NCBI GenBank assembly: GCA_902798835.1
Contig: CADBYN010000005.1
Span: forward strand, 1-49,905
Direction: 5' to 3'
Length of the DNA stretch: 49,905 bases
DNA from: Candidatus Avelusimicrobium bubulum
GTDB taxonomy: Bacteria > Elusimicrobiota > Elusimicrobia > Elusimicrobiales > Elusimicrobiaceae
Made by a program: the position numbers and the translations under genes. The notes beneath the pieces are model-generated. The model was not told the origin of the DNA, did no database searches, and worked only from the letters and a program-made list of their open reading frames with translations. Positions 1 through 49,905 of the stretch are shown one piece after another; position 1 is the stretch's first letter; each line of letters begins with the position of its first letter.

Positions 1-1
1 A

Positions 2-3000
2 GCGACTGTGACTAGAGAAATAGTTGCTATGGTGTCCGAAAAGACCGGGTATCCCGAGGATATGTTAGAGTTGGATTTAGACATGGAAGCGGACCTGGGA
101 ATTGACACGGTCAAACAGGCTGAGATGTTTGCAGCCATGCAAGAACGTTACGGTATTGCCCAGCAAGAAGGGATCCAGCTTAAAGACTACCCGACCATCC
201 GCCATTGCATTAAGTTTGTACTCACCAATGCGGGTAAACCTGCCGCTGTCGTACAAGCCGCGCAAGTTGCGCCCGCACCCGTGGATCAACCTGCTCCTCA
301 ACCGCAAGTTGCGCCCGTTGCACAACCGGCCCCGGTGGTAACCCCGGCTCCTGTACAACCTGCGCCTGTACAAGCAGCTTCTGCCAAAGCATTGGATGAA
401 GCAACGGTTACCAAAGAGGTAGTTGCTATGGTAGCCGAGAAAACGGGCTACCCCGAAGATATGTTGGAGTTAGACTTGGATATGGAAGCGGACCTGGGAA
501 TTGACACGGTCAAACAGGCTGAGATGTTTGCTACGATGCGCGATCACTACGGCATTGCGCAACAAGAAGGGATCCAATTAAAAGATTATCCGACCATCCG
601 CCATTGTATTCAATTTGTGCTTGCCAATGCGGGTAAACCGGCAGCAGCCCCTCAACCTGCGCAAGTTGCCCCTGCGCCCGCAGCTCAACCTACGTCGCAA
701 CCGCAAGTTGCGCCCGCGCCTGTTGTGCCTGCAAAGGAAGAAGTCCGGCCTAGCCAAGTGTTGCCGGAACAGAAACCTGTTTCCCAACCGACCCCGATTG
801 CAGCCGAGCATGTGGGGCCGCGAACGGATGACAACGTTGCACCCATCGCTCAACCGGGTACTTCGTTAGCGGAACGTCCGGAGCGCGAAGGATATCAAGG
901 CGAGCATTGCCACGAGAAGAAATTGCGTTTTGTCACTACGGTGGCCGATGCACCGCTCTCGCAGCGTCAAGAACGTCGGTTATCTAAAGATCGCACGGTG
1001 CTCATTTTTGCAGACAACTCCCAACTTATCAAAGCATATCAAGAAGAATGCAAAGAGCTGGGTGTAAAATATCACGTGTTTACTACACTTAAAACACGTA
1101 GTAAAAACACAACCATTATGAATTGGGAATCTTATGAGGAAACGGAATCTGCGCTTAAAGCTTACGCGCAGGAAGATCCCAATGTGCAGGGTATCGTGTA
1201 CCTCCTCGGGGCCACGGTCCGGAAATTTGATAAAAAACTCAGCCCGCATAACGAATTGACCAAATACGTCATGCCGCTGTTTATTGCATTGCGCGTATTT
1301 GAAAAAGCACTTGCTAACCGCAGCGATGCGGATACGTTCTTTGCCGTCAACACCAAGATAGATGGTAACTTCGGTTATTTCACCAAGGACGAATTGAACC
1401 CCATTGTGGGCGCATTATGTGGCGGAACGACTTGTTTCCGCAAGGACGTTTACGAACGTACGGGAGCGGTGAGCAAACTTATGGATTTTGAATCTACCGC
1501 CACCCCCGACGAAATGGCTCAAACCACAATGGAAGAAGTTCTCCACGGGGATATGCGCCTAATGATTGGTACGCGCAGTGGGGTACGTTCAACGCTCCTG
1601 TTTGTGCCTACGCGTTTAGATCGTCGCGTTAAACATCACGATTTGGCGGGTAAAACGATTATCTTTACCGGTTCGGGCCGCGGGATTGGGGCGATGCTTT
1701 CTCAAAAGATTGCTGCCCAGTATCACAGCAAAATCATTGTCTTGGATATTATTGAAATCCAAGAAAAAACGCCGTTGTGGGCTTCGATGAATGAAGCAGA
1801 ACTGGCCGCCCTCAAAAAGCAGATGTGGGAAGACTTGAAAGCCGACCCCACGCAAAGAGCCACGCCGGTACTTTTGGAACGTGCTTTTGGCCGTGTGAAA
1901 GATTCTATTACGCTTTACAATAACTTGCAAAAACTGCGCGAGTTAGGTAGCGAAGTGGAATATTACCACTGTGACGTGTTGAATAGTGCCATGGTCAAAG
2001 AAGTTTGCACCAAGATCAAAGCCAAAAACGGGCGCGTGGACGGGCTTATCCACTTCGCGGGATTGGAACGTTCCAAGCTCATCTACGATAAAGATCCGGC
2101 TGAATACTATCGTATTTTTGATGTGAAAGCCACCAGCTTTGGATCGTTCTTAGTCAATAACATTGTGCGTGATGACGGTTTCTTCGCTTTTGCCTCATCT
2201 ATTGCCGGTAAGTTTGGCAACTTAGGGCAGAGCGATTACGCCAGCGCCAATGATTACTTAGCAAAATCTTCTTTGAGTCTGACCAATCAAGGATATCGCT
2301 CGGTCAGTATTGCCATGAGTGCCTACAAGAATGTGGGTATGGGCGTGCGTGCGGGGGTGGAAACCTTCTTGCGTACCAACGGAGTGGACTTTGTCGATCC
2401 CGAAGACGGCATGCAAATTTTCTTAGATGAAATTGTATATGGCCAAGTGCCCGAGATTATTCTCACAGGTTCATTGGGACGTTTGGATTGGGATCATCAA
2501 TTAAAAATTGACTGGGATGAAGCGGGTGCTCCGGCTAGTTCAGATTCCCGCAATAATAACACTCCCAAAGGGGGAAATCCGGCTGTGGTGACTCCAACGG
2601 TCGCGCCTGCTCCGGCGGCCAAACCCGCCACGCAAGCAGCGCCCAAAGTTGCTCCGGCTCCTCGCGTAGTTCCCAAAGCGACAACGGCTACCCCGGGTCC
2701 GGACGCTTCCAAAGCCACGCACTTTTTGGGAACTATCCAATCGTTGGTAAAAGATACAGAAATTCACGTGGAGAAGGAGTTTAATTTAACTTCCGATCCG
2801 TATTTGGCCGACCATGCCATCGAAGGTACGCCGTATGTGCCGGGCGTGATGGGCTTAGAGACGTTTTTTGAAACTTCTACCGCTTTGACGGGCGAAGTGA
2901 CCAAAGCCCTTAAAGATGTGCATTTCTACCTGCCTATTAAACTTCTTCGCAATCGTCCGCAAGCGGTGCGTGTGATTGGCAAAGCCGTAGGCGATAATGT

Positions 3001-3562
3001 AGAAATGGAAATCGAGTCCGACTTTATCAATAGTAAGGGCGTGAAGATGGGCAATACCCGCCGCCATTTTACCGCTAAAAAGATGACGGACTTTACCTCT
3101 ACTTGGGATCAAGTCAAAGCGCAAGCGATGAGCGGCTTGGAAGCACCTTTACAAGTAACCGCTGCGGAGATTTACCAAAAATATTTCCACGGTCCGTCTT
3201 TTCAAGTGTTGGGCGGTATTATCCGTGTAAACGAGCAAGAGTCGCTGGCGGTTTACAACACCGCGCCGGCTCCGCAATGGACGGATGGCCCGCGCACGCT
3301 CCTGGCCAACCCGATGCTTATTGAAGCGGCGTTCCAATGCTGCGGATTTGAGGATATGACCATAGCGCGCAAAATGACTTTGCCGGACGGTATCGGCGAA
3401 GTAGCGGTACTCAATAACCAGTTGCCGCCTGCCCGGTTATATCTCTATGGAGTAAACAAAGGCACCACGGCTGACGGAAAAACCTTGCATGATGCCTACG
3501 TGTTTGATGCACAAGGCAATGTGTGGGTGGAAATCCACGGTTATCGGGCCATTGGGCAATAA
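2..3562 (+). CDS. PUFA/polyketide synthase-like multidomain protein, C-terminal part (ACP-ACP-KR-DH)
   Basis: This is the 3' part of a large synthase. The frame is open to the window edge, and the residues before the first possible start (ATVT) match those before the second ACP copy, so the true start lies upstream. Numbering from the codon at base 2, ACP1 is about residues 1-78 and ACP2 about 133-212, separated by Ala/Pro/Gln-rich linkers. A structural half plus ketoreductase spans about 340-850, with the nucleotide-binding motif TGSGRGIG at 556 and a catalytic SDYASAN with Tyr746. After another Ala/Pro linker comes a hot-dog dehydratase at about 900-1186, with [12 protein letters not shown] and His938. 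This order resembles PfaA-type PUFA synthases followed by a dehydratase. KS and AT domains would be expected upstream, outside the window. Both ACPs carry [10 protein letters not shown] with Thr36 and Thr169 where Ser is usual. The product is unknown; it probably makes a specialised acyl chain. The downstream PPTase is translationally coupled. Confidence 0.88.
83..132 (+). repeat. 50-bp perfect direct repeat, copy 1 (in ACP1)
   Basis: These 50 bases are identical to 482-531, exactly 399 bases (133 codons) downstream and in the same reading frame. The repeat encodes the core around the presumed prosthetic-group site of ACP1. The flanking ACP sequence differs at several synonymous positions, so perfect identity here suggests recent duplication or gene conversion between carrier domains. 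Confidence 0.95.
482..531 (+). repeat. 50-bp perfect direct repeat, copy 2 (in ACP2)
   Basis: Partner of the repeat at 83-132, lying in the ACP2 core. The repeat ends exactly where the proteins diverge (Ala-Ala-Met in ACP1 against Ala-Thr-Met in ACP2). Confidence 0.95.
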
Positions 3563-4185
3563 TGGCGTATCAATTAGAAGTAGTAGATTTACAAACCTTG
3601 CCCCCGGCTACCTCGGTACTTAGTGAACGGGAAAATGCATTTTTTCAAACGCTCAAACTTCCCAAACGCAAAACTGAGTGGCTTGGGGGCAGGTTGGCAT
3701 TAAAGCGCGTAGTCAGTGCACACGTTCGTCTGCCCATCCAAGCTATTGAAATTCTTCCACATGCCGAAAACGGCAAGCCGCAACTGCTTATTGGGGGGGA
3801 ACGCAGCATGCTGCCTTTTAGCATTACGCATAGTAATGGATATGCCGTTGCCGCTATTGCTCCGCAAGCGCAATACATTGGTATTGATTTGGAAAAAATT
3901 GCTCCGCGCATTAACGCGTGGAAGACAGATTTTTTTCATCCTACCGAGCTGACCGGCGAAGGGGATGAATTCCTTACCACGTTATGGACACAAAAGGAAG
4001 CGATAGTCAAACTATTGGGCACGGGGTTGGCGATTAACAGCTTTGAGGTGCGGTGCGTAAATGGAACCCCGCAATTTTTTGGCCGCGCGTTGCAGATCTA
4101 CCAAAGCCTGGGCTCCCCGGCAATTACCTTAGAAACCCGTACCCTTCTGGAAGGCTTTGCTTTTAGCGTAGCAGTAGGTAACTAG
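3562..4185 (+). CDS. 4'-phosphopantetheinyl transferase, Sfp/AcpT superfamily
   Basis: This 207-residue enzyme is expected to move 4'-phosphopantetheine from CoA onto carrier domains, most likely those of the adjacent synthase. The family signature is visible: IGIDLEK with Asp109, then WTQKEAIVK at 142-150, matching the (F/W)xxKEAxxK metal- and CoA-binding motif. The ATG shares one base with the synthase stop (TAATG), so translation is probably coupled. An in-frame start at 3523 exists but lies inside the synthase and precedes the conserved region. The length fits a compact PPTase. Its substrate is inferred from position only. If it acts on the neighbour, it would meet Thr in the two visible ACPs. 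Confidence 0.9.
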   Translation: MAYQLEVVDLQTLPPATSVLSERENAFFQTLKLPKRKTEWLGGRLALKRVVSAHVRLPIQAIEILPHAENGKPQLLIGGERSMLPFSITHSNGYAVAAIAPQAQYIGIDLEKIAPRINAWKTDFFHPTELTGEGDEFLTTLWTQKEAIVKLLGTGLAINSFEVRCVNGTPQFFGRALQIYQSLGSPAITLETRTLLEGFAFSVAVGN

Positions 4186-4223
4186 GCCCTAAAAATGGTA
4201 AAATATATCTATACGGAGGGACT

Positions 4224-5828
4224 ATGAACGAATTATTTGAAGACCCTAGATTAGACAAACCTTCTAATGAGCCGGCTCCGCAGAGTTTGGCTAAATTCCG
4301 CCAAATTTTTCAAGATGCGCTTAAAGGTGCCGGGGAAGAACGTGTCAAAGCCCAGCACGACAAAGGCAAGATGACCGCCCGCGAACGTATCTCCTACCTT
4401 TTAGACAAAGACAGTTTTATTGAAATTAAGAGCTTGATGGAAAGCTCGTGTAGTGACTTTGGAATCAAAGATAAACACATCAAAGGCGACGGTGTTATTA
4501 CCGGGTTTGGGCGTATCAACGGGCGCGAAGTAGCCCTCTACGCGCAAGATTTTACGCAACTGGGCGGCTCTTTAGGGCTTGCTCACGCGCAGAAAATCGC
4601 CACGTTGATGGACCGTGCCATTGACGCCAAGATTCCCGTGATCGGTCTGTTGGACTCCGGCGGGGCACGTATTCAAGAAGGAGTGGACAGCTTAAACGGT
4701 TTTGGCGAAATTTTTTACCGCAATGTAAAAGCTTCCGGCGTAATTCCGCAGATTTCTATCATCCTGGGTCCGTGTGCAGGGGGGGCGGCTTATTCCCCGG
4801 CACTAACGGACTTTATCTTTATGGTGGAAGGTATCAGCCATATGTTCATCACGGGGCCGAGTGCCGTAAAAGCAGCCACCGGCGAAGAAGTGGACTTTGA
4901 TACGTTGGGCGGCAGTGTTCCCCATAGCGAAAAAAGCGGTGTGTGCCAATTTGTGGCCAAAAGTGAGCAGGATTGTTTCCGCCAAGTGCGCGAACTCTTG
5001 TCGTTCTTGCCGCAAAACTGTGAAGAGAACCCGCCCTTGCAAACTACCAGCGATTTAGTCAGCCGCCAAGTTTCCGTTTTAGAGCGTGTGTGTGAGATGG
5101 ATCCCAAGAAACCATTTCGCGTCCAGCACGTTATTTGGCGTTTAGCTGATGATTTTGGATTTTTTGAAATTCACCAAAATTTTGCTAAAAATATCGTGAT
5201 CGGCTTTATCCGTTTAGGCGGCCGCGTGGTGGGGGTAGTGGCGAACAACCCTGCCGTGATGGGCGGCGCATTAGATTGTGATGCCAGCGACAAAGCCGCG
5301 CGCTTTATCCGGTTCTTAAATGCGTTTAATATTCCGCTCTTAACGCTTGTGGATACGGGCGGATATTTGCCGGGCGTAACGCAAGAACATGGCGGCATTA
5401 TCCGTCACGGGGCCAAACTGCTTTATGCCTATGCGGAGGCTTCTATTCCCAAGGTAACGCTTGTGCTGCGCAAAGCGTACGGTGGAGCGTATATTGCTAT
5501 GGGATCTAGATTTTTGCGAGGGGACTTTAACTTTGCATTTCCGTCGGCAGAGATTGCGGTCATGGGGCCGCGCGGCGCGGTGGAAATTTTGTATTCGCGT
5601 GATTTAAAGAAAGAAACCGACGAAGCAAAAAAAGAGGAGCTCAAACAAAAGATGACCAAAGAGTACTCCGACAAGTTTGCCTCGCCGTATCAGGCCGCCA
5701 CAAACGGATCGATTGACGAGGTCATTGAGCCGGCCCAAGCGCGCCAAAAAATTATTCGCGCGTTTGAAGTGTTGGCAAGAAAACGGGATCCGAAGAAAAA
5801 TCCCCGCAACGGAAATATTCCATTATAA
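4224..5828 (+). CDS. Acyl-CoA carboxylase carboxyltransferase subunit (PccB/MmdA family)
   Basis: This 534-residue protein belongs to the biotin-dependent carboxyltransferase family (propionyl-CoA carboxylase beta, or methylmalonyl-CoA decarboxylase alpha). Both crotonase-like halves are present. The N-terminal half has DSGGARIQEGV followed by GPCAGGAAYSPAL. The C-terminal half has ANNPAVMGGALD, then VDTGGYLPG and KAYGGAYIAMG, with a MGPRGAVEI segment. The length is near the family norm. It follows the PPTase by 38 bases with its own RBS (GGAGG at about 4216-4220). No biotin carboxylase, biotin carrier or decarboxylase membrane subunit is visible, so carboxylase and sodium-pump decarboxylase roles cannot be separated. 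Supplying (methyl)malonyl-CoA to the synthase is possible but inferred. Confidence 0.9.
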   Translation: MNELFEDPRLDKPSNEPAPQSLAKFRQIFQDALKGAGEERVKAQHDKGKMTARERISYLLDKDSFIEIKSLMESSCSDFGIKDKHIKGDGVITGFGRINGREVALYAQDFTQLGGSLGLAHAQKIATLMDRAIDAKIPVIGLLDSGGARIQEGVDSLNGFGEIFYRNVKASGVIPQISIILGPCAGGAAYSPALTDFIFMVEGISHMFITGPSAVKAATGEEVDFDTLGGSVPHSEKSGVCQFVAKSEQDCFRQVRELLSFLPQNCEENPPLQTTSDLVSRQVSVLERVCEMDPKKPFRVQHVIWRLADDFGFFEIHQNFAKNIVIGFIRLGGRVVGVVANNPAVMGGALDCDASDKAARFIRFLNAFNIPLLTLVDTGGYLPGVTQEHGGIIRHGAKLLYAYAEASIPKVTLVLRKAYGGAYIAMGSRFLRGDFNFAFPSAEIAVMGPRGAVEILYSRDLKKETDEAKKEELKQKMTKEYSDKFASPYQAATNGSIDEVIEPAQARQKIIRAFEVLARKRDPKKNPRNGNIPL

Positions 5829-5840
5829 GGAGCGTTAGTT

Positions 5841-6146
5841 ATGAAAAAAATGATGTTTGTTTTGGGCGCTGCTTTGTTTTTGGGCGCTTGTGCCACACCT
5901 AGCACGGAAGTAGGCGTTGCCTTATTTAACGATACAGTGCAACCGCTCATGGTTACCGGTAACAGCGGGGCCACTAAAGTAGGCCGTGCCTGTGCCAAAA
6001 ATTATCTGGGGTTAGTCATTACGGGTGATATGTCCGTAGAAGCCGCCAAGAAGGATGGCAAAATTACGCAAGTGACTTCTATTGATAAAGAAGTAAAGAG
6101 CTATGCTATCTATGCAGAGGTCTGCACGGTAGTAAGAGGAAAATAA
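5841..6146 (+). CDS. Small TRL-like lipoprotein
   Basis: This 101-residue protein starts with a lipoprotein signal (MKKMMFVLGAALFLGAC), so Cys17 is the likely lipidated residue. The mature part (VGRACAKNYLGLVITGDMSVEAAKKDGKI) resembles the TRL-like family of small bacterial lipoproteins, in which a Cys-containing segment precedes a repeat-like AAKKxGKI motif. The function of that family is unknown. An AAGGAG ribosome site lies just upstream, 12 bases after the carboxyltransferase stop. A strong terminator follows, so this is the last gene of the unit. Confidence 0.75.
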   Translation: MKKMMFVLGAALFLGACATPSTEVGVALFNDTVQPLMVTGNSGATKVGRACAKNYLGLVITGDMSVEAAKKDGKITQVTSIDKEVKSYAIYAEVCTVVRGK

Positions 6147-6170
6147 TTCCTTGTTGTACTTTTCATTATA

Positions 6171-6198
6171 AAAGCCCCCGGTTTTGCCGGGGGCTTTT
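6171..6198. terminator. Bidirectional intrinsic terminator
   Basis: An 11-bp perfect stem (AAAGCCCCCGG / CCGGGGGCTTT) has a 5-base loop and T-runs on both sides. It lies between the converging lipoprotein gene (+) and the glucanotransferase pseudogene (-). Confidence 0.9.
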
Positions 6199-6216
6199 GA
6201 ATTGTATCGTCTTTAT

Positions 6217-8812
6217 TTAACGATGATTTTTATCAATCATTTCTTGCAGTTTGGCATTAAACTCATCGGATTTCAACAACGTTTCCAGCGTCATCGGCAT
6301 ACGGTAGCGCCAATAATGCTTGGGGTTTGCCGGCACGTTAATGCGTTCCTCTTGCGGGTCTTTGCCACGCAGGGTTTCATCCATGCCGGTTAAGTCTTGC
6401 AGCCCAATCAGAGTAAGCATAGAAGGGCTCGCCAAATGCATGCGCAGAATTTTTGTGCAAATTTCCGTGTCCGCTTCTTTGGGCGCGGTACCTTTTTTCC
6501 CGAGCACATTGTTGTAGAACTTTTGTGTGCGGGCCGGATCTTCCTGCCACCAAGCGCGCAGCACGGACATATCATGCGTAGAAGGCGTAGCCACCGAGAG
6601 ATACGGATATTTTTTAATATCGTCAAACGCCGCCCCTAATTGCTTGGGCATACGTTGTATCTCCAGTGACAAGAGTTGCAATTTCTGCATAACGGGTTTA
6701 ACACAATCAGGGATCATCCCCAAGTCTTCCGCACAAGCTAGCATGCGGGTGGCTTGTGTTAAGCCGGGCAGCTTCTTAAGTGCTTCTTTGGCCCAAAAGT
6801 CATTGTGGCGCGTAAAGAAGTAATACTCATAAATACGCTTAAAAGCTGCTTGTTCTTCGGCGGATAAGGACTTAAAATATCCGTCGTTAAGTGCCGCAAT
6901 ACGCGGGTGATATTTGGACGGATTGGTATTGTCCGGCACAAATAACACGTTGGATATTAAGGCAAACAGTCCTTTCTTAAGCGGCAGGTCTTTCTCATCG
7001 GGTAAAGCCGTTTCTACTTTGCGCTGTGTGTCATATTCTTTGCGCAAGCGATACGTGCCGTTTTTCTGTTTTTCCAAGAATTTTGATTTGGCTTTGTTGG
7101 CCAGGTTGCCCAATTTTTCGTTAAGGTAATCTTCCGTGATAAGCGGAGTTAAAAACTCTTTTTTGAACGGAAGGCCAAATGCGGTAATCTCATGATCTTC
7201 AAACGGCATAGCCGGCGAGAATTGCCCCAACAGCCCCTCTACGCTATGCATGGGGATTTGCCAAATGCGGAAAAATCCCAAAATATGGTCAATACGGTAA
7301 GCATCAAAATAGTTGGCCATATGCGTAAAACGGCGCACCCACCAACGGTAATTGTCCTTGGCCATTTCATCCCAATTGTAGGTAGGGAATCCCCAGTTTT
7401 GCCCGGTGGTCGAGAAATCATCCGGCGGCGCCCCGGCCTGGACATTCAAATGGAAAAGTTGCGGCTCCGTCCAAGCTTCCACACTATCGGGGGAGATGCC
7501 TATGGGGATATCTCCTTTTAGGATGACGCCTTGTTCACGGGCATATTTGGCGGCCTGCGTCAGTTGTGTGTGCAACATAAATTGCACGTAGTACCAAAAG
7601 CACACGTTGTCATACTCGGACGATTTGGGGGCGCAAAATGCCATCAAATCATCATACGAGAATTTAGCATGTTCCGGCCAGTCGGCAAAGTGGGCGGTTT
7701 TATATTTATCGCGCAGCACACTAAACATCGCGTACGCCGGGAGCCAGTGCACTTGATTTACAAAGAACTGGCGGAAGTCTGCCGTGGCAAGGGCTTCCTG
7801 TCCGTGTGCCTTGTAGACTTCACGCAGATAGTCTAGCTTGAGCTGCAAAGCAGCTTCATAATCGTTCGTCCAAGTTGATGTATAAGGGATGCAGCGCGTA
7901 AACCGACACGGCATTATAGGGGTACGAATCCTGCCACGTATGGGTAAGGATGGTATCGTTAACGGGTAAAAATTGCAACACTTTTTGGTGGGTTTTAACG
8001 GCCCAGTCGGTCAGAGGTTTAAGGTCGCCAAAATCGCCCACGCCCCAGCCGTTTTCGCGCCGCAGCGAGAACATGGGAATTACCGTTCCGGCGGCACGGA
8101 AGGGCTTATCATCTTTAAAGTGCGGGCGTAACCCTTCTTGCACATAGACGGATTTATCCGCCACTTCGGGTCTTGTTAAGGTGCGGTTGGGGCCGTCTTC
8201 CCAACGTACGCCTTCGGGGGATTGGATCAAAAACTTATACTGGAGTTTAGCCGGCAATTGGGCTACATCCAGCGAAACGGTCCAAATATTGGCTTCCGTT
8301 TCGGTGAGGGCGCGTGCTTGAGTCGGGTTCCAATTTCCCAGTTCTTTGCTTGCCCCGCAAAGCCATAAAGATTCATTCGCTTTGAGCTGGGCGGCTTCTA
8401 CGCGCAGCACGAGCGTACGGTTAAATAAGGTAAAAGGTTTGTTGAATTTGCGTGTTCGTTTTACAAACACGTCCGTTATGGCCGAAGAATAAAGCCATGA
8501 TTCACGCGGCAGATCACGCCAGGTATCTTGCAAAACATATTGTTCGGTTTTTGGATCAACCGGCAAGATGCGCGGCACTAGTTGCCACTCGCGCCGGACG
8601 ACTTGCTTGTCGCGCCGGACCTCGTAATGATACGACATGGCAATAGGTTGTTTGAATTCTAAGAGAATTTGCCCTGACCAATCTTGGCCGTCCTTGGTGG
8701 ACAGGGGAATATTGATTTTATTCTCGTTTGCACCGGCGTGAGCACGGTACAAAACGGCATGAATTGTTTCGCCCCATACCGTTTTGTAGTTAATATTGAA
8801 AGATAGTTTCAT
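6217..8812 (-). pseudogene. malQ: 4-alpha-glucanotransferase with two CBM20 domains (GH77), frameshifted
   Basis: Two overlapping reading frames together make one enzyme. The first (8812 down to 7856) encodes two starch-binding CBM20-like domains and the start of GH77, ending SYPYNAVSVYALHPLYINLD. The second (from about 7862 to 6217) resumes with DYEAALQLKLDYL and keeps the catalytic motifs YRIDHILGFFR, CAEDLGMIP and TPSTHDMSVLRAWW. The break near 7862 shifts frame, is not in a homopolymer, and joins regions that in GH77 homologues (from memory) are separated by a short linker, so a small deletion is plausible. The start at 8812 is chosen because the CBM20 begins there. The gene lies 5 bases after the transporter stop. 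The intact family degrades maltodextrin and glycogen. A second, intact GH77 gene lies at 29568. Confidence 0.85.
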
Positions 8813-8817
8813 CCTTT

Positions 8818-10144
8818 TTACCCTTGTTGTGTTGCGTGATGTTCTTTTACCCAAAATGTAAAAGCGGCGGCAATTAACAAACTCAACCCGCCTACCCCTA
8901 CGGCTGCAATGGCACTACCTCCCAGCGCATGTTTCATAAACGAACCGAAGAACAGGTTTACACAAATCTGCGGAATAACGATGAAAAAGTTAAACACGCC
9001 CATGTAAAAACCCATTTTTTCCGCCGGCAATGCGTTGGATAGCATGGCGTATGGCATGGACAAAATACTGCTCCACGCAATCCCAATGCAGACCATCGGT
9101 ATAATTAAACTCATTTTACTAAATTGTACGCCAAAAAGGGTAAGTCCTAAACTGGCCAGCCCCAGCCCGCCGATAGCTAAACAAACAATGTGAATAATTT
9201 TGGCGGAAAACTTCGTGGTCAGCCACAACAACAAAAACGCAAACCCGAACGCAACGCCGTTATAAATACCAAAGCAGCTGCTTCCCCAGTTGGCGGCTAC
9301 CTCGTATTCGGGTGTGCCGGGGACGGCGTGGAAAACGCCGCTGGCAATACCGGGCGTAAAGTAGACCCACATTACCATAAACGCGGCCCACGTAAAGAAC
9401 TGCACCACGGCCAAGCGGCGCATGGTTTGCGGCATGGTGACCATGGCTTGCCACATTTCTTTAAGGGAGTGCAAGGGATCAAACGATTTTTTTTGCAACG
9501 CTTTAAATTCTTCCATGTTGGCCGGCGGATATTCCGGTGTGGTAAATACGGTGGCCGAAATGGCTACCAAAAGTACTACGGCCCCAATATAGAAGGAGTA
9601 GCGCACCGTGGCGGGGATGTGCCCGATGGGGGCATCCGTACTCACGCCCAAATACGTTAGAATTTGCGGCAAGAAGGAAGCAATAACGGCACCCGCGCCG
9701 ATCATGACGCTTAGCGTAGCCGGTTTTGCGTTGTTGTTCAGGGAGTAAATCGCCTACAAACGCGCGGAACGGTTCCATACTTACATTGACGGAGGAGTCC
9801 AACACCCACAAAGCAATTACAGCCATCCAAATAGCCGTAGCTTGCGGCATCAAAAATAACGCAAACATCGAGAAGATGGCCCCTCCTAAAAAGTACGGGC
9901 GTCGACGGCCCAGGCGGCACCAAGTCCGGTCACTAAAATATCCGACGAGCGGTTGTACCAAAAGCCCGGTTACGGGTGCAGCCAGCCACAACATGGGAAT
10001 TTGATCTTCACTAGCTCCCAGACGTGAATAAATGGCACTCATATTTCCCATTTGCAGAGCCCAACCAAATTGAATACCGAAAAAGCCCAAGCACATATAC
10101 ATAATTTGCATGAACGACTTAGGCGGACGTTGCGTATTTTCCAT
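8818..10144 (-). pseudogene. MFS sugar transporter (SLC45/GPH-like), frameshifted
   Basis: The 5' frame (10144 to 9503) encodes the first helices of an MFS sugar carrier, including FGIQFGWALQMGNMSAIYSRLGA and the inter-helix motif [17 protein letters not shown]. It loses its sense after QQRKTGYA near 9715. The second frame (from about 9713 to 8818) continues with MIGAGAVIASFLPQIL and further helices to a normal C-terminus. Related transporters, as I recall them, read roughly GYAMQS at the junction, which would need about five more bases here, so a short deletion is more likely than a one-base sequencing slip. An AGGAGG RBS precedes the ATG. It forms a unit with the broken CBM20-GH77 gene, so this was probably a maltose or maltodextrin import and use operon. 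Confidence 0.85.
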
Positions 10145-10173
10145 AGACTCCTCCTTATAAAATATATACCTCC

Positions 10174-10179
10174 ATTATA
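10174..10179 (-). promoter_or_regulatory. -10 element for the transporter-malQ unit
   Basis: TATAAT on the minus strand lies 29 bases upstream of the transporter ATG. A TTGATA at 10200-10205 gives a long 20-base spacer, so the -35 assignment is weak. Confidence 0.45.
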
Positions 10180-10291
10180 ACAAGAAAAAGACAGTTGTGT
10201 ATCAAAAAAAATGATTAGAAAGTTTTCCGGCTTTTTCCCCAATTTAATTTTGATGAGTTATCTATAATTCTCACACGCTGCGCCTAAAAAG

Positions 10292-10300
10292 TGCTAAAAT
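10292..10300 (+). promoter_or_regulatory. Extended -10 promoter for the PIN/TRAM-ispDF-cysS unit
   Basis: TGCTAAAAT matches an extended -10. No good -35 is visible at 16-18 bases. The predicted leader carries a short hairpin (TAGGGCC TT GGCCCTA, 10315-10330) before the RBS GGGAGG at 10346-10351. Confidence 0.5.
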
Positions 10301-10359
10301 AGTAAGTGCCTTTTTAGGGCCTTGGCCCTACTTATTATATTATACGGGAGGATATGTTT

Positions 10360-11307
10360 ATGCCTATTTGGATTTTTCGTATCTGTACCCTGGTGGCTTT
10401 CCCTTTTGTAACCTATACTTTTTTGGGTAAGACGTGGAATAGTTTCTGGGGCGGTTTGTTATGCGGCGCGCTCGTTATAGCGGGGGAAGTGCTTTTTAAG
10501 CGCATGCGCCTAATTAAAATTATGATCGGGTGCACCGGTGTTATGATTGGGCTAATGCTCTACACGTTAATCGGCTACGCGATGCAGAACTTTTTCGGCG
10601 GGGCCGATATGACATTTTGGAACGCGCATAATCAGCAAATCTTAATTGGATTTATCGTGTTTGGACTGTTGGCGGCTATTTTTAAATCGCGCGATATGGA
10701 GGGCCTTTCTTACAAAGGGCACCATCTCAAAATAGCAGATGCAAGTGCCTTGATTGACGGGCGTATTGTAGATTTGTGTGATATTAATTTCTTATCCGGC
10801 GTGATTGTAATTCCTACTTTTGTAACCGATGAATTAAACCGGATGGCTCGTTCTAAAGACAAGCTGGAACAAGCTAAAGGCCGCCGCGGTTTGGATGTGG
10901 CTACGCGTTTGCAAGAGTGCAAAGAGATCGAAGTTCGCTTTACTTCCAAAACACCCAAAGCTCCTACCATGCCCGAACAGATTGTAAAACTGGCACGCAG
11001 TTTTGATGCGGAAGTTGTCACGCTCGATTTTACCATTAACAAATTGGCGGCTCTTAAAAAAGTAACTACCCTTAACGTGGCCGATTTGGCTACGGCTCTT
11101 AAACCGGTGGTATTACCGGGGGAGAGTATGTCTTTATTTGTTATGAAAGACGGCAAAGAAAAAGAGCAAGGTATCGGATACCTCGACGACGGCACAATGG
11201 TAGTTGTAGAAGACGGACGCAAACATATCGGCAAACGTATTGAAGTGGCCGTGTCTTCTATCTATCAAACGTCTTCGGGGCGGATGATTTTTGCGAAAGT
11301 AAAATAA
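10360..11307 (+). CDS. YacL-like PIN/TRAM domain membrane protein
   Basis: This 315-residue protein has four hydrophobic N-terminal segments (about residues 5-105). A PIN-like nuclease domain follows (about 125-240: DASALIDGRIVDL, VTDELNRMARS, ARSFDAEVVTLDFTINKLA, retaining acidic residues), then a C-terminal TRAM domain (about 245-310: LPGESMSLFVMKDGKEKEQGIGYLDDGTMVVVE). This layout and its place directly before ispD and ispF match Bacillus YacL. The role is unknown; RNA cleavage is inferred from the PIN and TRAM folds. Two in-frame ATGs exist at 10354 and 10360. The GGGAGG ribosome site sits 8 bases before the second and only 2 before the first, so I use 10360. Confidence 0.85.
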   Translation: MPIWIFRICTLVAFPFVTYTFLGKTWNSFWGGLLCGALVIAGEVLFKRMRLIKIMIGCTGVMIGLMLYTLIGYAMQNFFGGADMTFWNAHNQQILIGFIVFGLLAAIFKSRDMEGLSYKGHHLKIADASALIDGRIVDLCDINFLSGVIVIPTFVTDELNRMARSKDKLEQAKGRRGLDVATRLQECKEIEVRFTSKTPKAPTMPEQIVKLARSFDAEVVTLDFTINKLAALKKVTTLNVADLATALKPVVLPGESMSLFVMKDGKEKEQGIGYLDDGTMVVVEDGRKHIGKRIEVAVSSIYQTSSGRMIFAKVK

Positions 11308-11309
11308 TC

Positions 11310-12461
11310 ATGAACAAGCCATTTTTCGCGTCGGTTGTAATTGTTGCCGGGGGAACGGGCAGCCGCATGGGCCGCCCCAAGCAACTTTTACCTATCGGCG
11401 CAAAACCGGTGGTAGTACGCAGTATTTTAGCGTTCAAGGCGTGTGCGTGCGTGCAGGAAATTGTAGTAGTAACGCCGAAAGAAAATCGCTCTTTGATTGA
11501 AAAATTTGTCACAGATGTTAGGTTTGCCGATCCCGGAGATACGCGCCTGGCTTCGGTGATAAGCGGCGTTGGGCAAGTAAGTCCGCAAGCTGATGTAATC
11601 GCCGTGCACGACGGAGCGCGTCCGCTGGTGAACCCCACATATATTCAAGATGCTCTTCAAAGTGCGTTTGATAACGGGGCCGCTGTGCTAGCCGTTCCCG
11701 TGAAAGATACGATCAAAGAGGGCGAAAATGGCACAGTAGCGCGCACGTTAGAGCGGGCAAAATTGTGGGCGGCGCAAACACCGCAATGCTACCGGCGTAA
11801 CCTACTTGTAGAGGCACTTGAAAAATTTGGCACGCAGAAAGATGCGACGGATGAATCGCAGTTAGTGGAAAAACTGGGGGTAAAAGTGCAATTAGTTCCG
11901 TCCGATTACACAAACTTTAAAATTACTACCCCGGAAGATTTAATTTTTGCAGAGGCACTTGTGAACGAACATTGCTATTATCGTACAGGTTTTGGGTTTG
12001 ACCTTCACCAATTGGGCCCGCAGCGTAAATTTATTATCGGCGGGGTAGAGATTCCGCACGACAAAGGTTTTATCGGCCATAGCGATGGTGATTTAGTGCT
12101 CCATGCCCTATGCGATGCTATTTTAGGAGCGCTTTGTGCGGGGGAAATCGGCATTTTGTTCCCGCCTTCAGACCCCACCATCAAAGGGATCGATAGTAAA
12201 AAGATTGCCAAGAAAGTGTTGCAAATTGTGCGTGAACATCACGCGCAGATTGTCCATTTAGACGCTACGATTATCACCCAAGAACCTAAAATTAAACCGC
12301 ACTATGAAGCGGTGCGCAATTCACTAGCGGAAATTTTTGAAATACCGGTAGAACAAGTTAGTTTTAAATCTAAAAGCCACGAACATGTGGGCGAAATCGG
12401 CCACGGTCAGGCAGCTATGTGCCAAGCCGTAGCTACTGTAAAAGTAAGGAGTGAATTATGA
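11310..12461 (+). CDS. ispDF: Bifunctional IspD/IspF, MEP isoprenoid pathway
   Basis: This 383-residue fusion carries two MEP-pathway enzymes. The N-terminal half (about 1-222) is the cytidylyltransferase IspD, with AGGTGSRMGRPKQLLPI and VIAVHDGARPLV. The C-terminal half (about 225-383) is the cyclodiphosphate synthase IspF, with metal-binding GFDLH (Asp231, His233) and GHSDGDLVLHALCDAILGA (His257). The usual TTTEKLG loop of IspF reads SKSHEHVG here; the Glu is kept but the threonines are changed. The fused form skips the intervening IspE step, which must be encoded elsewhere. The gene starts 2 bases after the PIN/TRAM gene and overlaps the next gene by 4 bases. Confidence 0.95.
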   Translation: MNKPFFASVVIVAGGTGSRMGRPKQLLPIGAKPVVVRSILAFKACACVQEIVVVTPKENRSLIEKFVTDVRFADPGDTRLASVISGVGQVSPQADVIAVHDGARPLVNPTYIQDALQSAFDNGAAVLAVPVKDTIKEGENGTVARTLERAKLWAAQTPQCYRRNLLVEALEKFGTQKDATDESQLVEKLGVKVQLVPSDYTNFKITTPEDLIFAEALVNEHCYYRTGFGFDLHQLGPQRKFIIGGVEIPHDKGFIGHSDGDLVLHALCDAILGALCAGEIGILFPPSDPTIKGIDSKKIAKKVLQIVREHHAQIVHLDATIITQEPKIKPHYEAVRNSLAEIFEIPVEQVSFKSKSHEHVGEIGHGQAAMCQAVATVKVRSEL

Positions 12462-13024
12462 AAGCACGTTTGTTTTTAGTTTTCTTGGCGGGGATTACGT
12501 TGGCGGGTTGTACCGCCTTGCAAACTCCCTCTAAATGGGACGTTTCCACCGCAACGGATTTTGCACATCCCGATGCTAATCACGCTTATTATGAGTTTAC
12601 CTCTTCCCCGTTAGATAAGCCCTCCGTGCTCGATGAGACAACCCTTTCGGAGCCTTCTTATGACTTAGGGGATGACGAAGATTTTACAGCCGAAAATATC
12701 GAAAGCGCATACGGCACATACGGTGATGTAGTGGTAACGGTAGCTTCGCGCAAATTTAAACTGGGAGACGCGGCCGGCCGCAAAGAAATGGCTGCCTTTC
12801 AAAACGCATTAGATACCGCCTATTCCGTAGCTCTTAAAGAGTTCCATCCTTCCGGTTTTACGTATGCGATGAGTAGTATGGGGGCTATCAATCCGCTTTC
12901 CGATATTGAAGTGGCTTGCAAGTTAAGCGAACGCTCGGCCAATCAAATCGGTCAGGCTACTTGCAATTCTTTTTTCAATACGGTTTCACGGCGCTATTCG
13001 CAACTGATTAAAGGGGCCAAGTAG
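12458..13024 (+). CDS. Predicted lipoprotein of unknown function
   Basis: This 188-residue protein has a signal peptide with a lipobox (FLAGITLAGC), giving a likely lipidated Cys18. The mature part has an acidic low-complexity stretch (DLGDDEDFTAEN) and a C-terminal part with three cysteines (VACKL, ATCNSFF region). I do not recognise a family. The ATG overlaps the ispDF stop by 4 bases, and cysS follows after one base, so it is co-transcribed with housekeeping genes. The coupling is shown by the sequence; no functional link is evident. Confidence 0.7.
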   Translation: MKARLFLVFLAGITLAGCTALQTPSKWDVSTATDFAHPDANHAYYEFTSSPLDKPSVLDETTLSEPSYDLGDDEDFTAENIESAYGTYGDVVVTVASRKFKLGDAAGRKEMAAFQNALDTAYSVALKEFHPSGFTYAMSSMGAINPLSDIEVACKLSERSANQIGQATCNSFFNTVSRRYSQLIKGAK

Positions 13025-13025
13025 T

Positions 13026-14420
13026 ATGCAGCTTTATAATACCGCCTCGCACCGCAAAGAAACGTTTACACCGCAAGACGTCAAACAAGTAACGATGTAT
13101 TGCTGCGGCCCTACGGTGTACAATTTTGCGCATATCGGTAACTTGCGCACGCACATTTTTGAAGATTTACTGGCCCGCACGATCCGCTTGCAATATCCCT
13201 TAAAACACGTCATGAACGTGACCGACGTGGGCCACTTGGTATCCGATGCCGACGACGGCGAAGACAAAATGGAACTGGGTGCCGCGCGCGAAGGCAAAAG
13301 CGCGTGGGAAATTGCTAAATTTTATGAAGCAAAATTTTGGCAAGATTATGATGCTTTGCACTGCACCCGCCCCACAGTTATCAGCCGCGCCACGGCGCAC
13401 ATCCCCGAAATGATTGCTCTAGTTAAAACGCTCGAAGAAAAAGGCTACACGTACCGCACAAGCGACGGAATTTATTATGATACATCTAAATTTCCGCGTT
13501 ATGATGCGCTGGTGGGCCATGCACGTATTTCCGGGCTGCAAGGCGGTGCGCGTGTGGAAATGAGTGACGAAAAACGCAACCCGACTGATTTTGCCTTGTG
13601 GAAATTTTCGCCCAAAGATAAAAAACGCCAAATGGAATGGGATAGCCCGTGGGGCGTTGGTTTCCCGGGATGGCACATTGAATGTTCCGCCATGGCCATG
13701 AAGTATTTGGGCCATACGCTGGATATTCACTGCGGCGGCATTGACCACGTTACCATTCACCATACCAACGAAATTGCCCAGAGCGAAGCCGCCACCGGTC
13801 AAAAATACGTGAACTATTGGGTGCATGGCGAATTTTTGATTTTGCGCAGCGGAAAAATGAGCAAGTCCGGCGGGACGTTTGTTACCGTGGACGTGCTCAA
13901 AGAAAAAGGCTACGAGCCGTTGGCGTATCGTTATTTGTGCTTAGGCGCACACTATCGCACGCAGCTTGAATTTTCGTACGAGAGTATGGACAGCGCCACC
14001 AAGAGTTTGAAAAATCTGCGCACACAGGCGTGTGCCTATCAAAAAGAAGCGGGGGAAAACGTACAAGAAACGCAAAATTCCCGCGCGTGGAAGGATAAAT
14101 TTACCGCCGCCATGCAAGATGACCTCAACGCGCCTAAAGCGCTTGCCGTTACGTGGGAAGCGCTAAAAGCGGATTTAACCGCGGCCGAAAAAGTAGATTT
14201 TCTGCATTTTGCCGATAGCATTTTGGCTGTAGATATGTTCAAAGAACCGGCAGCCGAAAAAGTAGAAGTTCCCGCCGAAATTGTGGCCTTGCTCGAACAG
14301 CGCAAAGCGGCCCGCTCCGCCAAAGACTGGGCCAAGTCCGACGAGCTTCGCAACGCAATTGCCGCGGCCGGGTATCTTGTCAAAGACACTCCCCAAGGCC
14401 AGCAAGTAACCAAGAAATAG
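13026..14420 (+). CDS. cysS: Cysteine--tRNA ligase
   Basis: This 464-residue class I aminoacyl-tRNA synthetase charges tRNA-Cys. It has the HIGN signature at residues 36-39, preceded by CCGPTVYNFA. Zinc-site elements WHIECSAMAM and GGIDHVTIHHTNEIAQSEA are present, as is KMSKS at 277-281. The C-terminal DALR-like and anticodon region is complete (QRKAARSAKDWAKSDELRNAI). The length is typical. It closes the unit that begins with the PIN/TRAM gene; gene order PIN/TRAM-ispD-ispF-cysS recalls the yacL region of Firmicutes. Confidence 0.96.
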   Translation: MQLYNTASHRKETFTPQDVKQVTMYCCGPTVYNFAHIGNLRTHIFEDLLARTIRLQYPLKHVMNVTDVGHLVSDADDGEDKMELGAAREGKSAWEIAKFYEAKFWQDYDALHCTRPTVISRATAHIPEMIALVKTLEEKGYTYRTSDGIYYDTSKFPRYDALVGHARISGLQGGARVEMSDEKRNPTDFALWKFSPKDKKRQMEWDSPWGVGFPGWHIECSAMAMKYLGHTLDIHCGGIDHVTIHHTNEIAQSEAATGQKYVNYWVHGEFLILRSGKMSKSGGTFVTVDVLKEKGYEPLAYRYLCLGAHYRTQLEFSYESMDSATKSLKNLRTQACAYQKEAGENVQETQNSRAWKDKFTAAMQDDLNAPKALAVTWEALKADLTAAEKVDFLHFADSILAVDMFKEPAAEKVEVPAEIVALLEQRKAARSAKDWAKSDELRNAIAAAGYLVKDTPQGQQVTKK

Positions 14421-14423
14421 TAC

Positions 14424-14452
14424 TTGGCGTACCTCCTATTTTTTGCTATAAT
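14424..14452 (+). promoter_or_regulatory. Sigma70-type promoter of the rpsF operon
   Basis: TTGGCG (14424-14429), a 17-base spacer and an extended -10 TGC-TATAAT (14447-14452). Initiation is expected at about 14459, right at the base of the leader hairpin. Confidence 0.85.
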
Positions 14453-14458
14453 ATCTAT

Positions 14459-14499
14459 AGGGAAAAACCGCAGGGTAACCCTGCGGGATTTTTTGCCCT
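14459..14499 (+). promoter_or_regulatory. 5' leader hairpin before rpsF (possible attenuator or S6:S18 site)
   Basis: The predicted transcript starts with a near-continuous hairpin. The inner stem is CCGCAGGG / CCCTGCGG (14468-14475 with 14479-14486) around a TAA loop. It continues through AAAAA / TTTTT and an outer AGGG / CCCT pair, with a small GA bulge. The inner stem followed by T6 also looks like an intrinsic terminator. Autoregulation of rpsF operons by S6:S18 through leader RNA is known in other bacteria; that this hairpin does it is inference. Confidence 0.6.
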
Positions 14500-14524
14500 A
14501 TAAAACGCAAGAAATAAAAAGTAT

Positions 14525-14839
14525 ATGAAAACGTACGAAAGCGTAATTATTGTAAAACCCCAACTCTCCGACGGAGAAGTGGGTGAATTCGTAAACAAGG
14601 TCAAAGACCTCATTACGAAAAACGGCGGGGAAGTAACCAGCGAAGAAAAACTGGGTAGACGCAAATTTACCCACGAAATCAATCACGTTCGCGATGGTTT
14701 CTACCTCTATCTTAAGTTTAAAGCAGAACCCGCGTTTGTAAAAACGTTGGATAACGCCCTTAAACTTAACAACAATGTCCTTCGCGCGATGACCATGTTG
14801 GCTGTGGAAATCAAAGCGAAACCGGCTCCCGTAAAATAG
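14525..14839 (+). CDS. rpsF: 30S ribosomal protein S6
   Basis: This 104-residue S6 protein binds S18 in the platform of the small subunit. The typical beginning (KTYESVIIVKPQLSDGEV) and the conserved LGRRKFTHEINHVRDGFYLYLKF segment are present. The residues after VLRAMTMLAVEIK are short, as in a minimal S6. No clear Shine-Dalgarno precedes the ATG; the A-rich region and the leader hairpin at 14459-14499 are the only visible signals. It is the first gene of the rpsF-ssb-rpsR-rplI operon. Confidence 0.96.
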   Translation: MKTYESVIIVKPQLSDGEVGEFVNKVKDLITKNGGEVTSEEKLGRRKFTHEINHVRDGFYLYLKFKAEPAFVKTLDNALKLNNNVLRAMTMLAVEIKAKPAPVK

Positions 14840-14850
14840 GTTAATAAACT

Positions 14851-15306
14851 ATGCCAGCTCAACTTAGACTACCGGAACAAAACCTAGTGCTTCTAGTCGG
14901 ACGGTTAACACGTGATCCCAATGTGGCGTTTACGCAAAAGGGTCAGGCGGTGTGCCGTTGTGATCTTGCGGTCAACCGCAGATATTTAGATAAAACCACA
15001 AACGAGTGGAAAGACGATACCGTTTTTGTTCCCGTTGTCATTTGGGGCGCGGCAGCCGAACGGTGCAAAGACCGCTTGAAAAAAGGTACGCCTGTTAGTG
15101 TGGAAGGCCGCCTTACGTTAAGCGAATACACCGATAAAACAACTGGGCAGACCCGCAAGAATTTGCAGGTAACTGCCACCAGAGTCCAAATCTTAGAATT
15201 TGGAGCAGCGGGCACTTCGTCCTATAGCGACAATGAAGGAGTGTCCCCCGCTGTGAAAGACGACGTCCCTACCACTGACGTGGCGGAAGATGACGTGCCT
15301 TTCTAA
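14851..15306 (+). CDS. ssb: Single-stranded DNA-binding protein
   Basis: This 151-residue SSB coats single-stranded DNA in replication and repair. The OB fold spans about residues 10-110 (NLVLLVGRLTRDPNVAFTQKGQAVCRCDLAVNR, then VEGRLTLSEY). A short acidic linker leads to the protein-interaction tip DDVPF, a variant of the usual DDIPF. It sits between rpsF and rpsR, its conserved place in many bacteria, 11 bases after rpsF. Confidence 0.95.
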   Translation: MPAQLRLPEQNLVLLVGRLTRDPNVAFTQKGQAVCRCDLAVNRRYLDKTTNEWKDDTVFVPVVIWGAAAERCKDRLKKGTPVSVEGRLTLSEYTDKTTGQTRKNLQVTATRVQILEFGAAGTSSYSDNEGVSPAVKDDVPTTDVAEDDVPF

Positions 15307-15327
15307 CCTACAAAGAGAGATATAAAA

Positions 15328-15654
15328 ATGGCTGAAGAAATCAACAACACCCAAGCCCCGGCCGCAGAAAATACTGCTGCTGCTCCGGCCGCCCGCGGCG
15401 AACGCCCGGCGCGCCCGTTTGGGGGCAAACGGCGCTTTGAAAGCAGAAGAAAAGTCTGCAAACTCTGCGCTGAAAAGATGGATACCATCGACTATAAAAA
15501 CTTCCAATTCGTAAAATCGTTTACGATGGAAAGCGGCAAAATTTTATCCCGCCGCATTACCGGCACTTGCGCCAAACACCAACGCCAAATCACCAAAGCA
15601 ATTAAGCGTGATCGCAACTTGGCCATCTTGCCCTATTCCTTACCTAAGAAATAA
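15328..15654 (+). CDS. rpsR: 30S ribosomal protein S18
   Basis: This 108-residue S18 has the conserved core KVCKLCAEKMDTIDYKNFQFVKSF and GKILSRRITGTCAKHQRQITKAIKRDRNLAILPY. The two Cys in CKLC and the later TGTC could form a zinc site, as in Cys-containing S18 forms. An Ala/Pro-rich, low-complexity N-terminal extension of about 30 residues (NNTQAPAAENTAAAPAARGE) makes it longer than the usual 75-90 residues. Confidence 0.95.
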   Translation: MAEEINNTQAPAAENTAAAPAARGERPARPFGGKRRFESRRKVCKLCAEKMDTIDYKNFQFVKSFTMESGKILSRRITGTCAKHQRQITKAIKRDRNLAILPYSLPKK

Positions 15655-15667
15655 GCGAGGTCTTCCC

Positions 15668-16162
15668 ATGAAAGTAATTTTGAAAGAAAACGTGAAGAAC
15701 TTAGGTATGGTGGGAACCGTGGTTGATGTAAAACCCGGCTATGCCCGCAATTTCCTCGTCCCGCACCGCTTGGCGGAAATCGCCACCGAAGGTGCTATTA
15801 AAAATTGGCAGTTAGGCGCAGAACGCCGCCAAAAACGCATTGAGGCTGAACTGGCCGAAGCTCGTGCTATCGCCGAAAAGTTAAACGGTGTAGTGTTAGC
15901 TTTTACCAAAACCGTAAATGCCGACGGCGTAGTATTTGGCTCTGTCAACAAAGCCGACATCTACAAAGCTTTAACTGAACAAGGCCACAAAATCGGCAAA
16001 GACGCTATTGAGCTCAATATGCCGATTAAAGCCCTGGGTGAAACAGAAGTAAGCATTTACTTAAAACCCACGGTATTTGCCAAAATCAAAGTGCAAATTA
16101 ACCCGCTTACCACGGTAGAAGAAAAAATCGCCGACGCTAAGCCTGCCGCCGAAGCTAAATAA
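15668..16162 (+). CDS. rplI: 50S ribosomal protein L9
   Basis: This 164-residue L9 opens with MKVILKENVKNLGMVGTVVDVKPGYARNFLVPHRLA, the family signature. A long connecting helix and a C-terminal domain follow, ending in an Ala/Lys-rich tail. An in-frame start at 15608 would overlap rpsR and add residues unlike L9, so the ATG at 15668 is used; GAGG lies 9 bases upstream. It is the last gene of the operon, before a strong terminator. Confidence 0.95.
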   Translation: MKVILKENVKNLGMVGTVVDVKPGYARNFLVPHRLAEIATEGAIKNWQLGAERRQKRIEAELAEARAIAEKLNGVVLAFTKTVNADGVVFGSVNKADIYKALTEQGHKIGKDAIELNMPIKALGETEVSIYLKPTVFAKIKVQINPLTTVEEKIADAKPAAEAK

Positions 16163-16190
16163 TTACACAAACCTTGCGTTTTAAAAAATA

Positions 16191-16217
16191 ACCCCCGAGC
16201 ACATGCTCGGGGGTTTT
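16191..16217. terminator. Bidirectional terminator between rplI and a pilin gene
   Basis: A 10-bp perfect stem (ACCCCCGAGC / GCTCGGGGGT) with a 4-base loop. TTTT follows on the plus strand; on the minus strand the stem is followed by a T-rich run. Confidence 0.9.
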
Positions 16218-16238
16218 ACATTTACTCAGGAAGGGATA

Positions 16239-16688
16239 TTAGGTGCCCGAATTTTGCTCCGCACCGTATCCAGCCGTTTGAGCCATCGTACAGAAGTCAG
16301 CATGATCGCCAGGCAGACATTCTTTTAAGATGGCGCCGTCGCTACCCACAGTCAAGCGTAAGGATGCGCCGCTATACATACCGCCGTTGCGTTGCATGGC
16401 TTGAATACCATCGGCGTTACCGACAGCCAAGGACCATTTGCCTGGAGCAGACGGATCCGGGATGTTTATGTCTCCGCGGGTGTTCAAGTCGTCCAAGCTG
16501 GTAGCGAATGCGTTGTGTTGCATATAGAAGATGCTTTGGGCAGTAGCCAAATCACCTAGTACCTGCACGGCTTCCGCCATGCGGGAGCGTTCTACAGCTC
16601 TGGTATACTGAGGCAACGCAATGGCTGCCAAGATACCAATAATGAGTACTACTACGAGTAACTCAATTAATGTGAAACCTTTATTCAT
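16239..16688 (-). CDS. Type IV pilin-like protein (prepilin)
   Basis: This 149-residue prepilin has a very short class III leader (MNKG) before Phe1 and the classic N-methylation helix FTLIELLVVVLIIGILAAIALPQY, with Glu5 present. The C-terminal globular part has two cysteines (KECLPGDHADFC) likely to form the usual disulfide. It would be cut by a prepilin peptidase and assembled into a pilus or pseudopilus. No assembly ATPase, platform protein or peptidase is nearby, so it is an orphan major or minor pilin. A GGAG ribosome site precedes the start, and the 5' leader holds a small hairpin (GAAAGC / GCTTTC, 16719-16735). Confidence 0.9.
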   Translation of the reverse strand: MNKGFTLIELLVVVLIIGILAAIALPQYTRAVERSRMAEAVQVLGDLATAQSIFYMQHNAFATSLDDLNTRGDINIPDPSAPGKWSLAVGNADGIQAMQRNGGMYSGASLRLTVGSDGAILKECLPGDHADFCTMAQTAGYGAEQNSGT

Positions 16689-16742
16689 AAGTTTTCTCCT
16701 TTACTACAATTAAAAATAGAAAGCTATATGCTTTCAACAGTA

Positions 16743-16770
16743 AGTATACGCACTTTTTTCAAAATTTCAA
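16743..16770 (-). promoter_or_regulatory. Promoter of the pilin gene
   Basis: On the minus strand, TTGAAA (16770-16765), a 16-base spacer and TATACT (16748-16743). The leader would be about 50 bases and include a 6-bp hairpin. Confidence 0.55.
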
Positions 16771-16821
16771 GGTTTATGTGGAAGGAAATCCTTGACAAAT
16801 TCGCAAAATGTGTTTTCCATA

Positions 16822-16848
16822 CAAAACCCCCGACGATATGCCGGGGGG
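16822..16848 (-). terminator. Intrinsic terminator of the 93-residue gene
   Basis: Read on the minus strand, CCCCCG pairs with CGGGGG across a 9-base loop and is followed by TTTTGT. It lies 22 bases after the stop of the gene at 16870-17151. Confidence 0.65.
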
Positions 16849-16869
16849 AGGGAGGAGGAGGATAAAAGT

Positions 16870-17151
16870 TTATTGATATACCGCGTAGGTAATTTTTCCG
16901 GGGGCTGGTCGTGCGGGCATGCCTTTCTTTTTCCGAAGTTCTTCTTCGGCTACCTTGGCTTTTAACAAACGGTGTAATTCCTTATTAATAAAAGCAGATT
17001 CGCGGCGATTTAGGAAAATCGTGTTTTCTTCCACTTGCACCGTAGGTATGTTGGAAATAATTTCCGGCGCTTGTTGGGTGTCCTTTCCTAAACGCACACG
17101 ACCGCTTTTTTGTGTAACTATCGTTTTGCACCAATTTAAAATTTGTTTCAT
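16870..17151 (-). CDS. Hypothetical 93-residue protein
   Basis: I do not recognise this protein. It is basic, with no signal peptide and no long hydrophobic segment. The middle (NRRESAFINKELHRLLKAKVAEEELRKKKG) is predicted to be helical and charged, and the C-terminus is PAPGKITYAVYQ. An AGGAGG-type site lies just before the ATG, and a terminator follows, which supports a real gene. It is divergent from the sensor kinase gene, with two copies of a 12-bp palindrome between them. Confidence 0.6.
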   Translation of the reverse strand: MKQILNWCKTIVTQKSGRVRLGKDTQQAPEIISNIPTVQVEENTIFLNRRESAFINKELHRLLKAKVAEEELRKKKGMPARPAPGKITYAVYQ

Positions 17152-17211
17152 AGGGTTTCCTCCTATTGCTTTCTTACTTATAGTTTAGAGTTATCTGTCT
17201 AAAAATCCCAG

Positions 17212-17223
17212 GGTCCTAGGACC
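17212..17223. promoter_or_regulatory. 12-bp palindrome GGTCCTAGGACC, copy 1
   Basis: A perfect 12-bp palindrome. Extended by CCCAG/CTGGG arms, it would be a 20-bp palindrome but for one extra G. It is repeated at 17282-17293, 70 bases away, in the gap between divergent genes. A transcription-factor operator is the simplest explanation. Confidence 0.6.
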
Positions 17224-17281
17224 TGGGTGCAGGCCTAAAAAAGACCTGGCATAAAAGTCATCAATGACCTAGGCATATCTG

Positions 17282-17293
17282 GGTCCTAGGACC
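17282..17293. promoter_or_regulatory. 12-bp palindrome GGTCCTAGGACC, copy 2
   Basis: Identical to the palindrome at 17212-17223. It lies about 40 bases upstream of the extended -10 of the sensor kinase gene, where an activator or repressor could act. GACCTAGGC at about 17266 looks like a degenerate third site. Confidence 0.6.
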
Positions 17294-17331
17294 TAAGCAT
17301 GTGGATCTTTGTCACGTTTGACCGTCATAAG

Positions 17332-17340
17332 TGCTATAAT
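17332..17340 (+). promoter_or_regulatory. Extended -10 promoter of the sensor kinase gene
   Basis: TGCTATAAT. The predicted start is about 10 bases before the ATG at 17357, so the mRNA leader would consist of little more than the AAGGAG ribosome site. No good -35 is seen at the right spacing; TTGACC at 17318 is too close. Confidence 0.6.
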
Positions 17341-17356
17341 GATAATAAGGAGTTTT

Positions 17357-19072
17357 ATGTCTATTTTTTCTAAACTTTTTAAATTGTTTTTGGTAGTGGT
17401 ATTTTTGCCGCTTATCCCCATGTTATTGCTCTTGGGATATTATCAGGTGCATCTGAAAGATAATATTTTAGACACGCATGCCAATTTAGCGGAAATGGTA
17501 GCCACTTCCATGACTCAACACATAGAAGATTTATCTTGGCGTTTGGCTTTTGCCTCGCAGGTAACACAAGCTTTAACGAAAAAAACAACCCCCGTCCCCG
17601 TCTTGGAAGAAGCACTGGCGGCCAACCCGGACTTTGTATTTTTGGCAGTACTTTCTAAAGATGGCACCGAAAAATATCGTGCCGCTATGTCACAAAAAGT
17701 GTCTGAGCAAATTGCTTCGTTGGATTTCCACAATGACCCAGCCCTGGCAGGATTGACCAAAGAGCCGCATTTATTGGTAAGCAGTTTCGAAGTGCTCAAC
17801 GGTCGGCCGATTAGTGAGTTTTTATACCCGCTTTCTAACGGGGATTATTTGTACGGGGTGCTTAGTTTTTTTGGTTTTTTGGCACGTGTGCAGCAGCAAC
17901 GTATCGGCAATACGGGGCATATCTATATTGTAGACCAATCCGGGAACGTATATGTAAGTGATTATCAGTACGCTCCTGCATTTGATGTAGAAACATTTGA
18001 ACGGGCTTTTGCCTCAAGCTCTCCGTTGATTAAAAGCATCAAAACGCCACACCATACCTATGTGGGGGCGTATGCCACTACCCCGGTGCTGGGGGTGCAT
18101 GTAGCCGTCTTGCAGTTAAAATCGGAAGCTTACCGTAGTATTTACTATACTAATATTATTTTGGCGCTTTTCTTGTTGACGATTGCTACATTGGCTTATT
18201 TTGGGGCACTTACTTTTGCGGAACAATTAGGGGAGCCTGTAGCGGCACTTTCTCAAGCTGCGGCACAAGTAAGTAAAGGAGATTTTGACGTGCAGGTGGA
18301 CCCGGAAATCGGCTGGGGGGAATTCAAGCGTTTGATTAACGATTTTAATCAAATGACCGTAGATTTGAAAGATTATCAAGCCTTACGTTTACAAGCGCAA
18401 GTAAGTGAACTGAAAGAACAAGTGTTTCGGGCGGTTGCGCATGATTTGCGGGCCCCGTTGATGGGGTTGCAAGGATACATTTACATTTTGCAAAACGGGA
18501 AAGATTTGCCGGAAGAAGAAAAACAGAATTATTTAAAACTGATGAGCGAAGCGGCTCAAAATTTATCGGTTTTGTTAGAAGATGTGTTGGACGTATCGCG
18601 TTTGGAAGCCGGCATGGCAAACGTACAAAAATGCAAGGTAGATGTTAAAAATTTAGTGCGCGAAGTATTAGATACAATCCGCCCAACTGCCGAACAGAAA
18701 GGATTAACGTTGAGTACGCAAATAAATACAGATCATATTTGGGTGGATCCGAAAGTATTTAAACGGGTGCTTACCAATTTGGTATCCAATGCGGTCAAAT
18801 TTACGGAAAAAGGATTTGTTAAAGTAGTGGCGTTGCAGGAAGAAAAATCATATACTGTGAAAGTAGAAGACAGCGGTATTGGGCTTTCTGCGCAGGAAAT
18901 AAAGGGACTGTTTCAAAAATATCATCAAGTGCATGCAGATAAACCGGGCTATGGATTGGGATTATTTATTAGCCGGCAGTTGGTGCAAGCACACGGCGGT
19001 ACGTTGGAGGTTTCCTCCCGGCCGGGCAAAGGCAGTACATTTATTATTCACGTTCCAAAGGAGCAAGCATGA
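17357..19072 (+). CDS. Membrane sensor histidine kinase (Cache-like sensor, HAMP, HisKA, HATPase)
   Basis: This 571-residue kinase has a membrane segment at about 8-30, an extracytoplasmic sensor at about 31-265 (Cache-like, with GHIYIVDQSGNVYVSD) and a second membrane segment at about 268-290. A HAMP linker follows, then the H-box FRAVAHDLRAPLMGL with His362, N-box LTNLVSNAVKF, and G-boxes VEDSGIGL and GYGLGLFISRQLV. It should autophosphorylate His362 in response to an external ligand. No response regulator is adjacent, so it is an orphan kinase in this window. An upstream in-frame TTG exists at 17309, but AAGGAG sits correctly before the ATG at 17357. The next gene overlaps it by 4 bases. 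Confidence 0.9.
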   Translation: MSIFSKLFKLFLVVVFLPLIPMLLLLGYYQVHLKDNILDTHANLAEMVATSMTQHIEDLSWRLAFASQVTQALTKKTTPVPVLEEALAANPDFVFLAVLSKDGTEKYRAAMSQKVSEQIASLDFHNDPALAGLTKEPHLLVSSFEVLNGRPISEFLYPLSNGDYLYGVLSFFGFLARVQQQRIGNTGHIYIVDQSGNVYVSDYQYAPAFDVETFERAFASSSPLIKSIKTPHHTYVGAYATTPVLGVHVAVLQLKSEAYRSIYYTNIILALFLLTIATLAYFGALTFAEQLGEPVAALSQAAAQVSKGDFDVQVDPEIGWGEFKRLINDFNQMTVDLKDYQALRLQAQVSELKEQVFRAVAHDLRAPLMGLQGYIYILQNGKDLPEEEKQNYLKLMSEAAQNLSVLLEDVLDVSRLEAGMANVQKCKVDVKNLVREVLDTIRPTAEQKGLTLSTQINTDHIWVDPKVFKRVLTNLVSNAVKFTEKGFVKVVALQEEKSYTVKVEDSGIGLSAQEIKGLFQKYHQVHADKPGYGLGLFISRQLVQAHGGTLEVSSRPGKGSTFIIHVPKEQA

Positions 19073-19779
19073 TTGTATTTTGGCGTTTATTCTTGGCGGT
19101 AACATTAACTGATTTCGTGTTTTTTCACAAAACGCTTCATAAACAACAAGAAAGCCATCTCAAAGCGATGGCCATTCGTTCCCTAGCTTTTGCCATCCTG
19201 GCGTTGTTGTTTTGTCACCGATATTTAACAATGGGATGGCCGTTTTTAGAAGAAGTGACCTTGCCCGGGTGGGTATGCATTTTGCTGTTTGCTCTGTTTC
19301 ACGGGTTTACCGATTATTATTTCCACTTCGGCGGGAAATACAAATGGGGTTACACGTTGTCCTTTTTTGTAAAGAATTTTGTAAACGTGTTATTTTTAGT
19401 GCTGATTGCTCCGTTTGAAACCTTGTATGAAACGGGTAATTTCTTTGCCGAGCCTTGGGTGGTATTTTTAGTGGGGCTTTTATTGGCCACGCGCGTGCTT
19501 GGATGGTTCATTTTTGCTATAGAGCAAGATAAGTACGGACGGGATTATCCCACCTTTGATGAACAATGGATGTTGGCCATGATGCGGGCGATTTTCTTTT
19601 TAATCATGCTCTTGCCGGGGCTGCGTTGGGCAGTTGCGTTTATAGTATGGATAGGCGCGTGTTTGTATGCGCGTAAAATTCGCTTGTTGGATATCCCGGC
19701 CTGGGCATTTTTGATCAGTTCATTTGGCGCCGCATTTATCGGCTTTTTGGTGCGTTTGCGATTTTATTTGGTAGGGTAG
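19069..19779 (+). CDS. Multi-pass membrane protein (possibly DUF3307-like)
   Basis: This 236-residue protein has about seven hydrophobic segments. The start has TDFVFFHKTLHKQQESH, and a second polar cluster, ALFHGFTDYYFHF, lies within the membrane part. The pattern of Asp/Gln/Lys in the first helix and His/Asp in a later one loosely recalls DUF3307 proteins, but this is weak. The ATG overlaps the sensor kinase stop by 4 bases, so the two are coupled and may act together. The function is unknown. Confidence 0.7.
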   Translation: MIVFWRLFLAVTLTDFVFFHKTLHKQQESHLKAMAIRSLAFAILALLFCHRYLTMGWPFLEEVTLPGWVCILLFALFHGFTDYYFHFGGKYKWGYTLSFFVKNFVNVLFLVLIAPFETLYETGNFFAEPWVVFLVGLLLATRVLGWFIFAIEQDKYGRDYPTFDEQWMLAMMRAIFFLIMLLPGLRWAVAFIVWIGACLYARKIRLLDIPAWAFLISSFGAAFIGFLVRLRFYLVG

Positions 19780-19780
19780 T

Positions 19781-20371
19781 ATGCTTTTAAAAGATCTTAA
19801 ATTTGCTTGTTTGGATACGGAAACAACGGGCCTTTCTCCCGAAGGCGGGGGCCGTATATGTGAAGTGGCTATCAGTGTATCTAAAAATGGGCAATGTGTG
19901 GATGAATTTTCTACATTAATTAATCCCGATATGCCGATGCATCCGGATGTAATTGCTATCCATGGTATTACCAATGAAATGGTCAAAGACGCACCTTACT
20001 TTCACGATGTGTTACCTAAACTTTTAGGGGTATTGGATAATTGCGTGGTCGTGGCGCACAATGCCGATTTTGACATCGGCTTTTTGCAGTGGGAATTTGA
20101 ACAATGCGGAATGCATTTTCCAAAATATCCCGTGATAGACACATTAAAACTAGCCAAAAAAAGCGGTCGGTTTGAAAAAAACCGCCTGGGTTTTATTGCC
20201 GAGAAACTGGGCATTAGCTCGGCCGGGTGGCACCGTGCCATGGCAGATACTAAAATGGCGGAACAGATTTTTTATTACTTTGTAAATGAGCTGGGTAAAC
20301 ATGGCGTTACTACATTGGAACAACTTGAGCAGTTTCAATTTAAACGCTGGAAAGATTTGCTCGGCGATTAG
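19781..20371 (+). CDS. DnaQ-like 3'-5' exonuclease (Pol III epsilon family)
   Basis: This 196-residue DEDDh exonuclease shows ExoI CLDTETTGL, ExoII VVAHNADFDIGFL and ExoIII HRAMADT. It could proofread, act in repair, or degrade short nucleic acids. The protein is a stand-alone exonuclease domain with no polymerase or UvrC extension. It starts one base after the membrane protein stop and precedes gpmI by 9 bases, so all four genes from 17357 probably share a transcript. Confidence 0.92.
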   Translation: MLLKDLKFACLDTETTGLSPEGGGRICEVAISVSKNGQCVDEFSTLINPDMPMHPDVIAIHGITNEMVKDAPYFHDVLPKLLGVLDNCVVVAHNADFDIGFLQWEFEQCGMHFPKYPVIDTLKLAKKSGRFEKNRLGFIAEKLGISSAGWHRAMADTKMAEQIFYYFVNELGKHGVTTLEQLEQFQFKRWKDLLGD

Positions 20372-20380
20372 GAGAAAATT

Positions 20381-21937
20381 ATGAATAAAGTTGTATTACT
20401 CATCCGGGACGGTTGGGGCAATGCCAAAGCGGGCCCGTATAACGCCGTTTCCTTGGCGCGCACCCCGAACATGCACAACTATTTAGCCAATTATCCGCAT
20501 ACAGAAATTGAAGCTTCCGGTGAACAAGTGGGGCTCCCAGCCGGTTATATGGGATCTTCGGAAGTAGGTCACCTGAACATGGGGGCCGGACGTATTGTTA
20601 TCCAGGAACTCAAACGCTTGAAAGATACCATTGAAGATGGTTCACTATTCAAATCCGCCCCGTTTGCCGCCTGCATGGACAACTGCCTTAAAAACCACAA
20701 ACCGCTTCACATCATGGGGCTTGTACAAGACGAAGGTGTCCACGCCCATCAAGACCATTTGCACGCGATTATCAAATTTGCCGCCGAGCAAGGCATTAAG
20801 CAAGTGTATGTGCACTTTTTTGCCGACGGACGCGATACACCCCCGCAAAGCGCGGTAGGTTTTATCCGCACGCTGGAAGAAAAAATGAAGGAATACGGCG
20901 TGGGGAAAATTGCCACGATTCAAGGGCGCTACTATGCCATGGACCGCGGCGAAGATTGGAACCTTACGGACAAAGCTTACAATTTAATCGTGCGCGCCGA
21001 GGGCCTGCACGGCACCACCGCCGAAGAAGTAGTTACTACCGATTACAAAACAATGAAAACTCCCGATGGAGGGCCGATGGTGGATGAATATATCCCGCCT
21101 ACGGTACTAGGGGATTATAAAGGTATGGAAGAAAATTCTTCCGTTATTTTCTTTAACTTCCGTCAAGACCGTGCCATCCAGCTTACTCGCGCATTTATCG
21201 ACGATGATTACCCGGGTAAAAACCGCGGTAAACGCGTACCGTGTGTGTATTGCGGGCTGACCAAATACTACGACGCGTTCCCGTTTAACGCCTTACCTTC
21301 TATGACCGATGGCGGCGGGATGAATAACTTGTTAGGAGAAGTAATTTCTAAAGCAGGCCTCAAGCAACTGCGCCTGGCGGAAACGCAAAAATTCAAACAC
21401 GTTACTTCGTTCTTTAACGGTAAACTCATCAAGCCGTACCCCGGCGAGGACCGCATTGAAAAGAAAGGCCGCTTTGACCCAGCTACATTCGCGGATCATC
21501 CGGAAATGGAAGCGTATATCGTCAAAGACGAAGCCATTGCGCAAATCAACAGCGAGAAATATGACTTTATTGTCATCAACTTTGCCAACTGCGATATGGT
21601 GGGGCACACGGGCAATTTAAAATCCGTCATCAAGGCCGTGGAAGTGGTGGACGAGTGCACCGGTGCGGTTACCGAGGCGGCCCTGGCCAAAGGATACACG
21701 GTATTTATTACCGCCGATCACGGTAACGCCGAAGAAATGTGGGATGATAAAATCAACATGCCCAAGACCGCGCATACCACTAACTTGGTCGACTTTGTGT
21801 ATGTGAGCAAAGATCACAAAGATGCGCAACTGGCCAAAACCGGCAACCTGGGTGACATTGCCGCTACGGTATTGGATGTGATGGGCCTAGAAAAACCTGC
21901 CGACATGACAGCCAAAAGCTTAATCGTAAAGAAATAG
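20381..21937 (+). CDS. gpmI: 2,3-bisphosphoglycerate-independent phosphoglycerate mutase
   Basis: This 518-residue glycolytic enzyme interconverts 3- and 2-phosphoglycerate with two manganese ions. It begins VVLLIRDGWGNAKAGPYNAV with the metal Asp. The catalytic serine lies in MGSSEVGHLNMGAGR. Substrate-site motifs HFFADGRDTPP, FFNFRQDRAIQLTRAF and the C-terminal TADHGNAEEM with ITA and HTTNLV are all present. The length is normal. It ends the sensor kinase transcription unit at a strong terminator. Confidence 0.97.
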   Translation: MNKVVLLIRDGWGNAKAGPYNAVSLARTPNMHNYLANYPHTEIEASGEQVGLPAGYMGSSEVGHLNMGAGRIVIQELKRLKDTIEDGSLFKSAPFAACMDNCLKNHKPLHIMGLVQDEGVHAHQDHLHAIIKFAAEQGIKQVYVHFFADGRDTPPQSAVGFIRTLEEKMKEYGVGKIATIQGRYYAMDRGEDWNLTDKAYNLIVRAEGLHGTTAEEVVTTDYKTMKTPDGGPMVDEYIPPTVLGDYKGMEENSSVIFFNFRQDRAIQLTRAFIDDDYPGKNRGKRVPCVYCGLTKYYDAFPFNALPSMTDGGGMNNLLGEVISKAGLKQLRLAETQKFKHVTSFFNGKLIKPYPGEDRIEKKGRFDPATFADHPEMEAYIVKDEAIAQINSEKYDFIVINFANCDMVGHTGNLKSVIKAVEVVDECTGAVTEAALAKGYTVFITADHGNAEEMWDDKINMPKTAHTTNLVDFVYVSKDHKDAQLAKTGNLGDIAATVLDVMGLEKPADMTAKSLIVKK

Positions 21938-21950
21938 AAATATCTATTTT

Positions 21951-21981
21951 AAAAGCCCCCTTATTAAGAGGGGGCTTTTTT
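21951..21981 (+). terminator. Intrinsic terminator after gpmI
   Basis: A 12-base arm (AAAAGCCCCCTT) pairs with a G-rich arm ending GGGGGCTTTT over a short AT loop, followed by a T-run. Confidence 0.92.
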
Positions 21982-21983
21982 GC

Positions 21984-22011
21984 TTGCAATTGAGCGCGAT
22001 TTATGTATAAT
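21984..22011 (+). promoter_or_regulatory. Promoter of the YggU gene, predicted leaderless
   Basis: TTGCAA (21984-21989), a 16-base spacer and TATAAT (22006-22011). The ATG at 22018 lies exactly seven bases after the last T, so transcription is expected to start at or within a base of the ATG. Confidence 0.65.
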
Positions 22012-22017
22012 GGAATT

Positions 22018-22245
22018 ATGGAGCAATACCTAAAAGTTAAAGTGCACGCCGGGGAAAAGAAAAATAAACTTGTACAAAAAACACCCGACACTTTTGAAAT
22101 TTGGGTGAAGGCTCCGGCCGAACAGGGCCGCGCCAACGAGGCTGTACGCGCACTACTCGCGCAACACATAGGTGTAGCAGAGAATAAAATTTCGTTAGTG
22201 AAAGGGGCCACAAGCCCTTCCAAAATATTCTTACAAAGGAGCTAA
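22018..22245 (+). CDS. DUF167/YggU family protein
   Basis: This 75-residue protein matches the DUF167 (YggU) family: KVHAGEKKNKL, then VKAPAEQGRANEAVRALLAQHIGV and ISLVKGATSPSKIF. The family is small and widespread, with an unclear role. An upstream in-frame ATG at 22003 falls inside the promoter's -10 element, so 22018 is chosen. No Shine-Dalgarno precedes it, in keeping with a leaderless message. Confidence 0.9.
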   Translation: MEQYLKVKVHAGEKKNKLVQKTPDTFEIWVKAPAEQGRANEAVRALLAQHIGVAENKISLVKGATSPSKIFLQRS

Positions 22246-22247
22246 GT

Positions 22248-22316
22248 ATGAGAACAATTATTTATTGGATTGGACTTATCGTAGTAATCGTATTTCTGTA
22301 TAGATTGTTTTTCTAA
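22248..22316 (+). CDS. 22-residue membrane microprotein
   Basis: A short ORF reads MRTIIYWIGLIVVIVFLYRLF plus one Phe. It has a near-perfect ribosome site (AAAGGAG at 22235-22241), 6 bases before the ATG, overlapping the stop of the YggU gene. Residues 4-17 are strongly hydrophobic, with Arg at both ends, as in a single transmembrane helix. A strong terminator follows 7 bases later. Position, RBS and composition all support translation; no function can be assigned. Confidence 0.65.
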   Translation: MRTIIYWIGLIVVIVFLYRLFF

Positions 22317-22323
22317 TTAACTA

Positions 22324-22357
22324 AAAGGCCCCGGGAAACCGGGGCCTTTGATTTTTT
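22324..22357 (+). terminator. Intrinsic terminator after the microprotein
   Basis: An 11-bp perfect stem (AAAGGCCCCGG / CCGGGGCCTTT) with a GAAA tetraloop, followed by a T6 run. Confidence 0.92.
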
Positions 22358-22367
22358 GGCAAAAATA

Positions 22368-22781
22368 TTAGTCGTCAAATAAACCACTATTTTCTAATGC
22401 GTTGAGTGCTTGGGTAATATCGTTGACCACGATAATCCAACGTGTAGTTCCTGCTTTGTCTGCCGTTCCGTAGAAGGTAGTAATATTGATTCCGTTGTTA
22501 GCCATTACGGCCCCCACGTCACGCAAAATGCCCACGCGGTCGGGGATATCCAAACAGATAGCATCTGTTTTTACGCTGGTAAAGCCCGCCTTGGTTAACA
22601 GGTGACTGATCCCTTTATCATTTTGAACGGCTAAACGGACTACAGCCGCATCATAACGTACGTCCTGAGCCATCGCAATAATATTTATATTTTCACGTAC
22701 AAAAAGTTCGGTAAAACTCTTAAGTGTGCCTGGCTCGTTAATCAAAAACACGCTGAACTGCTTTACGATAGAAATAGCCAT
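22368..22781 (-). CDS. Tandem ACT-domain protein
   Basis: This 137-residue protein contains two ACT domains. The first (about 1-68) has FSVFLINEPGTLKSFTELFVRENINIIAM, and the second (about 70-137) has CLDIPDRVGILRDVGAVMANNGINITTFYG. Stand-alone tandem ACT proteins usually bind amino acids or act as small regulators. Its ligand cannot be told from sequence. It has its own -10 (TATAAT, 22804-22799 on the minus strand) about 18 bases upstream, giving a very short leader with only a weak GGG ribosome site. Confidence 0.85.
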   Translation of the reverse strand: MAISIVKQFSVFLINEPGTLKSFTELFVRENINIIAMAQDVRYDAAVVRLAVQNDKGISHLLTKAGFTSVKTDAICLDIPDRVGILRDVGAVMANNGINITTFYGTADKAGTTRWIIVVNDITQALNALENSGLFDD

Positions 22782-22798
22782 ATTAAACCCTTTTTTAC

Positions 22799-22804
22799 AT
22801 TATA
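22799..22804 (-). promoter_or_regulatory. -10 element of the ACT gene
   Basis: TATAAT on the minus strand lies 17 bases before the ATG, so the leader is about 11 bases. It overlaps the start of the intergenic space after the upstream nuclease gene. Confidence 0.5.
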
Positions 22805-24295
22805 CTATAGATTTTGCGCATTGAGCACGTCCGCTTCTTTTAGTTTGTTTTCCAAAAACAACATTGCTTTGCAATCATCCTCGTTATACATTAAAATTTT
22901 GTTGAGCAACTCCGGGTTGGCGGTTTTGAGCCAGCTGGTAAAATAGACCATGCTATCCATCGCGCCGCAATCGTCTTGTCGCCATTTAAATCCAAAGGCC
23001 GGGGCCGCTGCTTTTAACGAAAAGCTGGGCGAGGGCAGATAAAAACTATCGTTTACAGAAACTTTTAAATCGTGGCAAATATCGCACAGTGCGTTTAAGT
23101 GCTGGGCATATTCGGGGAAAGCCGCCGCTAATTTGTGCATTTTGCGTACTTCATATTCGGTCCAATGATACAGGGCCGTATTTTTAAAATCTTTTACATA
23201 ATTGTAAAATTGCTCAAAGATGGACAATTCTTCTTCAGGCGTTTTGGCTACAAAATAAACATATTTGTCTGCTTCTTTATCCCACAGACCAATCAAATAC
23301 ACGAAGGATTTATTGTCTTTGGTAAATGTTTCGGTGGCTTCAAAGTCAAAGTATAAATTGTATTTTTTAGCGGGCGGGGGAAAGGAGCCTTTCTTGCGCC
23401 AAATAGGTTTGTTATATAGATAAGCGCGGGCGTTGTAATACGTCTCTGTAGCGTAGGGTTCTTCTAAAATTTCTTGCAGCTTTTCCAAGGGCGCATGCGC
23501 TACGTCATCGGTATTTAGCAAACCGTTAATTTTTAAACATTGGCGCATTTCGGTGTTAAGGTGTGGCAGAAGTACCAAATCTTTTGTTTGCACCATCAGT
23601 TTATTGGCATACACACGCCACGGAGCGCCGGCTCCTTTAGGGGGTTTGTGGGCTTCGGGCTTGGCTTTTCCCTGGCGGATGTTTTCCCAAAACGCAAGTT
23701 CTTCTTGCAAGCGCTCTTGAAAATCTGCATGCGAAAGATCCACATTATGCCCTTTCAAAAATACGCGCATATGAGCGGGGGTAACATTTTGAATTTTTCC
23801 CAAAATTTGGTTGAGCAGCGTAACCTGTAAGGAGTAATGTTCTTTCAAATCATGGGCGCGCTTAAACTGATAAATGGAGTAATAATAATTGCCAAATCGG
23901 CTTTTGCCGTCTTGGCGCACCAGTAAATTTACGCTGCCGTAAACATGTTCGGGCAAATTCCACAGGGCCGCATTGGCAATGGCGGTTTCTCCGCGTGCCA
24001 TGGCAGCCAAGGTATTTTTAAATCGCTCGGCGTCATCCTGTGCGCTGATAAAAAATACGGCGGGGAATTCTTCGCGGATCCAGCTGTCGCGTGCGGAACG
24101 ATCGGTGCGAACTTTTAAGTTTTCGTAGCGGTTTGATTCGGGGACGGCTTCTTCTTTGGGCGCGTGAAAATTGCACCAAATACTAAAGGGATCTTCCAAT
24201 AAGGTAAACATCCGGCTTGCATTAAAATCCTGCTCGTCAGGTATTCGGCCGGCTGAAAATGTAGCAACTAGTTGACTTACTTCCGAATTGTTCAT
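22805..24295 (-). CDS. TM0106-family RecB-like / RNase H-like nuclease
   Basis: This 496-residue protein appears to have two parts. The N-terminal part (about 1-290) resembles the degenerate RecB-like nuclease region of TM0106-type proteins. The C-terminal part (about 310-490) is an RNase H-like DEDD domain with YFDFEATE, FVYLIGLW, LYHWTEYEVRKM, LCDICHDLK and YNEDDCKAMLFLENKL. The order fits the predicted TM0106 nuclease family with a YprB-like tail. The biological role is unknown; some relatives neighbour helicases or CRISPR loci, but nothing of that kind is visible here. A TAAAAT -10 ends 7 bases before the ATG, with AGGAG in that gap. Confidence 0.8.
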   Translation of the reverse strand: MNNSEVSQLVATFSAGRIPDEQDFNASRMFTLLEDPFSIWCNFHAPKEEAVPESNRYENLKVRTDRSARDSWIREEFPAVFFISAQDDAERFKNTLAAMARGETAIANAALWNLPEHVYGSVNLLVRQDGKSRFGNYYYSIYQFKRAHDLKEHYSLQVTLLNQILGKIQNVTPAHMRVFLKGHNVDLSHADFQERLQEELAFWENIRQGKAKPEAHKPPKGAGAPWRVYANKLMVQTKDLVLLPHLNTEMRQCLKINGLLNTDDVAHAPLEKLQEILEEPYATETYYNARAYLYNKPIWRKKGSFPPPAKKYNLYFDFEATETFTKDNKSFVYLIGLWDKEADKYVYFVAKTPEEELSIFEQFYNYVKDFKNTALYHWTEYEVRKMHKLAAAFPEYAQHLNALCDICHDLKVSVNDSFYLPSPSFSLKAAAPAFGFKWRQDDCGAMDSMVYFTSWLKTANPELLNKILMYNEDDCKAMLFLENKLKEADVLNAQNL

Positions 24296-24342
24296 TACTC
24301 CTATTTTAGCTTTTTTGGGGCCAGAAAGAAACCGGCCAGATG

Positions 24343-24351
24343 TGATATAAT
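24343..24351 (+). promoter_or_regulatory. Extended -10 promoter of def, predicted leaderless
   Basis: TGA-TATAAT (24346-24351) with the ATG at 24358, seven bases after the last T. There is no -35 match and no Shine-Dalgarno, so the mRNA is probably leaderless. Confidence 0.65.
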
Positions 24352-24357
24352 AAAAGT

Positions 24358-24882
24358 ATGGCAGTATTACGCATTACCAAATACGGCGAAGATATCTTGC
24401 GCCAAAAACTAAAACCCGTTAAATACGAGGATATTGCTCCCATACTCCCCAAGTTGTTGGCTGATATGGAAGAAACCTGTCTGGCGGTGCGCGGGGTAGG
24501 CTTGGCGGCTAACCAAATCGGGATGGACCTACGCTTGGCGATTATTTTGCTGCCTAATCCCGAAGATGACAAACTCCCGCCTACGCGCTATGTAATTATT
24601 AACCCGGTTATTCTGTCCAAACGCGGGGAAAAAATTGAAGAAGAGGGGTGCCTTTCGTTACCCGGTTTGTGGGCGGATGTGAAACGTGCCACGGATGTTA
24701 CGGTAAAATATATCGACGAAAACGGACAGGAACAAGTGAAACGGGCGCGTGGCCTTTTGGCCAAAGCATTTCAACATGAAGTGGATCACCTGGATGGAAA
24801 ATTATTTGTGGACCTGGTGGATCCTAAACTCAAGCCCGAAGTCAAAAAAGTGATCAAAAAACTTCGCCCTACGTGGGATTAA
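24358..24882 (+). CDS. def: Peptide deformylase
   Basis: This 174-residue metalloenzyme removes the formyl group from nascent N-terminal methionine. All three motifs are present: GVGLAANQIG, EEGCLSLPG with the metal Cys98, and QHEVDHLDG with His140, Glu141 and His144. The length is normal. It is not next to fmt, its common partner. It is divergent from the RecB-like nuclease gene. Confidence 0.96.
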   Translation: MAVLRITKYGEDILRQKLKPVKYEDIAPILPKLLADMEETCLAVRGVGLAANQIGMDLRLAIILLPNPEDDKLPPTRYVIINPVILSKRGEKIEEEGCLSLPGLWADVKRATDVTVKYIDENGQEQVKRARGLLAKAFQHEVDHLDGKLFVDLVDPKLKPEVKKVIKKLRPTWD

Positions 24883-24897
24883 TTGTAAGGAGATTAT

Positions 24898-25452
24898 ATG
24901 AAAAATCAAAGCAATTATTGGAAAAAATCGGTTGGTTTTACGCTCATCGAGCTTTTGGTTGTGGTGTTAATTATTGGTATATTGGCGGCCATTGCGCTGC
25001 CGCAATATCAAAAAGCGGTTTGGCGCAGCCGGTTTATGGGGCACTTGGCGGCTGTGGTAAATATCAGGAACGGTTACGAGATATTTCACTTGCAAAACAA
25101 TCATTATCCGACTACTATTGCAGAACTGAGGAGTATGGATATTAGTATCCCTACAGGCGCTTCTGTTGAAACGGACGGAGACGGCGATTTTGTGATTCAA
25201 ACAGCCGATCCTAACGCGCGGTATGTGGCGGATGGGCGCAACTTTGGTTTGATGTATTTCGAATATGATTTGGACGGAGGAACGGATGCTGTAACCGTTC
25301 AAACAGCTACTGCAGAATATACATATAGGGACGCTTGGGTTGACTACGGATACGGTAAGTGTTTAGTTTCCCAAAAGAATTGGAAATATTGCCAAATGTT
25401 CTGCGGTAACAATGCAACCTATGACGATAATGGGTGCAACTTTAAGCTGTAA
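24898..25452 (+). CDS. Type IV pilin-like protein (prepilin)
   Basis: This 184-residue prepilin has a class III leader (MKNQSNYWKKSVG) before FTLIELLVVVLIIGILAAIALPQY, with Glu5 conserved. The 24-residue helix start is the same as in the pilin at 16239-16688. The globular part is different and has four cysteines near the end (KCLV, KYCQMFCG, NGCNF), enough for two disulfides. A TAAGGAG ribosome site is present. No assembly genes are nearby, so it is another orphan pilin or pseudopilin. Confidence 0.9.
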   Translation: MKNQSNYWKKSVGFTLIELLVVVLIIGILAAIALPQYQKAVWRSRFMGHLAAVVNIRNGYEIFHLQNNHYPTTIAELRSMDISIPTGASVETDGDGDFVIQTADPNARYVADGRNFGLMYFEYDLDGGTDAVTVQTATAEYTYRDAWVDYGYGKCLVSQKNWKYCQMFCGNNATYDDNGCNFKL

Positions 25453-25454
25453 TC

Positions 25455-26870
25455 ATGTGGAAGGATTCTTCTCGCTCGTTGTTACGTATTTTAAAATGGC
25501 TCTGCTTGGCCACGCTTATCGGTATAGTGGTGGGCGTGTGTGACGGGGCTTTTCTCAAATTATTGGATGTCGCTATCGGCACGCGTAACACAATTCCCTG
25601 TTTTTATGTGGTATTGCCGTTTGCGTTGTACCTAGTGGCGCTCTTATCGCGCAAAATAGCCAAAGCACATAAAGATTACTCTACCGATGCGGTCATCAAA
25701 CGCATCAATGCTTATCAGCCGGTTTCCTTACGTTCGGCGGCTAAAACGTTTGTGCTTTCCATTGTTACCATGGCCGCAGGCGGCTCCGCAGGTAAAGAGG
25801 CCCCGTGTGCCGATGTAGGTGCGGGCGTATCGGCTTTTATAGCGCGGGTGCTCCGCTTGAGTCCGCAGGATCAGCGCAAAATGATGATCTGTGGGGTAAG
25901 TGCCGGGTTTGCCGGCGTGTTTGGCGTACCGGTATCGGGGGCGCTATTTGGGTTGGAAGTGTTATGGGTAGGACACTTGTTTTATGAAGTAATGTTTCCT
26001 GCGTTGGTGGCCGGGATTACGGCCTATGGCGTAACCTCTTACCTGGGAGTAAATTATTTGTATCATCCGCTGGCCTTTGCCCCCGTATTTTCCGAGCAAT
26101 TTTTTCTAAAAGTAATCGTGGCGGGTGTATTTTTTGGACTTATTTCCGTTCTATTTATTGAAATTAGCAAATTGGCTAAGATCGTATTACGCTATATTAC
26201 GGCACATAGCAGTATGTTTATGACGTGTATGGTGGGTGGCCTTGTGCTGGTGCTGATTGGTCACTTTATTTCGCCCTCCTATTTAGGGTTGGGGATGGCC
26301 GGCATCGACGGACCGTTAAGCGGTGCGCCGTTGGAATCTCCGTTGGGGTTTTTGTATAAGATTATCACTACTTCTATCACGTTGGCGGCGGGGGGAATTG
26401 GCGGGTTAATTACGCCGATTTTCTTTGTAGGTTCCCAAGCTGGGGCGATGTTAGCTGACTTTTTGCATGTGGATAGTGCTACGTTAGCTGCCTTGGGATT
26501 AGTGGCGGTGCTTGCCGGTACGGCCAATACTCCCTTGGCAGCCAGTATTATGGCGATTGAACTTTTTGGGGCTCCTATTGCGCCGTATGCCACGGTGGCT
26601 TGTGTGATTAGTTTCTTGCTCACAGGCAAACAAAGCATTTTCCCACATCAGCGTATATCACTAGATAGCGGAAAAATGACAGACCCGGCGAGTGCTTATC
26701 AAGGGCCGGGCCGCCGCGCTACGGACCGCCATCAACTGCCTTCTCATTCTTCGGTTACCACGCAAATGCGTCATCGCATCAAGCGCTTTTGGCCGCAACG
26801 CACGACTCGCCAAGATGTAATCGCGCGGGGCCGCCAGCGTGTTCACCAGGTTGCCGGTAAGAAGAAATAA
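25455..26870 (+). CDS. CLC-type chloride channel/transporter
   Basis: This 471-residue membrane protein belongs to the CLC family. Filter-region motifs are GGSAGKEAP (for GKEGP), GVPVSGALFGLEV and GGIGGLITPIFFVGSQAG (for GxFxP). The usual first motif GSGIP is not recognisable, which is seen in some bacterial subgroups. The C-terminal 60 residues are basic and probably cytosolic. It starts 2 bases after the pilin stop with no clear ribosome site, so coupling is likely. Channel against proton exchanger, and the ion carried, cannot be told. Confidence 0.85.
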   Translation: MWKDSSRSLLRILKWLCLATLIGIVVGVCDGAFLKLLDVAIGTRNTIPCFYVVLPFALYLVALLSRKIAKAHKDYSTDAVIKRINAYQPVSLRSAAKTFVLSIVTMAAGGSAGKEAPCADVGAGVSAFIARVLRLSPQDQRKMMICGVSAGFAGVFGVPVSGALFGLEVLWVGHLFYEVMFPALVAGITAYGVTSYLGVNYLYHPLAFAPVFSEQFFLKVIVAGVFFGLISVLFIEISKLAKIVLRYITAHSSMFMTCMVGGLVLVLIGHFISPSYLGLGMAGIDGPLSGAPLESPLGFLYKIITTSITLAAGGIGGLITPIFFVGSQAGAMLADFLHVDSATLAALGLVAVLAGTANTPLAASIMAIELFGAPIAPYATVACVISFLLTGKQSIFPHQRISLDSGKMTDPASAYQGPGRRATDRHQLPSHSSVTTQMRHRIKRFWPQRTTRQDVIARGRQRVHQVAGKKK

Positions 26871-26881
26871 TCCTTCTAATT

Positions 26882-26890
26882 TGATATAAT
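26882..26890 (+). promoter_or_regulatory. Extended -10 promoter of the MarC gene
   Basis: TGA-TATAAT (26885-26890), followed by a leader with a short hairpin (AGTCC GCCC GGACT, about 26902-26915) directly before the AAGGAG ribosome site. Confidence 0.55.
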
Positions 26891-26927
26891 TTAAGAAGAT
26901 TAGTCCGCCCGGACTTAAGGAGTTTTT

Positions 26928-27515
26928 ATGGATTCATTTATTTCTTCAGTTATTACCTTAGCCCTTGTAATGGATGGGTTCGGGAATATTCCGTTGTTTA
27001 TTGCCGCCCTTAAAAAGGTAGCGCCCGAACGCCGCACCTTTGTCATTTTGCGTGAATTATTGATTGCATTGGGTATCATGGTATTTTTCCTATTTTGTGG
27101 AAAATGGTTTTTGCGTGCGTTTGGGGTCCACTCCTATTCGCTGAGTATTGCGGGGGGGATCATCCTGTTCTTAATTTCAATCAATTTAGTGTTTACCACC
27201 GATACGGCTCCCGAGCCGAAAACTGACCCTAAAGACGAGCCGTTTATCGTTCCGTTGGCAATTCCCTTGGTTGCGGGGCCGGCGGCATTGTCTATGGTGT
27301 TGATTCTAGCCGCGCAGCATAGCAAAATGATAACGTTGGGGGCGGTGCTGTGTGCCTCGCTAATCAATATGGCTATTTTGATGTGTTCTTTTCCGCTTAG
27401 CAAATTACTTGGACAACGCGGGCTTACCGCCATCGAGCGTTTAACGGGTATGATCTTGATTTTGATGTCCGTGGATATGATTTTGGGCGGCATTGCGGAG
27501 TTTGTAAAACTATGA
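26928..27515 (+). CDS. MarC/YhgN family membrane protein
   Basis: This 195-residue protein has six predicted membrane segments and the family features DGFGNIPLF near the start and VPLAIPLVAGPAALSMVLIL in the middle, the repeated helix with Pro-Gly. It is a MarC-type inner membrane protein, whose transported substrate is not established. The next gene overlaps by 4 bases (ATGA). Confidence 0.9.
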   Translation: MDSFISSVITLALVMDGFGNIPLFIAALKKVAPERRTFVILRELLIALGIMVFFLFCGKWFLRAFGVHSYSLSIAGGIILFLISINLVFTTDTAPEPKTDPKDEPFIVPLAIPLVAGPAALSMVLILAAQHSKMITLGAVLCASLINMAILMCSFPLSKLLGQRGLTAIERLTGMILILMSVDMILGGIAEFVKL

Positions 27516-28663
27516 AGAAATTTATTCTCTTTGCGGCCTTATTTGGATTGGCCGTAAGTGCTTGGGCGCAAGAGAAAGTAGAATATGTTCTTTTTGTCAG
27601 CCCTTCTTGCGTGCATTGCAATAAGTTAAAACAGGAATATTGGGGCGCGCTCAAAGAAAAATACAAAGATACGGTAAATTTTACCGAATACGATCTGTCT
27701 GTTCCTGCAAATAATTTGCTATTCAACCAAACGGCCGAGGCATACGGTATTAAGGCTGAAGACCGGGGCTATCCGGCCGCCGTAGTGGGCAGTACGTACC
27801 TAATGGGTTACCCCACGGAAATCGGTACCTATTCCGAGTCGGCCATCGAAAAAGCACAACTTCTGCACGAAAAAACCAACGTGAGCGCGATTGCTACGGA
27901 TCAAGTGCAACAGACGGCCCAGCAAGCCTTCAAAAAAATCACTTTTTGGGCAATCATCGGCAGCGGACTGGTGGACGGAATTAACCCGTGCGCATTCGCG
28001 GTGATTGTGTTTTTTATCTCGTTTCTCACCGTTTACAAATATACCCGTCGCGAAATTATTTTAGTAGGCACTTCTTACTGCGTAGCGGTGTTTGTGGCGT
28101 ACCTTTTGTTGGGGCTGGGTGTATTCAAATTTTTGTATGCCATGCGCGGTTTTTCCTACGTGATTAAGGCATTTTATATCCTTACCGCGGCGCTTTGTTT
28201 GTTGTTTTTTGTGCTGGCCATATACGATTTTATTATCTACCGAAAAACTAAAAAAACCGACGGCATGCTCTTGCAATTACCGCACGGTTTAAAAGTGCGC
28301 ATCCATAAAATTATGGGCTTTTTCCTGCGCGATAAACAAAAAAGTACGTTCCGTTTGGTGCTAGCGGCACTTGCGGTAGGATTTTGCGTTTCCTTGGTGG
28401 AGGCGGTTTGCACGGGGCAAGTCTACGTGCCTACGTGTGTGCTCATCATGCAGGACCCGCACTTTCGCGCACAAGCCGCATTTTACCTGGTGCTTTATAA
28501 CCTAATGTTCATTGTACCGCTGATAACCGTGTTTGTGCTGGCACTTATCGGCTATGAATCGAAGGGATTTAATGATTTCTTTAAGAAGCATTTAGGGCTG
28601 ACCAAAATTCTGCTCTGTTTAGTATTCCTGGCGTTGTTTATATTGCTGGTAGGAAATATCTAA
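27512..28663 (+). CDS. Thioredoxin-fold / DsbD-type membrane thiol reductase fusion
   Basis: This 383-residue protein begins with a signal peptide (MKKFILFAALFGLAVSAWA), followed by a periplasmic thioredoxin-like domain with the redox motif CVHC (Cys33, Cys36) and PAAVVG. After residue 140 come about six membrane segments of the CcdA/DsbD type. Two buried cysteines fit the electron-relay pair: Cys160 in DGINPCAF and Cys300 in EAVCTGQVYVPT. The likely role is to pass reducing power across the membrane to extracytoplasmic thiols. DsbD has its thioredoxin domain at the C-terminus, whereas here it is at the N-terminus. The start overlaps the MarC stop. Confidence 0.8.
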   Translation: MKKFILFAALFGLAVSAWAQEKVEYVLFVSPSCVHCNKLKQEYWGALKEKYKDTVNFTEYDLSVPANNLLFNQTAEAYGIKAEDRGYPAAVVGSTYLMGYPTEIGTYSESAIEKAQLLHEKTNVSAIATDQVQQTAQQAFKKITFWAIIGSGLVDGINPCAFAVIVFFISFLTVYKYTRREIILVGTSYCVAVFVAYLLLGLGVFKFLYAMRGFSYVIKAFYILTAALCLLFFVLAIYDFIIYRKTKKTDGMLLQLPHGLKVRIHKIMGFFLRDKQKSTFRLVLAALAVGFCVSLVEAVCTGQVYVPTCVLIMQDPHFRAQAAFYLVLYNLMFIVPLITVFVLALIGYESKGFNDFFKKHLGLTKILLCLVFLALFILLVGNI

Positions 28664-28681
28664 AACACATTTTAATAGTAG

Positions 28682-28708
28682 CGCCCTGCTTTTTGGCAGG
28701 GTGTTTTT
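28682..28708 (+). terminator. Terminator after the thiol reductase gene
   Basis: CGCCCTGC pairs with GCAGGGTG (one G-U) over a T-rich loop, followed by T5. Confidence 0.85.
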
Positions 28709-28723
28709 ACGTCTAGCGGGCGT

Positions 28724-28748
28724 AAAAAAGGAACCCTTACGGGTTCCC
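28724..28748 (-). terminator. Terminator of the tRNA-Lys/Glu operon
   Basis: On the minus strand, GGAACCC pairs with GGGTTCC over GTAA and is followed by T6-7. It lies about 30 bases after tRNA-Glu. Confidence 0.88.
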
Positions 28749-28776
28749 AAAATGCCTAGGAAAATTTACAAAAAAA

Positions 28777-28851
28777 TGGCGCCCTCTAGGAGAATCGAAC
28801 TCCTCTTTTCGGATTGAAAATCCGACGTCCTAACCGATAGACGAAGAGGGC
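28777..28851 (-). tRNA. tRNA-Glu (TTC)
   Basis: A 75-base cloverleaf on the minus strand: acceptor GCCCTCT / AGAGGGC, D-arm GTCTATCGGTTAGGAC, anticodon loop with TTC between GGA/TCC stem halves, T-arm AGGAG TTCGATT CTCCT, discriminator G and an encoded CCA. It is transcribed after tRNA-Lys, 9 bases apart. Confidence 0.95.
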
Positions 28852-28860
28852 ACTTAAAAG

Positions 28861-28932
28861 TGCGCCCGGTGAGACTTGAACTCACGGCCCCCCGCTTAAA
28901 AGGCGGATGCTCTACCACTGAGCTACGAGCGC
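28861..28932 (-). tRNA. tRNA-Lys (TTT)
   Basis: A 72-base cloverleaf on the minus strand: acceptor GCGCTCG / CGGGCGC with one wobble pair, D-arm AGCTCAGTGGTAGAGC, anticodon loop CTTTTAA (TTT) and T-arm GTGAG TTCAAGT CTCAC. The discriminator A is followed by CTT, so CCA is not encoded, unlike its neighbour tRNA-Glu. Confidence 0.95.
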
Positions 28933-29057
28933 AAAAAAAACGTGGGCTTAATCTAACATCGGGTTAAACCCAACACATATAGTATATCAAAATTTATTAG
29001 TACGTGCAAGCAAATCTTTGAAAGGTTGCAGGAAACAACGTGACTAACTCCATATTC

Positions 29058-29086
29058 ATTATAGCATTTGTGAAAAAAACACGCAA
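29058..29086 (-). promoter_or_regulatory. Promoter of the tRNA-Lys/Glu operon
   Basis: On the minus strand, TTGCGT (29086-29081), a 17-base spacer and an extended -10 TGC-TATAAT (29063-29058). The stretch 28933-29057 between promoter and tRNA-Lys holds a GGGTTTAACCC palindrome (about 28963-28976) and no ORF I can support. Confidence 0.75.
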
Positions 29087-29180
29087 CGTTGAAGTGCCGG
29101 ATAGTTTGACATACACGCGCGCTCTTTATTACCATATAAATAGATAGGCCGGACGTGTGCCGCGCCAAGTGAGGGTTTGT

Positions 29181-29561
29181 ATGGCAAAAAAAATCATTAG
29201 TTCATCCCGCGCTCCTAAAGCGATCGGGCCCTATTCCCAAGCCGTAGAAGATGGCGGTTTTATTTTTACCTCGAGTGTGCTTCCTATTGACCCGGTTACC
29301 GGGGAAGTATTTTCCGGTGATGTGCAAGTGCAAACGGAACTCATCCTCAAAAATTTGGAAACTATTTTGAAGGAAGCCGGCTGCACCCTTAAACACGTGG
29401 TCAAAACGACGGTGTTTATGACGGATCTAACGAAATTTGCCGAAATGAACGCCATGTACGAAACTTTTTTCAAAGAAAACCCGCCTGCGCGCAGCACGGT
29501 GCAAGTAACGGCGCTGCCCAAAGGAAGTGTGGTACAAATAGAAGCTATTGCTAAAAAATAA
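29181..29561 (+). CDS. ridA: RidA family enamine/imine deaminase
   Basis: This 126-residue protein matches RidA (YjgF/YER057c/UK114): PKAIGPYSQAV at the start, LKNLETILKEAGCTLKHVVKTTVFMTDL, and the active-site arginine in PPARSTVQVTALPKG. The family hydrolyses reactive enamines and imines from PLP enzymes. The upstream in-frame start at 29157 is a GTG; the ATG at 29181 with GAGG upstream fits the family length. TTGACA at 29106-29111 may be its -35. The MalQ gene follows after 6 bases. Confidence 0.93.
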   Translation: MAKKIISSSRAPKAIGPYSQAVEDGGFIFTSSVLPIDPVTGEVFSGDVQVQTELILKNLETILKEAGCTLKHVVKTTVFMTDLTKFAEMNAMYETFFKENPPARSTVQVTALPKGSVVQIEAIAKK

Positions 29562-29567
29562 ACGCCT

Positions 29568-31151
29568 ATGACGACGCTACAAGACGAACTTTTGTCCGCG
29601 CGTACTACGGGAATTCTGCTCCCGGTGTCGGCGATGAAAACCCAAACCGATTGGGGGGTGGGGGATTTTGGTTCGCTTACAGAGTGGGTGGAGTTTTTGG
29701 CGGGGCTGGGTATCAAATTTGTCCAAATTTTACCGCTGCAAGAAACGGCTCCCGGCACCCATTGTCCCTATAGTGCGCTGACGTCTTTTGGCGTGGATCC
29801 CATTTATGCGCAAATTGATGCAATAGAAGATATCCAGCACAGTTCGCGTGCGCAGGAATATATTGCTTCTATCTCGGCAGATATAGCTAATTGGCGCACC
29901 GCTCGGCCGGCTCCTTTTGCCGCGGTAAAAGATGCAAAACTCAAAGTTCTTTGGCAGGCTTATCAAACATTCTTAATACACGAAGTTGCCGCCCGCACGG
30001 CGCGTGCGCGGGCGTTTGAGGCGTATTGCTCGGCGCAGGAATCCTGGTTGCGCGGGTACGCGCTTTTCCGTGCGCTTAAAGATTTTTTCAAATGGCAAAG
30101 TTGGAAGGACTGGCCGACCGATTTGCAGAATATTCACTCGCAAGCGGTTGCCCAGTTTGAAGTACAATACAAAGAGTTTGTAGATTTCTTCAAATACGTG
30201 CAGTGGATTTTGGATCAACAACTTCGCCGCGTGAAAGTATTTGCACAAGAAAAAGGCATTTACATTTTTGGCGATATTCCCTTTGCAACCAATTTAGATA
30301 GTGCCGAAGTATGGGCCGAAAAAGAAAATTACCGCATCGGTTGGGAAATCGGTGCGCCGGCGGATCAATTTTCCAAAGACGGGCAACGTTGGGGGCTTCC
30401 CGCGTACAACTGGCCGTATTTATTGGAACACAATTTAGATTTATGGCGGCGCAAAATCCGTCGCGTGACCGAACTGTATGATATTTTCCGCCTGGACCAC
30501 TTGGTGGGATTTTTCCGCACCTACGTATTTGCCCCGCACGAGCAGCAAGGCGCGTTTGATGTGGAAGGTGAACAAAACCAAATTGACCGCGGCTACACAT
30601 TTTTAAGCATGGTGCTGGAAGAAGCACAAGGCAAACTCCCCGTCGGCGAAGATCTGGGCGTTATTCCCAATTACGTGCGCCGTATGCTGGTAGATTTAAA
30701 AATCCCAGGCTACAAAGTGTTGCGTTGGGAGCGCGAAGATAATGGTTGGTATCGCGAGCCGCGCAACTACCCGGTGGTATCTTTAGCCACTACGTCCACG
30801 CACGACACCGAAACCCTGCGTGGTTGGTGGGAGACGATGGACATTAACGAACGGCGCAACATTTGGGAAATGATTTCCGCTCAAAAAACCGACGGCAATA
30901 TTCCTTTTAATTTAGATACCCAGCGCCTGATGTTAAAGCGTGTGTTGGAAAGTGCCTCCGCGCTGACGCTATTTGCCTGGCAGGATATTATAGGCACGCT
31001 GGACCGTGTGAATACGCCCGGCACGGTGGGGGAGAATAATTGGACGTACCGCAGTGATGTTACCCCGCAAGAAGCGCGCGAGAAATACGCCGCGCAACTC
31101 ACGATGTTTCAGACCCTCTTAAAAGAAACCGGCCGCACAACAGCCAAATAA
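29568..31151 (+). CDS. malQ: 4-alpha-glucanotransferase (amylomaltase, GH77)
   Basis: This 527-residue GH77 enzyme transfers alpha-1,4-glucan chains in maltodextrin or glycogen metabolism. Catalytic residues are present: nucleophile Asp310 in FRLDHLVGFFR, acid/base Glu361 in PVGEDLGVIPN and Asp413 in TTSTHDTETLRGWW. The first residues GILLPVSAMKTQTDWGVGDFG are typical. It lacks CBM20 domains and is the intact counterpart of the broken CBM20-GH77 gene at 6217-8812. The two are of different subfamilies, so this is not a recent duplicate. Cytoplasmic, with no signal peptide. Confidence 0.95.
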   Translation: MTTLQDELLSARTTGILLPVSAMKTQTDWGVGDFGSLTEWVEFLAGLGIKFVQILPLQETAPGTHCPYSALTSFGVDPIYAQIDAIEDIQHSSRAQEYIASISADIANWRTARPAPFAAVKDAKLKVLWQAYQTFLIHEVAARTARARAFEAYCSAQESWLRGYALFRALKDFFKWQSWKDWPTDLQNIHSQAVAQFEVQYKEFVDFFKYVQWILDQQLRRVKVFAQEKGIYIFGDIPFATNLDSAEVWAEKENYRIGWEIGAPADQFSKDGQRWGLPAYNWPYLLEHNLDLWRRKIRRVTELYDIFRLDHLVGFFRTYVFAPHEQQGAFDVEGEQNQIDRGYTFLSMVLEEAQGKLPVGEDLGVIPNYVRRMLVDLKIPGYKVLRWEREDNGWYREPRNYPVVSLATTSTHDTETLRGWWETMDINERRNIWEMISAQKTDGNIPFNLDTQRLMLKRVLESASALTLFAWQDIIGTLDRVNTPGTVGENNWTYRSDVTPQEAREKYAAQLTMFQTLLKETGRTTAK

Positions 31152-31162
31152 TCTTTTACTTC

Positions 31163-31171
31163 TGCTATAAT
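31163..31171 (+). promoter_or_regulatory. Extended -10 promoter of the nitroreductase/TSCPD unit
   Basis: TGCTATAAT, 27 bases upstream of the nitroreductase ATG, which has a GAGGTG ribosome site. No clear -35. Confidence 0.6.
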
Positions 31172-31198
31172 AAAGGTATCTTTTGCGTGAGGTGATTT

Positions 31199-31711
31199 AT
31201 GACTTTTTCCGAACTTGTCAAAGCGCGTTATTCGGTGCGTAAATTTTCCGATAAACCTATTGAACCCGAAAAGTTAAATGCGGTCTTGGAAGCCGCCCGC
31301 CTGGCCCCCACGGCTAAAAATTTGCAGCCCGTACACGTGTATGTGGTGGCCTCTCCGCAAGGGATGGAAAAAATGCGCACGCTTACGCCGTGCCATTACG
31401 GCGCGCCCGTGGTGCTGATTTTTGCCAAAAACACGCAAGAAGAATGGCACCACCCGCAAGAAGATTTAACGTCCGGTTCGGAAGATGTGGCCATTGCCGC
31501 CACGCACGCTATGCTCGCCGCTACCGATCAAGGGCTGGGCACGTGTTGGGTGAAATTTTTTGTACCGTAAGATGTATCCCACGCGTACAACTTGCCCGCG
31601 CACGAAATGCCCGTGCTGCTTATGCCGGTGGGCTATGCGGCAGACGGAGCTTTGCCATCGGAGCGTCACCAAGACCGCAAGGCGATGCAAGATTTAGTAA
31701 CCTATTTATAG
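31199..31711 (+). pseudogene. Nitroreductase family protein, interrupted by an in-frame TAA
   Basis: The frame encodes MTFSELVKARYSVRKFSDKP, a typical FMN nitroreductase start, then LAPTAKNLQPVHVYVV and AATDQGLGTCWVKFF. It stops at TAA (31568-31570). The same frame continues without shift through DVSHAYNLPAHEMPVLLMPVGYAA and ends at TAG (31709-31711), matching the usual family C-terminus. The whole would be 170 residues, the normal size. A single change such as GAA to TAA or CAA to TAA explains it. The 5' part alone (123 residues) lacks the last strand and cofactor contacts. Sequencing error is possible. Confidence 0.85.
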
Positions 31712-31720
31712 GAGTATAAT

Positions 31721-31984
31721 ATGAAAGCAAAAGCATTTACATTTCAAACGATGGGCGTATGTTCGCAAGAAGTTTCCTTCGCGATTGATGAGCAAAACCG
31801 GGTGCATAATGTGCGCTTTTTGGGCGGTTGTCCCGGCAATTTGCTGGCTATCGGCAAGTTAGTTGAAGGCGTGGACGCCACCAAAGTGGCTTCGTTACTT
31901 AAAGGCAACGATTGCGGCGGCAAAGGCACTTCGTGCGCGGACCAACTTTCCCGTGCCATAACAGTTGCTTTGGCTGAGAAATAA
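31721..31984 (+). CDS. TSCPD domain protein (TIGR03905-like)
   Basis: This 87-residue protein is a stand-alone TSCPD domain: TMGVCSQEVSFAIDE, FLGGCPGNLLAIGKLVEG and CGGKGTSCADQLSRAI. The domain also occurs in some ribonucleotide reductases. Four cysteines at conserved places suggest metal binding. The function of the stand-alone family is unknown. It follows the broken nitroreductase by 9 bases with a TAGGAG ribosome site, and a terminator follows. Confidence 0.9.
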   Translation: MKAKAFTFQTMGVCSQEVSFAIDEQNRVHNVRFLGGCPGNLLAIGKLVEGVDATKVASLLKGNDCGGKGTSCADQLSRAITVALAEK

Positions 31985-31997
31985 ACTTATTTTGTTA

Positions 31998-32035
31998 CAA
32001 GAAGGCTCCGTTTTTGGCGGAGCCTTCTTGTTTTG
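31998..32035. terminator. Bidirectional terminator
   Basis: A 13-bp perfect stem (CAAGAAGGCTCCG / CGGAGCCTTCTTG) with a 7-base loop and T-rich flanks, between converging genes. Confidence 0.92.
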
Positions 32036-32049
32036 TGTAAATTAGTCTT

Positions 32050-33117
32050 TTATAGATTATTCTGCAAGATGCTTGTAATGCCTAATTGGTCTCGAAACAA
32101 CATAATAAGTACGACCAAAATTATGAGTCCCGCAAAGCCTATCAATGCGGCAAACCCACGGGAAGGGACATCAGGCAAACGACGTTCAAGTTGTGTTTCA
32201 TCCGCATAGTTTATATATATGCGTGTAGCCGATATGATGTAGAGCGGCCGAAAGATTAACATAATAACAGCCAGAGCAAGTAACATAGGAATACTGGCAA
32301 ATAAGTAAAACATAAATATCGAGGGGAGCTGATAAGCTTTTTGCAGTTCCATAATATACGGGAATAACACGATCAAAGAAGCATACGCGCCTATTCCCAC
32401 AATCCAACAAATTAGCGAATAAGCCGCCCGTAATTCTCCCAACCTAAGTAGGCGTGTTTTCAGCAGGGCTAACGAGTCCTGGCAGGCTTCTTTGACAGTT
32501 CTTCCGTATACCAAGGCAGGGATTATACCTAGTGTGGCTGTTTTCCAGACTTGGTATACAAGTTCTTTGAAAATTTTAACAGAGAGCGGGGTTCGGTCCT
32601 TTTTTTTAGGCAACCGATCCAAAATTCTGTTTACGGTTATCCAGGCATCAACCCAACTAAATACCCATATCGGCCAGGAGCGATCTGCCACCATCCGTAA
32701 ACATTCCGGGATGGTAGATTCCCTCTGCTCGCTATGCAAAGTATAAGAGGCCCCCATGCAGGCTGTTAAAATGCCTATAGGATAGGCCACCAGTCCGACG
32801 CAGAGAAAACTCCAAGCCAAAAAAATCAAATTAAGGAACAGCCCTCCTTTGTCATTGCCGATTTGATCCCAAACTTCTTGCGGAATCCAGCCAAGAAATT
32901 GCACCCAAATATAATAACCTATGGCGATGGCGACCAATTGCAAAAACGAAAAGAAAAGATTCTCTTTTTCGGATAGTACAAATTTGAAAGAGATCCAGCA
33001 CTCTTTAAAAAATCCGCCTAGCGACTCTTTCCCCTTGGGCATGGACAAGTCTCTTGACACATTTTCAATTTCTTGATGAAGGTTTGTAAATTGGTCTCGT
33101 ATGTTGGTTTCGTCCAT
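32050..33117 (-). CDS. Multi-pass membrane protein of unknown function
   Basis: This 355-residue protein has a charged N-terminal cytosolic region of about 45 residues, then about six membrane segments in pairs (about 58-75, 95-125, 195-210, 240-262, 275-300, 325-345). One loop, YGRTVKEACQDSLALLKTRLLRLGELRAAYSLICW, recalls membrane proteins of the DUF6159 type, but I am not certain. An extended -10 (TGCTACAAT, 33162-33154 on the minus strand) and GGAG before the ATG indicate a single-gene unit, ended by the bidirectional terminator. Confidence 0.75.
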   Translation of the reverse strand: MDETNIRDQFTNLHQEIENVSRDLSMPKGKESLGGFFKECWISFKFVLSEKENLFFSFLQLVAIAIGYYIWVQFLGWIPQEVWDQIGNDKGGLFLNLIFLAWSFLCVGLVAYPIGILTACMGASYTLHSEQRESTIPECLRMVADRSWPIWVFSWVDAWITVNRILDRLPKKKDRTPLSVKIFKELVYQVWKTATLGIIPALVYGRTVKEACQDSLALLKTRLLRLGELRAAYSLICWIVGIGAYASLIVLFPYIMELQKAYQLPSIFMFYLFASIPMLLALAVIMLIFRPLYIISATRIYINYADETQLERRLPDVPSRGFAALIGFAGLIILVVLIMLFRDQLGITSILQNNL

Positions 33118-33153
33118 ATAGTCGGTCTCCGGTTGTCCAAAACGGCTAGAGTA

Positions 33154-33162
33154 ATTGTAGCA
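33154..33162 (-). promoter_or_regulatory. Extended -10 promoter of the membrane protein gene
   Basis: TGCTACAAT on the minus strand, about 37 bases before the ATG; no convincing -35. Confidence 0.5.
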
Positions 33163-33210
33163 TTTTTTAGAAATGAGTGGACAATTGGGGCAGCGGGATA
33201 TTTTTAATAC

Positions 33211-33239
33211 TTGACAAATAAATAATTTACTAGTAAACT
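33211..33239 (+). promoter_or_regulatory. Promoter of the MarR-lipid operon, predicted leaderless
   Basis: A consensus TTGACA (33211-33216), a 17-base spacer and TAAACT (33234-33239). The ATG of the MarR gene at 33246 is seven bases after the last base of the -10, and no ribosome site is present. Confidence 0.8.
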
Positions 33240-33242
33240 ATT
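33221..33242. promoter_or_regulatory. Palindromic operator, probably for the MarR-family protein
   Basis: The core TTTACTAGTAAA (33226-33237) is a perfect 12-bp palindrome. One unpaired base on each side separates it from AATA / TATT, making a 22-bp two-fold site. It covers the spacer and the -10 of the promoter, so binding by a MarR dimer would block transcription. Binding by this protein is inferred. Confidence 0.7.
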
Positions 33243-33245
33243 TAT

Positions 33246-33734
33246 ATGGAAATAAATAACTTCGATTTGCGCCCCTACGGTGTCAATCCGGCCAAAGGCC
33301 GCGACTATGAAAGCATTATGTACGTGTTTGCCCTGATATACAATAGGTTGCAAACCCGGGTGGATGCTTATTTTGCCGCGTGCGGACTATCGGCGGTGCA
33401 ATTTAATTTGCTCATGCTGGCTGCTTATCAAAACAAAGGCCAGGGAATCAGCCAAGTGCAAGCCGCTACGCACTTAATTGCTTCGGCTAGCAATATTACT
33501 AAACTGGTGGAGAAATCCGTCCAAGAGAAATTGCTTACCCGCCAAACCAATCCCAACAGCCGCCGGGAGAATATCATTTGTATTACCAAAAAGGGCCAGG
33601 CGCTTATTGATAAAGTATGGCCGGGGTATGACCGGCTCATGCGCAGCCTGACGGGGAAAATTCCTGCTAAAAACCGCCCGCAGATGGAACAGATTTTAAA
33701 AAATTGGTTTGTCGCACTACAAGAGGAGAAATAA
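33246..33734 (+). CDS. MarR-family transcriptional regulator
   Basis: This 162-residue winged-helix regulator has the MarR fold: an N-terminal dimer helix, a helix-turn-helix at about 70-105 (SQVQAATHLIASASNITKLVEKSVQEKLL), and a wing with NPNSRRENIICITKKGQAL. It is the first gene of a five-gene lipid operon, and a 22-bp palindrome overlaps its own promoter, so autorepression is likely. MarR proteins commonly respond to small phenolic, fatty-acyl or lipid ligands; the ligand here is unknown. The ATG has no ribosome site. Confidence 0.9.
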   Translation: MEINNFDLRPYGVNPAKGRDYESIMYVFALIYNRLQTRVDAYFAACGLSAVQFNLLMLAAYQNKGQGISQVQAATHLIASASNITKLVEKSVQEKLLTRQTNPNSRRENIICITKKGQALIDKVWPGYDRLMRSLTGKIPAKNRPQMEQILKNWFVALQEEK

Positions 33735-33735
33735 T

Positions 33736-36700
33736 ATGTTGTCTTTAATCAAAACTTTTTTCAATCGTTCATTTTTTGCACTATTTTGTACGCAATATTT
33801 AGGTGCATTTAACGATAATTTTTTCCGTACCGCCATGGCTACGTTTATCACGTACAAGGTGACCACCATTTCAACCGGTCATAAATCGGTGATTGTATCA
33901 CTGGCGGTGGCGTTGTTTATGTTGCCGTTTTTCTTATTCTCGGCGTTAGCGGGGGAATTGGCGGATAAATTTCGCAAAGATATTCTTATTAAAGCCACTA
34001 AAGTATTGGAAGTAATTATTGTGCTTTTGGCCGCGGTGGGTTTTTTAACTACCAACGTACCGATGCTACTGGGGGTATTGTTTTTGATGGGGACGCAATC
34101 TTCGTTTTTCGGCCCGGTCAAATACAGTATTTTGCCCGATATTTTGAAGGAAAATCAGCTCATTGCCGGCAACGGTATCATTGAGGCGGGCACGTATGCA
34201 GCGATTTTGCAGGGCACTATTTTTGGAGGGATTATCATTGCCGCCAACGAATTTTTGCTCCCGGGTATTATGTTGGCCGTGGCGATAGTAGGGGTAGGGA
34301 GCAGCTTGTTAATTCCGGCGCAAAAACCGGCCAATGCGGCGTTAAAAGTGGATACAAATTTCCTGCGTAGTACGTGGAAAAACATGAAGTTTGCCAAGCA
34401 AGATCATGATATTTTCTTGTGTATTTTGGGGATCTCTTGGTTTTGGTTGTTAGGTACAGCGCTCGTGGCGCAAATGCCCTCGTTAGCACATGATATTTTA
34501 AACGGTACGCCGGGATTGTTCACATTCTTACTCACGCTATTTTCTTGCGGAATTGGGGTAGGCTCGTTACTATGTCAATTTTTGGTTAAGGGTGAAATTA
34601 CCAGCAAATATGTGCCGATCAGCGCCCTGGTGATGACATTATTCTTGGCTGATTTGGCGTGTGCTACCTCGGGGTATGTAACCTCTGCTACGGCGGTAGA
34701 TTACAAAGCGTTTTTACTCACGTTTGCGGGCAAGCGTATCACGCTGGATTTGCTTGGGTTTGCCGTGTGCGGCGGACTTTATATTGTGCCGCTTAACGCG
34801 ATGCTCCAAGCGTTAGCCGGCGAAGATGTACGCTCGCGCGTGATTGCCACTAACAACATCATTAACGCACTTTTCATGGTGATGGGCAGTGGGTTTTGCG
34901 CGCTTTTATTGGCAATGCATTTCACGATTCCGACGGTATTTAGCGTTATTGCCTTTGCCAACGCCTTGGCGGCCGTATACATTTGCGGATTGTTGCCGCA
35001 TCACATTGTCCGCATGATTTTAACGCGCGTGTTAAATTTTGTTTATGGCGTAAAAGTAAACGGACTGGAACATTGGAAAAATCTTAAAGGTAATGTGCTC
35101 ATTATCGCCAACCATACTTCGTTTTTGGATGCGGCGTTATTGTGGGTATATTTGCCGGATAATTTATATTTTGCCATTGATACCTATGTCAGCCAAAAGT
35201 GGTGGGTACGTCCGTTTTTGCACTTGGTAAAATATTTCCCGATTGACCCCACTAACCCGATGGCTGTAAAATCGATTATTGAGGAAGTGAAAAGCGGTAA
35301 GCGGGTGGTCATCTTCCCCGAAGGGCGCATTACAACTACGGGCGGGCTGATGAAGATTTACCCCGGCCCCGCGCTGATTGCCGATAAGAGCGATGCGCAG
35401 CTATTGCCGGTTTATTTGGAAGGGAGCCAGTACTCGGTATTTTCACGTTTTGGCAGTCAGTTTAAAACGCGTCCGCATAGCAAAATCACCATTACTATCC
35501 AAGCCCCGACCCAGTTAAACATAGATGAATCTATTCACGGGAAAGCACGTCGTTTAGCGGCGTCACGCGCCGTATATGATTTGATGGTAAAGATGAAATA
35601 CGAAGCGGGCGATATTGAAGAGACGCTCTTTGATTCGCTTTTGGACACGATGGATTTAGTGGGCCGCAATAAACGGGCCATTAACGATGTGACGCGTCAT
35701 CCGCTTACGTACGGACAATTTGTTACGGCCGCTTTTGTATTGGGTAAACAAATTGCCAAAGAGCAAACATCGGGCGAAATGACAGGGTTGTTGATGCCCA
35801 ATATGACGGCCAGTGCCGTAGCGTTTTTTGGGATGCGTGCGTTTAACATTACGCCGTGTATGCTCAATTTTTCCACCGGTGTAAAAAACATGTTGGCCTG
35901 TTGCAAAGCCGCTAAAATTTCTACGGTGGTAACCTCCAAACTTTTCTTGCGGCAAGGGGGACTGCAAGAAACGGCCCACGCACTCAAACAGGCGGGCCTC
36001 AAATTGATTTACTTGGAAGATCTTAAAAAGCAAATCACGCTTTGGGATAAATTAGTGGGGTGGGCGGCCTCGTATTTTCCGCGCCGCTACTACAAATTAA
36101 TTCGCGGAAATGTAACTTCCAAAGATCCGGCTGTAGTGCTTTTTACGTCCGGCAGCGAGGGCACTCCCAAAGGGGTGGTGTTAACGCACGAAAATATCCA
36201 GGCCAACCGCTTGCAACTACTTAGTGTACTTGATTTGGGTGTCAAAGACCGCATGTTCAACGCCATGCCGATTTTCCACTCGTTTGGCTTAACGGGCGGG
36301 ATGCTGCTGCCGCTACTGAGCGGAGTACCGGTATTTTTCTATCCGTCCCCGTTGCATTACCGCGTAGTGCCGGAGATGATTTATAACCGCAATGCCACGA
36401 TTGTTTTTGGTACGGATACGTTTTTTAACGGATATGCCAAAATGGCGCACCCGTATGATTTTTACTCGGTGCGTTTGGCGGTAGTAGGGGCGGAAAAATT
36501 AAAGGAAGAGACTATCCGCAAATACTATGATCAATTCGGCCTGCGCATTATGGAAGGATATGGCGCTACGGAAACTTCCCCGGTGATGGCGGTGGATACG
36601 CCCATGTATTTCAAGCGCGGCAGTGTGGGGCGTTTCTTGCCGGGCATTGAATACAAATTGGAGCAAATCCCCGGCGTAGAGGAAGGGGGAAAATTATGGG

Positions 36701-37143
36701 TGAAAGGCGCCAACATTATGGCGGGTTACTTGCGCGAAAGTAACCCCGGCGTCATAGAGCCGCCGCAAGACGGCTGGTATGATACCGGCGACATTGTGCG
36801 CGTGGATGAGGATGGATTCGTATTTATTTTGGGCCGCGCCAAACGCTTTGCCAAAATTGCGGGCGAGATGATTTCTCTTACAGCCGTGGAAATGGAAATC
36901 AACGCGTTGTGGCCCGGCAAAATGAATGCAGTGGTAAACATCCCGGACGAGAAAAAGGGCGAACAACTTGTACTGTTTACCACGCAGCCGGATGCAGACC
37001 GCTCGGCGCTGATAACTAATTTTAAAGAAAAGGGACTGAGTGAATTGGCCGTGCCCAAAACCATTCGCGTAGTGGACGAAATCCCGCTGATGGGTACGGG
37101 TAAAGTGGATTACGTCAAACTCAAAGAGATGGCACTATCCTAA
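33736..37143 (+). CDS. aas: LplT-PlsC-acyl-ACP synthetase fusion (Aas-like lysophospholipid recycling enzyme)
   Basis: This 1135-residue three-domain protein combines the parts of lysophospholipid uptake and repair. Residues 1-420 form an MFS carrier like LplT (QYLGAFNDNFFRTAMATFI at the start). Residues 435-620 form a PlsC acyltransferase with the NHTSFLDA motif (His460) and FPEGRITTTG. Residues 640-1135 form an AMP-binding acyl-ACP synthetase with FTSGSEGTPKGV (about 803-814), EGYGATETSPVM and WYDTGDIVRVDEDGF. In E. coli LplT and Aas are separate. The predicted cycle is flipping of lysophospholipid inward, activation of a fatty acid, and re-acylation. The ATG at 33736 has GAGGAG upstream; an earlier in-frame start at 33709 lies within the MarR gene. 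Confidence 0.92.
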   Translation: MLSLIKTFFNRSFFALFCTQYLGAFNDNFFRTAMATFITYKVTTISTGHKSVIVSLAVALFMLPFFLFSALAGELADKFRKDILIKATKVLEVIIVLLAAVGFLTTNVPMLLGVLFLMGTQSSFFGPVKYSILPDILKENQLIAGNGIIEAGTYAAILQGTIFGGIIIAANEFLLPGIMLAVAIVGVGSSLLIPAQKPANAALKVDTNFLRSTWKNMKFAKQDHDIFLCILGISWFWLLGTALVAQMPSLAHDILNGTPGLFTFLLTLFSCGIGVGSLLCQFLVKGEITSKYVPISALVMTLFLADLACATSGYVTSATAVDYKAFLLTFAGKRITLDLLGFAVCGGLYIVPLNAMLQALAGEDVRSRVIATNNIINALFMVMGSGFCALLLAMHFTIPTVFSVIAFANALAAVYICGLLPHHIVRMILTRVLNFVYGVKVNGLEHWKNLKGNVLIIANHTSFLDAALLWVYLPDNLYFAIDTYVSQKWWVRPFLHLVKYFPIDPTNPMAVKSIIEEVKSGKRVVIFPEGRITTTGGLMKIYPGPALIADKSDAQLLPVYLEGSQYSVFSRFGSQFKTRPHSKITITIQAPTQLNIDESIHGKARRLAASRAVYDLMVKMKYEAGDIEETLFDSLLDTMDLVGRNKRAINDVTRHPLTYGQFVTAAFVLGKQIAKEQTSGEMTGLLMPNMTASAVAFFGMRAFNITPCMLNFSTGVKNMLACCKAAKISTVVTSKLFLRQGGLQETAHALKQAGLKLIYLEDLKKQITLWDKLVGWAASYFPRRYYKLIRGNVTSKDPAVVLFTSGSEGTPKGVVLTHENIQANRLQLLSVLDLGVKDRMFNAMPIFHSFGLTGGMLLPLLSGVPVFFYPSPLHYRVVPEMIYNRNATIVFGTDTFFNGYAKMAHPYDFYSVRLAVVGAEKLKEETIRKYYDQFGLRIMEGYGATETSPVMAVDTPMYFKRGSVGRFLPGIEYKLEQIPGVEEGGKLWVKGANIMAGYLRESNPGVIEPPQDGWYDTGDIVRVDEDGFVFILGRAKRFAKIAGEMISLTAVEMEINALWPGKMNAVVNIPDEKKGEQLVLFTTQPDADRSALITNFKEKGLSELAVPKTIRVVDEIPLMGTGKVDYVKLKEMALS

Positions 37144-38303
37144 TGAACTTACTAAAAAAATATTGGTACGCCGGATTTATTACGCTCATTACGCAGGTTT
37201 ATTTCCGTAAAATTTCTCTATACGGAAAAGAAAATATTCCCGCGTGCGGTCCGGTGCTTTTTATAGGGCTTCATAAAAACGGTGCGGTGGACGGGTTTGT
37301 ATATCATCGTGCACTATCGCCGGTAACATTTATGCTGGCTGCGCAGTTGCGGCGCAATCTTATTGTGCGTTTATTCTTTGACGGCATAGAAGTCACACGC
37401 GATAAAGATAAGGGTATCCATAGCAACATTGCCGCCCTGAAAAAATGTATTTCATTTTTGGAAAATAACGGACGCTTGTTTGTGTTCCCCGAAGGAACCA
37501 GCACGCTGGGGCCGGCACATTTACCGTTTAAAGAAGGCGCCGCCATTTTGGCTTCGCGCTTTGATTTTTCAAAGGGAGAGAAGCTCACAGTCGTTCCCTG
37601 TGCTGTTTTTTACGACGATCCCACGCGCTTGGGCGGAAAAGTAGAAGTGGTGGCGGGCAAACCGCTTGTGTTTACGCAGCCGATAGATCGCCGCGAAATC
37701 CACCGGGCCTTTACGCAAGCACTCGAGAAAATCAGCCCGGATTATACATCTGCCGAGCAACAACGTATTACCCAACAGGCCGCAGCGCTGCTTTGCTTAT
37801 ATGGGGATACGCCGTATCATACGTTCTTGCGCAAAATTCACGAAGATAACGCGTGCTATCAAGCCGCGGCAGATACGTTGGCCCAGTTTTCCACAAAACA
37901 GATGTGGTATTACAAAGGCGTGGCGGTTTTTCCGCGCAGCGTACTCAACAGTTTGTGGACATGGCTGATTACCGCCCCGTTTGTTGGTTATGCGTTTTTG
38001 TGGAATTTGTTACCCATCCTGGTCGGTGGGTATGCTTCCAAAAAATTTGCCGATGAGAGCAACGTAATTTCCCTGTGGAAGATAATTCCATCGTTTACGT
38101 TGTGGCTGCTGCTGACGGTAGTTGAACTCATCGTGCTGCCGCGGTTGACGGTTTTATCGTTGGCAGTATCTCTCTTGGGATTTATGATTTACGGCGCGTG
38201 GAAAAAGCATACAGTTAGTTTACACAACTATTTGCGTGCGCCTAAAGAGATGAAAAAATTTAATCAGTTGCGTCAGGAACTTTATGAAAAAATTATTCAC
38301 TAA
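37143..38303 (+). CDS. PlsC-like lysophospholipid acyltransferase with membrane tail
   Basis: This 386-residue protein has an acyltransferase domain at about 25-210 and two to three hydrophobic segments at about 280-375. The acyl-acceptor block is LHKNGAVDGFVYH, with five residues between His and Asp where PlsC enzymes usually have four. The phosphate-binding block FVFPEGTSTLGPAHLPFKEGAAILA is standard. It is probably a glycerolipid or glycolipid acyltransferase. The ATG shares one base with the previous stop (TAATG), and the next gene overlaps by 20 bases, so translation is coupled. Confidence 0.85.
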   Translation: MNLLKKYWYAGFITLITQVYFRKISLYGKENIPACGPVLFIGLHKNGAVDGFVYHRALSPVTFMLAAQLRRNLIVRLFFDGIEVTRDKDKGIHSNIAALKKCISFLENNGRLFVFPEGTSTLGPAHLPFKEGAAILASRFDFSKGEKLTVVPCAVFYDDPTRLGGKVEVVAGKPLVFTQPIDRREIHRAFTQALEKISPDYTSAEQQRITQQAAALLCLYGDTPYHTFLRKIHEDNACYQAAADTLAQFSTKQMWYYKGVAVFPRSVLNSLWTWLITAPFVGYAFLWNLLPILVGGYASKKFADESNVISLWKIIPSFTLWLLLTVVELIVLPRLTVLSLAVSLLGFMIYGAWKKHTVSLHNYLRAPKEMKKFNQLRQELYEKIIH

Positions 38304-39123
38304 TCTTTTACCGCACGAGATTTTATTTAATCTGTTTCTGCTCATTACTGCCGGGCGGTTGTGGTGGATGACGGGGTTTACGGGCAGCAGTATCGTATAC
38401 ACGCTTCTGCCGATAATGTTGATTATTTACGCGTATGTGTTCCGCGCAAAACTGAAATGGCGGTTGGTGATTTATTTTGTCGTGATGAATTTGCTCTTTG
38501 CCAGTTTGGGGTATATCTCGCCGATGATTAATCCGGGCGGAAAAGTGGATGCGATGTTGCAGCATTGGGATGAGGTACTTATCGGCGGAAATTTATCGGT
38601 GTGGATTGCCCCGTATATGAGTTACTGGATGACGGAGATTTTAGCGGTCTGTTATATGCTTTTTATGATCCAACTGCCCGTGGCGTGTGTGTATTATTTA
38701 TTTCAGGCCCCTAAAACCGCCAAAGGTTTTTACGTGGGGATGTTTAGTTTGTATGCGGTTGGATATATGGGCTATTTACTCGTTCCGGCGGTAGGGCCTT
38801 ATTTGGCCATGGCAGATACGTTCGGCGGGCCGATACAGGCCGGGCCGGTGATGGATTTTTTGCACTATATGTATCCCAAAGGAACTAATTATACTGACGT
38901 ATTTCCCAGTTTGCATTGTGCGGTATCCACGTTTATTTTGCTCTTTGATTGCAAGCATCATAAAATACGTTTTTGGGGATATTTGCTGCCCTGTGTGGGG
39001 TTGTGGATTTCCACGGTGTATTTGCGTTATCACTATACGGTAGATTGCATTGCCGGGTTTATTTTGGCAATCAGCATGTTTTACTTTGCGGAATTTTACA
39101 TGAAGCATTTGGAGGAGAAATAG
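38284..39123 (+). CDS. PAP2-family membrane phosphatase
   Basis: This 279-residue protein has about six membrane segments and the PAP2 motifs FPSLHCAVS (PSxH) and YLRYHYTVDCIAG (with the catalytic HxxxD). The first KxxxxxxRP motif is not obvious, as in PAP2 proteins of the inositol phosphorylceramide synthase type. It could remove phosphate from phosphatidate, or act as a head-group transferase. It overlaps the acyltransferase gene by 20 bases and precedes the dikinase by one base, so it belongs to the lipid operon. Confidence 0.88.
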   Translation: MKKLFTNLLPHEILFNLFLLITAGRLWWMTGFTGSSIVYTLLPIMLIIYAYVFRAKLKWRLVIYFVVMNLLFASLGYISPMINPGGKVDAMLQHWDEVLIGGNLSVWIAPYMSYWMTEILAVCYMLFMIQLPVACVYYLFQAPKTAKGFYVGMFSLYAVGYMGYLLVPAVGPYLAMADTFGGPIQAGPVMDFLHYMYPKGTNYTDVFPSLHCAVSTFILLFDCKHHKIRFWGYLLPCVGLWISTVYLRYHYTVDCIAGFILAISMFYFAEFYMKHLEEK

Positions 39124-39124
39124 G

Positions 39125-41632
39125 ATGAAAGATATTTTATTATTTACTGACGAACAAGCTCAAAATATTTCCTTTAGCGGGGGAAAGGGTGCCAACCTAT
39201 CCAAAATGACGCGTGGCGGTTTCCCCGTGCCGCAAGGGTTTATTGTAACGGCGCAGGCGTATACGCGTTTTATTGAACAGGCCGATTTTTTAGATAAAGA
39301 AATCGCCCGGTTTGATTATGCACACCCGCAACATTTAATCAAACAAACCCAAGTGCTTAAAAAGAAATTAACTGCGCTTGATTTGCCAAACTCCCTGCGC
39401 AAAGAAATCCGCCAAGCGCTGCGCAAATTCAAAAACGTGAAAGCATTTTCAGTGCGTTCTTCTTCCACGATGGAAGATTTATCCGGCGCAGCGTTTGCCG
39501 GGCAGCATGACACATTTTTAAATTGCGTGGGCGAAAAAGACATTGCTGATAAAATCAAACAATGCTTTCTTTCCCTCTGGCATGACCGCGCGGTGGCCTA
39601 TCGCCACAAACAGGGCTTTGATCAACACACTACCATGGCTGTCGTAGTGCAACAAATGGTCCACGCGGATACGGCCGGGGTGGGGTTTTCCATTAACCCG
39701 GTGAGCGGCAACGTGCAGGAAATTTTAATCAACGCTAACTACGGGCTGGGCGAGTCGGTTGTAAGCGGGGAAAGCACCGTGGACCAATTTATTGTCAGCA
39801 AGAAAGACGGAAAAATTGTGCAACGTGCCGTAGCGCAAAAAGAGGAGAAAATTATCTTGCTTGCCCGCGGTACAAAAACCGTTCGTTTGTCCGGTAAAGA
39901 AGCGCTAAAACCCTGCTTGAGCGATGCGCAAATCAAGCAAGTAGCGCACCTCAACAAGCAAGTAGAAAAGCATTACGGTTTTCCGCAAGATATTGAGTGG
40001 GCTTTTCAAGGACGCAAATTATTTTTGCTGCAAGCCCGGCCCATTACCACGCTGCCCGCGCGTTGGACGCGTGACGAATCGGCCGAGCGTTACCCCACGG
40101 TCATTACGCCTTTTACGTGGGATTTTGTAGAGAAAGCGTTTCATATTTCGCTCAATCATTCCTTTCGTTTAATGGGCCTTCCGCCCTTTGAAGGCAAGTG
40201 GTTTGCCATGTTTGACAATTACATCTACGGCAACCAAAACGCCGTGTGGTTGTACATGGGGCAAACCCCGGTACAGATTACCAGCCTGGATGACTTGCGC
40301 GGCAAGATCGGCTTTTTGAAAGACCGCTTTGCTTACGTGCAAGAACTGCCGGTAAAGTGGACGCGCAATTTAGATATTTATTTGCTAGGCGTGGGCGCGC
40401 TGATGGCGGAAGATTTGTCTAAAAAAGATATCCGCGGCGTGTGGGAGTATATTTTGCGCGTGGCCGAGTTGGGCACGAATTACTTCCGCCCCAACATTGC
40501 CATTTCCATCACGCAAGCACTTTTATACAAGATGTTTCTGTATTTCATTACGTTGGCAGTCGGCGAAAAAGAAGCCAAACGTTTGTTCCCGTTGTTAATT
40601 GCCACGACGGAAACAAAAACCAATTTGGTCAACAGCGAACTCTATGGCCTGGCGCAACTGGCCAAAGAAGATAGCGCACTAAAGGGCTTGCTCACCAAAA
40701 CGCCGTCTAAAGAAATCATCCGCAAGCAACAACTCAAAAAATTTCCGGCGTTTGAAAAAGCGTTTGATAACTTCTTAAAAATGCACGGTCACCGCGAAAC
40801 GGATTTTGATTACTATATTCCTACGTGGGTGGAAGCACCGTGGGTGGTGCTGGATAATTTGAAGCTGATTATCACGACGCCGCAAACCAAAACGCCGCTC
40901 GAAAAAGAGTACGAAGTCAAAATCGCCAACCAAGAAGCGCAAGCGCAGTTGTTTGCCAAACTGCCGCAAGATTTGCATTTTTTCTACTATGAAATGTTGC
41001 GTTTGGTGCGCGCATATACGTCGCTAGATGACATTGAGCACTACCAAACTACGCGCCTGACGTTGCCGATTCGCAAAGGAACTTTAGCCATGGGGCAACT
41101 GCTTAAGAAAGCAAATATCGTCAAAGATCCGTACGATGTGTTTTTCTGCCACATGGATAGTTTGCGGCAATTTGTGGAGGGAAAACTCTCCAAAGAGAAA
41201 CTGGCCCGCGTCATTGCTACCGAGAAAGCCGCGTACCAAAAAAATAAAGCGCGCACGCCCGCGTGGGATTTACAAGCTGCGCAAGACACAAAGAAAAAAG
41301 CAGATGCCTCTACCTTGTGCGGACTGGCCGGAAGTCCGGGCGTAGCCGAAGGAAACGTGTTTGTGGTGCGCTCCACGCAGGATTTTGCCAAATTCCCTAA
41401 AAATGCGGTGCTGGTGGCCCGTACGACCAACCCGGCTTGGACGCCACTTTTCTACAACGCCTGTGCGCTGATTACCGAGAGCGGCGGTCCCTTATCGCAC
41501 GGGGCCGTTACCGCGCGTGAGATGAAATTACCGGCGGTGATGTCAGTGCGCGACGTGCTCAAAACACTTCGCAACGGGCAGAAAGTGCGCGTGAACGGAA
41601 GTAAAGGGATCGTAGAAATTTTGAAAAAGTAA
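39125..41632 (+). CDS. PEP-synthase/rifampin-phosphotransferase-like dikinase
   Basis: This 835-residue protein has an N-terminal PPDK-type ATP-grasp domain (about 1-310: FSGGKGANLSKMTRGGFPVPQGF, SVRSSSTMEDLSGAAFAGQHDT, QDIEWAFQGRKLFLLQARPI). A long middle domain (about 320-735) follows, then a C-terminal swivelling domain with GGPLSHGAVTARE, in which His792 is the phospho-carrier. The length and the lack of a TIM-barrel PEP/pyruvate domain fit rifampin-phosphotransferase-like enzymes better than PEP synthase. Those enzymes use ATP to phosphorylate a hydroxyl, releasing AMP and phosphate. The middle domain decides the substrate and I cannot name it. In this operon a lipid or acylated molecule is a reasonable guess. 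Confidence 0.82.
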   Translation: MKDILLFTDEQAQNISFSGGKGANLSKMTRGGFPVPQGFIVTAQAYTRFIEQADFLDKEIARFDYAHPQHLIKQTQVLKKKLTALDLPNSLRKEIRQALRKFKNVKAFSVRSSSTMEDLSGAAFAGQHDTFLNCVGEKDIADKIKQCFLSLWHDRAVAYRHKQGFDQHTTMAVVVQQMVHADTAGVGFSINPVSGNVQEILINANYGLGESVVSGESTVDQFIVSKKDGKIVQRAVAQKEEKIILLARGTKTVRLSGKEALKPCLSDAQIKQVAHLNKQVEKHYGFPQDIEWAFQGRKLFLLQARPITTLPARWTRDESAERYPTVITPFTWDFVEKAFHISLNHSFRLMGLPPFEGKWFAMFDNYIYGNQNAVWLYMGQTPVQITSLDDLRGKIGFLKDRFAYVQELPVKWTRNLDIYLLGVGALMAEDLSKKDIRGVWEYILRVAELGTNYFRPNIAISITQALLYKMFLYFITLAVGEKEAKRLFPLLIATTETKTNLVNSELYGLAQLAKEDSALKGLLTKTPSKEIIRKQQLKKFPAFEKAFDNFLKMHGHRETDFDYYIPTWVEAPWVVLDNLKLIITTPQTKTPLEKEYEVKIANQEAQAQLFAKLPQDLHFFYYEMLRLVRAYTSLDDIEHYQTTRLTLPIRKGTLAMGQLLKKANIVKDPYDVFFCHMDSLRQFVEGKLSKEKLARVIATEKAAYQKNKARTPAWDLQAAQDTKKKADASTLCGLAGSPGVAEGNVFVVRSTQDFAKFPKNAVLVARTTNPAWTPLFYNACALITESGGPLSHGAVTAREMKLPAVMSVRDVLKTLRNGQKVRVNGSKGIVEILKK

Positions 41633-41752
41633 GGGCGCCAGAGCGTGCAACCAGAACACCTTGCCAACCCAAAATCCCGATGTGACACCAAGCAGTTGGT
41701 GTGATTCGCCTTCCAAAAAATTAAAGTCCAAAAGCGAGCAGGGTTTTCAACG

Positions 41753-41859
41753 AAAAAAGCCCTAATTCTAGGCGTGAGTTTGTGTAGTATACTGTGCGCA
41801 GCGGCGCGGTAGCGCCGAGGTATTCAAGCAAACGAACAACGACGAAGTAGGGCTTTTTT
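41753..41859. repeat. 107-bp element with 12-bp perfect inverted ends; possible structured RNA, terminator or MITE-like remnant
   Basis: AAAAAAGCCCTA (41753-41764) and TAGGGCTTTTTT (41848-41859) are perfect inverted repeats, 83 bases apart. Inside lies a hairpin CGGCGC GGTA GCGCCG (41802-41817), and ATAC/GTAT could pair around it. On either strand it would form a closed stem followed by T6, so it may end both the lipid operon (+) and tRNA-Ser (-). The rest of the gap (41633-41752) holds only a small hairpin (ACACCAA GCAG TTGGTGT, 41685-41702). Confidence 0.6.
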
Positions 41860-41872
41860 ATAAGAAAACCTT

Positions 41873-41959
41873 CGGAAGGGGAGGGATTCGAACCCTCGAT
41901 AGAGTTGCCCCTATATCAGTTTTCAAGACTGACGCCTTAAACCACTCGGCCACCCTTCC
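41873..41959 (-). tRNA. tRNA-Ser (TGA)
   Basis: An 87-base tRNA with a long variable arm on the minus strand: acceptor GGAAGGG / CCCTTCC, D-arm GGCCGAGTGGTTTAAGGC, anticodon loop with TGA, a class II variable arm, and T-arm GAGGG TTCGAAT CCCTC. The discriminator is G and CCA is not encoded. Confidence 0.95.
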
Positions 41960-42019
41960 CTTCTTCTATTTTATTATTTTTGCAAGTAAATTGGCTAGAG
42001 GTGCCCATAGCGGCGCAAA

Positions 42020-43237
42020 TTAGAAGCCTTTTTCCTCGGCGTGTTGCTCTAAGTTGATGGGAATTTTCAGGCGCACATCAAACCCGGCTAGCCGGGAAAG
42101 TTCCGGATCTTTAAACTGTAAGACGGCTTGTTTAAACATTATGTGTTTCGTCAACGCTTCTAACGGTTCTTCATGGGTAGCCGCTACCATTTGGCCGATA
42201 AGCCCTCTGCCGTTTAATTTAAAGTATTTATCCGGGTACAACGTAAGCACAAAGGGGCGTTCGTTGTGCAAAGCAGTAGAGAGAGAATAGGGGAAATAAT
42301 ACGAGCTATGCGCCGCGCCCGTATACACTACAAACAAAGCATGGGGGTATTTTTTCCGGTAAGCGGTTAACGTGTCTGTCCACGATTCATTACGTATTCG
42401 CATTCCTTCTAAATGGGCCCATTGTGAAATTACTTTTACGTTCCCTTGGGGGTCAATACCTTCCACGTCGCAGAAGTCATAAAACGATACTTCTTCTTCT
42501 AAGCCGATGACAGGGATGCCTTTACGTGCCGCTTGCTGCCAGATAGGGGCATAAACCGGTAAGGCGAGCGAAGAGGGGCGTACATCTTCTGACCACTGGA
42601 AATCCTTAGGCAAAAATTCTGTGAATAAGATAATTTCCCGGTTGGGATTTTGTTCGTGCAACGAGATCAGCAACATTTCCACGCTTTGGTGTATTTCTTT
42701 AAATCCGTGCATCTCGCCCACAAACAGCGTAGTTGTTCGTGCCGGGATTTGCTCGGTTAGCCACGGGATGAAATTTTCGGCTTGGAGATCGGCCGTTTGG
42801 CGGGCGGCTTTTTGCATTTGCGGCAAGTGGTTTTTTAGTTGCTTAATCCACTCTAGGACGTGTTTGCTTTCTTTGAGATAGGCGCGGTTGCTTTTGGCGG
42901 CCATATAATTGGCGGTTTGTCGACGGGTAGTTAAGAAGGGCTTATCTGCATATACGCGGTGCGTAGGCATATCTTTGGCGCGGCGCACGCGGCGTATTGG
43001 CTCGCCTAAAAAATCGATATGCTGGGGATGCTGTTTTTGCAATTCGCGCGCCGTTTCGAAAGAAGTGCGCAAGCGTTTGTCGAGGATGCGGGAAAATCTT
43101 TCTGTTTGGGCGAGTTTGCCAAACGCTCTGCCTACTCTTGTGGATTTCAATTTGTTAGACAAACGTTTACCCGCTTGCAGTTGTGTAGGCGCGTTCACTA
43201 AACAAATTAACAGAGTCAAGCATACAATTCTTTTCAT
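42020..43237 (-). CDS. Secreted ChaN/TIKI-superfamily protein, copy 2
   Basis: This 405-residue protein has a signal peptide (MKRIVCLTLLICLVNAPTQLQA). After a basic, probably helical region (about 25-155) comes a domain of the ChaN/TraB/TIKI/erythromycin-esterase clan at about 160-340. It has LFVGEMHGFKEIH with the clan's GExH, then ILFTEFLPKDF and VVYTGAAHSSYYF with a second conserved His. Members include haem-binding and metallo-hydrolase proteins; the activity here is unknown. It shares this layout and many motifs with its neighbour at 43249-44589, 11 bases upstream in the same direction, so they are an ancient tandem pair in one operon. Confidence 0.75.
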   Translation of the reverse strand: MKRIVCLTLLICLVNAPTQLQAGKRLSNKLKSTRVGRAFGKLAQTERFSRILDKRLRTSFETARELQKQHPQHIDFLGEPIRRVRRAKDMPTHRVYADKPFLTTRRQTANYMAAKSNRAYLKESKHVLEWIKQLKNHLPQMQKAARQTADLQAENFIPWLTEQIPARTTTLFVGEMHGFKEIHQSVEMLLISLHEQNPNREIILFTEFLPKDFQWSEDVRPSSLALPVYAPIWQQAARKGIPVIGLEEEVSFYDFCDVEGIDPQGNVKVISQWAHLEGMRIRNESWTDTLTAYRKKYPHALFVVYTGAAHSSYYFPYSLSTALHNERPFVLTLYPDKYFKLNGRGLIGQMVAATHEEPLEALTKHIMFKQAVLQFKDPELSRLAGFDVRLKIPINLEQHAEEKGF

Positions 43238-43248
43238 TTTTACCTCGT

Positions 43249-44589
43249 TTACTTTAAGAGAAAACCTGGGTTTACGTGATTGGAATCTAAGTTAAATTGT
43301 TGAAATGGCAACATATCCTGCTCTTTGAGTTCCGGGGGTTTAGGAGTTGCGGGTAATTTAACGCGCATATCAAAGCCGGAAAGTTCTATCAAATCGGGCG
43401 ACTTCCATTTCAGCACCGGTTGCGGGAAGGAAAGCCGGGGGTTTAATATCTCCAGGTTGTCGGTTTTGTAATCGACCTCGCCGTCAAAGACAAGCTTTTC
43501 TAGCGTTACTTCGAGCATAAAGGTTCCCTTTTTGGGCAGATACTTAGTTAGCGAGTTCGGGAAATTATAATAACTATGTGCGCTGCCGGTATAGATTATA
43601 AACAAGGCGTTGGGATATTTGGCGCGATAGTATTTCAAAACTCTCTGCCAATGTGCGTTGCGCAGACGCATGCCTTCCGGCGCCGCTCCTGCCGGGTAGT
43701 ATCCAACATTTCCCTTTGCATCGGCGATTCCAACGGGGTAAATATTTTGTACGCGCGAAGATTCCAACCCGATGATCGGGATGCGCCGGTGGCGGACTTT
43801 CTCCCACACCGGATCGTAGTAATGTTTGCGAGGAAAATACGACATAAAGTCGATTGCGTTTTGGCCGGATATTTCGGGGTCAAGCAAAAACTCGGTAAAC
43901 AAGAGTATTTGTCTGCCTTTGTTTTTGTTGTACAAAAGTGGCAGCAGTTGACTGACAAACTGCGGGATTTCGTGCTGGTCGTGGATTTCGCCGATGAATA
44001 AATTTTTTGTGTCGGCGGGGATTTGCTGGGCCGTCCAGTTAGCTATCTCTTCCGACGTTTCCAGTTTAATTTCTTTTTCTTTCAGCTCGCGTTCAAGCGC
44101 CTCGGCTTCTTTATAAAAACGCGGGATAGCTTCCATAAATTTCGGCCAGAACTTTTCCATTTCCCGCAGGTGTTCAATAAACAGGCGGTTACTTTCTATT
44201 AAAAAATGCGCCTCGGCTAATTGGGAACCCAGGATAGGATGTTGCAACTCGGGTTTATCCGGGTACATGCGCTTGGCGCGCAACAGCGAAATGCGGGTAA
44301 TTCCTTTGCGGCGTTTGACCGGCCCGGTTAAAAGGGGGCGTGCGCTGGTCCGCTGCTGGGCGGTTAGGGCTTTATTAAATGCCAGTTCAGCCTCTGCGTT
44401 TAATCGGCGCAACTCTCTGTACTTGGAAACCAACCCGGGCTTTTGGGCAGTCCTACGCGAAAATAAGTTAAAGCGGGCAGAGGCCTTGCGCGGACGTTTG
44501 GATGCTTTTTTTAATGAACCAGCGTACGATGGCGTTGCCAATAAGCAGCCGCTAAGCCACAGTAACAGAAAAGTTTTTTTATGGAACAT
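43249..44589 (-). CDS. Secreted ChaN/TIKI-superfamily protein, copy 1
   Basis: This 446-residue protein has a signal peptide (MFHKKTFLLLWLSGCLLATPSYA). A basic helical region of about 190 residues includes an acidic coiled-coil-like stretch (YKEAEALERELKEKEIKLE). The conserved domain follows: LFIGEIHDQHEIPQF (GExH), LLFTEFLLDPEI, PIIGLES and IIYTGSAHSYYNFP. The 56-residue C-terminal tail is Pro/Glu-rich. An open frame extends upstream to 45024, but the signal peptide and a GGAG site support the ATG at 44589. Same family as the next gene, with clear divergence, so not a recent duplication. Confidence 0.75.
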   Translation of the reverse strand: MFHKKTFLLLWLSGCLLATPSYAGSLKKASKRPRKASARFNLFSRRTAQKPGLVSKYRELRRLNAEAELAFNKALTAQQRTSARPLLTGPVKRRKGITRISLLRAKRMYPDKPELQHPILGSQLAEAHFLIESNRLFIEHLREMEKFWPKFMEAIPRFYKEAEALERELKEKEIKLETSEEIANWTAQQIPADTKNLFIGEIHDQHEIPQFVSQLLPLLYNKNKGRQILLFTEFLLDPEISGQNAIDFMSYFPRKHYYDPVWEKVRHRRIPIIGLESSRVQNIYPVGIADAKGNVGYYPAGAAPEGMRLRNAHWQRVLKYYRAKYPNALFIIYTGSAHSYYNFPNSLTKYLPKKGTFMLEVTLEKLVFDGEVDYKTDNLEILNPRLSFPQPVLKWKSPDLIELSGFDMRVKLPATPKPPELKEQDMLPFQQFNLDSNHVNPGFLLK

Positions 44590-44706
44590 AAATTGATTTT
44601 CTCCTATCTTCAACCCCCATAGTAAATAATTTGTCCGGCGTGTCACAAGGGCCAAAAGGCCTAAAAGCAAGCGTCTAAAAGTCCTACGTGTAGAGGGCTC
44701 ATAAAT

Positions 44707-44715
44707 TGCTATAAT
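44707..44715 (+). promoter_or_regulatory. Extended -10 promoter of the radical SAM operon, predicted leaderless
   Basis: TGCTATAAT (-10 at 44710-44715), with the ATG at 44722 seven bases after the last T. Upstream, 44650-44661 holds a GGCC AAAA GGCC hairpin. No Shine-Dalgarno is present. Confidence 0.7.
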
Positions 44716-44721
44716 ACGGGT

Positions 44722-45372
44722 ATGACCAGCACAACGCCTAAAATTGCCTATCGTTTCAATGACGGTGTTTATATCAATTTGACCAACCGTTGCCCCAACT
44801 TGTGTGTGTTTTGCATTAAGACCAAGTGGCAGATGGACTTTCACGGCAATAACCTCAATTTGGCCGGCAACGAGCCCACGGCACAGGAAGTCCTGCGCGC
44901 GTTGGAGGACGAGCTTGTCAAAGCGCCGTTTAAAGAAGTTGTTTTTTGCGGCTATGGCGAGCCGACCATGCGCCTGGATGTGCTGCTCTATGTAGCCCAA
45001 ACGCTTAAAGGTTGGCAGGCACAAGCCAAATTTCCGCCCTTTAAAATTCGTCTCAATACCAACGGGTTAGGAAATCGTATTAATCACAAGCCCATTGTCG
45101 GTGAGTTGCGCCGCGTGGTGGATATCGTCAACGTGAGCGTCAACGCCCAGGACGAAACCACTTGGCGTGCGCTCATGCGCCCGGAGCCCGAGTACCGCGA
45201 CGCTTACCCCGACGTGCTTTTATTCTTACAGCAATGCGTGGAAGCCGGGTTTGAAAAAGTTGTGTTGAGTTGCGTAGATAACACCGGCGCGGATGTCAAT
45301 GCGCTTGAAGCGTTGGCTAAAAAATACGGGGCCACGTTCTATGTGCGGAGTTTTTTAGATGAAAAAGAGTAA
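44722..45372 (+). CDS. TatD-associated radical SAM protein
   Basis: This 216-residue protein has the radical SAM cluster motif CPNLCVFC (CxxxCxxC), followed by FCGYGEPTMRLD (the glycine-rich SAM-binding segment) and IRLNTNGLGN. The compact size and VYINLTNRCPNLCVFCIKTK fit the family often found beside TatD nucleases. TatD itself is not in view. The substrate is unknown. The start has no ribosome site but lies at a leaderless promoter. The next gene overlaps by 14 bases. Confidence 0.88.
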   Translation: MTSTTPKIAYRFNDGVYINLTNRCPNLCVFCIKTKWQMDFHGNNLNLAGNEPTAQEVLRALEDELVKAPFKEVVFCGYGEPTMRLDVLLYVAQTLKGWQAQAKFPPFKIRLNTNGLGNRINHKPIVGELRRVVDIVNVSVNAQDETTWRALMRPEPEYRDAYPDVLLFLQQCVEAGFEKVVLSCVDNTGADVNALEALAKKYGATFYVRSFLDEKE

Positions 45373-45823
45373 TGTAGCCGAGAGTATGATTTTTGTGTTG
45401 TTTTTGGGTTTTTTTATCGGCGGGCTGATTTGGTTTTTCAATCAAGCCGAGGACTATTACGCGTTTGCTTCGGATACGATTGAGGGCGCGCGGGCGGTGG
45501 CGCCGCTTAACAAAGAGGACATGCAAGTACGCATGACGCCTGCGGCGGTGAACTACGATACCGAGGTCAAATACCGCAAATTTTTCATTACGGCTCCCGG
45601 TGCCAAGCAAGTGGAACTACGCGCCGATTTCAACCGCTGGGGCAAAGATCCCCTGGTGCTGACGCCTTACAAAAAAGGGTATTTTGAGACGTCGGTGGCG
45701 TTGGCCGGGGGCGAATACAAATATGTGTTTGCCGTCGATGGAGAAGAAATTCCGGACCCGTCCAACCAGGACCGCAAAACCTTGGAAGACGGCCGCGAGA
45801 TTTGCATTAAAACGGTGCGCTGA
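45359..45823 (+). CDS. Membrane-anchored CBM48/AMPK-type glycogen-binding protein
   Basis: This 154-residue protein has a single N-terminal membrane helix (about 10-27) and a C-terminal early-set carbohydrate-binding domain (about 75-150). That domain has RKFFITAPGAKQVELRADFNRWG, GYFETSVALAGGEYKYVFAVDGEEIPDP and NQD, like AMPK-type CBM48 modules. No catalytic domain is attached. It may bind glucans or serve as a protein-binding fold at the membrane. It overlaps the radical SAM gene by 14 bases and precedes tsaE by 2 bases; no functional link to either is evident. Confidence 0.8.
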   Translation: MKKSNVAESMIFVLFLGFFIGGLIWFFNQAEDYYAFASDTIEGARAVAPLNKEDMQVRMTPAAVNYDTEVKYRKFFITAPGAKQVELRADFNRWGKDPLVLTPYKKGYFETSVALAGGEYKYVFAVDGEEIPDPSNQDRKTLEDGREICIKTVR

Positions 45824-45825
45824 TT

Positions 45826-46296
45826 ATGAAAACTGCCGAGTTGCACACACAAAGCCGCGAACAAACCATCCTTTTGGCTGCGCATTTTGCCCAACTTTTA
45901 AAGGGAGGGGAAATTGTGTTTTTGCGCGGGCCGATCGGCGCGGGGAAAACGGTTTTTGTCAAGGGCGTGGCAGCGGCGCTGGGGTTGACCGGCTCGCCGA
46001 CCAGTGCCAGTTTTAGTTTGCTCAAAGAATATCGCAGCAAGACCATGCGCCTGTTTCATATCGATTTATTTCGCCTGGAAGAAGGCGAAGTGTTCAACTT
46101 GGGGTTTGAAGAAATGCTCGAAGATGAACACGCCATTATTTTAGCCGAATGGCCCGACCCGATTGCGCGTATGTTGCCCGCAGACCGGTTGGAAATTAAT
46201 TTCGTGCTCGAGGAAGGGGACGAGCGTACCTTGGAGCTCTCGTCCTTTGGGAGCGTGTCGGACCGATTGTTGGAGGAATTATGCAAAGCGGTGTAA
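45826..46296 (+). CDS. tsaE: tRNA t6A synthesis ATPase TsaE
   Basis: This 156-residue P-loop ATPase has Walker A GPIGAGKT, SPTSASFSLLKEY, HIDLFRLEEGE and ILAEWPD. It works with TsaB and TsaD in making N6-threonylcarbamoyladenosine at position 37 of ANN-decoding tRNAs. tsaB follows with a 16-base overlap. The operon order tsaE-tsaB-rimI is conserved in many bacteria; TsaD is not in the window. Confidence 0.95.
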   Translation: MKTAELHTQSREQTILLAAHFAQLLKGGEIVFLRGPIGAGKTVFVKGVAAALGLTGSPTSASFSLLKEYRSKTMRLFHIDLFRLEEGEVFNLGFEEMLEDEHAIILAEWPDPIARMLPADRLEINFVLEEGDERTLELSSFGSVSDRLLEELCKAV

Positions 46297-46970
46297 GTAT
46301 CGTGATGGATACGTCCCACTCGCCGTTACTTTTGGCCGTGGAAAAAGACGGCAAACTCTTTACCGCACGGCGCAGCGGGATCAAGCAGGAGAAATTATTA
46401 TTTCCCGTTTTGAACGGACTGCTGGCCAAAGCCAACGCTAATTTGCAAGACGTCAGCCGCGTTTTTATCATCCGCGGACCGGGGCGTTTTACCGGGATCC
46501 GTATTGCCCTTACGTTTGCCTCTATGTTGCAAATGCTCGGCGATTGCGAAGTCAAAGGCGCTACGCTTTTTGAAGTGATCTACCGCCAAGTGCAAGCCTG
46601 CCGCGCCTACACGTTATGGCAGCAAAACCACCCCTCCGGCGTGGCGGCGGTGGTGTTGCACGCTTTTCGGGAAGAATATTTTTTGCAGATTTTTGATGAG
46701 AAAAAGTCCGCCCCTATGTGGCTTAGCCGCGAGGAATTACTTAACACCTTAGCTGCGTATCCCTATCCGCTTTTTGTGGCCGGCACCGATAAAGAATTTG
46801 CTCCGCTTACCCACTTGCTGGACGGAAAATATACGCTGGCTCCATACGACGTATGCCATGTGCAAGCCAAAACATTGGCCCGGTTAGCGCAAGAGAAAAA
46901 GTGGACAAAATCCGCCCTGGAGCCGCTTTACTTAAAGCCGGCGCGCTTTGAATTGGAGGGCGTCAAATGA
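46281..46970 (+). CDS. tsaB: tRNA t6A synthesis protein TsaB
   Basis: This 229-residue ASKHA-fold protein begins VSIVMDTSHSPLLLAVEKDG and has FIIRGPGRFTGIRIALTFA, the TsaB form of the GPGSFTGLRIG motif with Arg in place of Ser. The C-terminal half is more variable. It is the partner of TsaD in t6A synthesis. It overlaps tsaE and, by 4 bases, rimI. Confidence 0.93.
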   Translation: MQSGVSIVMDTSHSPLLLAVEKDGKLFTARRSGIKQEKLLFPVLNGLLAKANANLQDVSRVFIIRGPGRFTGIRIALTFASMLQMLGDCEVKGATLFEVIYRQVQACRAYTLWQQNHPSGVAAVVLHAFREEYFLQIFDEKKSAPMWLSREELLNTLAAYPYPLFVAGTDKEFAPLTHLLDGKYTLAPYDVCHVQAKTLARLAQEKKWTKSALEPLYLKPARFELEGVK

Positions 46971-47401
46971 ATATCCGTTTAGCACTTGCCACCGAGAGCA
47001 TTATTCTGTTTAACGTGGACCGCGCGCAAACCTTTAGCGCGCATTGGAGCGAGATGGATTGGCAAAGTGAACTGGCCCATCCGTCCGCGCGGGTGTGGGG
47101 TGCGTTTGTCAACGGAAAATTGGTGGGTTTTATCTGCACGCGCGGAGCCGCCGACCAGTACGAAATTACCAATTTAGCCGTCGAACCCGGTCACACACGC
47201 CAAGGGATCGGGCGGGCACTTTTGGCGCACGCATTAGAGGAACTCAAAGCGTTGGGGGCCGGGCAAGTTACTTTGGAAGTCAGCACCGCCAATGAGCCCG
47301 CGCGTGCGTTGTACCAAAGTGGACAATTTGTCACGCTGGGGATGCGCAAGAAATTTTATAAAGACGGTAGTGACGCGCTGATTTTAGGGAAAAAGTTATG
47401 A
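46967..47401 (+). CDS. rimI: GNAT N-acetyltransferase (RimI-like)
   Basis: This 144-residue GNAT enzyme has the acetyl-CoA loop HTRQGIGRALL, the core YEITNLAVEPG and the C-terminal LEVSTANEPARALYQSGQF. Its place after tsaE-tsaB marks it as RimI, the ribosomal-protein-S18-alanine acetyltransferase type, although such proteins may acetylate several N-termini. It overlaps both neighbours by 4 bases. Confidence 0.9.
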   Translation: MNIRLALATESIILFNVDRAQTFSAHWSEMDWQSELAHPSARVWGAFVNGKLVGFICTRGAADQYEITNLAVEPGHTRQGIGRALLAHALEELKALGAGQVTLEVSTANEPARALYQSGQFVTLGMRKKFYKDGSDALILGKKL

Positions 47402-48945
47402 AACGCTACGGGCTGCTTTGTGTTTTATTGTTGGCGGGGAGTGCATTTGCGTTGCCGCTTAGCAAAGAGGCCCAGAGCGAGGCACAATTATTTGCCGATT
47501 TTTTAGAAGCTGCTTATGCTCAGCGTACCGGGGATCCGGCGCGTTTTGAACTGTTGCAGCGCGCCCTTTCTCAATCGCCTGATAGTGCGTATCTCAAACA
47601 ACAATTAGTTTCCGAAGCGTTGGTAGTGGATAACGTCAAATTGGCTTCAGCGTATGTTGATTTTATCGATCAGGCGCAAGACGATCCGGAAGCGTGGGTG
47701 GTGTACGGGGCGTATCAATGGCGTACCGAGCACCCGGCCCAAGCTCTCCAAGCGTATGAAAAAGCCCTCGAGCTGGACCCCGATGATGAGCGCATCCTGT
47801 TTCAATATATCTCTGTTTTGGCGGCGGCCGATCCGCACAAAGCCGAAGAGCGCCTGGTGGAATTGGCGCGAAGCCGCCCGGCCATAGCGCCCGAGCTTTA
47901 CAACGAAATCGGGCAGATGTATTTGTTTCACCAACAATATCCCAAAGCGTTGGAAGCCTTCAACAAAGCGGTGGAGCTGGAGGGGACAAATCCACAATTT
48001 CGTTTGGGCCGCGTGGCCGTGTACGAGCGGACCAGCCAATATTTTTTGATGCTTCACGAGTTGGAAGAATTGGAAAAAATGGGCTACGTGACGGCGCAGA
48101 CACTTACGCAAATGGCCTCGATATTTGTAATGGTTAAAGACTTTCCGCGTGCACAAGAATATTTTTTGCGTGCGAAAAAATTAGAGAACGGCAACCTCCC
48201 GGCCAATTATTTTTTGGCACTCTTTGCCGAGCAAGCCGGCCAGTACGACCAAGCGATTGTGTATTTGCAAGACTCGTCCGATTACAAAACCTCGTCGGCC
48301 AAGCAGCTGCAAGTGGCTTTTTATCAGCAAAAACTCGGGCAGGAAAAACAAAGCCTGGCTACCCTTAAACACGCCCAGCAGCAATTCCCCGACGAGATAG
48401 AGCCCACCTACTTTTATGCCGTAGCGTTGTATGATCAAGGGGCGTACCCGGAATCTGCGCGCGTGTTGGCGCCGTTGGTGGAGCGCTTTCCCAAAAACCA
48501 GGAAGTACGCTTGCAATACGCATTTGCGCTGGAAGCACAACACCACTACCGCGCCATGGAAGAACAACTCCGCACGCTTTTAGGGCAAAATCCCCGTCAC
48601 GCCTATGCGCTGAATTTGTGGGCGTATTCGCTGGCGATGCGCGCGGAACGTTTGGATGAAGCGGCCGATTATATTGCCCGTGCGCTGGCCGTAAACCCCG
48701 AGGAATATTCCTTTATCGATACGCAAGCGTGGGTCTATTTCAAACAGGGCAAGTATGCCCAAGCCGCTGATGTGATCAGCGCGATTCCCGAAGATGTATT
48801 GGCGGAAAATGCCGAGATGGCCCACCACGCCGCGTACATTTACCAAGCGCTCAAAGACAACACAAAAGCTAAACATTTCTACGAGCTGGGCTGCGGTGGG
48901 AAATCCGCTACGGCTTGTTTAAAAGAATTCAAGAAAATCCGCTAA
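47398..48945 (+). CDS. Exported TPR-repeat protein
   Basis: This 515-residue protein has a signal peptide (MKRYGLLCVLLLAGSAFA) followed by TPR-like helical repeats along nearly its whole length. Clear units are near residues 95-128 (AWVVYGAYQWRTEHPAQALQAYEKALELDPDD) and 165-195 (YNEIGQMYLFHQQYPKALEAFNKAVEL), with others to the end. It is likely periplasmic or outer-membrane associated and a scaffold for protein contacts. It overlaps rimI by 4 bases; its stop overlaps the convergent thiN gene by 4 bases. Confidence 0.88.
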   Translation: MKRYGLLCVLLLAGSAFALPLSKEAQSEAQLFADFLEAAYAQRTGDPARFELLQRALSQSPDSAYLKQQLVSEALVVDNVKLASAYVDFIDQAQDDPEAWVVYGAYQWRTEHPAQALQAYEKALELDPDDERILFQYISVLAAADPHKAEERLVELARSRPAIAPELYNEIGQMYLFHQQYPKALEAFNKAVELEGTNPQFRLGRVAVYERTSQYFLMLHELEELEKMGYVTAQTLTQMASIFVMVKDFPRAQEYFLRAKKLENGNLPANYFLALFAEQAGQYDQAIVYLQDSSDYKTSSAKQLQVAFYQQKLGQEKQSLATLKHAQQQFPDEIEPTYFYAVALYDQGAYPESARVLAPLVERFPKNQEVRLQYAFALEAQHHYRAMEEQLRTLLGQNPRHAYALNLWAYSLAMRAERLDEAADYIARALAVNPEEYSFIDTQAWVYFKQGKYAQAADVISAIPEDVLAENAEMAHHAAYIYQALKDNTKAKHFYELGCGGKSATACLKEFKKIR

Positions 48946-49565
48946 TTTTCCAAATAGACAAGCAGCATCCCGCGGGTGAATTTTACGTCCACGCGCTTGG
49001 CGGTGGTTTGATTGCTCAGCGTGCGCGTAGTGCCGGGCAGGATGCGCGCGTTTTTAAGCGGATATTGGCACCCGCTAAGCGTAACGCCCGTGCACGGTTT
49101 GAGGGGAATTAGACTGAAGCGCTTGTTTTTTTCACACGGGATGCGTGCGCTTTTTGTGAACGGATACATGCGCCAACGCTCGCCCGCTACGCACAGTGCA
49201 AGTTTGCGCGCGTAGGCAGATAGCGTAAGCAAATTGCCCAGTGAAAAATCCCATCGGTTTCCCACAAAACCCACCAGCGTTGCGTGCGTAACGTGATGCG
49301 CAAGTGCCCACAAGAGGGCTTTTTCCAAATCGGTATTTTCCTGCGTGGGTACGTGCACGAGTTTTTGGGCAAGTGCTTTTTTCGTGCGGGGGGAGAGGGA
49401 GTCCAAGTCGCCGATGACGTAGTGCGGTTGTACGCCCGCGCGCAACGCTTTGTCCGCTCCGCCGTCCACGGCCAGGATAATATCCGCCTCGCGCGCAAGT
49501 GTTTTAAGCAAGCGTGCGCAAACTTCTTCGCCGTTACCGATCAGTAATGCCCGATATGTTTGCAT
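48942..49565 (-). CDS. thiN: Thiamine pyrophosphokinase
   Basis: This 207-residue enzyme makes thiamine diphosphate from thiamine and ATP. Conserved elements are ILAVDGGADKALRAGVQPHYVIGDLDSL, the PTQENTDLEKALLWA segment and a C-terminal beta domain with SLIPLKPCTGVTLSGCQYPL. The length is normal. The start at 49565 overlaps the upstream symporter gene by 32 bases, which suggests thiamine uptake and activation could be linked; the symporter's substrate is not known. Confidence 0.92.
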   Translation of the reverse strand: MQTYRALLIGNGEEVCARLLKTLAREADIILAVDGGADKALRAGVQPHYVIGDLDSLSPRTKKALAQKLVHVPTQENTDLEKALLWALAHHVTHATLVGFVGNRWDFSLGNLLTLSAYARKLALCVAGERWRMYPFTKSARIPCEKNKRFSLIPLKPCTGVTLSGCQYPLKNARILPGTTRTLSNQTTAKRVDVKFTRGMLLVYLEN

Positions 49566-49905
49566 ACTTAGATTTTCTCCCGATAAGTAAAATCATCAAG
49601 CTGACGATGACCCCAATGTAAAAGGGGTCAATGATATCTAAAAATTCTTCTTTGGGCAGGGCGTACCATAGGGTCATGGCGGCCGCGGAACTTACCACGC
49701 TCCCCACGAAAAGTGTGTCGCTAATGCGGCCCGGGGAGAGGTAATTTAGCACAATGGGCACCAGCAAACACGCCGAGAAATACGACCCCAATACCAGCCA
49801 AATTTCCTTAAAACTGCCGTGGAAAAATTGTGCCATCACAATCGAAAACACGCCCACTACAAAAATAGAAATGCGGTTGGAAAGTACGACGTTTTTAAAC
49901 TGATT
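49534..49905 (-). CDS. Sodium:solute symporter family protein, C-terminal part
   Basis: The frame is open to the window edge. Its visible 123 residues begin NQFKNVVLSNRISIFVVG and continue AQFFHGSFKEIWLVLGSYFSACLLVPIVLNYL. This matches the late transmembrane part of SSS-family transporters, with four hydrophobic segments and a basic end (RKSKYANISGITDR). The 5' part lies beyond base 49905. The substrate cannot be told from this part. It overlaps thiN by 32 bases in the same direction. Confidence 0.75.
   Translation of the reverse strand, partial: NQFKNVVLSNRISIFVVGVFSIVMAQFFHGSFKEIWLVLGSYFSACLLVPIVLNYLSPGRISDTLFVGSVVSSAAAMTLWYALPKEEFLDIIDPFYIGVIVSLMILLIGRKSKYANISGITDR

Follow-up and report, generated by a model that had tools for sequence, protein, structure and literature searches.

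The window analyzed here, the whole 49,905-nt stretch of DNA, contains a three-gene cassette encoding a PlsC-type acyltransferase (AT), a PAP2-type membrane protein and a dikinase, which recurs in the same order across phyla and seems, from its gene trees and distribution, to be passed on as one horizontally moving set. Our preferred reading, which we hold tentatively, is that the cassette serves to make or remodel a membrane lipid that bears phosphate, and that in the genus of the window it has come to stand behind a MarR-linked operon for lysophospholipid import and re-acylation. The sequences show that the three genes are conserved together, that the PAP2 protein is of the Aur1 type and that the dikinase has an invariant second site of its own.

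Table 1. Features of the five-gene locus, in window positions
Feature	Position	Strand	Basis
Promoter-like TTGACA-17-TAAACT	33211..33239	+	Consensus scan; 6 bases lie between TAAACT and the MarR ATG
Imperfect palindrome, 13/14 pairs, overlapping the promoter	33218..33245	strand-neutral	Reached by 0/200 composition shuffles (window)
MarR-like regulator, 162 aa	33246..33734	+	PF12802 (MarR_2) below cut-off; weak NCBIfam matches to MarR-type regulators
LplT-PlsC-Aas fusion	33736..37143	+	NF005291; MFS_1, Acyltransferase and AMP-binding domains
AT, PlsC-type acyltransferase with C-terminal hydrophobic segments	37143..38303	+	PF01553, 51.7 bits; hydropathy
PAP2, Aur1-like PAP2_3 membrane protein with FPSLH and HYxxD	38284..39123	+	PF14378 over cut-off
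Dikinase, 835 aa	39125..41632	+	PF01326 and PF00391, both over cut-off
Dikinase domains: ATP-grasp ~1-310, middle ~311-725, swivel ~726-835			
DDxEHY, dikinase codons 635-640	41027..41044	+	At the place of Rph REYPKY in the alignment
Swivel histidine H792 codon	41498..41500	+	Aligned with the Rph histidine; 16/16 rows

The cassette forms the last three of five + strand open reading frames that occupy 33246-41632. These are as tightly coupled as the first-pass annotation had described, with junctions that are either overlaps (1 and 20 bases) or 1-base gaps, and they look like one unit. The frame of the LplT-PlsC-Aas fusion is open from a TTG at 33709 (33709-37143), but translation more likely starts at the ATG at 33736, one base past the MarR stop, as it does in relatives, whose frames are 1134-1139 aa long. 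For pairs from within the genus, dN/dS could be computed in 13 of 15 cases and never exceeds 0.092, with dS close to or beyond saturation, and the sequences thereby indicate purifying selection on the three cassette genes; this comparison took in locus L124 (genome G028) through its dikinase and PAP2 genes, read from L006, while the trees were built without L124. The low dN/dS, together with a cassette order that recurs across phyla, makes the locus more than a chance arrangement.

The AT-PAP2-dikinase order is found in 17 loci, with the AT in 15 of them. Four are in the same genus, and the same block occurs in Alphaproteobacteria, Desulfobulbaceae, Neisseriaceae, Cardiobacteriaceae, a gammaproteobacterium and Campylobacterota, including, minus the AT, Helicobacter. 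Outside the genus the dikinases are 43-59% identical, and the gene order is nonetheless kept. The trees of the cassette genes share their main groups and cut across host taxonomy, and the surroundings of the cassette differ between taxa. In the AT alignment, HxNGAxDG and FPEGTS are invariant. The link between PAP2 and dikinase is close: among 61 genomes surveyed, PAP2 is present in exactly the three with an intact dikinase (G000, G024 and G028), a PAP2-led search found it in 8 of 397 Campylobacterota, with the dikinase adjoining in all eight and both genes broken in one, and in locus L064 the two genes have decayed jointly. Two observations count against the main reading, namely a clear PAP2 relative without a dikinase in genome G1016, and a PAP2-dikinase pair without AT in Helicobacter, where the AT is evidently not essential. 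Weak Aur1-like proteins (42-52 bits) also occur in G565, G682, G782, G1024 and G1117, with no dikinase beside the places examined (one place each for G565 and G1024), and these rows are left out of the counts.

This distribution redraws the grouping of the first-pass annotation, which had taken the first four genes as a lipid group and the dikinase as the odd one. The dikinase is indeed linked to lipid genes in relatives, a linkage on which that annotation had staked its case, but the regular companion of AT and PAP2 is the dikinase rather than Aas. Among the loci seen, Aas stands beside them only in this genus and in L056. The MarR-LplT/Aas pair is a separate, older unit, and AT-PAP2-dikinase is one of several cargos behind it in the genus; the others also contain lipid-type enzymes. 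The fusion itself is what it had been called, with 1533.7 bits against NF005291 (LplT-Aas acyl-ACP--phospholipid O-acyltransferase; cut-off 1349).

Control of the operon by the MarR-like protein (19.9 bits against MarR_2, cut-off 27), as had been proposed, is plausible from the promoter with its overlapping palindrome, which is likely to be the MarR operator. The promoter scan alone proves nothing, as 15 such sites were found against 13.0 expected; TTGACA does, however, occupy this position in 10 of 11 MarR-bearing loci. The palindrome is strong in six of these eleven (0-3/200 shuffles reach it in the window, L098, L099, L100, L101 and L106) and weak in five (17-19/200 in L097 and L103; 68-134/200 in L054, L102 and L104), in a set that leaves out the MarR-bearing L124 and L126. 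In four loci without a MarR match, 22-129 of 200 shuffles reach it. The search for a wider regulon found no second site within 3 mismatches in the window's own genome. Across 41 genomes the pattern gives 10 matches in 7 genomes, counts that alone mean little beside those of a backwards control (6 in 5). More telling is their placement: sites lie directly before the MarR gene in G000, G015, G019, G022 and G023 and before Aas in G008, and a further match is in G045, of another genus. In one of the four same-genus loci (L055, identical with L125) the MarR gene is absent beside the cassette.

Mobile-element and defense origins were also considered. A phage origin was rejected, as the 45 pattern-matching stretches from a scan of viral contigs were not confirmed. 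A plasmid origin was rejected too, since the 304 plasmid records with a tblastn match all stay below 60% identity, and the best among those listed is ~31% identical over the full length, which indicates general superfamily members. A role as a defense system was set aside as well: PADLOC has no family for AT, PAP2 or dikinase, and in PHROGs the dikinase matches only a general "kinase".

The PAP2 protein had been annotated as a phosphatase, but its closest resemblance is to Aur1, a lipid phosphotransferase. Aur1 is its best match by both sequence profile and predicted fold, over nearly the whole length (Z 17.7, rmsd 4.6, 250 aligned; Z 17.5, rmsd 4.1, 255 aligned). The whole-length Aur1 fold and the PAP2 His/Asp motifs FPSLH and HYxxD are present, although a shared fold does not establish function.

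The dikinase has the domain order of the rifampin phosphotransferase Rph, with an ATP-grasp domain, a middle domain and a C-terminal swivel-histidine domain, and Rph is its best whole-length fold match. The ATP-site residues K21, R111, T130, E291, Q303 and R305, as well as H792 of the swivel, are identical in all 16 aligned rows, as are D635, D636, E638, H639 and Y640 of the second-site motif. Here the Rph residues are not kept: R666, E667 and K670 of block 9 (RPH-Lm numbering) align with D635, D636 and H639. The phosphate-contacting Gln of Rph block 1 cannot be placed as firmly, since the HQQ of two Rph-type rows lies opposite a gap where the alignment is uncertain. In the same 16 rows, about 80 middle-domain residues are invariant, largely polar and many of them charged, among them the stretches RDESAER, HGHRE and LDDxEHYxTTR. 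The predicted model is weak at the second site, with key segments of low confidence, and no substrate pocket was drawn from it. The best reading of these sequences is that the dikinase is a member of the Rph-type small-molecule dikinase superfamily and belongs to a new subfamily; we file it neither as Rph nor as PEP synthase because an invariant DDxEHY replaces the Rph Arg-Glu/Lys site. Phosphorylation of rifampin and synthesis of PEP are both unlikely, given the missing residues in the one case and the missing domain in the other.

Under our preferred reading, ATP would charge His792 of the dikinase with release of AMP and Pi, and the swivel domain would ferry the phosphate onward. In the middle domain, the three charged stretches would hold a polar alcohol as its acceptor. 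The Aur1-like protein could then shift a phospho-headgroup onto or off a membrane lipid alcohol, and the AT may acylate the product or repair a lyso-lipid. It is possible, if doubtful, that the whole amounts to a new membrane-lipid pathway, in which a lipid alcohol or a headgroup receives phosphate from a dikinase of a new subfamily, the Aur1-like protein and AT build it into a lipid undescribed in bacteria, and the cassette crosses phyla and is plugged into a MarR-linked operon with exchangeable cargo.

An unlikely but substantial alternative is that the dikinase is a lipid-alcohol kinase: headgroup movement by the Aur1-like protein would free diacylglycerol (DAG) or some other lipid alcohol, which the dikinase would re-phosphorylate, and the AT would complete the lipid. 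A role of this kind, working against a phosphatase, had been suggested in the first-pass annotation, and it agrees with partners that act on lipids; for DAG it is weakened by the distribution of DgkA. DgkA is absent from all 14 genus members tested, including 3 intact carriers. Such genomes might thus profit from an ATP route from DAG, but 10 members without the cassette also live without DgkA. Every one of the 13 tested carriers from outside the genus has DgkA, which disfavors a simple DAG-kinase replacement; replacement of DgkA by the cassette was rejected, as the two are not distributed in a complementary manner. The largely polar invariants of the middle domain also speak against a lipid alcohol, although the charged ones could serve catalysis rather than substrate choice. 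PigC-like relatives handle hydrophobic substrates. So does Rph, which binds its drug mainly through hydrophobic contacts (PMC4844700), and such a habit would suit a lipid substrate equally.

We consider it improbable that the dikinase is an ATP-driven ligase of the PigC/RedH kind, in which phosphate only activates a substrate for condensation with a second one. With scores below their cut-offs, the PigC and RedH models (353.7 and 344.3 bits) cover the two ends of the dikinase, and a PigC-like row also lacks the Rph Arg-Glu, but that row lacks DDxEHY too, and the set contains no pyrrole or other condensation-type partner gene. Quite improbable, too, is that the dikinase merely hitch-hikes in a role unrelated to the lipid genes. 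The surroundings of the cassette vary by taxon and G1016 indicates that a PAP2 relative can exist alone; against this stand the order kept at such low identity, the short overlaps and the joint decay in L064. Inactivation of rifampin or another xenobiotic is highly improbable despite the shared architecture, which is the part of the label "rifampin-phosphotransferase-like" that stood: scores fall far below the cut-offs (386.3 against 999 for NF041857; 283.2 against 1700 for NF000283), the lipid partners are constant, and the altered second site together with the score rules out membership of Rph. An identity as PEP synthase or pyruvate phosphate dikinase of central metabolism, to which automatic models so named matching the ends would point, is scarcely credible and is ruled out by architecture, since the histidine domain is C-terminal rather than central (PEP-utilizers domain at 757-828 of 835 aa), a domain search found no C-terminal PEP/pyruvate-binding domain, TIGR01418 gives 361.5 bits (cut-off 739.75) and a separate 946-aa frame in the genome matches PPDK_N.

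The cassette, in our preferred reading, suggests a route for building or remodeling a membrane lipid that has yet to be described. Among the literature matches listed for this set or for a dikinase with lipid genes (titles and starts of abstracts, with most subscription journals and bioRxiv preprints outside the scope), none describes an AT-PAP2-dikinase set. Rph-type dikinases are a large group whose substrates, in the passages of PMC4844700 and PMC12167813 that bear on them, are described as not fully explored, and the search for a new substrate class has a clear starting point in a dikinase whose lipid partner stays the same from phylum to phylum. Combined with Aur1-like chemistry, the cassette would perhaps yield a new bacterial phospholipid. 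As carriers include Helicobacter cinaedi, H. magdeburgensis and a Campylobacter MAG, a product would bear on the envelope of animal-associated bacteria. With so few genes, the cassette could be expressed whole and its effect followed by lipidomics, which opens the question to direct test.

Several known systems resemble parts of the locus. The LplT-Aas lysophospholipid remodeling system, fused forms of which are mentioned in PMC11416262, has a full family member in the fusion before the cassette, but the traveling cassette does not include it. For Aur1, the inositol phosphorylceramide synthase (PDB 9ivc, 9vj4), the likeness spans nearly the whole PAP2 protein at ~18% identity; it is one of sequence and fold. 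The prodigiosin ligases PigC and RedH match at both ends of the dikinase, and differ in their second-site motif and in working with a condensation partner. Rph (PDB 5hv1, 5fbs; PMC4844700) has the same domain order, ATP-site residues and histidine, but REYPKY for DDxEHY, a different middle domain and no fixed lipid partner genes. The phenol-type dikinases HpeHI, CreHI and PpsAB have swivel-histidine small-molecule dikinase chemistry in common with the dikinase, and HpeI (PDB 9goj) matches its ATP-grasp part (Z 28.4, rmsd 3.7, 299 aligned). The VIA-align rows for the ATP-grasp and swivel parts include many unrelated proteins and were not used. As described in PMC12167813, the HpeHI, CreHI and PpsAB enzymes are two-component systems for aromatics, whereas the dikinase of the cassette is a single chain with lipid partners.

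The five open reading frames that the first-pass annotation had grouped as one tightly coupled lipid-remodelling operon are real as found (assembly G000, 1.35 Mb), and their junctions are 1- or 20-base overlaps or a 1-base gap. The fusion gene encodes a true LplT-PlsC-Aas protein (NF005291, 1533.7 bits against a cut-off of 1349), and the second acyltransferase (AT) has a PF01553 domain with hydrophobic segments at its C-terminus. The PAP2 protein scores 57.6 bits against PAP2_3 (cut-off 27), and the dikinase (835 aa) has PPDK_N (19-314) and PEP-utilizers (757-828) domains. Upstream of the MarR ATG are TTGACA-17-TAAACT and a palindrome with 13/14 pairs, which extends to the start codon. The grouping itself needs redrawing: the unit is AT, Aur1-like PAP2 and dikinase, hung on an Aas operon.

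Around the operon, a tRNA-Ser(TGA) lies 240 bases past the dikinase gene, and also some distance past the operons of loci L054 and L100. The first of two reading frames beyond it matches the ChaN/Tiki haem-binding family below the cut-off (25.2 vs 27.7 bits), and has relatives near Aas in L100 and L105; the second resembles it, as judged by eye. Divergent to the MarR gene is a 355-aa frame with many hydrophobic stretches, which matched neither Pfam nor NCBIfam models at E 0.001 or below.

Coordinates of the operon, its neighbours, cassette remnants and the cargo found behind MarR-Aas
Feature	Locus	Positions	Strand
Five-gene operon	window	33246-41632	
AT-PAP2-dikinase cassette	window	37143-41632	+
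355-aa frame	window	32050-33117	-
tRNA-Ser(TGA)	window	41873-41959	-
ChaN/Tiki-like frame	window	42020-43237	-
Frame resembling it	window	43249-45024	-
Dikinase frame	L056	10001-12520	
Cassette remnant	L064	9901-11228	
Cassette remnant	L061	9969-11203	
FabH-like cargo behind MarR-Aas	L097	2-6803	
FabH-like cargo behind MarR-Aas	L098	8720-13789	
Radical SAM cargo directly behind MarR-Aas	L099	4612-7718	
Radical SAM cargo directly behind MarR-Aas	L100	10052-13185	
Radical SAM cargo directly behind MarR-Aas	L103	4478-7595	

AT, Aur1-like PAP2 and dikinase form a travelling cassette that moves as a unit. PAP2 and dikinase occur together at 17 loci (window, L054, L055 (= L125), L124, L056, L057, L058, L059, L060, L062, L063, L073, L074, L075, L076, L077 and L089), and 15 of these have AT upstream. 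The other two, both in Helicobacter, lack it and are flanked by trpS and glnA. Trees of 16 dikinase, 16 PAP2 and 14 AT rows (L124 left out) are concordant in their main groups, with weak support at some forks, unsure long branches (L089, L057) and a placement of L063 and Helicobacter that varies between trees. A Campylobacter MAG (L058), G094 and, where present, Helicobacter group in them with the MAGs from Neisseriaceae and Cardiobacteriaceae, and four other Campylobacterota genomes fall into a clade of their own; mis-binning of individual MAG contigs is possible among the carriers. The surroundings vary between loci: the upstream gene is secY in L074 (read by eye; a neighbour of the same size is found in L075 and L076) and Ppx/GppA in L077, while in L089 the cassette is flanked by a 2-oxoadipate-dioxygenase-like gene and nnrS, one on each side. 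In many loci, the G+C of AT and PAP2 is lower than that of the surroundings. Four carriers (L056, L058, L060, L063) come from deer stomach compartments, according to their sequence-record titles.

Whether the dikinase belongs with the lipid genes was the main doubt left by the first-pass annotation, which had itself named a lack of linkage in relatives as refuting its idea. The linkage found in relatives answers it: the dikinase does belong with them. Among 61 genomes (our own and 60 relatives), strong dikinase matches are confined to G000, G024 and G028, apart from a C-terminal piece in G029; PAP2 matches occur in exactly the same three, as do AT matches above 600 bits (next best, 43). By contrast, the full Aas fusion is present in 15 of 37 genus genomes. 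A single dikinase-led scan of 84,980 species, which detects close relatives only, returned 11 loci, nine with PAP2 directly upstream. The other two are remnants, namely broken pieces of both genes in Helicobacter labetoulli (L064) and the dikinase C-terminal half alone, without PAP2, in G029 (L061); the dikinase frame of L056 (Alphaproteobacteria) has one internal TAG, which may reflect decay, an error or recoding, and is open elsewhere. Searching from the PAP2 side with profile A1, we found matches in 8 of 397 Campylobacterota, all with an adjoining dikinase (seven intact, L064/G068 broken). Of 369 genomes in the G065 class, 5 match (G065 and G611 with the cassette, three with weak Aur1-like proteins), and of 337 in the G061 class, 4 (G061 with the cassette, two weak, plus G1016). 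G1016 is the single clear exception to the pairing, having a clear PAP2 relative (285.7 bits) and no dikinase of the cassette family anywhere in its genome.

Comparisons between genus members give dN/dS values of 0.016-0.036 (dikinase), 0.030-0.082 (PAP2) and 0.061-0.092 (AT); since dS exceeds 1.3 throughout and 2 of 15 pairs were not computable, only the low level of these values is meaningful. The window and L054 dikinase genes differ at 99, 54 and 406 sites by codon position.

Genus members without the cassette have different genes downstream of Aas, so that the cassette appears to be one of several additions to an older MarR-Aas pair (cargo families were assigned on representatives, the remaining loci being placed by BLAST). 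In L097 and L098, a FabH-like synthase begins 8 bases past Aas, followed by an OleD-like reductase, a metallo-hydrolase and an F390-synthetase-related protein (TIGR02304, 489.8 vs 251.9 bits); L098 has one extra gene in between, and L097 also encodes a 924-aa protein, one part of which resembles amino-acid adenylation domains. In L099, L100 and L103, the cargo begins 10-12 bases past Aas and comprises a TrsS/Tes-related radical SAM protein (TrsS, 240.9 of 490 bits; tetraether synthase Tes, 177.1 of 450 bits; PDB 7tol, E 9.2e-43), an Lgt-like protein and an isoprenylcysteine-methyltransferase-like protein, and may represent a module for membrane-spanning lipids or for lipid coupling. An alpha/beta hydrolase gene follows Aas after 9 bases in L102 and 359 in L101, and an RsmF-like gene 144 bases past Aas in L104 is probably unrelated. 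One genome, G027, has two MarR-Aas operons with differing cargo (L100, L101). MarR is kept in three of four same-genus cassette loci (window, L054, L124) and is absent in L055/L125.

The idea that the dikinase stands in for the diacylglycerol kinase DgkA is rejected by the distribution of PF01219 in 48 selected genomes (broken-cassette G068 left out). This family is absent from all 14 genus members (three intact carriers, G029 with its fragment and ten without the cassette) and from G1016. All 13 carriers outside the genus have it, as do 16 of the 20 cassette-free Campylobacterota.

The chemistry of the cassette is inferred. Among solved structures, the dikinase comes closest to Listeria rifampin phosphotransferase (Rph) when taken whole, and to PEP synthase or HpeI in its ATP-grasp part. 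The full-length superposition is loose (rmsd 14-15 Å), since the domains are arranged differently. When cassette dikinases were aligned with two Rph-type and one PigC-like protein, DDxEHY fell opposite REYPKY of Rph, in which, according to PMC4844700, Arg666 and Glu667 are essential for the second step and Lys670 belongs to the phosphate network. D635, D636, E638, H639, Y640, R644 and H792 are identical in all 16 dikinase sequences. Confidence in the AlphaFold model (mean pLDDT 76.2, pTM 0.58) is low at conserved segments of the second site (below 50 at 308-327 and 356-382), and so we draw no substrate pocket from this model.

For the PAP2 protein, a ten-member profile searched against solved chains placed Aur1 at the top (E 4.3e-6, 5.5e-6), followed by a Bacillus PAP2 phosphatase (3.1e-4), and the FPSLH and HYxxD motifs are invariant across the ten A1 rows. 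With the predicted structure (mean pLDDT 79.1, pTM 0.84), Foldseek returned two Aur1 structures and nothing else at 0.001 or below, and VIA-align gave Z 17.7 (rmsd 4.6, 250 residues) and 17.5 (4.1, 255) for Aur1, 15.1 (2.8, 160) for LpxE and at most 13.7 for all others. The Aur1-first matches in sequence and predicted fold, together with the reach of the alignments, make transferase activity likelier than plain phosphatase activity: Aur1 aligns from PAP2 residue 5 or 13, whereas alignments to the membrane phosphatases (ranks 3-11) start only at residues 88-99.
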